Shown here: positions 1 through 64,000 of the stretch, piece by piece
Position numbering within the stretch: position 1 is the stretch's first letter
Layout of the letters: each line of letters opens with the position of its first letter
Assembly: GCA_945860915.1 (NCBI GenBank)
Contig: CAMARR010000003.1
Coordinates: 124,001 to 188,000, forward strand
Direction of reading: 5' to 3'
DNA: 64,000 bases
From: Candidatus Kuenenia stuttgartensis
GTDB taxonomy: Bacteria; Planctomycetota; GCA-002687715; CAIWVZ01
Program-made: the position numbers and the translations under genes
The notes under the pieces: model-generated
What the model saw: only the letters and a program-made list of their open reading frames with translations
The model's database searches: none
Told to the model about the DNA's origin: nothing

Positions 1-629
1 CTCGTTTGTGCCACTAGAACATCCGGTGCCCAAGCCCCCGCTTCGGCGAGCATAAGTTCCGCCCGCGCCTTCGCCAGCTGAGCCTCGCGCACCGCAACGG
101 CGAACTCTGCCGCCTTGGTGTCGCGGTCCCGAGCTGCCCCGGACTTCAAAAGTAGTTTCTCGCGATCGAGTCGATCGCGATCATCGGCAAGTTGACGCTC
201 GACCTCCAACACATGCGCTCGCAGGGCCGGAAGACTCTCGGGACGAGGCTCCGCCTTCTGCCGGGCTAATGCAGCCATCGCCGCCGCCACCGACGATTGA
301 GCAGCGGCCACCGCGGCTTCCGCTTTCGCGAGTTCCGACTTGAGATGCCTATCGTCGAGCCGAAAGAGCACGTCGCCGCGCTTGACCTTCATCCCGTGAC
401 GCGCAACGACCTCCGCAACGACGCCCGAGAGTTCCGACGCGACATCAACGACCTCCGAAGACGGTTCGACTAATCCCGCTCCGGAGAGAGAATGCACAAA
501 CGGCTTGGCGGCAGGCAGGTAGACGGGGCTTGGGTCCGGGACCTTCTTTGACAAATCGTTGACCGTCCAAGCGGCCACCCCGAGCCCCGAAAGCGCGATG
601 AGGGGAAGGACGAGCGTTGCGACTCTCAT
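1..629 (-). CDS. HlyD/RND-type membrane fusion (periplasmic adaptor) protein, C-terminus truncated by window edge
   Basis: Reverse-strand translation from ATG at 629: MRVATLVLPLIALSGLGVAAWTVNDLSKK...GLVEPSSEVVDVASELSGVVAEVVARHGMKVKRGDVLFRLDDRHLKSELAKAEAAVAAAQ, typical biotinyl-lipoyl plus coiled-coil adaptor; sits directly downstream of ABC ATPase and permease. Not in ORF track because it is open at the edge. Confidence 0.85.
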   Translation of the reverse strand, partial: MRVATLVLPLIALSGLGVAAWTVNDLSKKVPDPSPVYLPAAKPFVHSLSGAGLVEPSSEVVDVASELSGVVAEVVARHGMKVKRGDVLFRLDDRHLKSELAKAEAAVAAAQSSVAAAMAALARQKAEPRPESLPALRAHVLEVERQLADDRDRLDREKLLLKSGAARDRDTKAAEFAVAVREAQLAKARAELMLAEAGAWAPDVLVAQT

Positions 630-1420
630 GAATGTGACTCCGAAGTTCCGGGCGCACCCGGCTCACCTCGCCTTGCGAGGCGAGCAATCCGACCATCCGA
701 CATGACTGCGAAGACATCAGCGTAACCATACAGACGTATGTCGTGAGTGACCACGACCACGGCGCGCCCCGGCTCGACTGCGACATCGCGAATGAGGTTC
801 ATAATCATGCGTCCTGAGTCTCCGTCGAGAGCGGCTGTCGGTTCGTCGCAGACAAGAAGGCGCGGATGATGGACCAATGCGCGAGCAATCGCGACACGTT
901 GTTGCTGACCACCCGAAAGTGCAGCGGGACGCACCCGCAGCTTGTCGCCGAGGCCGACCCTCACCAGCATGTCGCGCGCGCGCGCACGCGCAATACGACG
1001 GGTCGATCCACTGAGGAGCAGCGGGATCTCGACGTTCTCTTCCGAGGTCAACCCGGGAAGCAGATTGTATTGTTGAAAGACGAATCCGATATTCGATCGG
1101 CGAAAGGCGGTCTTCCCTTCGGCATCCATCGTGTCGATGCGCTGTCCAAAGGCTTCAATCGTTCCCTCGTCGATGTCGAGCGTCGCCGCTAAAACCGAAA
1201 TCAGTGTCGTCTTTCCACAACCCGATGGTCCGACCACCATCGTGATGCCGCCGGACAGGATGTCGAGGCTGACTCCATCCAACGCGCGGACGGCCTGATC
1301 GCCACTGCCGTACACCTTGACAAGCCCGCGCGCGTTAACGACCGGGTAGGCCACGGTGCCGGTTGCTCGTGCGGCGTCCGGCTTCGCAAAAGGGTCCGAT
1401 GTTGCCGGGCCTTGACTCAT
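626..1420 (-). CDS. ABC transporter ATP-binding protein (DevA/MacB-like)
   Basis: Walker A VGPSGCGKTT, signature LSGGQQQRVAIARAL, Walker B LLVCDEPTAALD. Confidence 0.93.
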   Translation of the reverse strand: MSQGPATSDPFAKPDAARATGTVAYPVVNARGLVKVYGSGDQAVRALDGVSLDILSGGITMVVGPSGCGKTTLISVLAATLDIDEGTIEAFGQRIDTMDAEGKTAFRRSNIGFVFQQYNLLPGLTSEENVEIPLLLSGSTRRIARARARDMLVRVGLGDKLRVRPAALSGGQQQRVAIARALVHHPRLLVCDEPTAALDGDSGRMIMNLIRDVAVEPGRAVVVVTHDIRLYGYADVFAVMSDGRIARLARRGEPGAPGTSESHS

Positions 1421-2580
1421 TTGAAGACCATTGCCGGCTCCGTCTTCGAAACCTTGCGAAGGGCAACAAGGCCGGCACCCATGCAGAGACTGAATACTGC
1501 CCCTGCAGCGATCACGAGTAGCTCACTCGTAAGGTACGTCGGAAGCTGGCCGTTCGGACCCGCCGATCGTGCGACGAGGGAAGCCATTCCAACGCCAATA
1601 CCATAGCCGAGTCCGGCAACCGTGCATGCTTGGGCGATGATCATCGCCGCGAGCATTCTCTCCGACGCGCCCATGGCCTTGAGTGCCGCGAACTGCTTCA
1701 GATTGTCGACGGCGAAGCTATAGAAGGTCTGACCTGCGATCGCCGCTCCGACGATGAACCCCAGTGCGATCGTCGTTCCAATATTGATCGCAATACCCGT
1801 GTACTTGAGCACGTACCGGATGGTGCGCCACCGAAAGTCCTCTGGCGACTCGGCGGCAAGGCCCGTCGCCGCGCGAATACGAGCGGCCACCTCATTGTGG
1901 TCTGCGCCCTCGGCAACTTTGACAAGAACCGCCGACATCGTGGAACGTTCGCTCGGCACCCACTGGATCGCCTGTGAGTAGCGCGTGTGTATGACAGGGA
2001 GACTCTGGAAGTTCCGTGTGGCATGCGACTTGCCGACGATGATCGCCCGCTTGTCGTTGAATGTCAGCTCTTCGCCTACTTCCGCCCCTCCGATCTTCAT
2101 TGCCCCCGCTACGTCGATGATGCCTGCATCTCGACGAACGAGATCCCCCACCGAACCTTGCGCCATGCTAGATGGAGCCCCGATCATCGTCGCGTCGTCA
2201 ACGCCAATGACCAGGACGTTCTCATAGCGACCGTCGAGTCGCTTAGCGCGGGCCGCACCCTTAAACCACCGCGTGGCCCAGGCCACGCCCTCCACCTCGC
2301 GGACTCTCCAAAGGTCTGAGTCCTTCAACGCGCGGAGATCGTCGACCGTCTTCACACGGCTGTCGAACACCCAAAGGTCAACGCCCTTGGTGTCGAGGAT
2401 AATGGCGCCCGATCGCCGCATGAGCCCCGTAAATACCGCCCCCTGCTCGACAATGAGGAACACGGCAAAGGTCACTCCCATGACGATGGAGAGGAACTTG
2501 GCCCGGTCTCGCACGAGCATCTTCAGAGCAACGACAAGCACCGAAGATGCTAACGTCCGCCGTGGCTCCTCTAGTTCCAT
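1417..2580 (-). CDS. ABC transporter permease, DevC/FtsX-like
   Basis: ORF 1417..2589; first ATG at 2580 (MELEEPRRTL...). DevC-like N-terminus (ALKMLVRDRAKFLSIVMGVTFAVFLIVEQ) and FtsX-like C-terminal TM block; overlaps the ATPase gene by 4 nt. Confidence 0.85.
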   Translation of the reverse strand: MELEEPRRTLASSVLVVALKMLVRDRAKFLSIVMGVTFAVFLIVEQGAVFTGLMRRSGAIILDTKGVDLWVFDSRVKTVDDLRALKDSDLWRVREVEGVAWATRWFKGAARAKRLDGRYENVLVIGVDDATMIGAPSSMAQGSVGDLVRRDAGIIDVAGAMKIGGAEVGEELTFNDKRAIIVGKSHATRNFQSLPVIHTRYSQAIQWVPSERSTMSAVLVKVAEGADHNEVAARIRAATGLAAESPEDFRWRTIRYVLKYTGIAINIGTTIALGFIVGAAIAGQTFYSFAVDNLKQFAALKAMGASERMLAAMIIAQACTVAGLGYGIGVGMASLVARSAGPNGQLPTYLTSELLVIAAGAVFSLCMGAGLVALRKVSKTEPAMVFK

Positions 2581-2588
2581 TCCTGCCA

Positions 2589-4631
2589 ATGTCGCCCGTC
2601 GAGGTCAAGACGCGGGGATGGGATGGCGTTGACGTGGTGATCGTCTCTGGAGACGCCTACGTCGATCACCCGTCGTTTGCCATGGCCATCCTCGGTCGAG
2701 TGCTTGAGGCCCAGGGATTCAAGGTCGCCATCTTGTCGCAGCCGCCGTGGCACTCCGCCGAGGCTTTCCGGACCTTCGGCCGCCCACGCCTCTTCTTTGC
2801 GGTGTCGGCGGGCAACATGGACTCGATGATTAACCACTACACGGCGAACCGGAAGCCGCGTTCGGATGACGCCTACTCGCCCGGCGGCAAGTCCGGCCTG
2901 CGCCCGGATCGTGCGACCAACGTGTATTCGCAACGCTGCAAAGAGGCGTACCCGGGTGTTCCCGTCGTCATCGGCGGTGTCGAGGCCTCGCTGCGCCGAT
3001 TCGCCCACTATGACTTCTGGAGCGACACGGTTCGCCCCTCTGTCCTAGTGTCATCGAAGGCCGACCTCCTCGTCTACGGCATGGGCGAGAAGAACATCGT
3101 CGAGATCGCACTCCGCATGTCTGTTGGGGAGTCGATCAAGGATCTGCGCGACTTGCGGGGGACCGCGTTCCTTCTTGGTGCGAAGGAGGCCGTCGCACCG
3201 TTCCCGGATTCCATCAAGACTCCAACGACCCCTCGCGACGACACGGTCGAGTTGGCGACCTTCGAAGCCATGCGTGACGATAAAGTCACCTTCGCCAAGG
3301 CGACGGCGGTCATGCACAAGGAGTCCAACCCGCACAATGCACGACGCCTCCTTCAACGCCACGGCGATCGCGTCGTAGTCCAGAATCCTCCGAGACTGCC
3401 CCTTTCCACGCCCGAAATGGACGCGATCTATGACCTCCCGTATGAGCGCCGTGCTCACCCGTCGTACACGGCACCCGTTCCCGCCGAAGAGATGATGCGC
3501 TCAAGCATCACCATCATGCGCGGCTGTTTCGCGGGTTGCACCTTCTGCTCCATCACCACGCACCAAGGACGGCCGGTGCAGTCACGTTCGCCCGAATCCG
3601 TAGTGAAGGAAGTGGAATCTCTCGAAGGGCTTCCAGGCTACAAGGGGACGGTGTCCGATCTCGGCGGGCCGACCGCCAACATGTACGGCATGCAGTGCAC
3701 CAAGCCGGAAGTCGAGGCCATTTGCCGCAGGCTCTCGTGCATCTTCCCCACCGTGTGCAAGTTGCTCGGGACCGACCACGGGCCAGTCATCGACCTCATG
3801 CGTCGCGTTCGCGGCGCGGCTGGTGTGAAGAAAGTGAACATTGCGAGCGGCGTTCGGATGGACCTCGCCCGACTCTCCCCCAAGTACCTAGAAGAGCTGG
3901 CGCGCTACCACGTCGGTGGCCACCTCAAGGTCGCACCGGAGCACATCGACGACGGCGTCTTGCGCCGCATGAAGAAGCCCAACAGGAACGACTTCGAGTC
4001 CTTTGCTGCCGCCTTTGAAGAGGCCAGCAACAAGGCGGGCAAGGATCAGTACCTCGTTCCTTACTTCATCGCGTCGCACCCAGGCTCAGACCTTAAGGCC
4101 ATGATCCAGCTCGCGGTGTTCCTGAAGCGCAATGGCTATCGACCCAAGCAAGTTCAGGACTTCATTCCGTCGCCCATGGATCTTGCGACTGCGATGTACT
4201 GGACGGGCCTTGACCCTGAGACACTCGAGCCCGTAGTCATCGCTCGCAATCTCAAGGATCGCCGCATGCAGCGCGCGTTGATGCAGTGGTTCAAGCCCGA
4301 AAACTGGTTCGAAGTCCGTAAGGCGCTCCTTGAAGAGGGTCGCGGCGACCTCATTGGTGAGGGCTGCGATGCACTAATCCCGTCATCTCCCCCAAAGGAA
4401 GCGATGGACCATCGGAGGGCACGGGCGCACGTCGAAATGGGCAAGTATGTCCACGAGAAGGGACAACGGCCCGAGGATCGAGACTGGGATGCCTTCACGG
4501 GATATCGCGATCGAGAGCAGCGCCTTCCCGATGAGGAGGCAGAGGGCAAGGGTGCGCCGTCTCCGGCGCCGAAGCCGCCATTGCCAAAGCCGCGTTCCGT
4601 GGGCTATCGGCCATTTCGAAAAAAGTTCTAG
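2589..4631 (+). CDS. ygiQ: YgiQ family radical SAM protein (UPF0313)
   Basis: Radical SAM motif RGCFAGCTFCSITTHQGR (CxxxCxxC) and YgiQ-like N-terminus (GDAYVDHPSFAMAILGRVLEAQGFKVAILSQP). ORF extends to 2547; ATG at 2589 is more plausible given the divergent gene. Confidence 0.92.
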   Translation: MSPVEVKTRGWDGVDVVIVSGDAYVDHPSFAMAILGRVLEAQGFKVAILSQPPWHSAEAFRTFGRPRLFFAVSAGNMDSMINHYTANRKPRSDDAYSPGGKSGLRPDRATNVYSQRCKEAYPGVPVVIGGVEASLRRFAHYDFWSDTVRPSVLVSSKADLLVYGMGEKNIVEIALRMSVGESIKDLRDLRGTAFLLGAKEAVAPFPDSIKTPTTPRDDTVELATFEAMRDDKVTFAKATAVMHKESNPHNARRLLQRHGDRVVVQNPPRLPLSTPEMDAIYDLPYERRAHPSYTAPVPAEEMMRSSITIMRGCFAGCTFCSITTHQGRPVQSRSPESVVKEVESLEGLPGYKGTVSDLGGPTANMYGMQCTKPEVEAICRRLSCIFPTVCKLLGTDHGPVIDLMRRVRGAAGVKKVNIASGVRMDLARLSPKYLEELARYHVGGHLKVAPEHIDDGVLRRMKKPNRNDFESFAAAFEEASNKAGKDQYLVPYFIASHPGSDLKAMIQLAVFLKRNGYRPKQVQDFIPSPMDLATAMYWTGLDPETLEPVVIARNLKDRRMQRALMQWFKPENWFEVRKALLEEGRGDLIGEGCDALIPSSPPKEAMDHRRARAHVEMGKYVHEKGQRPEDRDWDAFTGYRDREQRLPDEEAEGKGAPSPAPKPPLPKPRSVGYRPFRKKF

Positions 4632-4649
4632 TCAACCGCTAGCGCGTCG

Positions 4650-5315
4650 TTACTTGCGACTTGTGGACTTAAGTCTAGAGAGCAATTCCGTGAGGTCGAC
4701 CGGTAGTGGCGCCTCAAACTGGAGTTCCATCCCTGACTGAGGGTGGACGATCCCGAGTGTCCGCGCGTGGAGCGCAACGCGCCGGAACTTGACAACGGCG
4801 TCACGACCAAAGGCGTACTTTCGTTCGCCGACTAGCGGGAATCGCGCATAGGCGAAGTGAAGTCTAATTTGGTTGTAGCGACCCGTCAGAAGGTCCACTT
4901 CGACTTCCGTGCATGGGCCAATTCGGGACAGCGTCCGAAATTTTGTGAGGGCAGGCTTCCCTCGTGAGGACACCGTCGCGTCGGCTCCTCGATCCTCAAT
5001 CGGCCAGGTCCATGACCCAGCCTCGGGTACGACGCGCCCCTGAACAAGCGCCCAGTAGAGCTTCGTCACGGAACGCGCTCGGAAGGTCTCCTCAAGTCGG
5101 GCACGGGCGATCTCATGTCGGCCAAGCACCATCACGCCGCTAACGTCGCGATCAAGCCGATGGACAGGCAATGCGACGATCCGGTGCTCCTTCAGCACGT
5201 CGACAACGGTCTTGCCCGAAGCCCCCGGAGACGAAACGGAAAGGAGGCCTGATGGCTTGTTCACAACAACGATGTCGTCGTCGGAATGGAGGATCTCAAG
5301 TCGCGAAGGGGTCAC
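4650..5315 (-). CDS. RluA-family RNA pseudouridine synthase
   Basis: HRLDRDVSG active-site motif; DDIVVVNKPSGLLS; GRYNQIRLHFA. GTG start at 5315 overlaps upstream TGA (GTGA); the ORF-track extension to 5450 is likely spurious. Confidence 0.88.
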   Translation of the reverse strand: MTPSRLEILHSDDDIVVVNKPSGLLSVSSPGASGKTVVDVLKEHRIVALPVHRLDRDVSGVMVLGRHEIARARLEETFRARSVTKLYWALVQGRVVPEAGSWTWPIEDRGADATVSSRGKPALTKFRTLSRIGPCTEVEVDLLTGRYNQIRLHFAYARFPLVGERKYAFGRDAVVKFRRVALHARTLGIVHPQSGMELQFEAPLPVDLTELLSRLKSTSRK

Positions 5316-6115
5316 CGCACGAAATGTAGCACCGCATCTCCCGCCGATGGGCCGCCGGCTGAGTTCGCGTGCCGATGGCCGCTTGTCGAAACGAATTTTT
5401 GAAGGTGGCTCAGGTCGCCGACCCGCCCGTTCGCCATCCAGCGAAGACACTCGCCCGTGAGGCGGGGCGCAGCCGCGGACTCACCCACAAGTCCAGCGCG
5501 CGTACGACGACTGAATCGAATCGTCATCTGAGTTGAGGGTGCCGTCACCCACAACGCAGCGAGGCGACGCGGCAGGAATGACACCACGGGTATTCCCCGG
5601 GTCAACCGGTCGAGAGTGGTTGACACGGGGCCGCGCCAATGGAAATGGAGCGACCCAATTCCCGGCAGGTCCGCAGCGATCGGGCATCGGTAGTCTGGAA
5701 TCCGCTCCTTCGGCGTCACCACGCCAAGCAGCGGGCACACGAAAAGCACGGAACCCTCGAGATCCGCATAGGCTGCAGCGCCAAGCGTATCAAACGACAT
5801 TGCTGACCGCATGAGTGGGTCGGTCCTCAGAAACGGCGAGACCCGCGGTGTTCGATCAAAACCTAAGTTGACGGCTCTGCTGCCTTGAACGTCCGCCCCC
5901 ATCGGACCGAGGACCTTCAGTGCCGTGGCGGGGTGCAGCATCGCCTGTCGGAAGGCCGCAAGAGCTTCCCGTCGAGGTGCAGCGATGTGCTTCAGGCGGG
6001 TTGTCACTTCCCATCGGCGATGGACCTCGCGGTTCACTAGCGTCGTCTCTCCCGACTTGTATTCAGGAAGAGGCAACAGAATTCGCAAGCTAGGCAGGGC
6101 GTGGTTCGACGGCAC
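5312..6115 (-). CDS. YaaA-like (UPF0246/DUF328) protein
   Basis: LLPLPEYKSGETTL near N-terminus, LLGVVTPKERIPDYR centrally, and the overall layout resemble YaaA. GTG start. Confidence 0.55.
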   Translation of the reverse strand: MPSNHALPSLRILLPLPEYKSGETTLVNREVHRRWEVTTRLKHIAAPRREALAAFRQAMLHPATALKVLGPMGADVQGSRAVNLGFDRTPRVSPFLRTDPLMRSAMSFDTLGAAAYADLEGSVLFVCPLLGVVTPKERIPDYRCPIAADLPGIGSLHFHWRGPVSTTLDRLTRGIPVVSFLPRRLAALWVTAPSTQMTIRFSRRTRAGLVGESAAAPRLTGECLRWMANGRVGDLSHLQKFVSTSGHRHANSAGGPSAGDAVLHFVR

Positions 6116-6237
6116 GTGTCAAGGTTCCTCGGGAGGGTCGATTGTGGCGCTCGGGCCCGTCATGTCAATGCGAAGATCGCGTTCGACCAGCATGCCTCCC
6201 TTGCCGCGACGGTGGCTTCCTGCAACATGAACTCTCC

Positions 6238-7641
6238 ATGACGCCAACACCTACGCCCACCCAGGCAATCGACCGACTCATTCGTGATCCCGCGGCACGG
6301 ATTCACTTTGTCGGCATTGGTGGTACGGGCATGAGCGCCCTCGCGCACGGTCGAGCCATGATGGGCGGAACGACATCAGGCAGCGACCGCGACTTCGACC
6401 GCAATCCTGACTCCGCCGAACGGAGACGCTGCCAGAAGCTAGGAATCGCCGTCTATACTCAGGACGGCAGTGGAGTTCCAAACGCGGCTGCGCTCGTCTA
6501 CTCAACAGCCGTCGAGACCTCGATACCCGACATGGCCCGCGCCGTCGACCTCGGAACTCCACTCATCCATCGCTCAGCGTGGCTTGCCGCATGGGTTCGC
6601 TCGCGCCGCACCGTTGCCATCACTGGCACGAGCGGAAAGTCGACTACGGTTGCGATGACCTTCGAAGCTCTGCGGGGCGCTGGGATGGATCCTGGTGTGA
6701 TTTCTGGCGGTGACCTCCGATGTCTTCAGCTTGACGGAGCGCGCGGCAACGTTCATGTAGGCACAGGCCCGCTCGTTATCGAGTCCGACGAAAGCGACTC
6801 GTCGTGCACCGAATACGAGCCGGCAATCACTGTCATCTTGAATCTACAACGTGATCACCACGACGAAGCAACACTGCTGCGAGTATTTCGCGACTGTGTC
6901 GCCAGGACAAGGCAACGCGTACTGGTTTCCGCGGATCCCGCGCTTGATCCTCTTCGCGAAGGCGCAATCACGTTCGGCAATCAGGCCGTCTCCTCGCTCG
7001 CTGCAACTTCCGTCGAGTGTTTGGCGGACCGAAGCCGATTTTTCTTTGCCGGAGTGAGGGTCGATCTTCCGCTCCCGGGAGCCCACAACGTCGATAACGC
7101 TGTCGCAGCACTTGCGGTCGTCGCCACACTCGGTGGAGACCTCCGCAAGGCAGCGGAGGCGCTCGCCCACTTCCGCGGCGTCGCGCGGCGCTTTGAGGTC
7201 CTTGGGCGGCGGGGCGAACTGGAAGTGGTTGACGACTTTGCCCACAACGCTGCGAAGATCTCGGCTGCAGTGAAAACGGCCCAGCTGAGGTCACCACGCG
7301 TTGTCGCTTTTTGGCAACCTCACGGATTCAAGCCAACGCGTGATTTCCGTCGTGATCTCGTCGAGGCTTTTGCTACGACGATCCGACCGTCCGACATCGT
7401 GGTGCTTCCTGAGATTTATTACGCGGGGGGCCAGGCGACGCGGGACATCTCATCTGCGGACCTCTGCAATGATCTCATCGCCAAGGGCATCGACGCGCGG
7501 TTCCTTGCGCAACGTGATGCGATTGTCGAGACCGTCAGATCTCTCCCAGAAGGCCCCGCCTGCATCCTGTTGATGGCCGCGCGCGATCCGTCGTTTCGAA
7601 GCTTCGCCGAGGGTGTGGCTAAGGAGTTAACGACTGCCTGA
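6238..7641 (+). CDS. Mur ligase family protein (MurC/Mpl-like)
   Basis: IHFVGIGGTGMSALA Rossmann N-terminus; ITGTSGKSTT P-loop; ESDESDSS; VVDDFAHNAAKI. ATG at 6238 in frame (ORF extends to 6142). Confidence 0.82.
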   Translation: MTPTPTPTQAIDRLIRDPAARIHFVGIGGTGMSALAHGRAMMGGTTSGSDRDFDRNPDSAERRRCQKLGIAVYTQDGSGVPNAAALVYSTAVETSIPDMARAVDLGTPLIHRSAWLAAWVRSRRTVAITGTSGKSTTVAMTFEALRGAGMDPGVISGGDLRCLQLDGARGNVHVGTGPLVIESDESDSSCTEYEPAITVILNLQRDHHDEATLLRVFRDCVARTRQRVLVSADPALDPLREGAITFGNQAVSSLAATSVECLADRSRFFFAGVRVDLPLPGAHNVDNAVAALAVVATLGGDLRKAAEALAHFRGVARRFEVLGRRGELEVVDDFAHNAAKISAAVKTAQLRSPRVVAFWQPHGFKPTRDFRRDLVEAFATTIRPSDIVVLPEIYYAGGQATRDISSADLCNDLIAKGIDARFLAQRDAIVETVRSLPEGPACILLMAARDPSFRSFAEGVAKELTTA

Positions 7642-8800
7642 TGTCGAGGCCGCGCTCGCGGAGCCGATCAAAGTAGGCCGACGAAAACGCCACCATTTCG
7701 GGGGTGTGTGCTCCGGGAGGGATTCGGCCGAGCACCGCGTCCTCGAGGACCGCTGCAGCAGGAAACGCCGTCGTCCGCTCCATCGCCGTGAATCCCGTGG
7801 TTTCACATCCGTGATCGAGGAGCCAAGCTTCGCGTTTCGCCGGCGCCCCGCGATGCGTCCCTTCGCAGGTCACGCGCAACACCACGAGGTCTCGGTCGCT
7901 TGGGAACGCCAAGCGCTCTCGCAGAAGAGACTCCGTTACCGATCTTGGTGCGATCTGGATGCCATCGACATGCCGTGTCTCGCTGTCGAGCAGCCCCAGA
8001 TCTCTCAGGAGACGCACTTGCGCAAAATGCCCCGGATAGCGAATCGTCTTGTAGTCGTACTCATCGAGTCGTCCGAGGAAGTTCCATGGGGCCAGCGATG
8101 TGCCTCCTGATGTAACGGAGGCCTCCATCTTGCCGAGAGGCTGTGGCAACTCGATGATCTCGTCTTCCGTCAGTGTCGGAACAGAGACAATTTTTCCACC
8201 CCGGATGAACGCGGCGTGCCCGAGATATTCATTCACGAGACCTGAAACGCTAAACGCGAGTCGATAATTCATCGGAGGGCGAGGCACGATAGGAAGCCCT
8301 CCGCAACGCAGGTGGACGCGCCGAGGCGAGTCCATATTCTCCATGAGGTGGGCGGCAAGTTGATTCGCGAGGCCGGGTGCTAGCCCGCAGTCAGGAATCA
8401 GGCAGACGCCCTTCTTCGCCGCGTGTGGACCCCACGCGAGTTCGGAGCGCACGAGGTCAGTATTGCCACCTAGGTCGCAGAAGTGTGCCCCGACGGCGAT
8501 CGAGGCCTCAACCGCATTGGGATTTAAGAAGTACGGCAGCGCGGAAAGCACTCCATGCGTTCCGTCGAGGGCTCGGCATAGATCGCCAATATTCGAGGCG
8601 TCCACTTGGCTGCCGATGGCAATCCCCATGCCACAAAGTCGATTCACCCGTGCGGCCGCCGCCTGAGCCGTAGATTCCGATGCATCTAGGAAGCGGATCT
8701 GACGCGCCCAAGGGCGCAGGGCGAGGTCGTAACCCGCGGCACACCCTTGCATGCCGGCACCAAGGACCGCGATGTCGAATCGATTCATGGGTAATGCCAT
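7619..8800 (-). CDS. Saccharopine dehydrogenase / lysine 6-dehydrogenase-like oxidoreductase
   Basis: DIAVLGAGMQGCAAGYDLA nucleotide-binding fold, CDLGGNTD, IPDCGLAPGLAN motifs characteristic of the family. Confidence 0.83.
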   Translation of the reverse strand: MALPMNRFDIAVLGAGMQGCAAGYDLALRPWARQIRFLDASESTAQAAAARVNRLCGMGIAIGSQVDASNIGDLCRALDGTHGVLSALPYFLNPNAVEASIAVGAHFCDLGGNTDLVRSELAWGPHAAKKGVCLIPDCGLAPGLANQLAAHLMENMDSPRRVHLRCGGLPIVPRPPMNYRLAFSVSGLVNEYLGHAAFIRGGKIVSVPTLTEDEIIELPQPLGKMEASVTSGGTSLAPWNFLGRLDEYDYKTIRYPGHFAQVRLLRDLGLLDSETRHVDGIQIAPRSVTESLLRERLAFPSDRDLVVLRVTCEGTHRGAPAKREAWLLDHGCETTGFTAMERTTAFPAAAVLEDAVLGRIPPGAHTPEMVAFSSAYFDRLRERGLDIRQSLTP

Positions 8801-8841
8801 CCTAGCGTGCCGGGAGAGCCGGAATGCTAGTTTGTCGCGCT

Positions 8842-9777
8842 ATGAAGGTTTACCTCGCGAGCCCTAGGGGCTTCTGTGCGGGAGTCGAACGCGCAATCGA
8901 GATCGTTGAGCGCGCCCTCGACCTGTTCAACCCACCGGTCTACGTCCGCAAAGAAATCGTCCACAACCTCCATGTGGTCGAAGGCCTTCGGCGGCGTGGG
9001 GCCGTGTTCGTCAATGAGCTCACCGAGGTCCCCTCGGGCGCGGTGACCATCTTCAGCGCCCACGGGGTCTCCCCTGCCGTTCGTGCTGATGCAGACTTGC
9101 GGGGCCTCCGGGTGATCGATGCAACTTGCCCGCTCGTGGCGAAAGTGCACATCGAAGCGATCAGATTCGCGAAAGAGGGCTACACAATCCTCATGATCGG
9201 TCACGATGGCCATGAGGAGGTCGAGGGCACCATGGGCGAGGCGCCCAATCGCATGCAGCTCGTGACGTCGGTTCACGATGTCGAACGATTGCCACTGCCT
9301 CCTGAATCTAAGATCGCGGTGCTCACGCAAACAACGCTGTCTGTGGATGATACCGCCGAGATTCTCGCGGCCATTCGACGTCGCTTCCCGAAAGCCGATA
9401 CCCCAGCCAAGGATGACATCTGCTACGCCACCCAGAATCGTCAGTCCGCTGTCAAGCAACTTGCGCCTACGTGCGACCTTGTCTTGGTGATCGGCTCCGA
9501 CAACTCGTCCAACAGCCAGCGACTCAAGGAAGTTGCCATTCAGCACGGAACGCGAGCGCACCTTGTTTCCGACCAGGACGGCCTCAAGCCCGAGTGGTTT
9601 GCCGATGTCTCCAACGTCCTTGTGACGGCAGGCGCCTCAGCGCCCGAAGTCCTCGTTCGTGACCTCATCAACCGACTCTGCCGTGACTTTGGCGGCCGCG
9701 ATGTCGAGGAGGTGGTTCTCATTGAGGAGAACGTCAGATTCGCGCTTCCACCTGAAGTTCTTTCCTCGGGCCAATAA
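8842..9777 (+). CDS. ispH: 4-hydroxy-3-methylbut-2-enyl diphosphate reductase
   Basis: MKVYLASPRGFCAGVERAIEIVE, DATCPLVAKVH, CYATQNRQSAV, SDNSSNSQRL are IspH hallmarks; ATG at 8842. Confidence 0.96.
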   Translation: MKVYLASPRGFCAGVERAIEIVERALDLFNPPVYVRKEIVHNLHVVEGLRRRGAVFVNELTEVPSGAVTIFSAHGVSPAVRADADLRGLRVIDATCPLVAKVHIEAIRFAKEGYTILMIGHDGHEEVEGTMGEAPNRMQLVTSVHDVERLPLPPESKIAVLTQTTLSVDDTAEILAAIRRRFPKADTPAKDDICYATQNRQSAVKQLAPTCDLVLVIGSDNSSNSQRLKEVAIQHGTRAHLVSDQDGLKPEWFADVSNVLVTAGASAPEVLVRDLINRLCRDFGGRDVEEVVLIEENVRFALPPEVLSSGQ

Positions 9778-10313
9778 TGCCTCCGGTATCGCAGGATCAA
9801 CTTCGGCCCGCACATCCGTGGAAACGGCTTGTGGCGTTCGCAACCGACTTCCTCATCGGGATGTGCATCACAGCCACCGCGATGATGATCGGTACACAAA
9901 AAGGGCTCCCGCAGTTGATTCGGCTTGGTGAACTCACGCAGGAAGAACTGGCAGTCGAACTCCCAACCATCATGATCGGCACGGTGATGGCTTTCTTCGT
10001 CGCAAGCCTTCTCCCCTTGGTTTCGGCCCTGCTCTTGTCTCGATCGGGCCAAACGCCGGGTAAGGCCCTCATGGGGCTTTCCGTCCGGGACATTCGCACC
10101 GGGGCGCACCTGTCCCTCGGCACAGCCCTCGCGCGCGAGTACACACGAGCGTTGGTCATTCTCCCCGGGATACTTCCGGTGATGCAGGTAGTCATGCCTT
10201 TGGTCATCGGCTTCGTGACGTTCGACCTCCTGAGAAGCCGACTACTGCAGACCTTCTACGATCGCCTTTCGGGGGCAATCGTCGTGGTGCCAGTCGCGGT
10301 TCCGAAGGATTAG
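9777..10313 (+). CDS. RDD family membrane protein
   Basis: WKRLVAFATDFLIG start, SGQTPGKALMGLSVRD; TAATG overlap with ispH stop. Confidence 0.8.
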   Translation: MPPVSQDQLRPAHPWKRLVAFATDFLIGMCITATAMMIGTQKGLPQLIRLGELTQEELAVELPTIMIGTVMAFFVASLLPLVSALLLSRSGQTPGKALMGLSVRDIRTGAHLSLGTALAREYTRALVILPGILPVMQVVMPLVIGFVTFDLLRSRLLQTFYDRLSGAIVVVPVAVPKD

Positions 10314-10330
10314 GCACCTATCGCCGGCAT

Positions 10331-10351
10331 CACGAGACGAGTAATCTCGTG
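10331..10351. other. Inverted repeat CACGAGA-cgagtaa-TCTCGTG directly upstream of the 10355 ATG
   Basis: Perfect 7-bp inverted repeat with 7-nt loop read from sequence. Confidence 0.6.
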
Positions 10352-13300
10352 GGCATGCGCTCGATCAAGGCCATCTTCCTCATCGCCGCGTGCGCTTGGT
10401 CGCAGGTACCCGCGGATCCGCTTCCGCGCGACCCCAAAGCCGCACTTAATCCTGCGCCGCAAGGAATGGTCCAGGCGATCGCCGACGCCGTAAAAGCCAA
10501 TGATGTCCCACGCGCGATGGCAGCGTTGATGGATGCGATGGCGTACGACCCTACGCGCCGAGAACTCGTCGTCCGATGGGTCGACCTTATGGCGAAGGAC
10601 ACCACCGATCCAAACGCTCGTTGGCTCCTGACGCGGCTTGGAACTCCTACTTTCCTCGATGAGAAGGGCGGCCTCCCGGAGGACATTAAAGGGCTCCTCG
10701 GCAAACTTGATCCCGCTGCCGCCAAGCTCTTCACGCTTCGGGCTGACGCCGCCATGGCCTTGCTGAATGCCACGAAGGACAAGGCAAGCGCGTTGGCCGA
10801 CCCCGCAGTGCGCCCGCTCCTCGCCCGGCGATGCGCATCGCTCGCGGCAACGCTTCTATCCGGCGCGCCTCTTCTACGTGCACGTGTCGGGAAACCCCTC
10901 ACCGAATCGCTGGCATTCACTCCCGAATGGAAGCCGATCCTGCAAGCCCTGAAGGAAGAGATGGACCGCGCGCTTTCCGACGGGCGGCCGCATGAAGCTG
11001 CTCGGTTCGCCAGGAATCTCCTCGGATTCGCTGCGCAGGCTGCCTTCAAGGACCTGAAAGGACCTCCCGCCCCCAATCTCACCTCCGTCGCGATGGCGGC
11101 GCGAGCGGGATTGGCACGCGCGCGGGCGGCCATGGAGGGACCGAAGCGAGTTCCTCTTACGGTGGAAGAACTTGAGTCGATGCCGAAGGGAGATCGAGAA
11201 GCGTTCACGAGCGCCCATAACGACTGGTCGAATCCGGGAGTCGCGGTTTCACCCAAAGGGCTCTATCGGATCGAGACGACCTGTGGCCACGAAACGCTAC
11301 TCGGCACAGCGAAAACCGTGGAATACCATCATGCGCGCCTAGTTGGTTGGTTTGGCAAAGATCCGTTTACGGGCCGCCAAGGCCTGATCCGAATCGTTCC
11401 TCGATCGTCAGGGCTAGAATCGGAAGGAGTGCCGTACTGGTGGGCGGGAGGATTTCAGTCAGGCGATACAACGACAGTCAAGTTCGCTGTCGGCACGATT
11501 GAGGGCCTCGGCCACACACTCACCCATGAACTCACTCACCGTTTCGATGGAGCACTCGCTCCCGGAATGCCGGCATGGGCGGTTGAGGGACGCGCCTCAT
11601 GGACGGGGACGTCTTACGGATTCTCCCAACAAGCGGAATTCGTCGACGGCCACATGTCATTCGGCACCAACGAACGTGCCTTCATCAAGGGGTATGGCGG
11701 AGAAGAGAACTTCACGAAACTCCTTAAGGGCACCATCGACGACTATCGCGACAACTACACAGCGGGCTACGCCCTCTGGGTTTATCTTAAGTACTGGAAT
11801 GAGTCCGATGGGAGCCCGCCGCTGTACGCCGACCGAATCCCTACGTGGATCGAAATGTGCGGCAAAGGCCAGGGCGTCAATCCCGTTGCATTCGCCGCCG
11901 CCTATTGCGACGGAAAAAAAGGGCGTCCGAAGGACCTGAAGGAGTTCTCGAAGAAGTTCGGCACATTCCTGCAAGGGTTCTATTGGCAGAATCGCGCGCC
12001 CTGGACTGCGCGCTTCGAGAAGAAGATCCCCGGTGCTGACGCTCAGGATCTCGTCGCCGATGGCCCCACATGGAACGACGACCGTGATCGTTCCGAGCCG
12101 CAATTCGGACAGGACCACGCTCGCGAAGCAGGCTTGCTGCTCGCTTCAGCCAACCGCCCCAAGGAGGCTCTTCTTGCCCTCACCTGGGGACTACTCGCCG
12201 ACGAGTATCCGAGAGACGTCGCCGAGGCCTACATCACCGTGGCAAAGAAGGCTGGCAAGTTGGAAGCAGCATGGCTGGTTGAATCGGAGATCGCCGCGCG
12301 AATGCGCGCCACTCCTCCATCTTTGCCTCCGGGCGAATTGAGGCGCGTGCTGACACCCGTCATCGTGTGGATGGATGCACTCGCCTCGGCGTCGGTTGCT
12401 GCAAACGATCAAAAGGCAACTCTCGCCGCGTCTGCATTGGCCTCTGACGCTCAGAAGATTGCTTTCCTTCTTGGGAAGCCGCAGGTCGCACCCTACAAGC
12501 CCTCTGCAGTTCTACTGACCGCGAAGTCGGCCTTCCCCGTGGATCCGCCCGCAGAGCATCTAGCCATCACCGGATTCGAAGAGGACGATCTCTCCGGATA
12601 CGAGGAGAAACGCATCAAGGGGCTTTGGTACGAAACCCCCGATGCGGACTTGATCGTCGGTCGCTCGAAGCCGAAGGAGGGCACAGGAGATACCGATCGT
12701 GGGGCCGCACAAGTCCATGCCTATGCTCGATCAAAGGCGTGGATGCCGTCCGGCCACCACATTGTGACGATGCGCATCGCCGCGCTGACTTCGTTCGTTT
12801 CGGGGAGCATCGTCATCGGATGCACACGGCGTGACCGTCAAGTCCGTTTGGATTTGTCCATGGGTGACTTCCTCTATTCAATCGGCGCCAAGGAAGATGT
12901 TGCGAAGATTAAAGGAGTCATGACTTCGATCCGTGGGATGCGAGAACGGGAGGGCGCACTTCCGGGAGCGTATCCTTCAAAACACGTCGATTTCAAAGAG
13001 CAGCGCACTTTCTTTGACGTCGAACTCTCCATCGATGGACCTGAGGTGTCTGCGACCGTCGACGGCGTTTATGTGGGTTGCTATCGCATGCCGGACGGTT
13101 GGCCGATTGAAGGGCAAATCGGATTCGCGACAGGTCAAGGAGCTTGGCGAATCAGCAAGCCATCCGTGCGTAATGTGAGAGCCTCAACCGAGGCTCGAAC
13201 GCGGTTAGTCCCGCGACTCAACCTGAGCGAACCATTGGGTGCCGAGTTAGACCGACTCCTCCACCGAACGGTGACCGGCGTGCCGCTCGCGCCAAGTGGA

Positions 13301-13732
13301 ACCATTCTCGTCTGTCTCCCGCGCTATGGCATGCGTGAGGAACCCGAAAAGCCCGCATCGCGCGACGAACTCCTGCGATTGGCTACCGACCTCGGGACGG
13401 CGGCTGCGGACGCAATTTCACGCGAACTAAAGAACGCGAGCTGGGTATTCATGGTCCCCGACGTGCTTCAGATTGAGGACATCGCGGCGCTCCAGAAGAC
13501 CTTCGCGACGGCGTCCACCAAACCCTCGGCCATCGTGACCCACAACTTGAAATCGCTGGCCATGTCGCCCGAGGGTCCAGATCAACAGATGCTGCCGGCC
13601 ATGGGCTTTGTAGACCCTGTCGGGGGACTACGCGTCCTGCGACCTTTCAACGCGTTGCTGGAGGGACTGCCCGGCGACGTCAGTCGTTGGGCACAGGTCT
13701 ATGACGCAATCGCACGCGCGCCCGCACGCTAG
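10349..13732 (+). CDS. Large secreted protein with gluzincin-like HExxH domain and C-terminal concanavalin/LamG-like region
   Basis: Signal peptide MRSIKAIFLIAACAWSQ (ATG at 10355); HTLTHELTHRFDGALAPGMPAWAVEGRA (HExxH at 11525..11539 plus downstream Glu); beta-rich segment around residues 740-960. Confidence 0.75.
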   Translation: MGMRSIKAIFLIAACAWSQVPADPLPRDPKAALNPAPQGMVQAIADAVKANDVPRAMAALMDAMAYDPTRRELVVRWVDLMAKDTTDPNARWLLTRLGTPTFLDEKGGLPEDIKGLLGKLDPAAAKLFTLRADAAMALLNATKDKASALADPAVRPLLARRCASLAATLLSGAPLLRARVGKPLTESLAFTPEWKPILQALKEEMDRALSDGRPHEAARFARNLLGFAAQAAFKDLKGPPAPNLTSVAMAARAGLARARAAMEGPKRVPLTVEELESMPKGDREAFTSAHNDWSNPGVAVSPKGLYRIETTCGHETLLGTAKTVEYHHARLVGWFGKDPFTGRQGLIRIVPRSSGLESEGVPYWWAGGFQSGDTTTVKFAVGTIEGLGHTLTHELTHRFDGALAPGMPAWAVEGRASWTGTSYGFSQQAEFVDGHMSFGTNERAFIKGYGGEENFTKLLKGTIDDYRDNYTAGYALWVYLKYWNESDGSPPLYADRIPTWIEMCGKGQGVNPVAFAAAYCDGKKGRPKDLKEFSKKFGTFLQGFYWQNRAPWTARFEKKIPGADAQDLVADGPTWNDDRDRSEPQFGQDHAREAGLLLASANRPKEALLALTWGLLADEYPRDVAEAYITVAKKAGKLEAAWLVESEIAARMRATPPSLPPGELRRVLTPVIVWMDALASASVAANDQKATLAASALASDAQKIAFLLGKPQVAPYKPSAVLLTAKSAFPVDPPAEHLAITGFEEDDLSGYEEKRIKGLWYETPDADLIVGRSKPKEGTGDTDRGAAQVHAYARSKAWMPSGHHIVTMRIAALTSFVSGSIVIGCTRRDRQVRLDLSMGDFLYSIGAKEDVAKIKGVMTSIRGMREREGALPGAYPSKHVDFKEQRTFFDVELSIDGPEVSATVDGVYVGCYRMPDGWPIEGQIGFATGQGAWRISKPSVRNVRASTEARTRLVPRLNLSEPLGAELDRLLHRTVTGVPLAPSGTILVCLPRYGMREEPEKPASRDELLRLATDLGTAAADAISRELKNASWVFMVPDVLQIEDIAALQKTFATASTKPSAIVTHNLKSLAMSPEGPDQQMLPAMGFVDPVGGLRVLRPFNALLEGLPGDVSRWAQVYDAIARAPAR

Positions 13733-15978
13733 CGGCGCACGGCAAGATACTGAGGTGGCCAGGCCACAGCACCCACGGGTAGACCTGCGGCGGCATGAAG
13801 AGTGAGGTAGGGATCCGTGAGGTGAGCGCGGGCAATGGCAACAAGATCGCATGACCCTGCCGCGAGCAACGTGTTCGCTTGATCCGCCTCCGAAATGCCG
13901 CCGACCGCCATCACTGGAATTTCGGCGCCATGTCGGATTTCGTCAGCGAACGACGCCTGGTACATCCGGCCATACTCAGGCTTCGACAGGAGTGAATTCC
14001 CCGCCGACGACACGTCGACAATGTCGACCCCCAACTTCTTGAGCCGCTTCGCAAACTCCACGGTCTCAGCCACAGTCTGCCCGCCGGTTTCATCTAGCCA
14101 GTCTGATGCCGACACTCGCACCGAAAGTGGGCGACCCGAAGGCCACTTTGCGCGAACGGCCTTGGCGACTTCCAGAGGGAATCGCATGCGATTCTCCAAC
14201 GATCCGCCATACTCATCGGTGCGCGCATTGGACAGCGGCGACAGGAACGAAGATAAGAGGTAGCCATGCGCCATGTGCAACTCGAGCAGGTCAAATCCGG
14301 CTCGATCGGCGCGAGTTGTCGATTGAAGAAATGCGTCGACGAAACGGTCCATATCCACGCGGGTCATGGGCTGCGGCGTGGGATCCCCCGCCTTGAATGC
14401 GTCCGCCGTGGGACCCCAGGTTGGCCACGCCGTGGAATCGGTGAGGGCGGCGCCGCCCTTCCACGGCAAGTCGCACGAGGCCTTGCGCCCTGCGTGACCG
14501 ATCTGAATTCCGATCTTCGATCCGCTCCGCGCATGAACGAATTCGACGATTCGTTTCCATGCCGCTTCGTGTGTATCGTTCCAGATTCCTGTGCAACCAG
14601 GCGTTATCCGTCCATCGGCCGTCACAGCGGTCGCTTCGGCGATGACAAGCGCCGCACCGCCGACAGCACGACTTCCCAAGTGCACGAGGTGCCAATCGTC
14701 CGGTGTGCCGGCTTCCGCGCTGTATTGGCACATTGGAGACACGACGAAGCGATTGGCGAGCTTCATGTCGCGTAGCTGAAACGGCGTGAAAACGGGCGGC
14801 AGCGGGGCCGCGTCATCGCGCGCAGGAACGCCTGCAGCCGCGGCAAACTCGCGCGCGGTGCGTTCGACCAGGTCGGGATCACGCTTCGCAAGGTTGTTGA
14901 ACGTGATGCGCCGCGATCGCGTCATGAGATTGAAAGTGAACTGAGTCGGAGTCTGGCGCTCGTACCGTGCGACATTCTCAAACCACTCACGGCTAGTTTT
15001 GGCTGCCCGCTGCAGTTTGAGCGTATCCGGCCGTCTCGCGGCCGTGAAAGCTTCGAGCGTCTTCGGCACGTCGCTCCATCCGTGACTCTTAAACGCATCC
15101 ACGAGTGAGATCGCATCTTCCATGGCGAGCTTGGTGCCCGACCCAATTGAGAAGTGCGCGGTGTGCGACGCATCTCCCAACAACACCATGTTTTTGTGGC
15201 TCCACCGTTCGCAGGTGATCGTTGGGAATGACCTCCAGATGGAACGGTTGATCAGCAATCGATGACCATCAAGCCAAGGCGCAAAAACTGCTTCCATCCG
15301 CTTCGCGGTCTCGGCCTCACTGCAGGTGTCGAGTCCGGCCTTGCGCCAGGTGTCTTCGTGGCATTCGACGATCCAAGTCGATAACGGCTTCGCACCCGTC
15401 TGATACGGATATGCGTGCACGGCGAACAACCCGTGCTCGGTCGGTGCGAAGACAAAAGTGAATGCCTTCAGCGGCTTCGTGGTGCCGAGCCACGCGAAGC
15501 GGGCCTTCCCCTGAGTGATCGTCGGTTTGAAGACATCGGCGTGGCGTGTTCGAGTGCCACTCACCACACCGTCGCCACAGAGGACGAGATCAGCCGTACC
15601 AAGTGAGCCGGCGTCGGGGAGATCCGTGCCGTATCGGATCTCGACACCAAGACTCTGGGCGCGTTCGCTCAGGATTCGCAGGAGCTCGACGCGTGCGAGT
15701 CCGCAGAATCCATGCCCAGTCGAGCGAGACCGTACGCCGCCAAACCACGACTCGATGTCGGTCCAGCGCGCGAATCTCTCGGAAATGATGGCAAAGGACT
15801 CGGGATCCGAATCCCGAAAGTTCCCGAGCGTTTCATCGCTGAACACAACTCCGAATCCAAAGGTGTCATCGGCACGGTTGCGTTCGACCAGCGTGATCGA
15901 ACTCTCCGGAAACGCCTTGCGAAATAGGATCGATGAATAGAGGTTGGCGGGACCTGCCCCGAGTCCGACGATGCGCAT
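13729..15978 (-). CDS. Bifunctional salicylyl-CoA 5-hydroxylase-like FAD monooxygenase fused to Old Yellow Enzyme-type NADH:flavin oxidoreductase
   Basis: N-terminal MRIVGLGAGPANLYSSILFRKAFP and LLGDASHTAHFSIGSGTKLAMEDA (FAD monooxygenase); C-terminal LPPVFTPFQLRDMKLANRFVVSPMCQYSAEAGTPDDWHLVHLGSRAVGG...QIGHAGRKA (OYE). Confidence 0.88.
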   Translation of the reverse strand: MRIVGLGAGPANLYSSILFRKAFPESSITLVERNRADDTFGFGVVFSDETLGNFRDSDPESFAIISERFARWTDIESWFGGVRSRSTGHGFCGLARVELLRILSERAQSLGVEIRYGTDLPDAGSLGTADLVLCGDGVVSGTRTRHADVFKPTITQGKARFAWLGTTKPLKAFTFVFAPTEHGLFAVHAYPYQTGAKPLSTWIVECHEDTWRKAGLDTCSEAETAKRMEAVFAPWLDGHRLLINRSIWRSFPTITCERWSHKNMVLLGDASHTAHFSIGSGTKLAMEDAISLVDAFKSHGWSDVPKTLEAFTAARRPDTLKLQRAAKTSREWFENVARYERQTPTQFTFNLMTRSRRITFNNLAKRDPDLVERTAREFAAAAGVPARDDAAPLPPVFTPFQLRDMKLANRFVVSPMCQYSAEAGTPDDWHLVHLGSRAVGGAALVIAEATAVTADGRITPGCTGIWNDTHEAAWKRIVEFVHARSGSKIGIQIGHAGRKASCDLPWKGGAALTDSTAWPTWGPTADAFKAGDPTPQPMTRVDMDRFVDAFLQSTTRADRAGFDLLELHMAHGYLLSSFLSPLSNARTDEYGGSLENRMRFPLEVAKAVRAKWPSGRPLSVRVSASDWLDETGGQTVAETVEFAKRLKKLGVDIVDVSSAGNSLLSKPEYGRMYQASFADEIRHGAEIPVMAVGGISEADQANTLLAAGSCDLVAIARAHLTDPYLTLHAAAGLPVGAVAWPPQYLAVRR

Positions 15979-16010
15979 GGCCTATTCTACGTCGAATCAG
16001 CCAAGTCGCG

Positions 16011-18023
16011 TCAGGGCTTCGGCAGGATGAGCGGCATGAAAATGCCCCCCACCACCGATCGGTGGTGCATCCCGACCATGCGCGCTTCCCCCGTGCGAAA
16101 CCAATCTGTCATCGGGACTCGGTCGGGAGTCGCATGGAAGAACTCTCGAAGTGGTCGCACCATGGCAGTGAATCCGGCCGCATCCGGCGCCATCGATGCT
16201 GTCCATACGGACCAGTCGACCTTCGTGTAGTTCTGGCGATTGTCCAAAGGTACGCCGAACTTCTGAATCTGCGTGAGATTGGATCTCCACTCGCGCTCAA
16301 CCACCTCTTTCGGCACCAGCCCAAGCGAGAGGACTCGGTCCCAAACCAAATTGTACTTCTGGCTCCACGTGCCTGGCCGATCGAATGCCAAGCGCATTCC
16401 GTCCCCCGCTCCGCCTTGGGCGCGTCGAAGGACATCAAGGGCCAACGTCTTTGGGTCGACGTCTCCAAGTGATGGGAGTCCAAGCGGCTGCAAGATCTGT
16501 TGGTACGCCGCGAGCGCCGCGACTGCCTTAAATGCGAGGTTCACGTTTCCGGCGAGGTGCCCTGCGAAGTCGTCCGTGCAGAGTTGATTCGCTGGATCCG
16601 GGCCGTACTTCACCAGATAGTTCGCCCATCGGTGAATCATTGCGCCGTGCTTCAACACGAGTTCGGTCCGGCCATGCAGTCTCGCAAGTGCCGCGAGCAT
16701 GAGAATCATGTTCCCAGACTCTTCGACCGGCATTTGGTTGTCTTCGTTGGCTTCGCCACCGCCATACACCTGCCCGTTCGCAAATGGGTAGGTGCCAAGA
16801 TCGTGTGGCGCGAACGGAAACTTCCAGCGCTTCGAAGCCGCATACGTCATGATCGGTCTAAGCAACGCCTCAGCAAGCTCAGGTGAATACTTAAGATAGA
16901 ACGGGAACGACGGGTAAATGACGTCGACTGTTGCAATGCACCCGTTCGAGAAGCACTCTTTCGGGAACAGCAGAGCCGTGCCATCGAAGTCGGAGGCAAG
17001 CCCCTGTGCGGCTCCGACCTGACGGAAGGCCATTACAGCCAAATCTCGATAGTCAGGCCCCCACGCATCCAGCTCTGCGACGACTGTGGCTTCGAATCGC
17101 GCGCAGCGCTCAAGCACCGCCGACTCCTCGGAGGACGCCCGAGTTAGAAGCGTGCCGATGTCCGCCCCATCTCGCTTCCAGTAGGGCGTCAGGCGCCGAT
17201 TCAGAAATTCAACGATGGAAGGGTGGTCGTAGCCAATGAGGAAAGTCGCCTTGGGACCGCTAGAGGACAACGCAATGAGCGGCCATTGATCGTTAGCCGA
17301 GCGCGGCATGCGTACATCGTCCGGGGTGTGTCGAACTTCAACAAAGGCCTGACGGATCACCGTATCCTGTCCGAGCGAGGCCTCTTCGAGCGACACGCGC
17401 GCAGCAATCCAAAGCGCCCCGCCGTCGGGACCGGTATCGTCGCCGCGACGCGCGATCTGCTTGCGATCAGAGGGTGCCATGCAAACGGCAGTCAGCCCAT
17501 TGCCAAGGCGGTGACGTGACCACGTCACGGACTCGCTTGGAGCATGCGACACCCATTCGCCGGAAGCGTCGAGGTACCAGGAGATCTGATGATCTTTGCC
17601 GTCGCTCGCTTTTGCCTCAAGAGTGAGGTAGGTCACGGTGCGGGCATAGGTATCGAGGTCACCCGGGATCGCCGGCGTTGTCCATGTCGCACGAAAATTG
17701 ACCCCGGGCACTTCGAAGTCGAATCGGGAAGACAGCGGGAGCACCGTGACCCCGACCTGACGAGCGGCAGGGACCGTGGATGGCGCCGGGCCCATCCAGC
17801 GGTAGGCCTTCCCGTCGACGCGAATCATGCCAGCCATGCCAAGCGTGCGACCCGTCCAATGCCGCGGCCATGTGCCAGGCAGTTCGTCCGCGGAGCACCA
17901 GGCGGTGAAAGACGGATCGTGAGCCACGAGCGGGATCGACGTGGCGCGAAAAGGAGCACGCCCCTGTGCGCTCGCCAGAAAGGCGAGCAACAGGGGCGCG
18001 ACGAGTCGGATGTAGGGGACCAT
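16011..18023 (-). CDS. Secreted DUF4965/DUF5127/DUF1793 (glutaminase GtaA-like) protein
   Basis: Signal peptide MVPYIRLVAPLLLAFLASAQG; VPLVAHDPSFTAWCSADELPGTWPRHWTG; FSNGCIATVDVIYPSFPFYLKYSPELAEALLRPIMTYA; WANYLVKYGPDPANQLCTDDFAGHLAGNVNLAFKAVAALAAY. Confidence 0.8.
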   Translation of the reverse strand: MVPYIRLVAPLLLAFLASAQGRAPFRATSIPLVAHDPSFTAWCSADELPGTWPRHWTGRTLGMAGMIRVDGKAYRWMGPAPSTVPAARQVGVTVLPLSSRFDFEVPGVNFRATWTTPAIPGDLDTYARTVTYLTLEAKASDGKDHQISWYLDASGEWVSHAPSESVTWSRHRLGNGLTAVCMAPSDRKQIARRGDDTGPDGGALWIAARVSLEEASLGQDTVIRQAFVEVRHTPDDVRMPRSANDQWPLIALSSSGPKATFLIGYDHPSIVEFLNRRLTPYWKRDGADIGTLLTRASSEESAVLERCARFEATVVAELDAWGPDYRDLAVMAFRQVGAAQGLASDFDGTALLFPKECFSNGCIATVDVIYPSFPFYLKYSPELAEALLRPIMTYAASKRWKFPFAPHDLGTYPFANGQVYGGGEANEDNQMPVEESGNMILMLAALARLHGRTELVLKHGAMIHRWANYLVKYGPDPANQLCTDDFAGHLAGNVNLAFKAVAALAAYQQILQPLGLPSLGDVDPKTLALDVLRRAQGGAGDGMRLAFDRPGTWSQKYNLVWDRVLSLGLVPKEVVEREWRSNLTQIQKFGVPLDNRQNYTKVDWSVWTASMAPDAAGFTAMVRPLREFFHATPDRVPMTDWFRTGEARMVGMHHRSVVGGIFMPLILPKP

Positions 18024-18048
18024 GTCCCCTCATCCTAGGGCCTGTGGA

Positions 18049-19263
18049 TCACAGGCGCACGGTGCAGACGCTCGAGATGGTGAACACGCTAGTGATTGCA
18101 TCCACCGTCACCGCTTGGAATGACAGGGGCGGCAAACCGATCAGCGTAGAACTACCCGGTAGCGGTCCGAACACGCATTCAGTGGACGTTGCCGCATAGG
18201 GCTGTCCAAAGGGTGTCCCCATCGCTCCGGTGACGCCGATCGGAAGCGAAGGCAACGACGAGAAGATCTCGCCAAATACCGGGCTCGAGATATCGAGGGC
18301 AAGCTCGCCGCCCACACCCGCGATCGCGATCGGCGGGATAATCCCCGACGAGATGAAGAAGTACACCGGTGATCCCATCGCGTTGGTCGCATGAAGGCGG
18401 AATCCAAGGTTATCAGGCGTCACCACACTGGCGACGGTTCGGCCTTCATCAAGGAACATGCCGGCGTAGCCATAGTTGGGATTGGCACCCGAGTTCACCC
18501 CCGTGAATGCACCCGCATTGTCGGCGAATGTCCGGAGGACATTTCCTGCCATGCGGTTGTTGATCCACCACGCGCGGTTGCCTGAAGCAACGATCGGAAG
18601 CGCACCAGGTGTGGTGGCGTCCCAACGCCATCCCATTCCAGAATTGCCGGCGACGCCTGTGTAGCCGACGGTCAACGGACTCATCTGCTCCCCAGGATTC
18701 GTTGGGGCTACGGTTAGGCTGCAGTGCATAGAGACACCGTCGGTTGGCCATGCGACGCCGGGCGTCACGTTGACTCCACATTCAACGCCCGAGTACATGT
18801 CGAGTCCGACGAACGAAGGTGGATTACCTGGATTAGCCGTTGTAGGAACACGAATTGCTGTGGCAGGAGTTGTCGTCCACGTGATGGTCCAATACGCTGC
18901 CGCAGCGCCTGTTCCTGTGCCGAACGAGAGGTTGAATGGACCGGCTGACGCAAGCAAACCTGCGCCTGTGATGTCAGGCTGGCCTGTCGCAGGCCCGACT
19001 GGGTCGTTGCCGCGAACGACGAACATGACAGGGTCCGCGGTCGCGATGTTCTGATCCTGCAGAATGGACACCGTGTTCATGATGCCGATGCCACCAAGGT
19101 ACTGGTCGGCGGGCATACGAACATAGAGGCCGGCTGCGTTCGCTCCCGCAACCCCGCCACGCGACGTGCTCTCGGTGGTCTTATCGATGACGTGCCAGTC
19201 GTTCTGGGCAAAAACGGGTATCGCAAGCGTTAACGCAGATAGGGCAAGGCAAGAGAACTTCAT
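18049..19263 (-). CDS. Secreted protein of unknown function
   Basis: Signal peptide MKFSCLALSALTLAIPVFAQ; GGAG upstream of ATG at 19263; ORF extends to 19299. Confidence 0.7.
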   Translation of the reverse strand: MKFSCLALSALTLAIPVFAQNDWHVIDKTTESTSRGGVAGANAAGLYVRMPADQYLGGIGIMNTVSILQDQNIATADPVMFVVRGNDPVGPATGQPDITGAGLLASAGPFNLSFGTGTGAAAAYWTITWTTTPATAIRVPTTANPGNPPSFVGLDMYSGVECGVNVTPGVAWPTDGVSMHCSLTVAPTNPGEQMSPLTVGYTGVAGNSGMGWRWDATTPGALPIVASGNRAWWINNRMAGNVLRTFADNAGAFTGVNSGANPNYGYAGMFLDEGRTVASVVTPDNLGFRLHATNAMGSPVYFFISSGIIPPIAIAGVGGELALDISSPVFGEIFSSLPSLPIGVTGAMGTPFGQPYAATSTECVFGPLPGSSTLIGLPPLSFQAVTVDAITSVFTISSVCTVRL

Positions 19264-19295
19264 TGTTTTCTCCAAAGGGTTGCGGATCAAAGGAA

Positions 19296-19757
19296 TCATC
19301 TCCCCGACTCGAGTGGACTCACGGGAGCCACCTTGGCGGGGTTAACTGAAATGGTGACCTTGCGGTCCTCCATTTGGCCTTGGGCATTGCGCACCTTGCC
19401 CGGCATGTTTTCGAACACCTGACTTCCGTCAGCGAAGATTTTGGCTGGTTTGTAGCCTTCGATCGCGGACCTGATGTAGATGGCAGGAGTGCCATCTTCG
19501 ATCCAAATTCCATCGACGGTACTCCCCTTGCGTTCAGGCTTTGCGGGAACCGACGGCGACGATTCGGGAGCCGGTGGGGGCACTGACAAAACTGAGTCCG
19601 CCGGGGGCAACCGTTTCTCGCTCTCGAGAGACGGAATCGGGGCAACGGAGGACAAACCCGTTCGGGGAGTATCAGAACTCGCATCGCTTCTGGCAAAAAC
19701 GAATGCAGCGCCTACCAGAAGGGCAAAAAGGGCAACCAAAAGCAACGTCCGAAGCAT
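19296..19757 (-). CDS. Small membrane-anchored or secreted protein, unknown
   Basis: N-terminal hydrophobic segment LLLVALFALLVGAAFVFA, then a Pro/Ser-rich linker and a short globular C-terminus. Confidence 0.6.
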   Translation of the reverse strand: MLRTLLLVALFALLVGAAFVFARSDASSDTPRTGLSSVAPIPSLESEKRLPPADSVLSVPPPAPESSPSVPAKPERKGSTVDGIWIEDGTPAIYIRSAIEGYKPAKIFADGSQVFENMPGKVRNAQGQMEDRKVTISVNPAKVAPVSPLESGR

Positions 19758-19821
19758 CGTCGCCTGAGATTAGACGAATAGGCACGTTTCCGCCAAGTCA
19801 ATTCGGATCTAATATCACGAC

Positions 19822-20190
19822 ATGCGGAAGACCCGGTACGGTTTCGTGATTCGCTTGCACCCCGGGACGCGGGACGAGTATGTTCGGCTTCACAGGCAGG
19901 TCTGGCCCGAAGTGCTCGCGATCATCGCGCGCCAGAATATTCGAAACTACAGCATTTTCCTTCGCACCTTGCCGGATGGTCGCGACTGGTTGTTCTCTAC
20001 CTACGATTACTTCGGAGCGGACTTCGATGCCGACATGGCCGCGATCGCTGCAGACCCGACAACGCAACAATGGTGGAAGTTGACCGCTCCACTTCAGGAC
20101 CCACTTCCGGATCGCCCTGCAGGAACGTGGTGGGCACCCATGGACGAAGTGTTTCGGTACGACGGCCCAACGGGGCAGGAGTCCGTTTGA
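19822..20190 (+). CDS. L-rhamnose mutarotase family protein
   Basis: RYGFVIRLHPGTRDEYVRLHRQVWPEVLAIIARQNIRNYSIFLR...WWAPMDEVFRYD matches the RhaM family pattern. Confidence 0.88.
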   Translation: MRKTRYGFVIRLHPGTRDEYVRLHRQVWPEVLAIIARQNIRNYSIFLRTLPDGRDWLFSTYDYFGADFDADMAAIAADPTTQQWWKLTAPLQDPLPDRPAGTWWAPMDEVFRYDGPTGQESV

Positions 20191-21524
20191 GTACATCTGA
20201 ATCGACGAACAAGGACCCCTTGTTGCTGCGTCATCTACCCGAGCGGTTGATTGACCGTCCTGACGTTGCCACGTTCGGACCAGGTCAGAGACTTTGGGAC
20301 CTCGTTCGCATCGGTGTCCTCGCTGCGCGACGGGGCCGTAGCAACTTCATGTTCCAACGCGCGGCGGGTTTGTCGTTCACCACGATGATCTCACTCATCC
20401 CTCTCGCGGTTCTGTTCTTCTCGTTCGTCGGAGTCTTGGGGGGCGGTGATCGCATCAACGAGTTCGTGCGGGAAAAGGTCTTCCCGATCGTCGCGCCCGA
20501 CTTCAAGCAGAATCTCATTCAGTGGATGGATGAGTACATTTCACCCACGGCGTTCAGACAGAACATCGTTGGTTGGACGAACCTGTTGGCCATCGTTGGA
20601 CTCATCGGTGCGTCGCTCCAGTTAGTCAGCACAGCCGAGCGTTACTTAAATCACATCTGGCAGACACGTGACGACCGCAGCTTCTGGCGTCGACTCACGA
20701 TCTTCTGGTTGGTATTGACCCTCAGCCCATTCGTGTTTCTCGCCATGATCCTGCTTGGCGAATGGGTCTTCTCGGAATCCTTCATAGGCGAAACGAGCCT
20801 CCCCCTTCTCTCTCGATCGCTGGCGATCGTCATCCCGGGCCTTGTCGGTGCGTTCGGATTCATGCTGATTTTCCGACTCCTTCCGAACGCCAACGTCGAA
20901 ACACGCCCCGCGATTCTGGGCGCGCTTGTCAGCGCTGCCCTCTGGGAAGCCGCTCGCCGAGGGTTCTTTCTATACATCCAACGTCAAGCCGGTGTGACCT
21001 CTTTCTATTCAAAGCTCGCTGCAGTTCCTTTGTTCTTAATCTGGATCTGGGTGACATGGGTCATCGTCCTTTTTGGCTCGGAATGTGCGCACGCATGTCA
21101 ACATTTGCCACGACTCTGGAGACAGTTTGTCCGGCCACTCCATGGAGGTTCCGTTTCCAAACCAGCGCTCGCGGTCGTGCTCCTTCGTAGGCTCCTGCCT
21201 GCCTTTCGCGGCGAGCGAGCCATTGAGCCAATCGACGACCACGCGTCGGCGATCAAGTGCAGTCCCGAGGATCTGCTTGAGATGGCTGAATGGCTCGTGA
21301 GCATCGACGTGCTGCTACCGGACCCCAAGATCCCCCGCTGTTTCCGAATCGCCCAAGATCCTAGCCACATCCGCCTGAGCGAGTTGGTCGAGCGCATTCT
21401 CGAACACGAGCACGGCATGGAACTCGCAAAAGGCGACGGCCCATTCGCGAAGGACATCCGACCCGCGTGGCAAGCAGCGATCCGCTCGTTCGGCAACCGC
21501 AGCCTCGCCGATCTTCGCGACTAA
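20187..21524 (+). CDS. YihY/BrkB-family inner-membrane protein
   Basis: RAAGLSFTTMISLIPLAVLFFSF, multiple TM helices, FFLYIQRQAGVTSFYSKLAAVPLFLIWIWVTWVIVLFGSE; probable TTG start overlapping the rhaM-like stop (TTGA). Confidence 0.85.
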   Translation: MSTSESTNKDPLLLRHLPERLIDRPDVATFGPGQRLWDLVRIGVLAARRGRSNFMFQRAAGLSFTTMISLIPLAVLFFSFVGVLGGGDRINEFVREKVFPIVAPDFKQNLIQWMDEYISPTAFRQNIVGWTNLLAIVGLIGASLQLVSTAERYLNHIWQTRDDRSFWRRLTIFWLVLTLSPFVFLAMILLGEWVFSESFIGETSLPLLSRSLAIVIPGLVGAFGFMLIFRLLPNANVETRPAILGALVSAALWEAARRGFFLYIQRQAGVTSFYSKLAAVPLFLIWIWVTWVIVLFGSECAHACQHLPRLWRQFVRPLHGGSVSKPALAVVLLRRLLPAFRGERAIEPIDDHASAIKCSPEDLLEMAEWLVSIDVLLPDPKIPRCFRIAQDPSHIRLSELVERILEHEHGMELAKGDGPFAKDIRPAWQAAIRSFGNRSLADLRD

Positions 21525-24500
21525 CCGCCGCCGAACAGTCCTCGCCTTTTCTTCGGAGCAGGTTTTGACTCAGGCTCTGGGATAACGGCGGGTCGCGACA
21601 CGGGCCGTGGCGAGCTTGGTGCCGATGTCGGAATCGGGGCGGGCGAAGGCGGTGGCTCCGTCCCTGGCAGTTTCGGGATTGGAATCGGGAATGACCGGGG
21701 CCGCTTGGCGGGTTGCGCTGGCTCGGGAGTCGGCGACGGTGGCGGCGCGATGACGCGCGGCGTCGGAACGGGAGTCGGCAATGTCCCTGGTGCGTCCTTC
21801 ACAGGTGGCTGCGGTGATGGAGTAGGCGGAATTGATGGGTTACTGCCCGACGGTGCCGGAGTTGGAGACGGCGGCGCGCTCTTTGGCGCAGGATTCGGAG
21901 CGGGTGGCTTCTTCTTGTCGATCCCTCCCAAAATTCCGCCGAGGATGCCCCCGCCCGAATTGCCACCCGTGACTTCACCGAGGAGCGCTTGCTTGGCAAG
22001 GTCAGCCAGAAGCCCCCCGACGTTGACATCGGGGTTCGATGTTGTCCCCTTCACCGGGAGCCTCAGCGTGTCGACGCGAAGCTTGCTTAGGAAAGGGAGT
22101 CTTGCGCGCAGGGCGTCGGTGACCGGAATCTCAAGATCAAGCGCCAATGTTCGATCGAGTCCTACCGAGCCCGTCCACACGAGATCGAGTCCCTTCACAC
22201 TCATGCGCAATGGAGAGTCGTACGAAAGTCGACCCTGACGAATGGTGAATGTAATGGGCTGTAGGCTCACTTCCGAAGCGCCAGTCCCAAGAAGTAGATC
22301 CGCGAGCTTCAGGAGCATCGTCGAGCCTTGCACCGCACCCTGTGAGAATCCCAGTCGCCCGGTACCGTCGATGCGGTCCTTGGGGAACTTTTCCCAACCG
22401 CCCGTGAGGTCGGCCTCCGTCAATTGCCCTGACACCGTGAGATCAAGGTTCGCGTCGATCAAACCGGTCAAGGTCGACCCGGCGCCGCCCGTGACGGCGA
22501 AGATCGGATTCACCATCGAGGCCAGCGGACTTAGCTGGCCGGTCGCCTGTGCTCCGGTTAACGCTGCCTTCAGCGAGGATCCCTTCGCGCCCGGCGCGAG
22601 CCCAAGCGAGGAGCTGATCGCCAAAGGGCCCCCGTTGAATTTGAGATCCCCCGTTGTATCGAGAGTTCCCTTGGTCCAGGTGGACTTCATCGTGCCGTCA
22701 AGAGTCAACGAACCCATCTGGATCGGCGCCAAGGCAATCGAAGTCGTCCCCGTTCCGGCGCGCAGAAGCCCGACGAAGTCCGTGCTCTGAACAGGTCCAT
22801 CAAGCGCCGCGCTGACATGACGTTTTCCGGTTCCGGTGACTGCAACATCCGCAAAGGCGGCGAGGACGACGCCGAGTCGGGTCGGCTCATAGTCCGCCGA
22901 GAGCGTGACGCCCTTGAAGGCCGGTTGGCTTGGGAGTCCGACGATCGCCCCCCGTACGGCCGCATCCATGAATGTCGACTTCAGAGAAATGTCATTGAGC
23001 AACAAGTCGTTGCTCATTTCGATGACGGATGCGTCGAAGACCAAATCAACGGACGGATCCGTCACGGTAATCGCTTTGCGTCCCTCAGCTTCTGGAACGG
23101 CAACGGTGAAATCCTTGACACTGACGCGCCCCGTGAGCTTGGTTAGCCCGGACGCGCCGCGCACGCCAAGCACAAGCGATGCTCTCCCTTGAGTCGTTGC
23201 GCCGCCCAAATCACCCAACCCGAGCTGCTCGAGCATCGGCTTTAGGTCGGCGTTCGCCGTGACATCAAAGTCGGCGAGGTCCGTCACGGACATAGGGACA
23301 CGGCCCTTCGCATCGAGTTTGACATGGGTCGAGTCCACACGAAGCGATGTCAAATCAATGCGTTGACGACCCGCCGCAAACGTCCCGCTCCCATCGAACG
23401 TGATCTGGACGTTCTTGTCCTTTACGACGCGGCCCTGCCCCTTGGTGTTCATGGGCATCGCGATCACGAGGTTCTGCGCACCAATGCGTCCCTTGAAGGC
23501 CGTCGCCTCGCCGCGCAGCTCGCCACCGACATCAAAGTCGATATCGGAATCAAACGCGAATCCTTCCGGAAGCGATCCTGTCATCGCGAGTAATGGCGCC
23601 GGGCGGAGCTTGCCACGAACCGCAACCTGTGCGGACTTTTCACTCCAGTCAGCGGTTCCGTTGATCTCGGCGCCTGCGCCCGATACCGCGAACTGGGGGA
23701 TCGCGAGTCGACGTGACGCTGGATCCCACGAGCCTGTCACGCTCATCCGGAAGCGAGGTTCCTTCACGTGACTTGGCTTCGCGCCGCTCACGGAAGGCAG
23801 AGTCACATCGAGGTCGGCGATTTCGACGCCAGCGGTGACATCTGCCCGGCCCGACACTCCTGTCGCCTTTATCGTTGCCGCCAACCGACCGGTCGGGCGC
23901 TCGTTTCCCGTCGTCACCAAGGTTCCGAGATCCGCGAAAATGCCGGCGATGTCCGCTGTCGCTGCTATCTCCATCGACGCGCCATCGAGTTGCGCTCCGT
24001 TGATGCCCCCCTTAGCCGTGATCGATCCATGTCGGAAAGTGATCTGCGATGGACGGAAGTCAACACGCTCTCTCCCGAGCGCGGTTTCGACCCCCATGTC
24101 GACGTCAATGATCACCGGTGAGTCATCAATCCGATCAGCGGACTGAAGCAGACCGAATGCTCGACCCGCCGTCATCGGCTTCACCGAGCCCTTGACGCGA
24201 AGCTGCGCCGATGTCCCTCGCAATGTCAGGCCACCCTCGAGTTCCGCGCCTCCGCCGCGAACGCTCCATTTGGAAATGTCCGCTGCTAAGGCAGCTCCGA
24301 GTGTCACGGCTCCTTCGGCCGTCACATCAAGGTCGAGCGGACCGAAGGACTTACCCTGTTGAGTCACTCTCAAGCCGCGAGTTGTGACGGTGGCACGAAT
24401 CGATGCCTTCTCAGTGGCGGTGATATCCGCATCGAGTTTGAATTTCCCCGCGAAATCGGCCGGAAGCACGGCTATCTGGCGGAGCTCCGCCGACAACGCA

Positions 24501-25906
24501 TCAAGGTCGCCGTCGGCCGTGACCTTCCCATCGCGGAACGAGCCCTTCTTCAAGTCGAACGCACCAACCACCGATGCACGGCACGAGGCGACCTGAATCT
24601 CACCCTTTGTGAGCGTAACGATGTCGCCATCGTGAGATCCGTCAATCATCGCGCTCAGATTGGCGAGCCCATTGAGACGTTTGCCTCCTGGCGTGCGGAC
24701 TTCCAGTCCGCTGCCCAGCAGATTCGCTGTCCACGCAGTCTGCGCAAGTGCTCCGCTCGTCACGGTGCCCTTGACGCTTCCAACGACTCGGACTTTGCCT
24801 GATGCTTGGACTCCATCCTTCGTTCCAAGTAACCCAGCGGCCGTCGCAAGGATCGACGCGACCTCTCCCTCAGCGCTGTAGCTGGTGACGAAGCTCGTGT
24901 CCGCACCCTGAAGCGCCGTTCTCGCTTCGACCTTGGCAGCAAGGGTGTCCTTGATGTCAAAAGTAATCAGCGCTTTGCCTGCTCCGAGTGGGTCGGATTC
25001 GCCTGAGTAGGAAAGGGTCAGCGTGGGGAGCTTCATGGGTCGCCCGCCAACTAGCGGGCCATCGATCTCGACCCCCGTCAGTCCAAGCGACCCGTCGCCG
25101 AGGAACGACATGGGCTGAGACAGGCTGATGTTCCCCTTCCCTTCGATTACGCCCTGAATTCGGGTCAATCCGGAGAAACTGCCAACGACTGCTGCAACCG
25201 ACTGAAGTTCTGTGCGCGGGATGTCAAATCTCATCTTGCCGCGCGGGCCGTTAGGTCCTGGGGTTAAGTCGCCCTCGAGCGTCCACGTCGCTCCGCCGAG
25301 CCGGAAGCTTGCCTTGCCGTTCGTAGCGCCACCGTTCTTGCCCGAGGCAAGCGTGGCGTCGAAGGCGTCAATCGCAGTCGTTGCGCCAAGTCTGTCCGTC
25401 CACACAACTTTTCCGCGCCGCACCGTCACGTCGAAGTCGGGCACAGCGGCTGGCCTTGATGCGGTGCTCTGCGCAGTAGCCGGAGCTGAAGTCTGGGTGA
25501 CGGCAGCACCCATTGGCTCTGCTTTCAGAAGTTCCATTAGGTCCACGACTGCCGTCTTGCCGACCGACGCGAGAATCTCGGGTGACTCAATATCTACCTT
25601 CGCACGAACCGCGCCCTTGATTGCTGAGGGCACATCGACGTCTGCCGTCACTGTTGCAATCCGCGCCTTCGTGTTTCCCGAAGAGTCCTTCACCTCGACA
25701 CCAGTCAAGGTGACGTGGCCTCCCCAGGTGAAGCTCAACGACTTCGCGGTGACCACTCCATTCAGCTTCTCATTGACTCCTGAAAGTGCGCGTGAAAGGA
25801 CGATGCCGGGCGCCCACAGCGGAATCGCCGCGATGACCAAGACGAACGCGACCAAGGCCACGAGGACCTTCTTTCCAAGACTCCAGCGGCGTTTCGGCGT
25901 TTCCAC
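21521..25906 (-). CDS. Very large AsmA/TamB-like protein with Pro-rich C-terminal tail
   Basis: Single N-terminal TM (KKVLVALVAFVLVIAAIPLWAPGIVL) followed by long repetitive beta-rich AsmA-like sequence; last ~150 aa are extremely Pro/Ser/Ala-rich (PPAPNPAPKSAPPSPTPAPSG...). Confidence 0.75.
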   Translation of the reverse strand: METPKRRWSLGKKVLVALVAFVLVIAAIPLWAPGIVLSRALSGVNEKLNGVVTAKSLSFTWGGHVTLTGVEVKDSSGNTKARIATVTADVDVPSAIKGAVRAKVDIESPEILASVGKTAVVDLMELLKAEPMGAAVTQTSAPATAQSTASRPAAVPDFDVTVRRGKVVWTDRLGATTAIDAFDATLASGKNGGATNGKASFRLGGATWTLEGDLTPGPNGPRGKMRFDIPRTELQSVAAVVGSFSGLTRIQGVIEGKGNISLSQPMSFLGDGSLGLTGVEIDGPLVGGRPMKLPTLTLSYSGESDPLGAGKALITFDIKDTLAAKVEARTALQGADTSFVTSYSAEGEVASILATAAGLLGTKDGVQASGKVRVVGSVKGTVTSGALAQTAWTANLLGSGLEVRTPGGKRLNGLANLSAMIDGSHDGDIVTLTKGEIQVASCRASVVGAFDLKKGSFRDGKVTADGDLDALSAELRQIAVLPADFAGKFKLDADITATEKASIRATVTTRGLRVTQQGKSFGPLDLDVTAEGAVTLGAALAADISKWSVRGGGAELEGGLTLRGTSAQLRVKGSVKPMTAGRAFGLLQSADRIDDSPVIIDVDMGVETALGRERVDFRPSQITFRHGSITAKGGINGAQLDGASMEIAATADIAGIFADLGTLVTTGNERPTGRLAATIKATGVSGRADVTAGVEIADLDVTLPSVSGAKPSHVKEPRFRMSVTGSWDPASRRLAIPQFAVSGAGAEINGTADWSEKSAQVAVRGKLRPAPLLAMTGSLPEGFAFDSDIDFDVGGELRGEATAFKGRIGAQNLVIAMPMNTKGQGRVVKDKNVQITFDGSGTFAAGRQRIDLTSLRVDSTHVKLDAKGRVPMSVTDLADFDVTANADLKPMLEQLGLGDLGGATTQGRASLVLGVRGASGLTKLTGRVSVKDFTVAVPEAEGRKAITVTDPSVDLVFDASVIEMSNDLLLNDISLKSTFMDAAVRGAIVGLPSQPAFKGVTLSADYEPTRLGVVLAAFADVAVTGTGKRHVSAALDGPVQSTDFVGLLRAGTGTTSIALAPIQMGSLTLDGTMKSTWTKGTLDTTGDLKFNGGPLAISSSLGLAPGAKGSSLKAALTGAQATGQLSPLASMVNPIFAVTGGAGSTLTGLIDANLDLTVSGQLTEADLTGGWEKFPKDRIDGTGRLGFSQGAVQGSTMLLKLADLLLGTGASEVSLQPITFTIRQGRLSYDSPLRMSVKGLDLVWTGSVGLDRTLALDLEIPVTDALRARLPFLSKLRVDTLRLPVKGTTSNPDVNVGGLLADLAKQALLGEVTGGNSGGGILGGILGGIDKKKPPAPNPAPKSAPPSPTPAPSGSNPSIPPTPSPQPPVKDAPGTLPTPVPTPRVIAPPPSPTPEPAQPAKRPRSFPIPIPKLPGTEPPPSPAPIPTSAPSSPRPVSRPAVIPEPESKPAPKKRRGLFGGG

Positions 25907-26165
25907 TGTTCATCCCCCAAGTTTCCAACTCAGCCCAACGGTCCGATTATTCACCACTTTACGGGGAGTCCATCTAATCACACAACGAGGCGCGCATTCC
26001 CCGGTCATTTCTGGCGGTTTGCACAAATCACCGACGATGAAGCGGGCTGAATGGCTCCCCCTAGCTCAGCACCTGCGCCCCACCGAAGCCAACGAACCTG
26101 TGCAGTTTGCAGAACGATCACTTTCCAACCACTCTGCCTGCAGTTTCAGCCGATGCCCAAAAGAC

Positions 26166-26205
26166 ACAAGCGCTTACCACAACGCTCGCTGTGATAGGCG
26201 CTTGT
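26166..26205 (-). terminator. Intrinsic terminator of the 26226..27254 gene
   Basis: ACAAGCGC...GCGCTTGT stem, extendable to ~16 bp with one mismatch and one wobble, 8-nt loop; on the minus strand followed by GTCTTTTGGG. Confidence 0.7.
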
Positions 26206-26225
26206 AATCCGAACCTAGTCGCGGA

Positions 26226-27254
26226 TCAGTTGCTGCAGTTGCCAGCGACGAACGTGACTGTGAAACTCTGGGCCACGAAAACCAGCCCCGTCGAAGGTTG
26301 GTAGAGGCCAGTCGAGAAGTAAAGGCTGAGGCCAATAATCTCGGGGATGTTCGGAAGATCAACGGGGACATGATTGAGTTGGCCACTTATCGTCGTAACC
26401 GAGAGAATGTCATAGAACGGGTAGCCAATGTCGTAGGTCGTCCCGCCGACCGTGGTCGGACCTGGGTTGAATGAAGCCACGAGACAGCCACCGCACCCAG
26501 TTGCGCCGGTGAAGTAGAGGTCCATATGGCACCCCGGGCTTGCCTGGCCCGTGGCATACGCCGTCGGGGCGCAGCTTCCGGTGACGCCAGCTTCTTCGCT
26601 GACGCCATTGTTCATTCCTTGGCCCTTGATGCCAGCTTGTGCGGTTCCGCCACCGCCACCCGATGCGAGCGAGTTGGCAAATGCCCCAGCGTTGATGAAC
26701 TGGGTTCCGGGACCCGAGACGTTGAAGACGAACGTAATGCTGTCGCCACAGTCATCGACCAAGTTCGCGCCTGGCGCGTCGGCACGGACGATGGCGTTGT
26801 GGTTGCCATTTGGGACATTCAGGCCCACGTTGAATGACCCAAAGCAGTTGAGTTTGCAGTTGTTCGGCTGGGGGCTGGTCGTGGTGTCGGCATCGAAGGA
26901 AAACGACCAGTTTGCCGCAGCGCCCGAGGCTGATGTCTGTGACACCAGAGTCATTCCGGTTACCGCAGGACGGGGCACATTGAAGCGCGCCTTGGTGATC
27001 TGAGGGGCCGCATACCCCGCGACGATCGGGGATGTGTTGTTGACGAGAACGGTGAGCTGCGCCAGCGACTTGTCGTAACTAAACAGCATCGACGCCGTGG
27101 TCTGCGTGCCGTTGCCGCCACCATTCGGGAGCTGTGCGCCAGAGCAGTTGGCCGTGCCAGCGCCGCCTACCTGCAACGACCATGTTGATATTTGTGCGAC
27201 CGCGACCGCCGAGGAGAGAGCAACCACACCTGCAAACTTTATGACCATTGACAT
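26226..27254 (-). CDS. Secreted protein, tandem paralogue copy A, unknown family
   Basis: Signal peptide MSMVIKFAGVVALSSAVAVAQ; near-identical architecture to the adjacent copy at 27592..28630. Confidence 0.75.
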   Translation of the reverse strand: MSMVIKFAGVVALSSAVAVAQISTWSLQVGGAGTANCSGAQLPNGGGNGTQTTASMLFSYDKSLAQLTVLVNNTSPIVAGYAAPQITKARFNVPRPAVTGMTLVSQTSASGAAANWSFSFDADTTTSPQPNNCKLNCFGSFNVGLNVPNGNHNAIVRADAPGANLVDDCGDSITFVFNVSGPGTQFINAGAFANSLASGGGGGTAQAGIKGQGMNNGVSEEAGVTGSCAPTAYATGQASPGCHMDLYFTGATGCGGCLVASFNPGPTTVGGTTYDIGYPFYDILSVTTISGQLNHVPVDLPNIPEIIGLSLYFSTGLYQPSTGLVFVAQSFTVTFVAGNCSN

Positions 27255-27534
27255 CTTCTGGGACTCCTCCGCGGGGAATGAAGCGGAGCACTCCGAGGGT
27301 ATCCCGACTACTGCCGGGCGGCCAGAAATTCGCCGCGAGATGCAATCCGTAACCTGCCTTAAATATTGGAATTACACCCGCCTCACTACCTTTGACTCGC
27401 TCGGCGGGCACGAACCGAAGCGGACGATTTCGGTCATTGCACGGCGCTATGCCTCGTGAATCGGCGCCGTGACACAACTATTTGGAGAGTCCTGACCCAT
27501 AGACGGATTCGCCAAACACCCTTTAAGAAAACAG

Positions 27535-27570
27535 ACACGCCCACCCCGGAATCAACCGGAGGGGGCGTGT
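27535..27570 (-). terminator. Intrinsic terminator of the 27592..28630 gene
   Basis: ACACGCCC...GGGCGTGT stem continuing to CCGG/CCGG with two mismatches; on the minus strand followed by CTGTTTTCTTAAAG. Confidence 0.75.
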
Positions 27571-27591
27571 GCACGCAACTTGACTAATGGC

Positions 27592-28630
27592 TCAGTTCGG
27601 GCAGGTGCCGGCGACAAACGTCACCGTGAAGCTCTGCGCGACGAAGACCAATCCCGACGACGGTTGGTAGAGGCCCGTCGAGAAGTAAAGGCTCAGGCCG
27701 ATGAGCTCTGGGATGTTTGGGATATCAACCGGAACCTGATAGAGCTGGCCGCTGCTCGTTGGCACCGAGAGGATGTCATAGAACGGATAGCCGATGTCAT
27801 AGGTAGTGTTGCCAACCGTGGTCGGGCCAGGGTTGAACGAAACAACCAAGCACCCTGCGCAGCCGGTCGCGCCGGTCATGTAGAGGTCCATGTGGCAGCC
27901 CGGGCTTGCTTGACCCGTGGCATAGGCGGTCGGGGCGCAGCTTCCGGTGACACCAGCTTCTTCGCTGACGCCGTCGTTCATGCCTTGGCCCTTGATGCCC
28001 GCTTGGGGCTTGCCGCCTGAACCGCCCGAAGAGAGCGAATTCGCAAAGGCGCCTGCGTTAATCCATTGGGTCCCGGGACCTGTCACGGAAAAGACGAACG
28101 TGATGCTGTCACCGCAGTCGTCGGCCGCGTTGAAGTCGGGGGCTGCCGAATTCACAATGGCTCGCGAGTTGCCATTGGGGTTGTTCAAGCCAACGCTGAA
28201 ACCGCCAAAGCAGTTGAGCTTGCAAGGATTCGGGGTGCTGCCAGAGGTGACGTCCGCGTCGAACGTGGAGGTCCATGTACTGGCAGAGGCGCCGGATGCA
28301 GAGGTCGACGAGAGGAGCGTCATTGCCGTGACGGCGGGGCGCGGGGCGCGGGGCGTTGAAACGCACGGCAGTGATTTGCGACGCCGCGTAGGACGCGACA
28401 ACGGGTGACGTGTTGTTCACAACCACCGTCAACTGAGATACTGACTTGTCGTAGCTGAACAGCATGGATGCGGTAGTCTGGGTGCCATTACCGCCACCGT
28501 TCGGGATCTGAGCTCCCGAGCAATTGGCAGTGCCGGCTCCGCCAACCTGCAACGACCATGTAGAAACTTGGGCAACAACAGCGGTCGATGCGAGAGCGAC
28601 GGCTGCAACGAATTTCGTGTACTTTGACAT
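27592..28630 (-). pseudogene. Secreted protein, tandem paralogue copy B, disrupted by +7-bp frameshift
   Basis: N-terminal half lies in ORF 28109..28765 (MSKYTKFVAAVALASTAVVAQ... from 28630) and C-terminal part in ORF 27592..28401; the frame break coincides with three tandem GCGGGGC units at 28334..28354. Confidence 0.85.
28334..28354. repeat. Tandem 7-bp repeat (GCGGGGC)x3
   Basis: Read directly: gcggggc gcggggc gcggggc; removing one unit restores NAPRPAVTAMTLLSSTSASGA, colinear with copy A NVPRPAVTGMTLVSQTSASGA. Confidence 0.97.
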
Positions 28631-28674
28631 GAACCGCCCAAGCGTCGCGTGTAGCCCCCATTCGAACAAACATA

Positions 28675-29958
28675 TTGCTGATCGTCGCCGATGACCTCGG
28701 CTGGGGCGACGTCGGCGCGAACGGTCAAACACGCATCCTGACGCCGGAAATCGATGGACTCGCACGATCAGGAACTCGCCTCACACAGGCATGGAGCGGC
28801 GCGCCTGTGTGCGCTCCCTCTCGATGCGTTCTTATCACCGGCCGCCACCTGGGGAATTCCCCGATCAGAGACAACATTGAAGTTCAACCTGAAGGACAGG
28901 CTCCGCTTCCTGCTGGCACTCCGAACCTCTTTTTCGCAGCAAAGACAAAAGGCTACAAGACGGCTTGCATCGGGAAATGGGGCCTTGGACCGCCGGGCTC
29001 CTCCGGAGACCCGTTGGCAATCGGAGTCGACCGATTCTTCGGCTTCAATTGTCAACGCCATGCGCACAACTACTTTCCCGAATGGCTGTACGATGATCGC
29101 GCGAAACGGCAACTTGGCGGCTTCGCGTATGCGCCGCAACTCATGCTCGATGAGAGCGTGAAGTTCATTGAGGTCAACCGCGAGCGTCCGTGGCTCCTCG
29201 CTTTTACGAGTCCCCTGCCACACTTGGCTCTTCAGGTGCCCAGTACAACTCTTGAGCGTTACAGAGGTGCATTCCCGGAGACGCCGTACGACGGCAAGCG
29301 TGGCTACCGGCCCCACCCAACGCCTCGCGCCGCATATGCAGCCATGGTCAGTTACCTCGACGATTCCGTGGGCACCTTACTGCGAGCACTTGATCGCACG
29401 GGCCAAGCATGCAATACACTCGTCATTTTCACCAGCGACAATGGAGCGACGTACACGGGAGGAGCCGACACCACCTACTTCAATTCAACCGGCGGTCTCC
29501 GCGGATTCAAGGGCAGTGCCTACGAGGGTGGCCTAAGAGTGCCCCTGATCATGCGTTGGCCCGGTCGCATCGCGGCCGGAGCGACGTCAGATATTCCGAC
29601 AGCGTCCTACGATCTCTGGCCCACGATCGCAGCCGCGACCGGGATTCCGGCGCCACCCCAACCCGACGGCCAAAGCCTTCTCGCGCAACTTCGTGATTCA
29701 ACGGCCGTTGCGCCAGACCGACCCATCTTCGTCGACTTCGCGGGATATGGAGGCTGGATCGCGGTTCGCGAGGGACGTTGGAAAATCGTCCGAAACGGCA
29801 CCAACAAGCGTCCCGACGGGCCTTTCGAGCTCTTTGACCTCGAAACCGATCCGTCTGAGCGAAGTAACGCTGCGGCTCTTCACCCCGAGATTGTTGAGCG
29901 GCTTGCGAAGTTTGCAGCTAAGGAATGCGCGCGCGCCAAAACCGCCGCTGCACACTAA
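28675..29958 (+). CDS. Sulfatase (arylsulfatase-type), N-terminus atypical or truncated
   Basis: LLIVADDLGWGDVG metal site, CxPxR motif APVCAPSRCVLITGRH, GYKTACIGKWGLG, TSDNGATYTGG. Codons upstream of TTG 28675 continue the family consensus (PIRTNI|LLIVADDLG) back to a stop at 28630, with no ATG/GTG. Confidence 0.85.
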   Translation: MLIVADDLGWGDVGANGQTRILTPEIDGLARSGTRLTQAWSGAPVCAPSRCVLITGRHLGNSPIRDNIEVQPEGQAPLPAGTPNLFFAAKTKGYKTACIGKWGLGPPGSSGDPLAIGVDRFFGFNCQRHAHNYFPEWLYDDRAKRQLGGFAYAPQLMLDESVKFIEVNRERPWLLAFTSPLPHLALQVPSTTLERYRGAFPETPYDGKRGYRPHPTPRAAYAAMVSYLDDSVGTLLRALDRTGQACNTLVIFTSDNGATYTGGADTTYFNSTGGLRGFKGSAYEGGLRVPLIMRWPGRIAAGATSDIPTASYDLWPTIAAATGIPAPPQPDGQSLLAQLRDSTAVAPDRPIFVDFAGYGGWIAVREGRWKIVRNGTNKRPDGPFELFDLETDPSERSNAAALHPEIVERLAKFAAKECARAKTAAAH

Positions 29959-29974
29959 GATTCCTTGGTGCCCC

Positions 29975-32320
29975 ATGCACCAACGTGAAACCACATCTCT
30001 CGAGCTGGTCGCCGTTCTGATCCTACTATGGACTGGGTCGTTCGTGTCTATCGCGCAACAGCCCGCCGCGTCCGACACGTTCGAAAAGGAAGTTCGCCCA
30101 CTCTTCGCAACACACTGCGTGTCTTGCCACGGTGGTGAGAGCCCCGACGCCGGACTCGATTTCACGTTCGCCCGCGGTGGCATGCCGACCTCCGATGCGG
30201 GGGTGGCGGTTGTTGACAGAAAGGAACCGAACAAGAGTCGGATACTCAAGGCAATTTCCTACGCGGACCCCGACCTCCGTATGCCACCGGACGGACGGCT
30301 CCCCGACGCGGCAATCGCTGCATTCACGGCGTGGGTTGGCTCGGGGGCCTATACACCACCTCCCACGGCCATGCCGCCTCCCAAAGCCACCTCGCGACCC
30401 GAAGGGGTCGGCGATCACTGGGCGTTCCAACCCCGAAGCAAACCAGCACTCTCGTCAACTTGGATTGACGACGCGATCGACATCAAGCTCAGAGAGCGTG
30501 GTCTCACTCGGAACCCGGAGGCGGACCGCCGCACGTGGATTCGGAGAGTTACGTTCGACCTCACTGGCCTGCCTCCAACGGTGCAGGAAATCTCAGCGCT
30601 CCTCGATGACACGTCACCAGACGCGCCAGCGCTCGTCGTGGACCGACTCCTCGCGTCACCGGCTTATGGGGAACGCTTCGGACGCAAGTGGCTCGACGTT
30701 GCGAGGTATGCGGACTCGAATGGCCTCGACGAGAATCTCGCCATCGCGAACGCATGGCGATACCGGGACTGGGTGGTTCGCGCCATCAACAGTGATCTCC
30801 CGTACGACCGATTCTTGACTCTTCAGATTGCAGGTGACCTCGCTGGCGGCGAAGGCGAATCAGATCGCGATCGTCGAGACCGCCTCATCGCCACAGGCTT
30901 CTTGGCGATCGGACCCAAGATGCTCGCCGAACAGGACAAAGAGAAACTCCGGATGGACACCGTCGACGAACAAGTTGACGTCGCGTCCAAAGCCTTCCTC
31001 GGACTAACCGTCGCGTGCGCCCGCTGCCACGACCACAAATTTGATCCTATATCGACAGAAGACTATTACGCGATGGCGGGCGTCTTCCGTTCAACGAAGT
31101 CCTTCGCCAACCTCGCATTCGTTTCTCGCTGGAATTCACATGATCTTTCGAACAAAGAAGAGATCGACGCGCGGGCAACGTGGGACCGGGAACACACCAT
31201 CAAGGAGGCGGCACTGCGATCCGCTCATGCCGCCACCCTTCGTTCACTGCTCCTCCCGTCATCTCGACTGAAAGCCAACATTGCCGTGGGCGCCGCGAGA
31301 CGATCTGAGTTGGCGGCCCATGATGTACGCCGGCCTCCGCCGGCTGAACAAGCGCCTGGAGTTGCTGAAGGCGAGGTGGGCAATGTTGCAGTTCATTTGC
31401 GCGGCAGCCACCTCAGTCTTGGTGCATCTCGCATTGCACGCGGGCCACTTGCCCTTTGGGACGACTCGCTCAGCCGGCCCGAGATCCCGCCGTCGAGTTC
31501 TGGGCGCCTCGCCCTCGCGCAGTGGATGACCGATCCGCGACATCCTCTCGTGGCGAGAGTCGCCGCCAATCGAGCGTGGGCTGCGTTCTTTGGAACGGGG
31601 CTCGTTCGAACTCCATCGAACTTCGGACTGCGTGGCGAGACTCCGACACACCCAGAGCTCCTCGATGCACTCGCGGATCACCTCGTTGCGCACAAATGGT
31701 CGATGAAGTCGTTGCATCGAAGCATCGTATTGTCCGCCACGTACCGTCAGGCGACTGCGACGGTCATCGACGAGCGCGATCCGGATCATCGGTGGCTGGC
31801 AGGATTCCCGCGGCGCCGACTCGATGCCGAGCAGCTTCGGGACGCCTACCTCAGTTACTCAGGCGAACTGGACTCGACACGGGGTGGATCGCTTCTCGAT
31901 GTCGGTGAGGGCGACTATGTGACCAATGATCAATCGCAAGATAAGGGTCGCTACGACCTGCCACGACGCACGCTGTATCTGCCCGTTATTCGCAACGCAG
32001 CCTACGACTATCTAACGACGTTTGACTTTGGAGATCCCTCGCTCCCGATGGATGGGCGCCCGACGACCATCGTCCCAGCGCAAGCGCTCTGGCTTCTGAA
32101 TTCTCCCTTCGTCCAGGCCCGATCGTCGGCTCTCACTGCGTGGGCCACCAAGTCCGCCGATACAACAGCCGCGCGCATCTGCGCGCTGTACGAACGCGTC
32201 ACCGGTCGCCTGCCCAATCCGGACGAGTTCCGGCGCGCGGAGGCCTACCTCCAAGATGCGCCTCTCGATCGCTTTGTCCGAGTCCTCTTGGCGTCAGATG
32301 CCGCGATCTTTTTGAAATAG
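29975..32320 (+). CDS. Planctomycete PSD1 domain-containing protein (cytochrome c-type plus DUF1549 plus DUF1553)
   Basis: FEKEVRPLFATHCVSCHGGESPDAGLDF (CxxCH); WLDVARYADSNGLDENL (DUF1549); SGRLALAQWMTDPRHPLVARVAANRAWAAFFGTGLVRTPSNFG (DUF1553). ATG at 29975. Confidence 0.92.
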   Translation: MHQRETTSLELVAVLILLWTGSFVSIAQQPAASDTFEKEVRPLFATHCVSCHGGESPDAGLDFTFARGGMPTSDAGVAVVDRKEPNKSRILKAISYADPDLRMPPDGRLPDAAIAAFTAWVGSGAYTPPPTAMPPPKATSRPEGVGDHWAFQPRSKPALSSTWIDDAIDIKLRERGLTRNPEADRRTWIRRVTFDLTGLPPTVQEISALLDDTSPDAPALVVDRLLASPAYGERFGRKWLDVARYADSNGLDENLAIANAWRYRDWVVRAINSDLPYDRFLTLQIAGDLAGGEGESDRDRRDRLIATGFLAIGPKMLAEQDKEKLRMDTVDEQVDVASKAFLGLTVACARCHDHKFDPISTEDYYAMAGVFRSTKSFANLAFVSRWNSHDLSNKEEIDARATWDREHTIKEAALRSAHAATLRSLLLPSSRLKANIAVGAARRSELAAHDVRRPPPAEQAPGVAEGEVGNVAVHLRGSHLSLGASRIARGPLALWDDSLSRPEIPPSSSGRLALAQWMTDPRHPLVARVAANRAWAAFFGTGLVRTPSNFGLRGETPTHPELLDALADHLVAHKWSMKSLHRSIVLSATYRQATATVIDERDPDHRWLAGFPRRRLDAEQLRDAYLSYSGELDSTRGGSLLDVGEGDYVTNDQSQDKGRYDLPRRTLYLPVIRNAAYDYLTTFDFGDPSLPMDGRPTTIVPAQALWLLNSPFVQARSSALTAWATKSADTTAARICALYERVTGRLPNPDEFRRAEAYLQDAPLDRFVRVLLASDAAIFLK

Positions 32321-32325
32321 GTTCC

Positions 32326-33711
32326 ATGACGCACCAACTTTCACGACGCGAGCTCCTGAGATCAGCTGCGATCCAACTTGGCGCACTCACGTTGATCGGG
32401 CGGACTCCGGGGACAGCGTCATTACAGGATCCAGTCGTCGCGGCTCGATGTCTGCCCGTGCGCGCCAAACGCGTGATCTTCCTGTTCATGCATGGGGGAC
32501 CGTCGCAGGTCGACACTTTTGATTGGAAGCCGCTCCTCGAGCGCGACAATGGCAAGCCGCTGCCTTTCGCCAAACCACGCGTACAGTTCGCTCAAACCGG
32601 CAACCTTCTTAAGTCACCATGGAAGTTCGCGCAACATGGCGAATCGGGCGCGTGGGTAAGCGAGCTCTTTCCCCACATCGCGCGCCGGGTGGATGACCTT
32701 TGTTTCATCAAGTCCCTGCACGGAACGAATTCAGCGCACGGCGGAGCCCTTCTCAGCCTGCATACAGGAACCGACACCTTCGTCCGTCCATCTATGGGAT
32801 CGTGGATTCTTCATGGCCTTGGCACCGAGAACCGGGACCTTCCAGGATTCATCACGATTTCACCCACGCTCGGTCACGGCGGTGTGCAGAACTGGTCTTC
32901 AGCGTTCCTTCCAGGATCCACACAAGGATCTCCAGTGGGGCGCTCGGGGCTTCCCGCGAAGGAAGCACGACTGCGACACCTGACTGACCCCTCGCGGCTC
33001 CCTGAGGCACAGGCCGAAGACCTTCGGCTGTTACGCGATCTCAATTCTGCCAGTCGCACATCGGCGTCGCATTCCCCGATGCTTGACGCGCAACTTGATG
33101 CGTTCGAGCTGGCGTACCGCATGCAGTCCGAGGCACCGTCCGCGTTCGACGTTTCCAAGGAGTCTGTAGAAACGCAGAAGCTCTATGGCATCGACCAGCC
33201 GACGACCGAAGACTTCGGTCGGCAGTGCCTTCTTGCGCGTCGTCTTTCAGAGCGAGGGGTTCGATTTGTTCAGTGCAGTCATTCCTACAAGTGGGACCAA
33301 CACGAGAACTTGAAGGCCGGCCATGCCAAGAACGCAGCCGAAGTCGATCTCCCGATCGCCGGTCTTTTGACCGACCTTAAGTCGCGCGACCTCTTGAAGG
33401 ACACCCTAGTCCTTTGGGCCGGCGAGTTTGGCCGCACGCCGACGGCACAGGGCAAAGATGGACGCGACCACAATCCGCACGGGTTCACCATCTGGATGGC
33501 TGGTGGCGGAGTGAAACCGGGCTTCTCCTACGGCGCCACCGACGACTACGGTTTCTATGCAACGCAGGACAAAGTCCACATCCACGATCTGCACGCCACG
33601 ATTCTCGCCCTCCTAGGCTTGGATCACGAAAAACTCACGCACCGCTATGCTGGACGTGATTTCCGATTGACTGACGTTTCAGGGCGAATTATCAAAGAGA
33701 CCTTCGCCTAG
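32326..33711 (+). CDS. DUF1501 domain-containing TAT-exported protein
   Basis: TAT signal SRRELLRSAAIQLGALTL; VIFLFMHGGPSQVDTFDWKP; WAGEFGRTPTAQGKDGRDHNPHGFTIWMAGGGVKPG. Confidence 0.94.
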   Translation: MTHQLSRRELLRSAAIQLGALTLIGRTPGTASLQDPVVAARCLPVRAKRVIFLFMHGGPSQVDTFDWKPLLERDNGKPLPFAKPRVQFAQTGNLLKSPWKFAQHGESGAWVSELFPHIARRVDDLCFIKSLHGTNSAHGGALLSLHTGTDTFVRPSMGSWILHGLGTENRDLPGFITISPTLGHGGVQNWSSAFLPGSTQGSPVGRSGLPAKEARLRHLTDPSRLPEAQAEDLRLLRDLNSASRTSASHSPMLDAQLDAFELAYRMQSEAPSAFDVSKESVETQKLYGIDQPTTEDFGRQCLLARRLSERGVRFVQCSHSYKWDQHENLKAGHAKNAAEVDLPIAGLLTDLKSRDLLKDTLVLWAGEFGRTPTAQGKDGRDHNPHGFTIWMAGGGVKPGFSYGATDDYGFYATQDKVHIHDLHATILALLGLDHEKLTHRYAGRDFRLTDVSGRIIKETFA

Positions 33712-33722
33712 AAATGACGCGA

Positions 33723-33744
33723 GGGGCGCGGTTGCCCGCACCCC
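33723..33744. terminator. Candidate hairpin between convergent genes
   Basis: GGGGcGCGG-ttgc-CCGCaCCCC inverted repeat with one mismatch; no strong T tract. Confidence 0.45.
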
Positions 33745-33770
33745 CCGACATCACGAATCGTCAGCCGTGA

Positions 33771-35504
33771 TCAGAACGACTGAAAGTCGTAGTTCCCAGG
33801 CACCGTGAGGCTTGGGATAAACAGGATGGAGCCGACGCCCGCCACGAGCGACGACGTACGTCCCGCTCCAAGTGCGACTTGGAGGTAGTAGTCGCGCCAC
33901 GTGTGAGTCAAAGCAGATGGCGATCCCGACCCACCCGGGGCGAAGGTCGTGTTACCTGCTGAATCGTTAGAGCCGAGGCTGCCACGGCAGATTCCGAGCC
34001 ACTGCGCATCACCTCCCGCAAGGAGCGTCTGTGGATTCGGCATAATGCCGTTGAGGCCTGTGAGGGACACAACGCCGGTGGTCGCATCGAACGTGATCTG
34101 GTAGCTATTCGCCGTCGTCGGCTCGCCCGCGTACGGGACGTTGTTGTAGTTAACTGACACCAAACCTGGTGCAGGACTCGTGACGTTAACGGACCCAAGT
34201 CCGCCCGGACCGGCAAGAGCCGGATTCAGATCTGTCCAGAAGCCAACCGATGCGGGGGCTGTGATGGCCGCAGCGGTGGTTGGTAGCGCCGACGTGTTGC
34301 TTGTGCCGAAGGTCACACGGCCGTTCGACTGCACGTAGAATTGCGTGTAGTTCACGCCGTAGAACGGGATGCTCGACGCAAAGCAGTACGGAAGCGCTGC
34401 GACGTTGATCAACGTACCCACGGTATCTGCGGTTGGTCCTGCAATGGTCGTGAGCGGCGGAGCAGAAATCGCGTGGTACTCCGTTGCCTGAGAAACACGA
34501 AGCGTCGACGCCGCCGTCAGATCGATGGCAACCGACTGCACGGAGAAGTCCGTCGCGGCAGAAAATGAGAACGGGGATGTGAATCCAAAGGACGTCGCGC
34601 CTGGGAATGATGGGAATGGCGACGCGAATGCGCCATTGACGAAGAAAATCGGGCCTCCGAGATTCATGTTCACGATCTGGCCGTCCACGAGCGTGAGACC
34701 CGAGGGAACAAGGGGCAGCGGCGAAACCGCAACATCCCAGTTGGATCCAAGCAGCGTCGTATTCAACGTGATACTGCCGGTAACTGGAACCACTGGAGTG
34801 CAGGCGTAGATCGGCTGAGTCACCGACGTCGGCACATACGCGGTGCCATTCGTGTTATTGACCTTAAGCGACAACTTGGCTTGATTGGTCTGGAACTGCG
34901 GGGATGAAATTGCACCGACATCGAACAGCATGTTCGGGCGCTGATTCGGGGGGGTCACCGACTGCAATGGGTTTCCACAGACCCCTGCGGCATCTGCGTG
35001 ATAATTGCGCGCGGACACAAATGACGTGGCGCTCTGATTAAAAATGCAGTTGGTGGTGAAAGAAGCATTATTGAAGCACGTCTCGACGACGACGTTGGAA
35101 ACACCATCCCAGATGAGAGGCGCCGAGAACACATGCGGGATCTGCCCCGCTGCGGGGACATAGTTTGGGCTTGAAAACACAGTCGGCACTCCGGCGATCC
35201 ATACGGAAGCGTTGGTTGCGGTAGTCAATCCCGCGCCGAGAGTAAAGTTGTTAAGCCCAACAGGATTCGCCGTGACGCAGTCGAATGCGAGTGAGTTGAT
35301 GGGGCCTGGAAGCACTCCCGCGGCAGTCAGCTCGCTAGCGAGAATCACGTACTGGTCACGCGATCCCCACCAGTAGTTGCCGTATGGTGCCGGATACGAT
35401 GTTGTTGTGTTGAGGGTTGATCCCGTTCCGATCGGCACCAAAAATTGTGCAGACGCGGGGAGTCCGATGGCAATTGCTGCCGCGACCATTGCGAACTTCT
35501 TCAT
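33771..35504 (-). CDS. Large secreted protein, unknown (possible nidogen-like segment)
   Basis: Signal peptide MKKFAMVAAAIAIGLPASAQ (ATG at 35504; ORF extends to 35615); FYVQSNGRVTFGTSN...SVGFWTDLNP...YQITFDATTGVVSLTG. Confidence 0.75.
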   Translation of the reverse strand: MKKFAMVAAAIAIGLPASAQFLVPIGTGSTLNTTTSYPAPYGNYWWGSRDQYVILASELTAAGVLPGPINSLAFDCVTANPVGLNNFTLGAGLTTATNASVWIAGVPTVFSSPNYVPAAGQIPHVFSAPLIWDGVSNVVVETCFNNASFTTNCIFNQSATSFVSARNYHADAAGVCGNPLQSVTPPNQRPNMLFDVGAISSPQFQTNQAKLSLKVNNTNGTAYVPTSVTQPIYACTPVVPVTGSITLNTTLLGSNWDVAVSPLPLVPSGLTLVDGQIVNMNLGGPIFFVNGAFASPFPSFPGATSFGFTSPFSFSAATDFSVQSVAIDLTAASTLRVSQATEYHAISAPPLTTIAGPTADTVGTLINVAALPYCFASSIPFYGVNYTQFYVQSNGRVTFGTSNTSALPTTAAAITAPASVGFWTDLNPALAGPGGLGSVNVTSPAPGLVSVNYNNVPYAGEPTTANSYQITFDATTGVVSLTGLNGIMPNPQTLLAGGDAQWLGICRGSLGSNDSAGNTTFAPGGSGSPSALTHTWRDYYLQVALGAGRTSSLVAGVGSILFIPSLTVPGNYDFQSF

Positions 35505-35699
35505 GGCGTGTCCTTTGATTATCGGAGCAGTGCTTGCGGCGACCCATTCGGCGAAATGCCGCCTAGATCCCCGGATAGGGCATCTGCTTCCCTGAGGCCA
35601 TTGTAGACAGACCATGGTGGAAAAAGAAGGTCAAGTCATGTTAGGCCCGCCGGTTACGTGTCATAGCCCGAATCGCCGCGCCGCAGTCGTAAGATCGGA

Positions 35700-36458
35700 T
35701 CAACGCGCCGAACTAGGAACCCACAGCTCGAGTGCGGCAATGAGCAAGATGACGCCTGAAATCACCACGTAGGCGCCGCCGGCGGCGATCATGACAAAGA
35801 CGTATTCGACACTCCCCCGTGCCAGCCATTGGGCCGCGAAATCGGCGAGAAGCCCGAGGCACAACCCCAATGTCAGCCAACTCTTAAGCGTGGCGCCGAA
35901 TCGCGTCGCCCACAGCAGCGCGAGCATCCCAATCGAGAGGGTCGCCAATGCGAGGAGGTGGGCATGGGCCGAGGCCACCAAAATCGGTGTCGGTACGGGG
36001 TCAATCACGGTGGGGAACACGACTTTCTTGACGTCGTCCCAAAACTCCAAGGGCAGCTTCTCGCCAATCTTCGACTCATCAGTGGACTTACGTCCGTGGC
36101 ACGACACACATCGCAGCGCCAGAATCTCGGCTGGCGCTTCAGCCCCAAGCACCGGCTCATCGTAAAGTTCATTAGGGCTTTTGCTTGTAATCCACTTGAG
36201 GAGGATCTTGCGCTCAGGGTCCGGGAGCTCGGGCGGGTGATTGCGCAGGAGCGCGGATTCAAGGGGCGGTGCGAGGCGAACCCCGTGATAGGCGCCCTTT
36301 AAGTCATCTAGCGAGACGCCGGGCTTCGAGTCCCTATTCTGGTGATGATCTTCCAAGTGCGCCATCGACGCCCAAAGTCCCCCCGCGATCACAACGAGGA
36401 GGCATGTCACCCCAAGTCGTGCCGGGATCGGGAGGTCTCTGAGGCGCCACGTTGTCAC
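35700..36458 (-). CDS. Membrane-anchored protein with one c-type heme motif and C-terminal TM bundle
   Basis: LALRCVSCHGRKS (CxxCH), N-terminal TM and 3-4 C-terminal TM segments; 4-nt overlap with upstream Gfo gene. Confidence 0.8.
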   Translation of the reverse strand: MTTWRLRDLPIPARLGVTCLLVVIAGGLWASMAHLEDHHQNRDSKPGVSLDDLKGAYHGVRLAPPLESALLRNHPPELPDPERKILLKWITSKSPNELYDEPVLGAEAPAEILALRCVSCHGRKSTDESKIGEKLPLEFWDDVKKVVFPTVIDPVPTPILVASAHAHLLALATLSIGMLALLWATRFGATLKSWLTLGLCLGLLADFAAQWLARGSVEYVFVMIAAGGAYVVISGVILLIAALELWVPSSAR

Positions 36459-37690
36459 TTGGGCATGTCCTTGAATTGTTGTTCCGAGAGTTTCTGTTCT
36501 ACGCCCGTCTGGAGGGCCTGATGGGCCGCCAGCACCACAAGTCCCACTCGATACCCCTCATCGGCACTACAGACCGACGGCTTTGACTCCGTAACGCTGC
36601 GAACAAAATCGGCGAGGGGGTAATAGAGCGGCGGCTCGGGAAGGCCTACACCATCTTTCAGCTTGTTTTGCGCCGCGAGTTTCGTCGCGTCGGCGATCAA
36701 CGTGATGCCCTGCTCATCGTGGAATTGCTCGCGATTGGCGTAAACCTCCCACCCTTGGGTCGGTGCGTCGGCTTCCTTGAACATCCAACCGGCATTCCAA
36801 GCCAACTTGATGGTTGCCATTTCGCCGGTGTAGAGCTCGTAAGCCCCCTCGAACGAATTGGCAATGGTGGCGTCATATGCGAAACGGACGCCATCTGGAA
36901 ACACCATCTCACAGCTCACCGTGTCGTGCACCTTGCGGCCGTCCTGATGAAGACGAATTGAGCCGCTGGCGCGCACAGAAGTCGGATACGCATTCAAGAA
37001 CCAGTGGACAGCGTCAAATTGCGAGACACCCACCTCGCCTAAGAGTCCAAGCGACACATCGGGATTGAGACGCCAATTGACATCCGCCTCCTCTGCGCTG
37101 CTTGGCGCGGGAAATCGCCATGTCATTTTCTTGCGATACTGCGCCCGTACCGTCGCCAGAGTTCGAAGTGTTCCCGATCGGACAAACGTGCGCGCCAGCT
37201 GGTACACGGGATTCGAACGCGCTCCCATCCCCGTTTGAAACACTGCTTTGGACGCGCGCGCTGCGCGTGTAATCGCGACCAAGTCTTCCATCGTGTGCGC
37301 GAGCGGCGCTTCACAATACACGTGTTTCCCGGCGCCGAGAGAATCCACCGCTACCGCGCGGTGCAAATGCGTCGGTGTCGCCACGATGACGGCTTCAACC
37401 GATTTCACCTTGTCCAACATCTCTTTGTGGCTCGCGAAGCCCTCGGCGCCTTGCGCGCGACGCAGGCCGGCGTCGAGGCGACCTTTGCTCGAATCGACTA
37501 GGGCGACGATTCTCACGCCCGCGATCTTGGCGAGCTCGGCGAGAATCGCCCGGCCTTGTCGGCCTACGCCGACGAGCGCCACGTTGAGTGGTGCTTTCGC
37601 CGCATAGGGAAGCAACATTTCGAGCGACGGGTTCAGCGCCAACATGGCAGCCGATGCTCCAAGAAAGTCACGACGCGATGGGGATGTCAT
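36455..37690 (-). CDS. Gfo/Idh/MocA family oxidoreductase, TAT-type N-terminus
   Basis: SRRDFLGASAAMLAL; LNVALVGVGRQGRAILAELA; ATPTHLHRAVAVDSLGAGKHVYCEAPLAHT. Confidence 0.9.
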   Translation of the reverse strand: MTSPSRRDFLGASAAMLALNPSLEMLLPYAAKAPLNVALVGVGRQGRAILAELAKIAGVRIVALVDSSKGRLDAGLRRAQGAEGFASHKEMLDKVKSVEAVIVATPTHLHRAVAVDSLGAGKHVYCEAPLAHTMEDLVAITRAARASKAVFQTGMGARSNPVYQLARTFVRSGTLRTLATVRAQYRKKMTWRFPAPSSAEEADVNWRLNPDVSLGLLGEVGVSQFDAVHWFLNAYPTSVRASGSIRLHQDGRKVHDTVSCEMVFPDGVRFAYDATIANSFEGAYELYTGEMATIKLAWNAGWMFKEADAPTQGWEVYANREQFHDEQGITLIADATKLAAQNKLKDGVGLPEPPLYYPLADFVRSVTESKPSVCSADEGYRVGLVVLAAHQALQTGVEQKLSEQQFKDMPK

Positions 37691-38528
37691 GGGCGAAGAT
37701 CTCCGCCCCTGATCGTGAGGCGTGTTGGTTTGGACTCAAGTCGAAGCGCCCCACGGGATGTGAGTCGCTCATGTGTGCGCAAAGACCGGGGGGAACAACG
37801 AGGCTTTGATTCACAAGGAGAGCCGTAGACCAAATTTCCGCTGTGGCCCCGGATGGCGCGATGATCGCGACACCACGGCTCGTGACGAGCGGTTGCTGGC
37901 TCCGTGGGTCGACGACGTGTGATTCGCCCAAGATGTGCATCTGCGAATCAGCCCGCGACACCGAAAGTGCTTCGTCGCACAGATTCACGGATGCACCGCC
38001 AGGAACCAAAACACGGAATCCGGGCTGGCCGAGTGGATGCCCAATCGCAACCACGCTGCTCGTCCCTCCATGCATCAGCGCGCAATCCACGCCCGACTCC
38101 CGCAGGACCCTCGCGGCGCGATCTAGGGCGAACCCCTTGGCGATGGCCCCGAAATCGAGTCGCACGTTAGGTCGTCGAAACGCAACGGTGCGCACGTCGA
38201 CATTAATCAAAACGTCGGCCATGGAGGTTCCTAGGCCGGAACCCGCCGTGACATCGAAAGCGCCGGAGGTCGCGCTCCAACCCGATTCACAGGCCATGAT
38301 GAGCTCAAGAAACTCGAGTGATACGGGAACGGCGCCACGAGGCGCGAGGCGCACGACCCGAGACACCTCGCTATCGGTTCGAAAGCGATTCCACGCGGCA
38401 TCGCACGACTCGATTTCCGACAGTGCCAACTCCCCCGCCGCTCGAAGTTTGACGGGGTCATCACCTGCGAGCACGATCTCAAAGCGTGTTGCCATAGCGG
38501 CAACCGCAAGTCGGACCAATTCGGTCAC
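37668..38528 (-). CDS. apbE: ApbE-family FAD:protein FMN transferase, no evident signal peptide
   Basis: MATRFEIV, VRLDFGAIAKGFALDRAARVL, CALMHGGTSSVVAIG, HVVDPRSQQP typical of ApbE. Confidence 0.9.
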   Translation of the reverse strand: MTELVRLAVAAMATRFEIVLAGDDPVKLRAAGELALSEIESCDAAWNRFRTDSEVSRVVRLAPRGAVPVSLEFLELIMACESGWSATSGAFDVTAGSGLGTSMADVLINVDVRTVAFRRPNVRLDFGAIAKGFALDRAARVLRESGVDCALMHGGTSSVVAIGHPLGQPGFRVLVPGGASVNLCDEALSVSRADSQMHILGESHVVDPRSQQPLVTSRGVAIIAPSGATAEIWSTALLVNQSLVVPPGLCAHMSDSHPVGRFDLSPNQHASRSGAEIFAHDIPIAS

Positions 38529-39838
38529 GCCTGCGCGGCCTTCCGCGTCTTAGGATCGAAGGTCCAAGCGCTGCCGCCCCAAATGGAACGTGTCGCGAGG
38601 TCGACGATAACCATGATCTTCGACGCGAGTTCAACCTGACTCTGGTTGGGCTTGCGTGTCCGAACGCATCGCAACCAGTCGAGGCGCAATTCGTCCTGCT
38701 CGCTTATCCCCTCGCACTGGATCGTCTTCTCTTCGATGTCGTCGGAGAATACCCGCTCTGGGCGAAGGACGCAGTTGTTGCCACCGAGGAAGATGTTCGC
38801 TTGGTGACCCCGAATCATGACTTCCAAGCCTGATTCGTTGCAAACCGACCCCATCACGATCATGGTGTGCCCGCCTTCGAATTCAACGGTCAACATCACC
38901 TGGTCCTGATTCTCCATCTTCAGATCGCTGTAGCGACCACCCGACGCGGAAACACGAACCGGCCAGCCCATTTTTGCGGCCCAAACGAGGGGCGTCATCT
39001 GATGGACCAAGAGATCGCCGATGATGCCTGTCGACCAACGGCGATACCGGCGCCAACGATGGAAGATCTCGGTGTCGAAGTCGGCTTTGCCATTCGGCCC
39101 GCACCACATGTCCCAATCGAGCATTTCTCCTGGTGCGATCTTGGGATCAATGTCGTAGAGCCACTCGCCCGCCTTCGAGTTGCGGCAATAGCTTGTCTGC
39201 AACATGGTGATGTGCCCGAGCACACCCGATTCCACGAGCTTTCGGGCCTCGCGATATCGCGGGAGCATCATGTACTGTGTCCCGACCTGAACGAGTCGGT
39301 CTGACTTGGCAACGGCATCCGAAATGCGAAACGCGTCTTCCATCTTGAGCGTCATGGGCTTTTCGACATACACGTCTTTGCCCGCACCCAAACCATCGAT
39401 CACGTTCTGCGCGTGCCAGTGCTCAGGCGTTGCCATGAGCACTGCATGAACATCTTCATTCTTGAGGAGTTCGCGATAGTCACGGTAGCCGCGGACCGTG
39501 TTGCCTTGAGTTTTTGACGCGCGCGCGACCCAATTGTCGAGGCGAGGTTTCGCAACGTCCGACATCGCGGTAATGACGACCTTCTCCTTGCCCTTCTTGT
39601 TGAAGTTCATGAAGGCCTCGACGTGGCCGCCACCCATGCCGCCGACTCCCACAACTGCCAATCGAATCGGCTCGTCGGGCTTGAGCGGTACAGGCGAACG
39701 GATGACGGCTGGTTCGGAAGTCGTTCCGGACCCATGCGCGCAACCAGCGAGCGAGACCGCGGCTAGGCCAGCAGTCGTCAAAAGAAAGTCGCGGCGAGAG
39801 GATGAAGTGGGCTGCGCGTCACGCGGAGAATGGGTCAT
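38525..39838 (-). CDS. Gfo/Idh/MocA family oxidoreductase, TAT lipoprotein-type N-terminus
   Basis: SRRDFLLTTAGLAAVSLAGCAHG (twin-Arg plus lipobox LAGC); LAVVGVGGMGGGHVEAF; ATPEHWHAQNVIDGLGAGKDVYVEKPMT. Confidence 0.92.
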   Translation of the reverse strand: MTHSPRDAQPTSSSRRDFLLTTAGLAAVSLAGCAHGSGTTSEPAVIRSPVPLKPDEPIRLAVVGVGGMGGGHVEAFMNFNKKGKEKVVITAMSDVAKPRLDNWVARASKTQGNTVRGYRDYRELLKNEDVHAVLMATPEHWHAQNVIDGLGAGKDVYVEKPMTLKMEDAFRISDAVAKSDRLVQVGTQYMMLPRYREARKLVESGVLGHITMLQTSYCRNSKAGEWLYDIDPKIAPGEMLDWDMWCGPNGKADFDTEIFHRWRRYRRWSTGIIGDLLVHQMTPLVWAAKMGWPVRVSASGGRYSDLKMENQDQVMLTVEFEGGHTMIVMGSVCNESGLEVMIRGHQANIFLGGNNCVLRPERVFSDDIEEKTIQCEGISEQDELRLDWLRCVRTRKPNQSQVELASKIMVIVDLATRSIWGGSAWTFDPKTRKAAQA

Positions 39839-39856
39839 GAGTAGCTCCGAAAACGA

Positions 39857-39898
39857 CCAACGCCTCGTCGGGAGATCATCTCCGGACGAAGGCGTTGG
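39857..39898 (-). terminator. Strong hairpin between MFS and Gfo/Idh genes (terminator or attenuator)
   Basis: CCAACGCCT/AGGCGTTGG outer 9-bp stem plus CGTC/GACG and GGAG/CTCC inner stems; on the minus strand followed by TCGTTTTCGGAG, then the ATG at 39838. Confidence 0.75.
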
Positions 39899-39947
39899 AT
39901 TCTAGAGGATCGGGTGGCTTCGGTCGACCCCTTCCAGCGTGAATTAC

Positions 39948-41255
39948 CTAACTCGTTCTCCTCCCACTCGGATACGCCACAAGCAACGCCACGAAACAGG
40001 CGAGCGCCATCCACATCGGGACACTAAAGAGCTTCGCGTGGTCCATCGACCCAGATGCCGAGGCCCACTTCGCCACCACTCCCGTCGCAAACCAGGAACC
40101 CACGATGATGCCGATTCCGACGATCACGAGGTTGAACAGATTCTGCGCTGTTGCGCGCACGGTCGCTGAGGTGTGTTCATCAACCACCATGAACGCAACG
40201 AAAATGAAACAGCCAAAACAGAGCCCGTGAAGCGCGACGCCAAGCAAAACAGGGACGAGCGTCGGAAAATATGCAAAAAGCGCCATGCGCGTTGCATACG
40301 CAAGTAGTCCAATCCCAAGGAGCTGCTTGCGCGTCAGCGACTTAGCCAGCGCCGGAATCAAACCGAGCACAACGATCTCGGTCATTTGACCGATGGTCAT
40401 GAGACCTCCGCCACCGACTCCGAGAATCTGATTGACATTGTTTGCGAAAGCATTGGCCGTTTCGCTTCCGGCATTGTTTTGGATCCCCGACACGAAGTCG
40501 CTCGTGAACACGAAATAGAACTGGTGGATCATGCTCACCGGCACGGCGATCAGGAACAGGGTAATCAAGGGCTGAACCCGGATCTCGGCAAGCGCCTTAT
40601 CCATCGGCGAGGAGGCCACTGCCTTCCCTGCTGGCGGAGTATGGGGCAGAGTCAAGCAGTAGATCGCCATCGCGACGCCCAGTGCAGCCGAGATGTTAAA
40701 GGCGACTGCTCGTCCTGCATTCTGGGCTGCCGCGAGTGCTTCCGGGCTGACTCCGGTCGGAGTGTGGGAGCGCAACAGAATCTGTCCAACCATGATGCCG
40801 GCAGCGATCCAACCGATGGTTCCCCACAGACGAACGGGGCCAAAATCGCGATCGCGGTTCTCTAGATTCGCGAGGGCGAGTGAATTCGTAAGTGCCAATG
40901 TCGGCGCGTACACCAGTCCATAGATCGCGCTGAGCACGAAGAACGAACGAAAGTCCTCGGTTTGGCCTAGTTTCCACACGAGGCCTGCGCCCAGCAGATG
41001 GCTTATCGCAAGCAGCCGCTCTGTGGAAAATGACTTGTCGGCTAGACGACCAGCGATGGCTGGGCCGAGAATCGCACCTACCGCGCCGGCCGCAAGGCAA
41101 TAGCCTGTCTGCTCAAGCGTGAAGTGGCGATGCCCGAGAAGAAATGGGTAGAGGATCGGCAGCCACGCCCCCCAAATGGCGTACTGAAAAAACATCATGA
41201 GGGAAAGGCGCGGCTTGATTGCCGGCGGCGGACACATTGAATCTGATTCCATCAT
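39948..41255 (-). CDS. MFS transporter, nucleoside/sugar:H+ symporter-like
   Basis: LSLMMFFQYAIWGAWLPILYPFL; DFGPVRLWGTIGWIAAG; ~12 TM segments. Confidence 0.8.
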   Translation of the reverse strand: MMESDSMCPPPAIKPRLSLMMFFQYAIWGAWLPILYPFLLGHRHFTLEQTGYCLAAGAVGAILGPAIAGRLADKSFSTERLLAISHLLGAGLVWKLGQTEDFRSFFVLSAIYGLVYAPTLALTNSLALANLENRDRDFGPVRLWGTIGWIAAGIMVGQILLRSHTPTGVSPEALAAAQNAGRAVAFNISAALGVAMAIYCLTLPHTPPAGKAVASSPMDKALAEIRVQPLITLFLIAVPVSMIHQFYFVFTSDFVSGIQNNAGSETANAFANNVNQILGVGGGGLMTIGQMTEIVVLGLIPALAKSLTRKQLLGIGLLAYATRMALFAYFPTLVPVLLGVALHGLCFGCFIFVAFMVVDEHTSATVRATAQNLFNLVIVGIGIIVGSWFATGVVAKWASASGSMDHAKLFSVPMWMALACFVALLVAYPSGRRTS

Positions 41256-41267
41256 TGTCGTATTTCG

Positions 41268-42338
41268 TCAGTGTTGACCATCGGAGAATGCCGCGTCAAA
41301 GGCCCTCGCCGAAGTCGGGTAGTCGAGGCGACGAACGAACGCACACGCCTCCTTGGCGCCCGCATCGCGATCCATCATGGGGTCCTCCCATTCGACGCTG
41401 AGCGGGCCCTGATACCGAATGTGGTTGAGTTCCCTCAGAATGGACTCGAAGTCAAGCCGTCCGCGGCCCGGTGAACGGAAGTCCCAGAAACGGCCCCGGG
41501 CGCCGAAATCCTGATGTCCTCCGAAAACCCCGCCTTCCGACGGCGCGCTCGACCACCACGAGTCCTTTACGTGGCAATGGCGAATGCGTGATCCGAATTC
41601 ACGAATGATGCCGATGTAATCCACGCCCTGATAGCCGAAGTGCGAAGGGTCGAAGTTGAAGCCAAAGCGTGGGTGATTGCCGACGGCCTCGAGAGTTCGC
41701 CGAGTCGATGGGATGTCGAATGCGATTTCTGTTGGATGGATTTCGAGGGCCCACTCGATGTTCTCGCGATCAAACACCGTGAGTATGTCCTTCCAAGTTT
41801 CGCCTACTTGGCGGAATCCGTCGTCGATTTGCCCTGGGACACACGGAGGAAAGGCGTAGAGGAGGTGCCAAATAGGGCTCCCCGTGAAACCATTCACCGC
41901 GACGTATCCCATCTGCCGGTGTCGCTCTTTCACCGCTGAGGGCGCCGCGTCGAAGAACTTTCGAGCCGCTCGAGCGGTGTCCTTCATCTCGGAAATGGCG
42001 CGGCGCCGAACACCCATGGGTTCGCCGTCGCCCCATACGTGAGGTGGCAGAATCTGCTTATGGCGCACGTCGATGTTGTCACACGTGGCCTGGCCGGTGA
42101 GGTGATTGGAAATGGCAAAGCACAACAGACCGTGCTTTTGAAGTAGCGCCCAGAGTCGTTTCGCATAGTCGGCGTCCTTCAGGCACGCCTGAACGTCGAA
42201 GTGGTCGCCCCAACAAGCGAGCTCCACTCCGTCATATCCAAACGCTTTGACTTTCGCCAAGAGCGTATCAAGCGGAAGGTCGGCCCACTGACCGGTGAAC
42301 ATCGTGACAGGACGCATCATGAGATCTCCATAGGCCAA
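41268..42338 (-). CDS. Sugar phosphate isomerase/epimerase (xylose isomerase-like TIM barrel)
   Basis: [50 protein letters not shown]. Likely ATG at 42320. Confidence 0.87.
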
Positions 42339-42341
42339 GCG

Positions 42342-43496
42342 TCAGAGGACATCGCTGAGCGAAATAGCGCAACGGTGCTTCGCCGAGAGAAGCGCGGCTT
42401 CAAGAACGCGACAGGTTTCGTACGCGTCTGCGAAATCAGGCAATGGAAGCTCCGGCTTCTCACCCGATAGAACACGGAGGACATCCGCAGCCATGTTGGT
42501 GAATCCGTGCTCGTAACCCGTGATATGGCCATCGGGCCACCAGTTGGCGGCGTAGGGGTGATTTCCCGCCGATGTCGCCATGATCTTCCGCCACCCCCGC
42601 AAGCGTGGACTGTCCGACGCATCGCACCACTCCAACACGTTCATGTCTTCGAGTGACCAGCGCAACGACCCGGCCTCGCCATTAATCTCAATGGTGTTGT
42701 CGTTGAGGTGCCCCTCGGCCAAGCGTGTGGCTTCGAATGAAGCCGTGGCACCTCCTGCGAAGGTCGCAAGAAAGAGCGCGGCATCATCAACGTCGCACTT
42801 TTCCTTACCCTTTCCGGTCGCCGATCGACGCGACAGGATGAACGTGGGGGTGACGGCTCCATGCACATCAACGATGGGCTCACCCATCAGAAATCGCGTG
42901 AGATCGACCAAATGGGCGTTGAGATCTCCGTGCGCGCCGGAACCAGCCTTAGACGCGTCATACCTCCACGACATGGGGGTTGATGCCGCTCCCCAAGACT
43001 GAAGATAGCGGGCTCGCACATGAAAGATCCGGCCGAGTTTGCCTTCGCGAAGCAGATGCCAGGCAAGGCCGATGGCAGGCGCGCGTCGGTAGTTGTGCCA
43101 GACGAAGGTCTTCACTCGCTTGCCGGCCGTTTCGGCCGCGTCACGCATCACGCGTGCTTCGGCAAGCGTGCGCGCCAGAGGCTTTTCGCACGCGACATGC
43201 TTGCCAGCGGCGAGCATCGTCAACGCCTGTTCAGCATGCATGTTGTTGGGCGTTCCGATGTCGACCAAATGCACCGCAGGGTTCTTCGCCAGACTCTGCC
43301 AGCGAGTCGTTGACTTTTCCCAACCGAATCGTTTCGCAAACGCGGCCAGCTCCGTCGCATCTCGCGCGCTTACAACCGCGAGCCGGGTCCCAACCTTCAG
43401 ATCAAAGAACTTGGGCGCCTGAGACCACGCATTGGAATGGGCTCGCCCCATGAATTTCTGACCAATGAGGCCGATCCCGATGGATGTTGGGGGCAT
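42342..43496 (-). CDS. Gfo/Idh/MocA family oxidoreductase, cytoplasmic
   Basis: IGIGLIGQKFMGRAHSNAW; IGTPNNMHAEQALTMLAAGKHVACEKPLARTLAEA; no signal peptide. Confidence 0.92.
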   Translation of the reverse strand: MPPTSIGIGLIGQKFMGRAHSNAWSQAPKFFDLKVGTRLAVVSARDATELAAFAKRFGWEKSTTRWQSLAKNPAVHLVDIGTPNNMHAEQALTMLAAGKHVACEKPLARTLAEARVMRDAAETAGKRVKTFVWHNYRRAPAIGLAWHLLREGKLGRIFHVRARYLQSWGAASTPMSWRYDASKAGSGAHGDLNAHLVDLTRFLMGEPIVDVHGAVTPTFILSRRSATGKGKEKCDVDDAALFLATFAGGATASFEATRLAEGHLNDNTIEINGEAGSLRWSLEDMNVLEWCDASDSPRLRGWRKIMATSAGNHPYAANWWPDGHITGYEHGFTNMAADVLRVLSGEKPELPLPDFADAYETCRVLEAALLSAKHRCAISLSDVL

Positions 43497-43509
43497 GATG
43501 GCCGAGATT

Positions 43510-44529
43510 CTACAGGTTTACGGCTGTTCCGGTTTTCAGGCTCTCGTACTCCGCGTCAAGAAGCCTCGCGGTTCCCCAAGAATCCTCCATATTGATCGAG
43601 GCGCGGTGTCCGCCGGCAGCCACAACCTCCACCGCATGACGCACTTCCCCGTCGTAGCCCTTCCCAAGTGGAATCTCGACTGGTTCGGACCTACCTTGCG
43701 CGCAGAGCAGCAACTCCGGGGTCCGTCCGAATTCAAAGTCCGCCGTCGCATGCTCCATCACGACGACGAATCGCATGCGGAACGCGAATCCGCTGGTGTG
43801 GTTCCATCCACCCTCTGCGACGACATGCTTCGGCCCCGATGCCCCGTATCGGTAGAGCGTCGTGACGTGATCGAGATCGCCCGTCGAGACGACCGATGTC
43901 GGATCGCCGAGCAGTGCGCGCACAAAATCGGCGTCATGAATGTGAAGATCGAAGAGCGCACCCCCGCTGAGGGCGTGATTGGAGTAGAAGGCCTGCGACC
44001 ATGCGGGAGGGCTAGCAAGGCGCGAGAACGTAGCGCTGACCACACGTCCGTAGCGTGACTGCTGCACGGCCTCTAGCAACCAAGTCCAGGCGGGCCAGAA
44101 TCTCATGCACATCGCGGGCATGCACAGCCGCCGTGCGGCCGCGGCCGCCGTGACAAGCGGCGCCACTGAGGCCGCCGTAAGTCCAATCGGCTTCTCCACG
44201 AGCACATGCTTGCCTTGTCGCAGAGCCTCCATCGCGAGCGCGACGTGCGTATCCGTGCGCGTGCAGATACTCACGAGGTCAACATCCGTGCGGCGCAACA
44301 AATCGCTTGAGTTATCCGTCGCGAATACCGTGTTGGGATCGAAGATCTGCTCGCGCGCGCCGGTATCAATGTTACCGGAAGCACTCACGCGTCCCGCGAG
44401 GCGTTCCGGACTGCGATCGCAAACGGCTGTAATGACGCAGGGAGAACCGGTCGCTCGGGCGGCTTCGTAGGCGAGAAGATGTGTGCGACCCATCGCGCCA
44501 AGCCCAATGATTCCGACTCTAACGGTCAC
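43510..44529 (-). CDS. Gfo/Idh/MocA family oxidoreductase, cytoplasmic
   Basis: VRVGIIGLGAMGRTHLLAYEAA; SICTRTDTHVALAMEALRQGKHVLVEKPIGLT. Confidence 0.92.
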   Translation of the reverse strand: MTVRVGIIGLGAMGRTHLLAYEAARATGSPCVITAVCDRSPERLAGRVSASGNIDTGAREQIFDPNTVFATDNSSDLLRRTDVDLVSICTRTDTHVALAMEALRQGKHVLVEKPIGLTAASVAPLVTAAAAARRLCMPAMCMRFWPAWTWLLEAVQQSRYGRVVSATFSRLASPPAWSQAFYSNHALSGGALFDLHIHDADFVRALLGDPTSVVSTGDLDHVTTLYRYGASGPKHVVAEGGWNHTSGFAFRMRFVVVMEHATADFEFGRTPELLLCAQGRSEPVEIPLGKGYDGEVRHAVEVVAAGGHRASINMEDSWGTARLLDAEYESLKTGTAVNL

Positions 44530-45347
44530 GCAAGCACCTTTCGTCGAGAGATCACGACTCCGGCAGCGCGTCGCACGTCGTCAACACGGGAAGCGCCTGC
44601 TTCGCGCTCAATCACACAGTCGATGGACAGACCGTCAATCAGGTCAAAAAACGAAGTCCAATCAACCTGTCCGTCACCCACGGGGACTTCACTCCCCCAT
44701 GCGCCCTCGGTGTCGCTTGGAAGAGCATCTTTGATGTGGACCTGCATGACATGCCGACGAAGTAATGCGAGCGAAGGAATCGGATTCCCCATGCCATAAA
44801 GGATGAGATTCGCGGGATCGAAGTTGACTCCAATTCCTGTTCCTTCAAGACAACTCATCAGCAGCATGAGGGTAGGCGCATGCTCCTGTCCGGTCTCGAG
44901 CCCGAGCCGGACACCCTCGTCGCCAAAGACATCGGCAAGCTGTCGCAATCGGTCCACCAAAGTTGAATCACCAAGACGCGCGTCGTGTTCCGGCACGAAG
45001 CCCGCGTGAAAGGTCACCAAGGGCAACTTGAGCGCGGCGGCGATTCGCGCCACGTCACGGGCGGCAGCCAGATTTGCGCCCCAGGTTTCGTCGGGGACGA
45101 TGCCTCCCGTTTCGCGGATCGACGCGAGTGTTGAATAGTCTTCCCGAGCAGGCGCCCACATCCCGGACACGATTGAAACGCCTTTGGCATCAAGGGAGCG
45201 CACCGTTTCTCCGAGCCCCCAGCTTCCGTCCCTGATTGGATCGAGTGCCAGCTGGACGTACTTCAGTCCACATTCCACGACTTTCGACGCCAAGTCACTA
45301 GGCGAGTCGGGCTGGAGTGACCACGAGCACACACCGAGTCGGGACAT
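44526..45347 (-). CDS. Sugar phosphate isomerase/epimerase (TIM barrel)
   Basis: LGVCSWSLQPDSPSDLASKVVECGLKYVQLAL; GIGVNFDPANLILYGMGNPI; MQVHIKDAL. Confidence 0.88.
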   Translation of the reverse strand: MSRLGVCSWSLQPDSPSDLASKVVECGLKYVQLALDPIRDGSWGLGETVRSLDAKGVSIVSGMWAPAREDYSTLASIRETGGIVPDETWGANLAAARDVARIAAALKLPLVTFHAGFVPEHDARLGDSTLVDRLRQLADVFGDEGVRLGLETGQEHAPTLMLLMSCLEGTGIGVNFDPANLILYGMGNPIPSLALLRRHVMQVHIKDALPSDTEGAWGSEVPVGDGQVDWTSFFDLIDGLSIDCVIEREAGASRVDDVRRAAGVVISRRKVLA

Positions 45348-46681
45348 CAGCGAGGCCTCACGAACAGGTTGCGGAAACGCAGCGTCTCGCCACCACCCGC
45401 TTCGGCCGGCGAGTGTCGTTGAAGTCCGATGAAACCAGACTTCGCTCGTTCCAAAAACGGCTTTGCGCCCTCACTCTCGATCGGGACTATCGAAGTGTCG
45501 ACATCTTTGTGGATTGCAACGCCGTTGAGTTCGACATCAAGCTTCGTGCCCACAAACTTGATGCGATACGTGTTCCAATATCCAACACCTCGAACAGCGT
45601 TCCGATCCGACGGTGCGGCGGAACCATAGAGCCCGCCAGTGAACTGCCATGGCTTCAGTTTCGACTTCGTCACGGCTTCCCAGTTGGCATCGTCCAGGAT
45701 CTGCAATTCGCAACCGGAGAAGGCCGGATTGCCTCCAGCTGGATCCGCTCGCAGGAAAATTCCGCTATTGGCCATGCGCGCGATGCGCCAATCAACCGAG
45801 AACTCAAAGTCTCGGAACAACTCGCTGGTGCGAATATCGCCGTCGCCCGCGCCCGCAACCACGAGACAACCATCCTTGACTTGAATCGAACTCTCGCGGC
45901 CACCCGTGATCTTCCATCCATCCAGCGTCTTTCCATTGATCAGTGGGCGCCAGCCGTCGGCGACTCCTCGATCGTTTGGCGTCAGGTTTCCCGCGTCGTC
46001 GATGGAAAAGGCGGCGGTGTCAAACACCGGCAGGTCCACCATCCGAAGGTTGCGAAATCGCGCGCGCTTTCCTGGAGGATCATTGCGATTACCGTGCACC
46101 TGAATGCCGATGAGCCCGGTGTCGGCGAATCCCGTTGCGTCGGCGGGGAAGCGGTGCGTGGATAGCGGCGCTCCATTCAGCCATGACTCGATGACCATCG
46201 GATTGCCCGTGCAGCGAACCTCGACACGATTCCAGTCGTTGTGACGCCACTTAGATTTCCCATCAGGGTTGTGCTTAATCCAACCATCGGAGTAAATTCC
46301 GCCGATCTCGCCTCCTTCAACAGCGTCGAGTGTGACTTGCGCGCCTTTGGCCTTCGGCGTCATGCGGACAAAAACGCCTGAATCGAAGGGGTCGTCAAGG
46401 CTCACGTCCATCGCAATGGCAAAGCTCGCGTGGGAGGTGGTCGTGTACAACAAGCCGCCCGCGTGGTTTGGCCCCTCGCGGCCCACGAGCACGCCGTCCT
46501 CGACGGTCCACACTGCCCCCCCGTCGTAGCGCCCCCCCGTCGTCGTCCACCCTTCGAGAGACGTCCCGTCGAAGAGCCTCCGCCAAGACGACGTATCGAA
46601 GCGGCTCGCCGCGCGTGAATCTTGCGCGACAAGTCCAGCGGTCAACGTGGCAACTACGGCGGCGATGAGCAGTCTTGGCAT
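45347..46681 (-). CDS. Secreted protein with two DUF1080 (3-keto-disaccharide hydrolase-like) domains
   Basis: Signal MPRLLIAAVVATLTAGLVAQ; WRRLFDGTSLEGWTTTGG and WRPLINGKTLDGWKITGG; NSGIFLRAD...CELQILDD; TGA/ATG overlap with the 44526..45347 gene. Confidence 0.9.
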   Translation of the reverse strand: MPRLLIAAVVATLTAGLVAQDSRAASRFDTSSWRRLFDGTSLEGWTTTGGRYDGGAVWTVEDGVLVGREGPNHAGGLLYTTTSHASFAIAMDVSLDDPFDSGVFVRMTPKAKGAQVTLDAVEGGEIGGIYSDGWIKHNPDGKSKWRHNDWNRVEVRCTGNPMVIESWLNGAPLSTHRFPADATGFADTGLIGIQVHGNRNDPPGKRARFRNLRMVDLPVFDTAAFSIDDAGNLTPNDRGVADGWRPLINGKTLDGWKITGGRESSIQVKDGCLVVAGAGDGDIRTSELFRDFEFSVDWRIARMANSGIFLRADPAGGNPAFSGCELQILDDANWEAVTKSKLKPWQFTGGLYGSAAPSDRNAVRGVGYWNTYRIKFVGTKLDVELNGVAIHKDVDTSIVPIESEGAKPFLERAKSGFIGLQRHSPAEAGGGETLRFRNLFVRPR

Positions 46682-46752
46682 GGGGGCTCCCTAGGTTGTG
46701 ATTCTAGCCCTCGGTCAGCTCGCTGCACCTATGATGGCCCGAGGAGCTCTCG

Positions 46753-48108
46753 ATGCGACTCATTTCACTTTTCTTAACCGCGCTGCTTGGGATGAACGCC
46801 GTTGCCCAGACACCACGGAAAATCCTGTTCATTTCGCATTCCGCAGGCTTTGTGCACCCCGTCGTCAAACGCCCATCCCCCGGTGCGTTGGCTTTGGCCG
46901 AAACCCGTCTCAAGGAACTGTCGGCTAAGAAATTCGACGTGCAGCTCGCTCAGGACGCAGCGACCATCACGGCCGACTCGCTGCGCGGATTCGACGCGGT
47001 CATCTTCATGACAACCGGTGAGATTCCATTGCCCGAGCCGGTGCGCGATTCGTTGTTCACTTGGCTGAAGTCCGGCGGCGCGCTTGTTGGGATCCACTGT
47101 GCGACGGATACCTACTACAAGGTCTCCAAATGGGCGGACATGATCGGAGGCGTCTTCGCTGGTCATCCATGGACACAGGAGGTCGGCATTCGGGTTGAAC
47201 AGCCGAAGCACCCGTCGGCAGAACACCTCGGCAGCGCGTTCCGCCTCGAGGAGGAGATCTATCAGTTCAAGGATTGGTATCGGGAGCCGTTGGATGTCGT
47301 TCTTTCGCTCGACACGTTGTCGGTCGATGCGACCAAAGGACAACGAAAGGATGGGGACTATGCGCTCGCATGGGGTCGCGCCTGGGGCGAAGGGAGGGTG
47401 TTCTACACGGCGCTCGGGCACGGCCCATCGGCATGGAATGACCCGCGATTCCTCAGACATCTCGAAGGCGGGATCGACTGGGCGCTTTCAAAAGCAGACA
47501 ACCTTCGAACCTCGCGCCCGCCGGGCTCCATCGAGCTAATTGGCGATGGCGTCATACCCAACGGCAGAATGCGCCACCGCAACGGAAGCCCGAGCAAGTG
47601 GATGGCGCAACAAGGTGGCCTAGAGGTAGCCCCGGGGACGGGAAGCCTGGTCGCCGACGCACCGCACCGCGATGCGTCCTTGCATGTCGAGTTCATGATT
47701 CCCGAGATCCTGAGCGATGCGATGGGCCAGGCTCGCGGCAACAGCGGAGTTTTCTTGTCTGATTGCTACGAAATTCAAATTCTCGACGGTTTCGGCCTAC
47801 CACCCATCGCCGATGGATGTGGCTCGATCTACGGCAAGCAAGCGCCAGCGGAGAACGCCGCGCTGAAGCCCCTGAGATGGCAGACATTTGACATCCGGTT
47901 CACCGCTCCCGTTTTCGACGCCACCGGCAAGAAGACGTCGAATGCTCGAGCAACCGTTTGGCACAACGGCATTCCGATCCACCGCGACGTCGAAATCGAT
48001 ACCCCTACTTCAGCTGGCCTAGTCGAGTCCCCGACCGGCGGCGCTTTGCGTCTGCAAGACCATGGCAGCGCAGTGCGCTTTCGCCGCGTTTGGATGACGA
48101 CGCGCTAG
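46753..48108 (+). CDS. Secreted ThuA domain fused to DUF1080-like domain
   Basis: ILFISHSAGFVHPVV...GFDAVIFMTTGEIPLPEPVRDSLFTWLKSGGALVGIHCATDTYY...VFYTALGHGPSAWNDPRFLRHLEGGIDWAL (ThuA); NSGVFLSDCYEIQILDGFG...TVWHNGIPIHRDVEI (DUF1080). Confidence 0.9.
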   Translation: MRLISLFLTALLGMNAVAQTPRKILFISHSAGFVHPVVKRPSPGALALAETRLKELSAKKFDVQLAQDAATITADSLRGFDAVIFMTTGEIPLPEPVRDSLFTWLKSGGALVGIHCATDTYYKVSKWADMIGGVFAGHPWTQEVGIRVEQPKHPSAEHLGSAFRLEEEIYQFKDWYREPLDVVLSLDTLSVDATKGQRKDGDYALAWGRAWGEGRVFYTALGHGPSAWNDPRFLRHLEGGIDWALSKADNLRTSRPPGSIELIGDGVIPNGRMRHRNGSPSKWMAQQGGLEVAPGTGSLVADAPHRDASLHVEFMIPEILSDAMGQARGNSGVFLSDCYEIQILDGFGLPPIADGCGSIYGKQAPAENAALKPLRWQTFDIRFTAPVFDATGKKTSNARATVWHNGIPIHRDVEIDTPTSAGLVESPTGGALRLQDHGSAVRFRRVWMTTR

Positions 48109-48635
48109 TTCTGACCGACGGTCAGCGCTCCAGGAAGTGCCACGCCTGTCGACTCCTCGGACCAAGCGATGACGCAAATGCGCCACCCCTGCGGGGTCTT
48201 GACTAAAGTAAAGGCATTCACTCCGCGTGCGAACGGCTCACCTCCGAGCACGCGGCGCGATGCGTACGAACTGAATGCGGTGGCGACGCCGCCGAAAATC
48301 TCGACGCGCGTCACCAGCGGCGACTCAAAGAACGATTCCTGTTGCGAGTTTGCGGTCGCGCCCTTGATGAAGTCGTCGACGGAGAAAGTCCGAGATCGAG
48401 TCGAGCCGTCTTTGGCCCTACCCGAGATTGCAAGGTAGGCGCTCGGCATCATCAGTTCCTTCAATCGATCCCAGTGCCGAGGGACGCCCTTCTCTCCGGA
48501 GACAATGGTGTAGATCTCGTTGACCGTCGCCCGGACGGCCACTTCATCGGCGGTCGGAGACTGATCAGTCGTGGAAACCGACGCGCACCCGGCAAGGCAC
48601 AACACGGCAAACAGCAATAACATTCGGTAGTTCAT
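48105..48635 (-). CDS. Lipoprotein with SnoaL/NTF2-like domain
   Basis: Lipobox LCLAGCAS; nuclear-transport-factor-2-like pattern DFIKGA...VTRVEIFGGVATAFSSYASR...GVNAFTLVKTPQGWRICVIAW. Confidence 0.72.
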   Translation of the reverse strand: MNYRMLLLFAVLCLAGCASVSTTDQSPTADEVAVRATVNEIYTIVSGEKGVPRHWDRLKELMMPSAYLAISGRAKDGSTRSRTFSVDDFIKGATANSQQESFFESPLVTRVEIFGGVATAFSSYASRRVLGGEPFARGVNAFTLVKTPQGWRICVIAWSEESTGVALPGALTVGQN

Positions 48636-49468
48636 TTCTTGTCCTTCGTGGTTCGTTCGATCGTTACCTTGGTCGGAACGGACTCGCAAACGATCCGGAA
48701 TCCCACCATGGGCGCATCAGAGAGCCACCAAGTGCTTTTCGGGATATTGGGATCCGTCGACTGCCAACTTCGTTCCCAGGCCTTTCTTGTTGCCGCCGCG
48801 ACGTTCTTCGGATGGTCAAGGTACGAGCCACCCTTCGTGATGCCTTTCCCGTCCGGAGTCAAACACCACTCCTGCACGTTTCCGTGCAGGTCAAAGAGCC
48901 CCCACGCATTGGCCTTCTTGGTGGTTCCAACAGGGTGAGGAACACCGTCTGAGTTAAGTCCGGTCCACGCGTAGTCGCCCAAGTTCTCGATTGCGGTGCA
49001 ATGTGTTCCAGTCGATCCCGCAAGTGCAAGCAACTCGAATTCCGACTCGGTGGGCAGGCGGAATTTGCCACCCGTTCGCTCGGACAGCCAACCCGCAAAT
49101 GCCGTAGCGCCGCGGAGGCTCACCGAAATGACTGGATACGTTGCATGACCAAGCCCTCTATCCGGAGGGACGTAAGGCTTACTCGGCCGCGTGACGCCAT
49201 CTAAGTCCTTTTCGCCCTCGTTCACATCAAGCAGATAGACGAACGGATCATAGGCGTCCCAGGGAATTTCCGTGGTCGCACACCAAAGTTGGACGCCACC
49301 GAATGCCTTGGCGGGCACAGGAACCATGGACAATGCCCACGTCGAGCCGGGTACGAGAAAAGAGAATCCCGTAGGATTCGATGCACGACTGTCCGGCCGA
49401 CTTGCAGGTCGCGACTCCTGCGCGCCTGCCGTCATCACAAGAAGCAAGAGAGCCCCCATGACTCGCAT
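48632..49468 (-). CDS. SUMF1/formylglycine-generating-enzyme-fold protein, secreted
   Basis: YPVISVSLRGATAFAGWLSERTGGKFRLPTESEFELLALAG; DLHGNVQEWCLTPDGKGITKGGSY; MVGFRIV; start uncertain (49474, 49468 or 49459). Confidence 0.82.
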   Translation of the reverse strand: MRVMGALLLLVMTAGAQESRPASRPDSRASNPTGFSFLVPGSTWALSMVPVPAKAFGGVQLWCATTEIPWDAYDPFVYLLDVNEGEKDLDGVTRPSKPYVPPDRGLGHATYPVISVSLRGATAFAGWLSERTGGKFRLPTESEFELLALAGSTGTHCTAIENLGDYAWTGLNSDGVPHPVGTTKKANAWGLFDLHGNVQEWCLTPDGKGITKGGSYLDHPKNVAAATRKAWERSWQSTDPNIPKSTWWLSDAPMVGFRIVCESVPTKVTIERTTKDKK

Positions 49469-50444
49469 CTTCATCAATTTGGCCCTGTGCTTCGTCATGG
49501 TTGGATGCGCCTCGCTCGATGAGGCGGCGACCTTTCGGGGATCATACGTCCGCGGTGCAATGGGCACCGTAGCCCGAATCGTGGTTCATGCGCCGACTGA
49601 AGCCGCCGCAGCCCAAGCTGCCACTGAGGGATTCGCGCTCATTGACGAGTTCGAACGGGTACTGACCGACTACCGGCCCGACAGCGAGGTTGCTGAGCTC
49701 GGACGTCAGGCGGGTCGAGGCCCCACCAAGGTAAGCGAGGTCCTCGGCTCCGTTCTTGAACTGTCGATTCGCGAAGCGCGCCGCTCGCACGGTGCCTTTG
49801 ATCCAACGATTTCACCCTTGGTCAAGCTGTGGCGCGAAGCCAGACGTTCGGGTCAGCTTCCTTCGCAAGATTCGCGTGACGTCGCTCGATCGCTCGTGAA
49901 CTATCAGGACATTCAATTCGATCCGGTTCGACGCACAGCGGAGCTGCGGCGCACGGGAATGGCGCTCGACTTTGGTGGCATCGGCAAGGGTTTCACAGCG
50001 GACCGGGTCGTTGCGTTGATGCGATCTCGTGGCTTCAATTCGGCGATGTGCGAAATCGGTGGGGACTTCGCGCTCGGTGACGCGCCGCCCGGCACCGTTG
50101 GATGGCGGATCGGGGCTGGTGACGGTGGGCCATCACTGACGCTGTCAAACTGCGGCGTGGCGACCAGCGGAGACGTCGAACAGCATGTGGACATCGGCGG
50201 CGTGCGCTACTCGCATATTGTAGATCCCAAGACTGGCCTAGGGCTCACAAGCCGCGCTCGAGTCGCAGTCGTTGCAGAAGACGGCACCACCGCAGATGCT
50301 CTCGCGACAGCCTTGAGCGTGCTTGGACCGAAGGATGGCTTTGCCATCCTCCCGGCAGGGGCCGCCGCACGGATCGCCTTCGGGCTCGTCAGCCCTCAGG
50401 TGTCTACGACGCCGAACTATCAGAAATTGTCAGCATCGCGATAG
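49458..50444 (+). CDS. apbE: ApbE-family FAD:protein FMN transferase, lipoprotein
   Basis: Lipobox VMVGCASL; GSYVRGAMGTVARIVVHA; MALDFGGIGKGFTADRVV; EIGGDFALG; YSHIVDPKTG; GTTADALATALSVLG. Confidence 0.92.
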   Translation: MTRIFINLALCFVMVGCASLDEAATFRGSYVRGAMGTVARIVVHAPTEAAAAQAATEGFALIDEFERVLTDYRPDSEVAELGRQAGRGPTKVSEVLGSVLELSIREARRSHGAFDPTISPLVKLWREARRSGQLPSQDSRDVARSLVNYQDIQFDPVRRTAELRRTGMALDFGGIGKGFTADRVVALMRSRGFNSAMCEIGGDFALGDAPPGTVGWRIGAGDGGPSLTLSNCGVATSGDVEQHVDIGGVRYSHIVDPKTGLGLTSRARVAVVAEDGTTADALATALSVLGPKDGFAILPAGAAARIAFGLVSPQVSTTPNYQKLSASR

Positions 50445-51337
50445 CTCTTCACGACAGCGAGCTCGCCTTCCGTTCCACCAATCGAATTTCCGTGTTCCAT
50501 CCCAAGGATGCCCTTGAAGCCCTTCGAGTGAATGTGCTTAAAGATGTTGCGGTAGTTCATCTCGCCGGTTCCAGGCTCGTTGCGCCCTGGATTGTCGCCA
50601 ATCTGAAAATAGGCGACCTCAGACCAAGCCTTGTTGATGTTGGGAATGATGTTGCCTTCAGTGATTTGCTGGTGATACATATCAAAGAGGATCTTGCATG
50701 AAGGACTGTTCACTGCACGGCAAATCAAGAAGGCCTGTGGAATCTTCGTCAGGAAAAGCCCAGGGTGATCGCGAAACGGGTTGAGTGCTTCGAGCACCAT
50801 GACAAGGCCCGCCTTCTCGCAAATCTCCGCCGCGTAGCGGAGGTTCTCGATCACGTTGGCAGTCTGATAATCCCACTCTAGTCGCTGGTCGTAGCGCCCG
50901 GGAACCACCGTCGTCCACGTTGCGCCCACGCGCTTGCCGATCTCAACCGCTTGCGTCATCTCCTTCTTGATGGTCTCACGGACGGACTTGTCCGATGAGG
51001 CGTACGTCACCTTGCCGAATTCGGCATGACTTACGAAGACCCCCATGCGCATTCCGTGCTTGTCTAGTCCCTTTCGAATGCGCTCCTGTTCTGCAACAGG
51101 ACGGTTTCTCATGTCGTTATCTTCGATAGCCCGAAATCCCTGGTCTGCCATGAAGGCGAGCTCGCCATCGATGTCGTTTTTCCCATGTCCTCCGAACATG
51201 CCGAAATGAGGTGCATAGTCCAGCTTGAACAATGCGCCGGTAGATCGTTCGCCATCCGCGATGACCGATGCGGATGTACCTCCGACGAGAGCTGCCGCGG
51301 TTGCCGACTTAAGAAACGAGCGACGATCAAGAGTCAT
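50420..51337 (-). CDS. TAT-exported hydroxypyruvate isomerase/xylose isomerase-like TIM barrel
   Basis: LDRRSFLKSATAAALVGG twin-Arg signal; VMVLEALNPFRDHPGLFLT; CKILFDMYHQQITEGNIIPNI; QIGDNPGRNEPGTGEMNYRNIFKHIHSKGFKGILGMEHG. Confidence 0.9.
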   Translation of the reverse strand: MTLDRRSFLKSATAAALVGGTSASVIADGERSTGALFKLDYAPHFGMFGGHGKNDIDGELAFMADQGFRAIEDNDMRNRPVAEQERIRKGLDKHGMRMGVFVSHAEFGKVTYASSDKSVRETIKKEMTQAVEIGKRVGATWTTVVPGRYDQRLEWDYQTANVIENLRYAAEICEKAGLVMVLEALNPFRDHPGLFLTKIPQAFLICRAVNSPSCKILFDMYHQQITEGNIIPNINKAWSEVAYFQIGDNPGRNEPGTGEMNYRNIFKHIHSKGFKGILGMEHGNSIGGTEGELAVVKSYRDADNF

Positions 51338-51354
51338 GGGTGCTCCTTTGGGGA

Positions 51355-52665
51355 TTAGACGAGGCGCGTGCGACCAGGAACGGCGACAGGAGGGACAACA
51401 AGCTGACCGGAAGCCATGTCCTTCGGGAATGTGTCGAGCGATGACTTGTTCATTGCGAAGTCAAACGTCACCTCTTGCCCTGTGTAGGCAGACATTCGTG
51501 CCATGATCGCGAGCATCGTGGATTCTGCAATCTGACGCGACTCATTCAACGGATGTCCTGCATGAATGGACGCGATCAGGTCCATATGTTCCTGAACATA
51601 GGGATCGGTGTAGTTTCCACCCTTGTACTCCCAGATTGCAGCGCCCTTGGGCCCGTGAGCTGCCAACTTGTTCGGTGCCCACCCATGTCCTTTCGTGCCG
51701 CTGATGTACTCGCCTACACGGCCTGCCGAGCCGTCAATCTGGCGGCTGTACGACGCCGCATGACGCCCATCGGCCCACTCATAGTCGACCGCAAAGTGGT
51801 CAAAGATATGTCCAAACGCCGCGTCTGTGCGAACCTGTCGGCCTCCGAGCGATACACACTTTGAAGGTGGCCCGCCCATAGCCCAGCACATGACGTCCAG
51901 ATTGTGGACATGCTGTTCGACGATGTGATCTCCCGAAAGCCATGTGAAATAGAGCCAATTGCGACACTGCCATTCGAGATCGGTCATTGTCGGCGTGCGC
52001 TCTTTGTGCCAAAGCGCACCTTGATTCCAGTAGACAGCACACGATACGACATCCCCGATAGCTCCGTCACCGATCGCCTTCATCATCTCGACATACGGCT
52101 TTTGATGTCGACGCTGAGTTCCCGCCACAAACCCCTTCTTCTTGAGATCGAGGATCTTCGCGGCCTCCATAACTTTGCGAACGCCGACTGGATCCACGGC
52201 CACGGGCTTCTCTGCGAAAATATGCTTGCCCGCCTGAGCCGCCGCAAGAATTTGATCGGGACGAAATCCCGGCGGGGTTGCGAGAATCACCAAGTCGCAA
52301 TCGGTAGCGAGCACTTGGCGGTACGCCTCGTAACCAACAAAGCACCGTTCAGGCGGGAGGTCGACACGTCCTCCATACTTGTCTTTCTCTTCACTCGCGA
52401 TCTGATTCAGATAGTCCCGGCAGCTGTTGACGCGATCCTGAAACGCGTCAGCCAACGCGACGATACGCACCGAAGGGTGGGCATCGAGGCAATTTACCGC
52501 GGCACCTGTCCCGCGCCCGCCACAACCAATGACACCGACTTTTAGGACTTCGCGCCCCTCGGCAAACAGACCAAGTGGCTTGGCATCTGCGGCCGCAAGG
52601 GCTGCCGCACCGAGGGCAACTGAACTCGTAAGGAAGTGTCTACGTGTGGTTTCCTGATGCGACAT
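51355..52665 (-). CDS. Gfo/Idh/MocA family oxidoreductase, TAT-exported
   Basis: TRRHFLTSSVALGAAALAA; VLKVGVIGCGGRGTGAAVNCLDA; ATPPGFRPDQILAAAQAGKHIFAEKPVAVDPVGVRKV. Confidence 0.92.
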   Translation of the reverse strand: MSHQETTRRHFLTSSVALGAAALAAADAKPLGLFAEGREVLKVGVIGCGGRGTGAAVNCLDAHPSVRIVALADAFQDRVNSCRDYLNQIASEEKDKYGGRVDLPPERCFVGYEAYRQVLATDCDLVILATPPGFRPDQILAAAQAGKHIFAEKPVAVDPVGVRKVMEAAKILDLKKKGFVAGTQRRHQKPYVEMMKAIGDGAIGDVVSCAVYWNQGALWHKERTPTMTDLEWQCRNWLYFTWLSGDHIVEQHVHNLDVMCWAMGGPPSKCVSLGGRQVRTDAAFGHIFDHFAVDYEWADGRHAASYSRQIDGSAGRVGEYISGTKGHGWAPNKLAAHGPKGAAIWEYKGGNYTDPYVQEHMDLIASIHAGHPLNESRQIAESTMLAIMARMSAYTGQEVTFDFAMNKSSLDTFPKDMASGQLVVPPVAVPGRTRLV

Positions 52666-52778
52666 GACTGGCAACTCCGTTCGGGATGACTGAATCATGG
52701 AGCCCGGGGCATTTCCGCGGGGAGCACCGGCCGCGACGAACGTTGTTTTTCTGCCTCAGAGTTTCACTGCTGTGACGA

Positions 52779-54095
52779 CTAATCGTCGAGTGGAGCACCA
52801 GCGCGATCCTTAAGAACCACGGCCCCAACGATCAACGACATCCCAGCGACCGCCATGGGGTACCACAAGCCGGCGGATGTCGATTTGGTCTGGGCGACGA
52901 GCGACGTGCCGATGAGGGGCACCAATCCCCCGAAGACACCATTCCCAAGATGGTACGGAAGCGACATTGACGTGTAACGAATACGCGTCGGGAACATCTC
53001 AACTAGGAATGCCGCGATGGGGCCGTAGCTCAACGCAACGATTCCAACCAGCGCAGCTATCAGAAGGACAAGCGTCGTCATATCCGGGTTCGCAGGGTCG
53101 AGAGCCGCGCGTTCCATCGCGCGAAAAATAGGGAACCAACAAACGAGTGCCGTAGCGAAGCCACCCAAGATGAGTGGCTTCCGCCCGACACGATCCGACA
53201 ACGCCCCCGCCAGGATGAAGCACGGTGTCCCGAGAACCAACCCGATCGCGACGACAGTCGTCGCTTTGATGAGATCCAACTTCAACACGGTTTGAAGAAA
53301 GTACAACGAATAGAACTGCCCCGTATACCACACGACACCCTGACCAGCTGTCGCGCCGAAGAGTGCGACGGCGACGGCCTTCAGGTTCGCGCGATTGGTG
53401 AGAGTTTCCTTTAGCGGATTGGCCGAGGACTTTCCCGCCGCCTTCATGCGGAGAAATGTAGGAGACTCACCAAGCTTGGCTCGAATGAAGTACGAAAAAA
53501 CCACCAAGAGGATTGAAAGCAGGAATGGAATCCTCCACCCCCACGCCGAGAACGATGCCTCACCGAGCTGAGTGCGACACAGGAGAATCACTCCAAGAGA
53601 CATCAACAGTCCGAGTGTGGCGGTCGTCTGGATGAACGAGGTGTAGAAACCACGGCGGTGGTTGGGGGCGTGCTCGGCAACATAGGTTGCGGCACCTCCA
53701 TACTCGCCTCCCATTGCGAGGCCCTGAAGAAGCCTAAGTAGCAACAGCAGAATCGGCGCGAGGATTCCGGCCTGCTCATAAGTTGGCAAGAGTCCAATTG
53801 CGGTCGTCGAAAGGCCCATCACCAGTAACGTCACAAGAAACGCGTGTTTTCGACCAACAACGTCACCCAATCGCCCGAAGACCAACGCACCGAAGGGTCG
53901 CACGACGAATCCCGTCGCAAACGTGGCGAGCGTCGACAGCAAGGCAGTCGTTGGGTTGCCCTTCGGAAAGAAGGCTCCGCTCATGATGGTCGCGAGCGAC
54001 CCGAAGATATAGAAGTCGTACCACTCGATCATCGTGCCGGCTGATGACGCCGCGATGACCGTCCAGATTCCGTCTGACTTCGCTTCTTTCGCCAT
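52779..54095 (-). CDS. MFS transporter, metabolite:H+ symporter (MHS) type
   Basis: SSAGTMIEWYDFYIFGSLATI; FFPKGNPTTALLSTLATFATGFVVRPFGALVFGRLGDVVGRKHAFLVTLLVMG; GPIAAFLVEMFPTRIRYTSMSLPYHLGNGVFGGLVP. Confidence 0.92.
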   Translation of the reverse strand: MAKEAKSDGIWTVIAASSAGTMIEWYDFYIFGSLATIMSGAFFPKGNPTTALLSTLATFATGFVVRPFGALVFGRLGDVVGRKHAFLVTLLVMGLSTTAIGLLPTYEQAGILAPILLLLLRLLQGLAMGGEYGGAATYVAEHAPNHRRGFYTSFIQTTATLGLLMSLGVILLCRTQLGEASFSAWGWRIPFLLSILLVVFSYFIRAKLGESPTFLRMKAAGKSSANPLKETLTNRANLKAVAVALFGATAGQGVVWYTGQFYSLYFLQTVLKLDLIKATTVVAIGLVLGTPCFILAGALSDRVGRKPLILGGFATALVCWFPIFRAMERAALDPANPDMTTLVLLIAALVGIVALSYGPIAAFLVEMFPTRIRYTSMSLPYHLGNGVFGGLVPLIGTSLVAQTKSTSAGLWYPMAVAGMSLIVGAVVLKDRAGAPLDD

Positions 54096-54107
54096 AACGG
54101 TTTTCAA

Positions 54108-55367
54108 TCAAGATCGGATGGGGACGATCTCCACATCCTTGAAGTGGATCTCGACGCCTTCGGACTGCAGACAGATCTTGCCGGCTCCGAGGTCAGCCTT
54201 CGAGCCGCGATTGACGACCTTTCCGTTGATACGAAGCTCGACATTCCCACCGTCAACTTCGATCTCGTAGTGATTCCAATCACCAACGGCATTCTCAGCG
54301 AAACCGAGATGCCGTACTCGGACGCCCTTTGTTCGATCAGCGTCGGTTTCGATACTGAACCCGCCGATGCGATAGAAATCGCCCGCTGTTTTCGACATGA
54401 GCTGGGCTTCGAGACTTCTCGGCCAAATCTTGTCGGGTCCGGTCATACGGAACAAAACGCCCGAATTCCCATCAGCCTTAGTCACCGGCGAGAATCGCCA
54501 GGCAACTCGAAGAATGAAATTGTCAAAGTCCTCAGTCGTGCGGACATACCCTGCGGGCTGACCCTTGCAAACAAGCACGCCATCCACAAATGACCAAGTT
54601 CCATCGATCGCCCCTGCGGGCTCAAGGTGGTGCGTCCAGCCAGTGAAGTCCTTGCCATTCAAGAGCCGTCGAGGAGCGCCACCACCGAAGCTCCGAATTT
54701 TCACATTTCGATACCACACGTCGTCGCTGTGGTCCTGCAGGACAATGCGGCCTTGAGTCATCAATCCAAACTTGGTTAGGTCCTTGAACTTGCTGGACTT
54801 GACTTTGGCCTTCCAGCCTTCGGAGGCTGTGTCAAACGACACCACACGCACGCCATTCAACCAGTGCTCGACTCGAGTGCCCACTGCGACAACACGTCCT
54901 TCATTGAACTCGCCAACGGGCTTCAGAACCCTGCCCACGCCTTCGTACAGCGCGTAGCACGATGCAGCAGACGTCCGTGGGTCTTTCCCGTCGGCATGCT
55001 TCGCATCGTCAAGGATCTGATACTCCGGAGCCGTAGCCCATGGAGCACTCTCTGTTTCACTCGACCGGTACATCACACCGGAATTGGCGCCTTCGCCAAC
55101 CTTCCACTCGAATCGAAGGTCAAAGTCTCCGTACTCATCGACGGTCGTGAGGTCACCTCCGCCCGCGCCCGCCACGTGTCGGAGAGCGCCATTCTCCACG
55201 GTCCATCCCTTGGCGGGGAATTCCTTCCCGCGAAACGACCGCCACGACGCAGTCGACGACCCGTCAAAAAGCGTTTTCCAAGACGATGCCACTTGGGCGG
55301 CATTTTGGCCTGTTGCAACTGCGACGACGGCACAAAGCACTACGGCAAAGCGACTCATGGCGTTCAT
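54108..55367 (-). CDS. Secreted protein with two DUF1080 domains
   Basis: MNAMSRFAVVLCAVVAVATGQ; WKTLFDGSSTASWRSFRG...NSGVMYRSSETESAPWATAPEYQILDD; LLNGKDFTGWTHHLEP...NSGVLFRMTG. Confidence 0.9.
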   Translation of the reverse strand: MNAMSRFAVVLCAVVAVATGQNAAQVASSWKTLFDGSSTASWRSFRGKEFPAKGWTVENGALRHVAGAGGGDLTTVDEYGDFDLRFEWKVGEGANSGVMYRSSETESAPWATAPEYQILDDAKHADGKDPRTSAASCYALYEGVGRVLKPVGEFNEGRVVAVGTRVEHWLNGVRVVSFDTASEGWKAKVKSSKFKDLTKFGLMTQGRIVLQDHSDDVWYRNVKIRSFGGGAPRRLLNGKDFTGWTHHLEPAGAIDGTWSFVDGVLVCKGQPAGYVRTTEDFDNFILRVAWRFSPVTKADGNSGVLFRMTGPDKIWPRSLEAQLMSKTAGDFYRIGGFSIETDADRTKGVRVRHLGFAENAVGDWNHYEIEVDGGNVELRINGKVVNRGSKADLGAGKICLQSEGVEIHFKDVEIVPIRS

Positions 55368-55472
55368 AGTGGGCTCCGGGACGCGAGAGTACACGAAGAG
55401 TGGCGATGCTGCTTGGTGGGATTCATCGCGTTGGATTGGGTCCATGGGTTAGGAATCCACTAGACTCCTCTC

Positions 55473-57320
55473 ATGCGCCAAATCATCCTGCTTGTCCTTG
55501 CTCTCAGTGTGTTCAGTTCGATCGGCGCCGCGCAGTACGGTTTCACCGCCACCAACAACCTCCCTGTCGCTAACTCCGTAAATGATCAGGCGGTTCCAAA
55601 GCTCGCAGCCCGCTCAGACGGCGGGACATGGATCGCCTGGTTTGATCGTGCTGGGGCGAATTACGATGTGCGGCTGCAGCGGCTCGATGCCAACGGCTAC
55701 GAGTTGTTTCCACATAACGGAATGCTGGTCAGTGGCAATCCGCAGTCAAGCTCACTCGTTGACTGGGACCTCATCAATGATTCCGCAGGAAACGCGGTTC
55801 TTACATTCACGGATACTCGCGCCGGAGGCGATCTCGACGTATACGCCTATCGGGTATCCCCTACCGGCACGATGCTCTGGGGGATCAACGGAGTGGTGCT
55901 TTCAAGCGATGCACACTTTGAGGCCAATCCAGTCGTTGCGGAGATGACGGATGGTTCATTCGTGTTCGCGTGGTCGAGGTCGCCCACGGTTGGCGTCGCC
56001 CGTTTGGCCGTACAGAAGCTCGATCCGGCGGGGCTTCCTCAGTTCGGAGCAGTGGCACTTGAGATTTTCGGCGGCGCGACCGACGACCCGGGCTTCGTCG
56101 GGATCGTGGCAGCGCTCAGCGGCAGTTACATCCTGTCGTGGATCCGCGACATCACTCCATTCACTGCACCTCGGCATCTCTGGGTTCAGCGCTACGACAC
56201 CAACGGCACCGCCATGTGGGGAATCGCACCAGTGCAGGTCTACAACGCTGCGGCACTCCCCATTGCATACAAACCGGAGACGCTCTCCGACGGAATTGGC
56301 GGATGCTGGATTGCATGGCATGTGAGTGTCGGGGCGTTCTACCAGAGCCGCATCCAACACCTCGACGCCAATGGGGTCGAGGTGTTTGCCCATAATGGTG
56401 TCGAAATCTCGTTGGAACCGAACCGCTCGGACTTCAACCCGAGTGTCGTACCGCTCGCGGCGACCGGTGACGTGTTGGTTTTCTACAACAAGCGAGATTC
56501 CGCTCAGGCACAGTGGGGCATTGGCGGACAACGGATCACGTCAGGAGGCGCGCTCGCGTGGGGCCAAAACGGTATTGAGTTCGTCCCCTATGACGGCATC
56601 TTGGAAGAAGTCCCTCGCGCCGTCGCCACATCCAATGGCGCGATGTGCTTTGTTGAGCAAGCCTCCGGTGTCAACGCCACCTCGCTGGTTGGCTTTCGGG
56701 TCGACGCCAACGGACTTCCGCTTTGGACTCCAACGGTCCAATTCGCGTGCTCAACCCCAAGCCCGAAGGACAAACTTCGCGTCGGCCGTGGCCAGAACGA
56801 CTCAGCACTCCTTTGCTGGAACGACGCGCGCACTGACATCAATGATGTCTATGCACAGAATGTACGCGCCAACGGAGGCCTCGGTGCGGCACCTTCAGCC
56901 GTCACGCCCTATGGATGCGGAATCAACATCCCAGGCTCACTTACGTTGACTTCCGGAACTCCGTCGATCGGAACCAATTTCTCAGTCGGCCTACACGACC
57001 CAACGTCTTCGATGGCAATCGGGTCCATGTCTCTTCTCGTCGTCTCGGCACTCCCGCTTCCTGGGTTTCCCTGCGGGGCTGCGCTCCCGAACTATGGGAT
57101 GGTCGCGGGCTCAACAGGCGAACTCTTGGTCGACCTCAACGTGACCATCCTCCCGATCCTGACGGGCCCCACGTGGGTCGGGGCCCCGGTTCCGTTCGCG
57201 TTCGCACTCCCTAACTTTACGTCCATCATAGGCTTCGACGTGTTCATGCAGGGGGCGCTTGTGGATGGTGTCGGTCGCGTCGGACTGAGTAACGGCGTGG
57301 TGGTCCATATCGGCCCATGA
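55473..57320 (+). CDS. Large secreted protein with repeat-rich N-terminal region and recurrent C-terminal module
   Basis: Signal MRQIILLVLALSVFSSIGAAQ; repeated ...QRLDANGYELFPHNGM / QHLDANGVEVFAHNGV segments; C-terminal YGCGINIPGSLTLTSGTPSIG...SNGVVVHIGP. Confidence 0.75.
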   Translation: MRQIILLVLALSVFSSIGAAQYGFTATNNLPVANSVNDQAVPKLAARSDGGTWIAWFDRAGANYDVRLQRLDANGYELFPHNGMLVSGNPQSSSLVDWDLINDSAGNAVLTFTDTRAGGDLDVYAYRVSPTGTMLWGINGVVLSSDAHFEANPVVAEMTDGSFVFAWSRSPTVGVARLAVQKLDPAGLPQFGAVALEIFGGATDDPGFVGIVAALSGSYILSWIRDITPFTAPRHLWVQRYDTNGTAMWGIAPVQVYNAAALPIAYKPETLSDGIGGCWIAWHVSVGAFYQSRIQHLDANGVEVFAHNGVEISLEPNRSDFNPSVVPLAATGDVLVFYNKRDSAQAQWGIGGQRITSGGALAWGQNGIEFVPYDGILEEVPRAVATSNGAMCFVEQASGVNATSLVGFRVDANGLPLWTPTVQFACSTPSPKDKLRVGRGQNDSALLCWNDARTDINDVYAQNVRANGGLGAAPSAVTPYGCGINIPGSLTLTSGTPSIGTNFSVGLHDPTSSMAIGSMSLLVVSALPLPGFPCGAALPNYGMVAGSTGELLVDLNVTILPILTGPTWVGAPVPFAFALPNFTSIIGFDVFMQGALVDGVGRVGLSNGVVVHIGP

Positions 57321-57450
57321 CACGCGTCAGGCCATCTACTATGGCTACCTGGCGCCTCACCGTATACGATGTTTGGGTTCGCGCGCAGTATGTCTTCCAT
57401 GCCGCTCCGGTGGAGACTCTGTAAACGTTCGTGTCAATGGAGATTCTGAA

Positions 57451-58434
57451 ATGACCTTGCGATTCTTCCCACTTGTCGCTGTGCTAGTTGCAACAGCCGT
57501 CGTCGCGCAGACGCCTTTTATCTATCACCCTGACGACAACACGGCGCCGAACTACTCCGCCCCAGCGGGCTGGTACCCATGGTTCACCAACGTGACCGGG
57601 TCGCGCGTTCAAACAATCGTGCCGGCATCAGCGTTGAGCAACGTGACCGGCGGACTGACATCCCTCGGCGCGTTCCTTGGAATCGCGAGCTCGTCGGGGA
57701 CTTCCGTCACATTTTCTCAGGTTTCGATCACCCTCGCGACGGCTACTGCGCCGACGATGACAACGACTTTCGCCAACAACTTCGTACCTGGGACGGCAGT
57801 GCAGGTCTTGAACGCGACCAATGTAGTCATCGCGTCGCCGGTTAACGGCTGGTACGACTTCCAGTTCACAGTTCCCTACGCGTACAGCGCAGGCGATCTC
57901 CTAGTGGATGTCGTTTGTCAGATCTCAGGAGTGTCCTACTTCAGCTCATCCGTTTCCACCCTCGTTCCACGACTTGTCGCCGCGACCTACACGGGCCAAG
58001 CGACGGGCGCCTACTCGACGGGCAGCGGAAACAAGTACCGGTTCGGGTACGACCCGTCGAACCGTCTCTTCGCAACTTCGCTCGGCTCCGGCTCAGGTGA
58101 TCTGACTCTGTCCGTTCAGAACCTCTCGCCGTTGGCTACGGAGGGTTTCCTCCTCATCTCGACGGACGCAACTCACCCTTTGGGAACGGGCCCGCTCTTA
58201 GGTTTGTACCCGGACGCACTGACTTGGCAGATCTTGACGGAACCCCTAACCCTCGGAAGTCCTTTCCATTTTCCCTGTAACGTCGGTTTGGGACTTTTCC
58301 CGGACGCACCGCTTGTCGCCCCACCCGGATCTTTGTCGTTCCTCGCTGGCCAGTCGTGGGATTTTGGATTCGTCGTTTTCGGTCCCGGCTTCACCTACAT
58401 CGGGAGATCCCCCGCCAATCGCGTTGTCTGGTAG
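57451..58434 (+). CDS. Secreted protein with C-terminal GDLTL-type module
   Basis: Signal MTLRFFPLVAVLVATAVVAQ; C-term GSGSGDLTLSVQ...GLFPDAPLVAPPGSLSFLAGQSWDFGFVVF. Confidence 0.72.
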   Translation: MTLRFFPLVAVLVATAVVAQTPFIYHPDDNTAPNYSAPAGWYPWFTNVTGSRVQTIVPASALSNVTGGLTSLGAFLGIASSSGTSVTFSQVSITLATATAPTMTTTFANNFVPGTAVQVLNATNVVIASPVNGWYDFQFTVPYAYSAGDLLVDVVCQISGVSYFSSSVSTLVPRLVAATYTGQATGAYSTGSGNKYRFGYDPSNRLFATSLGSGSGDLTLSVQNLSPLATEGFLLISTDATHPLGTGPLLGLYPDALTWQILTEPLTLGSPFHFPCNVGLGLFPDAPLVAPPGSLSFLAGQSWDFGFVVFGPGFTYIGRSPANRVVW

Positions 58435-58470
58435 GCAGCTTCACCTTGGCACTCATCACCGATACTCACG

Positions 58471-58491
58471 GAGGGCGGCGCAACCGCCCTC
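58471..58491 (+). terminator. Hairpin downstream of the 57451..58434 gene
   Basis: GAGGGCGG-cgcaa-CCGCCCTC, perfect 8-bp stem; lacks a T tract. Confidence 0.5.
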
Positions 58492-58570
58492 ATGTATGCT
58501 GCACAGTCGGTAAGTCGCCCTACAATACAGATTCAAGACGTTCACACATTCAAAGTCACAGGAGATCATC

Positions 58571-59869
58571 ATGAAGATCAGGTCCATCGCAACCGCTGCA
58601 TTTTTGGTCGGCGCGGCCGCACACGCCCAGTTCTCACAAGCACTCCCTAACGGTCCCGCCGCAGTGAACCTCCTCACCGCAGAAGGAAACAGTTCATCGG
58701 CGTACCCATTCGGGACTGTCAATCCAAACATGTGGCATTGGAACTATGACTCGACGAATTTCGTCGCGGCGTTTCCGATCATCATTAACGCCGTGTCGTT
58801 TCGTGCAAATGGAGGCTCGGCGGGTACAGGGGGCACCCTTCCCAACTTTGAGGTGACGATGGCGTCATCTATTATCAACTGGTCCGCTGGGGTGTCAGGT
58901 ACGGTTTACTCCAGCGTGATGGACGTGGACACAACGGTTGTCTACAGCGGCAGCATTACTTTCCCTGCCGGTCCCCACACGACGCCCGCCGCTTGGGTGA
59001 CACTGCCACTCCAAACGCCCTTCCTTTACAACCCAACGCTGGGCAAGGACTTCATCCTGCAGATCAAGTCGTCTGGCCCCAACACGGCTGTGGCAGCGAA
59101 TGTCGATCTTCATTCCGGCGCCCAAGCTCAGCGGTATGGCAGCCAGACGAGTGCAACGCTCACTGCCGCCAACTTTGGAAACACTGGCATCGTCGGTGTC
59201 TGCAAGATCGACTACACGCCGGCCACCGGCCTGTACTCGGGCTTCAACTCGACGCCAGTATCGGGCCCAGCGCCGCTCACTGTGCAGTTCACCAGCACGA
59301 CGTTCACGAGCGATCCAGGTGGCGTCACCAGCTACGCGTGGGATTTCCAAAATGACGGCATTGTCGACTCCAATCTGCCCAACCCGAGCCACACGTACTA
59401 CTCACCGGGCAGCTACAGCGTCGCGTTGACCACAACCGACGCCACCAACCCGCCAAGCACACTTCTCAAGCCCAACGCCATCAACGTTCTGCAGTACGTC
59501 TTGTCTGCCGTCACCAGCGGCAGCGGCGTAGGCGACCTGACCCTGACTGGAATTCCGATACTGGGCTCTCCGGGTTCGGCGTCTGGCTACACATTCATCT
59601 CGTTTAGTCTCGCCCCAACGATCGGCTCTGGTCCATTCTTCGGGATCGTTCCGGATGCAGCTTCGTGGGCGAGCATCTCGTACGTCGAGGCTCCCGGTTT
59701 CCCGCTCCACTACACCGTCGTTCCAGGCTTGTACCCAGACTCGCCGTTCGTCGTGCCACCCGGAACCCTGAGCAGCTTCGCCGGATTTGGCGTTGACTTT
59801 GTCCAAGTCGGACTTACACCAGCGTTCGGATTGGCCTTCGTAAGTAACGTTTCTCGCGCGACATTCTGA
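58571..59869 (+). CDS. Secreted protein with PKD domain and C-terminal GDLTL-type module
   Basis: Signal MKIRSIATAAFLVGAAAHAQ; PKD APLTVQFTSTTFTSDPGGVTSYAWDFQNDGIVDSNLPNPSHTYYSPGSYSVALTTTD; C-term GSGVGDLTLTG...GLYPDSPFVVPPGTLSSFAGFGVDFVQV. Confidence 0.8.
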   Translation: MKIRSIATAAFLVGAAAHAQFSQALPNGPAAVNLLTAEGNSSSAYPFGTVNPNMWHWNYDSTNFVAAFPIIINAVSFRANGGSAGTGGTLPNFEVTMASSIINWSAGVSGTVYSSVMDVDTTVVYSGSITFPAGPHTTPAAWVTLPLQTPFLYNPTLGKDFILQIKSSGPNTAVAANVDLHSGAQAQRYGSQTSATLTAANFGNTGIVGVCKIDYTPATGLYSGFNSTPVSGPAPLTVQFTSTTFTSDPGGVTSYAWDFQNDGIVDSNLPNPSHTYYSPGSYSVALTTTDATNPPSTLLKPNAINVLQYVLSAVTSGSGVGDLTLTGIPILGSPGSASGYTFISFSLAPTIGSGPFFGIVPDAASWASISYVEAPGFPLHYTVVPGLYPDSPFVVPPGTLSSFAGFGVDFVQVGLTPAFGLAFVSNVSRATF

Positions 59870-59896
59870 GTTTCCGGCCGGTTCTCGATTGTCATG

Positions 59897-59922
59897 AGGG
59901 CACGGATCTGCCACCGTGCCCT
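59897..59922 (+). promoter_or_regulatory. Perfect 9-bp GC-rich hairpin ending 1 nt before the DEAD-box helicase ATG
   Basis: AGGGCACGG-atctgcca-CCGTGCCCT read directly. Confidence 0.6.
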
Positions 59923-59923
59923 T

Positions 59924-61282
59924 ATGCGTTTTACCGACCTCGGTCTACATCCTGACATCGTTCGCGGCATTAAAGATCTCGGATACCAACGTCCAACTCC
60001 GATTCAGGAGTCATCCATGCCGCCTGCGCTGGAGGGCAAGGACGTCCTCGCGTGCGCAGCGACGGGCAGCGGCAAGACTGCCGCATTTGCATTGCCGATC
60101 CTCCAGCGCCTGATCTCCAAGCCCCGTGGTGGGACCCGCGCTCTCATCCTGACACCCACGCGCGAGCTCTGCGCCCAGATTGCTGAAGCGATCAGCGAAC
60201 TCTCTGTCCATACACCCCTCGGCGGAGCCCCCGTGTACGGCGGTGTGAGCATGGGCCCTCAGGAACATGCTCTGCGAACTGGCGTCGACATCATCGTTGC
60301 GACGCCAGGCCGTCTGCTTGATCACCTTCGCTTCCCCTATGCCCAATTCGATCGTCTCGAAGTGCTTGTCATCGACGAAGCCGACCGCATGTTGGACATG
60401 GGGTTTCTTCCTGACATCCGTCGCATTTTAAAGCGGCTTCCAACCCGGCGTCAAACTCTGTTCTTCTCAGCAACGATGCCGCCCCCGATCGCGCAACTCA
60501 CCAAAGAGATGTTGCACGCGCCCGTCATGATCGACCACGCTCGCCGAGCGGAACCACCGGCGCTGATCGATCAACGTGCGTACGCTGTCGACGCAACTCG
60601 CAAGTCCGAGCTGCTCTTGGACCTAATCACGCGGGACGAAATCAAAGACGCCATCGTCTTTACTCGAACGAAGGCACGCACCAATCGTCTGGCAGAGTTC
60701 CTCGAAAAACGTGGCGTCAATTGCGGCCGAATTCACGGCAATCGCTCGCAGCGTCAACGCGAAACGGCACTGTCGGGATTCAAGGACGGCCGTACGCGCA
60801 TTTTGGTTGCAACTGACATTGCCGCACGCGGCATTGATGTCGATCAACTGAGTCACGTCGTGAACTTCGACGTGCCGCACGTTCCAGAGGACTACATCCA
60901 CCGCGTCGGTCGCACGGGACGCGCCGGGTCAACCGGTGAAGCCATTACGTTTGTTTCTCCGGAAGAAGAGAAGGACTTTCGCGCGATCGAGAAGGCCATC
61001 GACCGCGTCGTTGAACGCATTCGAATTCCGGAATTCTCTCGGCCATCAGCCCTCGCTCCGAAGGGGCTCGGCGCGTCCAATCCTCGATCCCCAGGGCGCC
61101 CGGCTCGCCCATCTCGCGCTCCACAGGGACGCCCATCCAATGCCGCCAACGCGAGTGGCAAACCACAGCCATTCTTCCAGCGAGGCACGAGCGAACGTCC
61201 AACCGGACGCGCGGTCTCGCGCACCCATGGGTCGCCACCTGGCCGCCCGTCGCGAGGGCGCCCTTCGCGTGGCCGCCCCTAG
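59924..61282 (+). CDS. DEAD-box RNA helicase (RhlE-like) with basic RGRP-rich tail
   Basis: Q-motif RPTPIQESSMPPALEGKDVLACAATGSGKT; VIDEADRMLD; FFSATM; HRVGRTGRAG; tail PGRPSRGRPSRGRP. Confidence 0.95.
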   Translation: MRFTDLGLHPDIVRGIKDLGYQRPTPIQESSMPPALEGKDVLACAATGSGKTAAFALPILQRLISKPRGGTRALILTPTRELCAQIAEAISELSVHTPLGGAPVYGGVSMGPQEHALRTGVDIIVATPGRLLDHLRFPYAQFDRLEVLVIDEADRMLDMGFLPDIRRILKRLPTRRQTLFFSATMPPPIAQLTKEMLHAPVMIDHARRAEPPALIDQRAYAVDATRKSELLLDLITRDEIKDAIVFTRTKARTNRLAEFLEKRGVNCGRIHGNRSQRQRETALSGFKDGRTRILVATDIAARGIDVDQLSHVVNFDVPHVPEDYIHRVGRTGRAGSTGEAITFVSPEEEKDFRAIEKAIDRVVERIRIPEFSRPSALAPKGLGASNPRSPGRPARPSRAPQGRPSNAANASGKPQPFFQRGTSERPTGRAVSRTHGSPPGRPSRGRPSRGRP

Positions 61283-61294
61283 AACACCTTCGTC

Positions 61295-62875
61295 CTAGAA
61301 TCCAAGGACGACAAACAGGCCATTGGAGACGGTGAATCCCATGGGGGCCCCACCGTCTGGGACGAGGTCCTGCAAGCACACCTGAACGCCAATAAGCGCT
61401 GGATCTGCAGGGATTCCGATTGCGAACGTGGCCCCGCCAAACGCGTCTGCAGCAAGTGAAATCGGGTTGATTGGAAGCGACAACGCGGAGTTCGGCTCAA
61501 GGTACACGTTGCACCCGCCACCTAGCGGAATGGGATTGGGGCTAATCCCGAAACTCAAGAAAAGGAGGATGGGTGCAAACGGTGGCACGTTGGACGTCTT
61601 GATCGGAAAACTTGGATTTCCCAAGTAGGGCCAAGAGTGCGAATCAAGCTTCGGTGTCGAATTCGCGGTGCCCGCACACGCGCTACCGAGAACATCGAGC
61701 GTCGCGAAGCTGAATGCGTCAGCACCGATGTCGCGCGGCGCGCTACGGACCTGCCCGTCGATGTCTACCGTGACAACAGTCGACGCGATGGTAGAAAGCG
61801 CAATACACGGCGATCCCGATGTCAGCCGGAGATTCCCTGCGGAAGGCGCGTAGAGCACGGGGTCTGACCAGATCGACGCTAGATCACGCGTAATCGCTGT
61901 CTGCCAAGCCGCTAAAGTTGGTGATAAGAGCGTTGCACCCGACCCATACTTTGCAAACGGGCTTGCAGTCGAATCTAGATAACAGTTGGAGTCACAGATC
62001 GGTGGGACCACGTTGGCGGCCCCCGCGACCGTGTTGAAGGAAAAAATTGGTTTGCCCGCGGCGCCCGTCTTCAGAATCACGTTGTTGGATACCTCGGCGA
62101 ATGGAAGCTCGGCTGATCCTGAGCAGTAAGCGCCAATCGCGCAGACCGAGCCGCCAACACCCGTGTCCATCATGATGGTGTTGTGGAGAATCCGTGTATT
62201 TGTGGAGCGGCGGGTCGTTATGTAGCCAAAACGCCCTGTCGTGCTGAACGACCCCGCGTTCGTGAGCTCGCAGCGCCACATGAAGCAGTTCATCACGATC
62301 GTATTGAGTGGCTGCAGCGAGTTGCCGTAGATGCACACGGCCGCACCTCCGCAGTCATGAATACGGCACCCGTTGATGACGGGATCAACCGCCTGAGTGT
62401 GGGACGTCTCTGTGTAAAGGCTGATTCCGTCGAATGGCGCGTTCCGGATCTCGATTCCCTCCACGGTTACGTAGTCTGCCCCGCCCCAGAAGATCCCCAT
62501 CGCACGTCCCGTCGCATCGAAGATCGGCGCCTCTCCCGCGGCGGGCTTCCATATCACGCGATTGGCCGCACTAGCACCCGGCCATTGCGCCATCGTGAGA
62601 ACCGCGGTCTGAGGGGCGAATGGTCCGCTCGTGGTGGTGAACGTGTTGGCCTCGTTGTACGGGCCGGCATCATCGTAAATGTGGATCTCAACGGGCCCGG
62701 CGACCCCCACCAACACAAGCTGAGCCACCGCGGACCCAAGCGATGAAAAGTTGCTTGGCGACGCCGGCCAGGTGGGATTGACCGTGTAGGTTCCGACTAG
62801 CTGAGCCGCTCCCGCTGATACAAGGAGGAGCGCAACAGCAATCGTGCGAAACGATGGAAATAAATACAGGGGCAT
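61295..62875 (-). CDS. Secreted right-handed beta-helix protein with recurrent C-terminal module
   Basis: Signal MPLYLFPSFRTIAVALLLVSAGAAQ (ATG at 62875; the ORF-track extension to 63226 runs through the transposase gene); VEGIEIRNAPFDGISLYT, INGCRIHDCGGAAVCIYGNS, ITTRRSTNTRILHNTIMMDTG. Confidence 0.75.
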   Translation of the reverse strand: MPLYLFPSFRTIAVALLLVSAGAAQLVGTYTVNPTWPASPSNFSSLGSAVAQLVLVGVAGPVEIHIYDDAGPYNEANTFTTTSGPFAPQTAVLTMAQWPGASAANRVIWKPAAGEAPIFDATGRAMGIFWGGADYVTVEGIEIRNAPFDGISLYTETSHTQAVDPVINGCRIHDCGGAAVCIYGNSLQPLNTIVMNCFMWRCELTNAGSFSTTGRFGYITTRRSTNTRILHNTIMMDTGVGGSVCAIGAYCSGSAELPFAEVSNNVILKTGAAGKPIFSFNTVAGAANVVPPICDSNCYLDSTASPFAKYGSGATLLSPTLAAWQTAITRDLASIWSDPVLYAPSAGNLRLTSGSPCIALSTIASTVVTVDIDGQVRSAPRDIGADAFSFATLDVLGSACAGTANSTPKLDSHSWPYLGNPSFPIKTSNVPPFAPILLFLSFGISPNPIPLGGGCNVYLEPNSALSLPINPISLAADAFGGATFAIGIPADPALIGVQVCLQDLVPDGGAPMGFTVSNGLFVVLGF

Positions 62876-62956
62876 CAGGAAGTCGTGTGGGTCGGTTGAG
62901 CTGTCGTCTTGCCGTTTTGAGGTGAACCGCGCTGCAAGTCGGTGTACTTTCCCGGG

Positions 62957-64000
62957 ATGCGCGACAAAGACCTTTACGCCCAGATCCTTGGTGTATCTCA
63001 ACCCTGGGAAGTGACCGACGTCACGCTTGACCAACGAGGTGAGACAGTGGATGTCCATCTTCGACTCTCGCCAGCTGCGGCAACCGCCTGTCCGGATTGT
63101 GGCGCCGACTGCCCTCGCTATGACCGTCGGGAGCGTCGCTGGAGACACCTCGATACTTGCCAGTTCCGAACGATCCTCGTGGTCGACGTGCCGCGTGTCA
63201 CGTGTCCTACGCATGGAGTGATTCAAGTACGTGTGCCGTGGGCCGAGCCAGGATCGGGATTCACAGCATTGTTTGAAGCGATTGTGATCGATTGGTTACA
63301 CGAAACGAGTTTTGCCGCCGTTGCCAGACGCATGCGGCTCACATGGGACGAAGTCGATGGAATCCAAGGCCGCGCAGTTGACCGAGGGCTAGAACGACGC
63401 AAGTCGACCGAAGTGCAACGTATTGGTGTCGATGAGACATCCTTCAAGAAGCGACACAAGTACGCCACCATCGTTTCCGACATCGACGACGTGCGAGTAC
63501 TCGAGGTCCTAAAAGGGCGCGAGAGCGCTCCGCTCGAAGCCTTCTACGACAATATGCCGCTGCGTCATCTCATGTCTATCAAGGTTGTTGCCATGGACAT
63601 GTGCCCACCCTTCATCAGCGCAACAGCGAATTGCGTACCCGACCCACACACTGCGATCGCGTTCGATCGATTTCATGTCGCTAAGATCTTGAACGACGCG
63701 GTGAACAACGTCCGAAAGCAAGAGCACCGTGAGCTCCTCGAAGCAGGAGACAAGCGGTTGAAGGGGTCGCGTTTCCTCTGGTTGCGGAGCCCAGAAAGCC
63801 TTGACGCAGACAAGCTGGCGCAATTGAATCGCCTCAAGTCGAGCGATCTCCAGGTGAGTCGAGCATGGGCGATCAAGGAGACCGCGCGCGACCTCTGGAC
63901 CTTTGAGACACGGCAGGGTGCGAATCAAGGTTGGAAGAAGTGGTTGGGTTGGGCACAACGATCTCAAATCAAACCCATCGTAGAGGCCGCCGGAACCATC
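62957..64000 (+). mobile_element. ISL3-family transposase, 3' end beyond window
   Basis: Uninterrupted frame from ATG 62957 to the window end: MRDKDLYAQILGVSQPWEVTDVTLDQRGETVDVHLRLSPAATACPDCGADCPRYDRRERRWRHLDTCQFRTILVVDVPRVTCPTHGVIQVRVPWAEPGSGFT...RIGVDETSFKKRHKYATIVSDID...VVAMDMCPPFISA...AFDRFHVAKILNDAVNNVRK. Zn-finger CPDC, CPTHG and DDE residues of ISL3 type. Confidence 0.92.

What the first reader, a model, noticed from the sequence alone, without database searches (positions are those of the whole stretch)
27592..28630. Frameshift by expansion of a 7-bp tandem repeat in a secreted paralogue
(GCGGGGC)x3 at 28334..28354 shifts the frame by +7. With two units the reading frame matches paralogue A exactly across the junction (NAPRPAVTAMTLLSSTSASGA vs NVPRPAVTGMTLVSQTSASGA), and the rest of the gene is intact. 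This is a very recent mutation, a sequencing/assembly artefact, or a slippage-based ON/OFF switch for a secreted protein.
Basis: seen in the sequence. Interest (0 to 1): 0.68.

Follow-up and report, generated by a model that had tools for sequence, protein, structure and literature searches.

The report
Young 7-bp frameshift in duplicated gene
In an uncultured planctomycete, one of two neighbouring copies of a gene for a secreted protein is knocked out of frame by a third copy of a 7-letter repeat; the break is so fresh that the rest of the gene is unspoiled, and it most likely reflects an ordinary recent mutation (or an assembly error) rather than an evolved on/off switch.

Summary
(GCGGGGC)x3 lies at 28334-28354 (22 bp perfect to 28355), and gene B (27592-28630, minus) changes frame exactly there. 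B is one of two tandem paralogues. Two congeneric planctomycete MAGs have a single intact copy in the same place (DUF748 protein | secreted protein | sulfatase). The paralogues are old (dS at least 1.3). B has the same low dN on both sides of the repeat (0.135 and 0.138), all its cysteines and host-like codon usage in both halves, so B was a working gene until very recently, at least as far as this assembly shows. The repeat is absent from A and from both relatives. Among 1.39 Mb of this genome it is the only heptamer with three units, and long simple repeats are nearly absent, so there is no sign of a contingency-locus system. Three units is the bare survey minimum; known phase-variable heptamers of H. 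influenzae have 13-38. A second fresh frameshift, in an MBOAT gene on the same contig, shows that such lesions, or consensus errors, recur in this assembly. Best reading: a slipped-strand duplication from two to three units, a recent or still segregating loss of function; assembly error is the main rival. An ON/OFF switch is not excluded but weakly supported.

The parts
28334..28355 (+). perfect tandem repeat (GCGGGGC)x3 plus one base; on the coding (minus) strand GCCCCGC x3; site of the frame change
28355..28630 (-). N-terminal part of gene B in frame 0: signal peptide and first 92 codons, MSKYTKF...AVRFN (base 28355 both ends this part and matches the repeat)
   Evidence: 78% identical to paralogue A
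28109..28333 (-). out-of-family tail of the frame-0 product, ending at the stop 28109; this would be the end of the translated product of the three-unit allele (173 aa in all)
27592..28333 (-). C-terminal part of gene B, open and conserved in the other frame (VTAMTLLSS...TCPN), all 8 family cysteines kept
26226..27254 (-). paralogue A, intact, 342 aa, secreted, no Pfam or NCBIfam family; has no repeat at the corresponding site
28320..28374 (.). imperfect inverted repeat (CATTGCCGTG / CACGGCAGTG) that would place the tandem repeat in a hairpin loop; a possible stimulus to slippage, only weakly unusual (z about -1.7)
28633..29958 (+). divergent sulfatase (PF00884), neighbour conserved in relatives; here without the N-terminal signal region
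21521..25906 (-). DUF748 (AsmA-like) protein, the other conserved neighbour

Best explanation
Gene B encodes a secreted protein that was kept by purifying selection, next to its tandem paralogue A, for a long time. By chance its codons for A-P-R-P-A came to read GCCCCGC GCCCCGC. Slipped-strand mispairing at this all-GC, two-unit repeat added a third unit (+7 bp) and threw the rest of the gene out of frame. The three-unit allele makes a 173-aa product (signal peptide, 92 family residues, then nonsense), so it is a loss-of-function allele, very young or still segregating in the population. It is probably tolerated because A is intact. Shown: the repeat, the frame change, the intact remainder, purifying selection on both sides, single intact copies in relatives. 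Inferred: slippage as the mechanism, direction 2 to 3, absence of function, tolerance through A.
For: Repeat and frame change coincide. A versus B: dN 0.135 before and 0.138 after the repeat, dS 2.96 and 1.31, omega 0.05 and 0.10; nonsynonymous/synonymous counts do not differ between the parts (Fisher p 0.40). After the repeat, 9 changes are derived on A and 12 on B (binomial p 0.66). Codon scores: B N-part 0.125, B C-part 0.10 in its own frame, against -0.2 to -0.3 out of frame, as in other genes. All 8 cysteines kept. A, G001 and G002 lack the repeat and are in frame at this site. The two congeneric genomes keep one intact copy in the same neighbourhood. Only heptamer triple in 1.39 Mb.
Against: No reads and no second strain, so a 7-bp assembly error gives the same picture. 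A second fresh-looking frameshift on this contig (MBOAT, C3 about 23525) could mean consensus errors. dS is near saturation, so 'very recent' is relative to an old duplication: roughly, B can have been free of selection for no more than a few percent of that time.
Confidence: 0.6

Rival explanations
1. Assembly or consensus error: the organism has an in-frame gene, and the third unit was added by the assembler or by sequencing error in a 100% GC stretch.
For: The remainder of B shows no decay at all, which is what an error predicts. The source genome is an unfinished draft of 23 contigs at 86.85% completeness. A second frameshift in an otherwise intact MBOAT gene lies at a TTTTTCC tract on the same contig, while both relatives have an uninterrupted MBOAT frame. 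GeneTack authors expect homology-confirmed singleton frameshifts to be mostly sequencing errors (PMC3711429).
Against: A whole-unit +7 change at a perfect tandem repeat is the signature of replication slippage, and short-read sequencing rarely makes 7-bp insertions (own knowledge). A 22-bp repeat is shorter than any read, so it need not confuse an assembler. Only two homology-supported frameshifts emerged in 1.39 Mb, although the scan finds only about 30% of planted ones.
Confidence: 0.28
2. Phase-variable locus: slippage between two (ON) and three (OFF) units reversibly switches a secreted protein.
For: Right architecture: perfect heptamer repeat inside the coding sequence, unit not a multiple of three, secreted product, intact gene beyond it. 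Three units is the inclusion threshold used for heptamers in the H. influenzae survey (PMC2651432). An imperfect inverted repeat flanks it.
Against: Only three units; the heptamer repeats known to phase-vary in H. influenzae (hmw1A/hmw2A promoters) have 13-38 copies in the strains quoted there (PMC2651432). The repeat is not conserved in A or in two congeners. No other heptamer triple and hardly any other simple repeats in 1.39 Mb, so no class of contingency loci. A two-unit repeat would slip rarely.
Confidence: 0.1
3. Recoding: ribosomes shift +1 at the proline codons (GCG CCC CGC contains CCC-C) and make the full-length protein from the three-unit allele.
For: Both frames are open across 28109-28401; CCC-C is a +1-prone word for proline tRNAs (own knowledge); the C-part is under purifying selection.
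Against: Nothing at this site is conserved in A or in relatives; no stop or other known stimulator of +1 shifting; selection on the C-part is explained by the gene having been intact until recently.
Confidence: 0.02

Closest known systems
Slipped-strand frameshift pseudogenes and segregating indels at short tandem repeats in bacteria
   Same: +1 unit of a perfect short repeat, frame lost at the repeat, rest of gene intact, a paralogue present
   Different: nothing evident
Heptanucleotide phase-variable loci of Haemophilus influenzae (hmw1A/hmw2A; PMC2651432)
   Same: heptamer tandem repeat linked to a secreted or surface protein
   Different: there 13-38 units and in the promoter; here 3 units, inside the coding sequence, not conserved, in a genome nearly without other simple repeats
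GeneTack singleton frameshift genes (PMC3711429)
   Same: a single, non-conserved frame transition validated by homology, which that study attributes to sequencing error or recent indel
   Different: here it coincides with a tandem repeat

Membership tests
Recent frameshift (loss-of-function) allele | frame interrupted relative to intact homologues | tested here: met
Recent frameshift (loss-of-function) allele | no further decay beyond the lesion | tested here: met
   dN and omega similar on both sides, no further stop or indel
Recent frameshift (loss-of-function) allele | allele really present in the organism (reads or second strain) | not testable with these tools
   no reads held; relatives are other species
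SSR-mediated phase-variable (contingency) locus | tandem repeat with unit not a multiple of 3 in the coding sequence | tested here: met
SSR-mediated phase-variable (contingency) locus | number of units well above chance and high enough for frequent slippage | tested here: inconclusive
   3 units: expected 0.08 in 1.39 Mb, at the survey threshold, but far below the 13-38 copies given for hmw loci
SSR-mediated phase-variable (contingency) locus | repeat kept at the locus in relatives or paralogues | tested here: not met
   A, G001 and G002 have no repeat at the site
SSR-mediated phase-variable (contingency) locus | unit number varies between cells or strains | not testable with these tools
   no reads, no second strain of this species
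Programmed ribosomal frameshifting | conserved shift site in homologues | tested here: not met
   homologues are in one frame and lack the site

The most novel reading that the evidence does not exclude
A low-frequency, newly born slippage switch: the two-unit repeat in B, formed by synonymous drift, lets a planctomycete population hold ON and OFF forms of a secreted protein backed up by an always-on tandem paralogue.
Probability: 0.08. Interest if true: 0.5.

Novelty: new member of a known kind. Interest (0 to 1): 0.2.

Why it matters
As a young or segregating frameshift, or an error, it mainly warns that this gene pair should be annotated as one intact and one interrupted copy, and that unit counts in reads should be checked before building on it. 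If two- and three-unit alleles coexisted, it would be an early-stage repeat switch in a planctomycete, a group for which one search of the paper library showed no repeat-switch study.

Tried and rejected
Phase variation as a genome-wide habit: rejected, since the SSR survey of 1.39 Mb found no other heptamer triples and no long di-, tri- or tetramers. Old pseudogene: rejected by dN/dS and relative-rate counts. Programmed frameshift: rejected, site not conserved. Function by family: no Pfam, NCBIfam or convincing PDB match for A. AlphaFold model of A from four sequences is too poor to use (mean pLDDT 41), so no fold search was run. First genome-contig scan with A alone found nothing; with the alignment it found two relatives whose contig lengths equal those of G001 and G002. 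Order and class searches reached only 12 genomes. First version of the frameshift scan used thresholds that were too strict and found nothing; after rescaling it gave 24 candidates, of which I accept two, B and MBOAT; others that I inspected look like overlapping or adjacent genes, and not all were inspected.

Full report
What is there. The + strand carries GCGGGGC three times at 28334-28354, with one more matching base at 28355. On the minus strand gene B starts at ATG 28630 with a signal peptide (MSKYTKFVAAVALASTAVVAQ) and reads the family sequence through 92 codons to ...AVRFN. It then runs through the repeat and on in nonsense to a stop at 28109, a 173-aa product. The family sequence resumes directly after the repeat in the neighbouring frame and ends at 27592 with no other stop or indel that breaks the frame. 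The frame change therefore coincides with the repeat, and its size fits one 7-bp unit.

Is it more than chance? The two-unit 14-mer does not occur elsewhere in the window or in shuffles. I assembled 1.39 of the 2.37 Mb of the source genome from stretches. It holds 76 places with at least two perfect heptamer units and one with three, this one. A Markov simulation of that length gives 101 and 0.08. H. influenzae Rd is similar at the two-unit level (126 at two units, none at three; PMC2651432). Two-unit heptamers are thus unremarkable; the third unit is an event that needs an explanation.

Surroundings. B sits head to tail with paralogue A (26226-27254), about 80% identical in protein. The window's pair is therefore a duplication in this lineage or a loss in theirs. 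Neither A nor the relatives have a repeat at the corresponding site: AATGTGCCCCGTCCTGCGGTA in A, AACGTTCCGACGGAGGCGGTC and AACGTTCCGACCGAAGCGGTG in the relatives. The repeat arose in B from its own codons.

How old is the break? Between A and B, dN is 0.135 before and 0.138 after the repeat; dS is about 3.0 and 1.3 (near saturation), omega 0.05 and 0.10. Where both outgroups agree, the part after the repeat shows 9 changes on A and 12 on B (p 0.66). All eight cysteines of that part are kept. Codon usage in both halves of B is that of the genome's genes, each in its own frame. A back-of-envelope estimate (inference): if B had evolved without constraint for more than a few percent of the time since duplication, its dN would visibly exceed what is seen. 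B was a working gene until very recently, or still is and the assembly is wrong.

Real or artefact? No reads are held and no second genome of the species, so this cannot be settled here. For a real event: a whole-unit change at a perfect GC-only repeat, the classic product of slipped-strand mispairing, perhaps helped by a flanking imperfect inverted repeat (weak). For an artefact: a codon-usage scan for frame switches gave a second case that I accept, an MBOAT acyltransferase on the same contig (C3 about 23525, at TTTTTCC); its Pfam match starts at the switch and its relatives have uninterrupted frames. The scan recovers about 30% of planted frameshifts (a lower bound, since some of the test ORFs are not genes), so there may be several per megabase. 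That is compatible with some real pseudogenes or with modest consensus error. I give 0.6 to a real recent mutation and 0.28 to an artefact.

A switch? The architecture would permit it, but three units is only the threshold for listing a heptamer in the H. influenzae survey. The hmw loci, with heptamer repeats known to phase-vary, have 13-38 copies in the strains quoted there, in promoters (PMC2651432). Contingency repeats usually come as a class and are kept in relatives (own knowledge); here there is neither. Any two-unit repeat in any gene could be called a switch on this evidence. I give it 0.1. The GeneTack study treats a lone, unconserved, homology-validated frame transition as sequencing error or recent indel (PMC3711429), which fits.

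Verdict. A correct and careful observation of an ordinary kind of thing: a very young, possibly segregating frameshift by one repeat unit in one of two tandem copies, or an assembly error. Low interest unless reads show mixed unit counts.

Noticed in passing
window 28631-28675: The divergent sulfatase lacks the roughly 50-residue N-terminal region with signal peptide that its relatives have; its first conserved residues lie only about 45 bp from B's start codon, against roughly 240 bp in G001. An in-frame TGA near 28631 bars extension. The shared promoter region seems to be missing.
   Followed up: partly
L007:5314 (+) and L008:9495 (-): A 20-bp sequence GACAAAAGATCACATCCCGA upstream of the secreted gene is identical in the two congeners, although the genes are quite diverged, and absent (up to 4 mismatches) from the window contig; a possible divergent promoter or operator.
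   Followed up: partly
window 29549-32317: The PSD1-type cytochrome gene aligns to its G001 relative in two blocks with about 190 residues of the relative missing in between (residues 485-673), in frame.
   Followed up: no
G000:C3 about 23525 (L011:2805-4453): An MBOAT acyltransferase gene is split in two frames at a TTTTTCC tract, while both congeners have an uninterrupted frame: a second fresh frameshift or consensus error in the same contig.
   Followed up: partly
G000:C2:128963-129017: A 15-bp unit (CACCCCGGCAATCAG) repeated 3.7 times perfectly, the longest perfect tandem array with units of 4-15 bp found in the 1.39 Mb surveyed.
   Followed up: no
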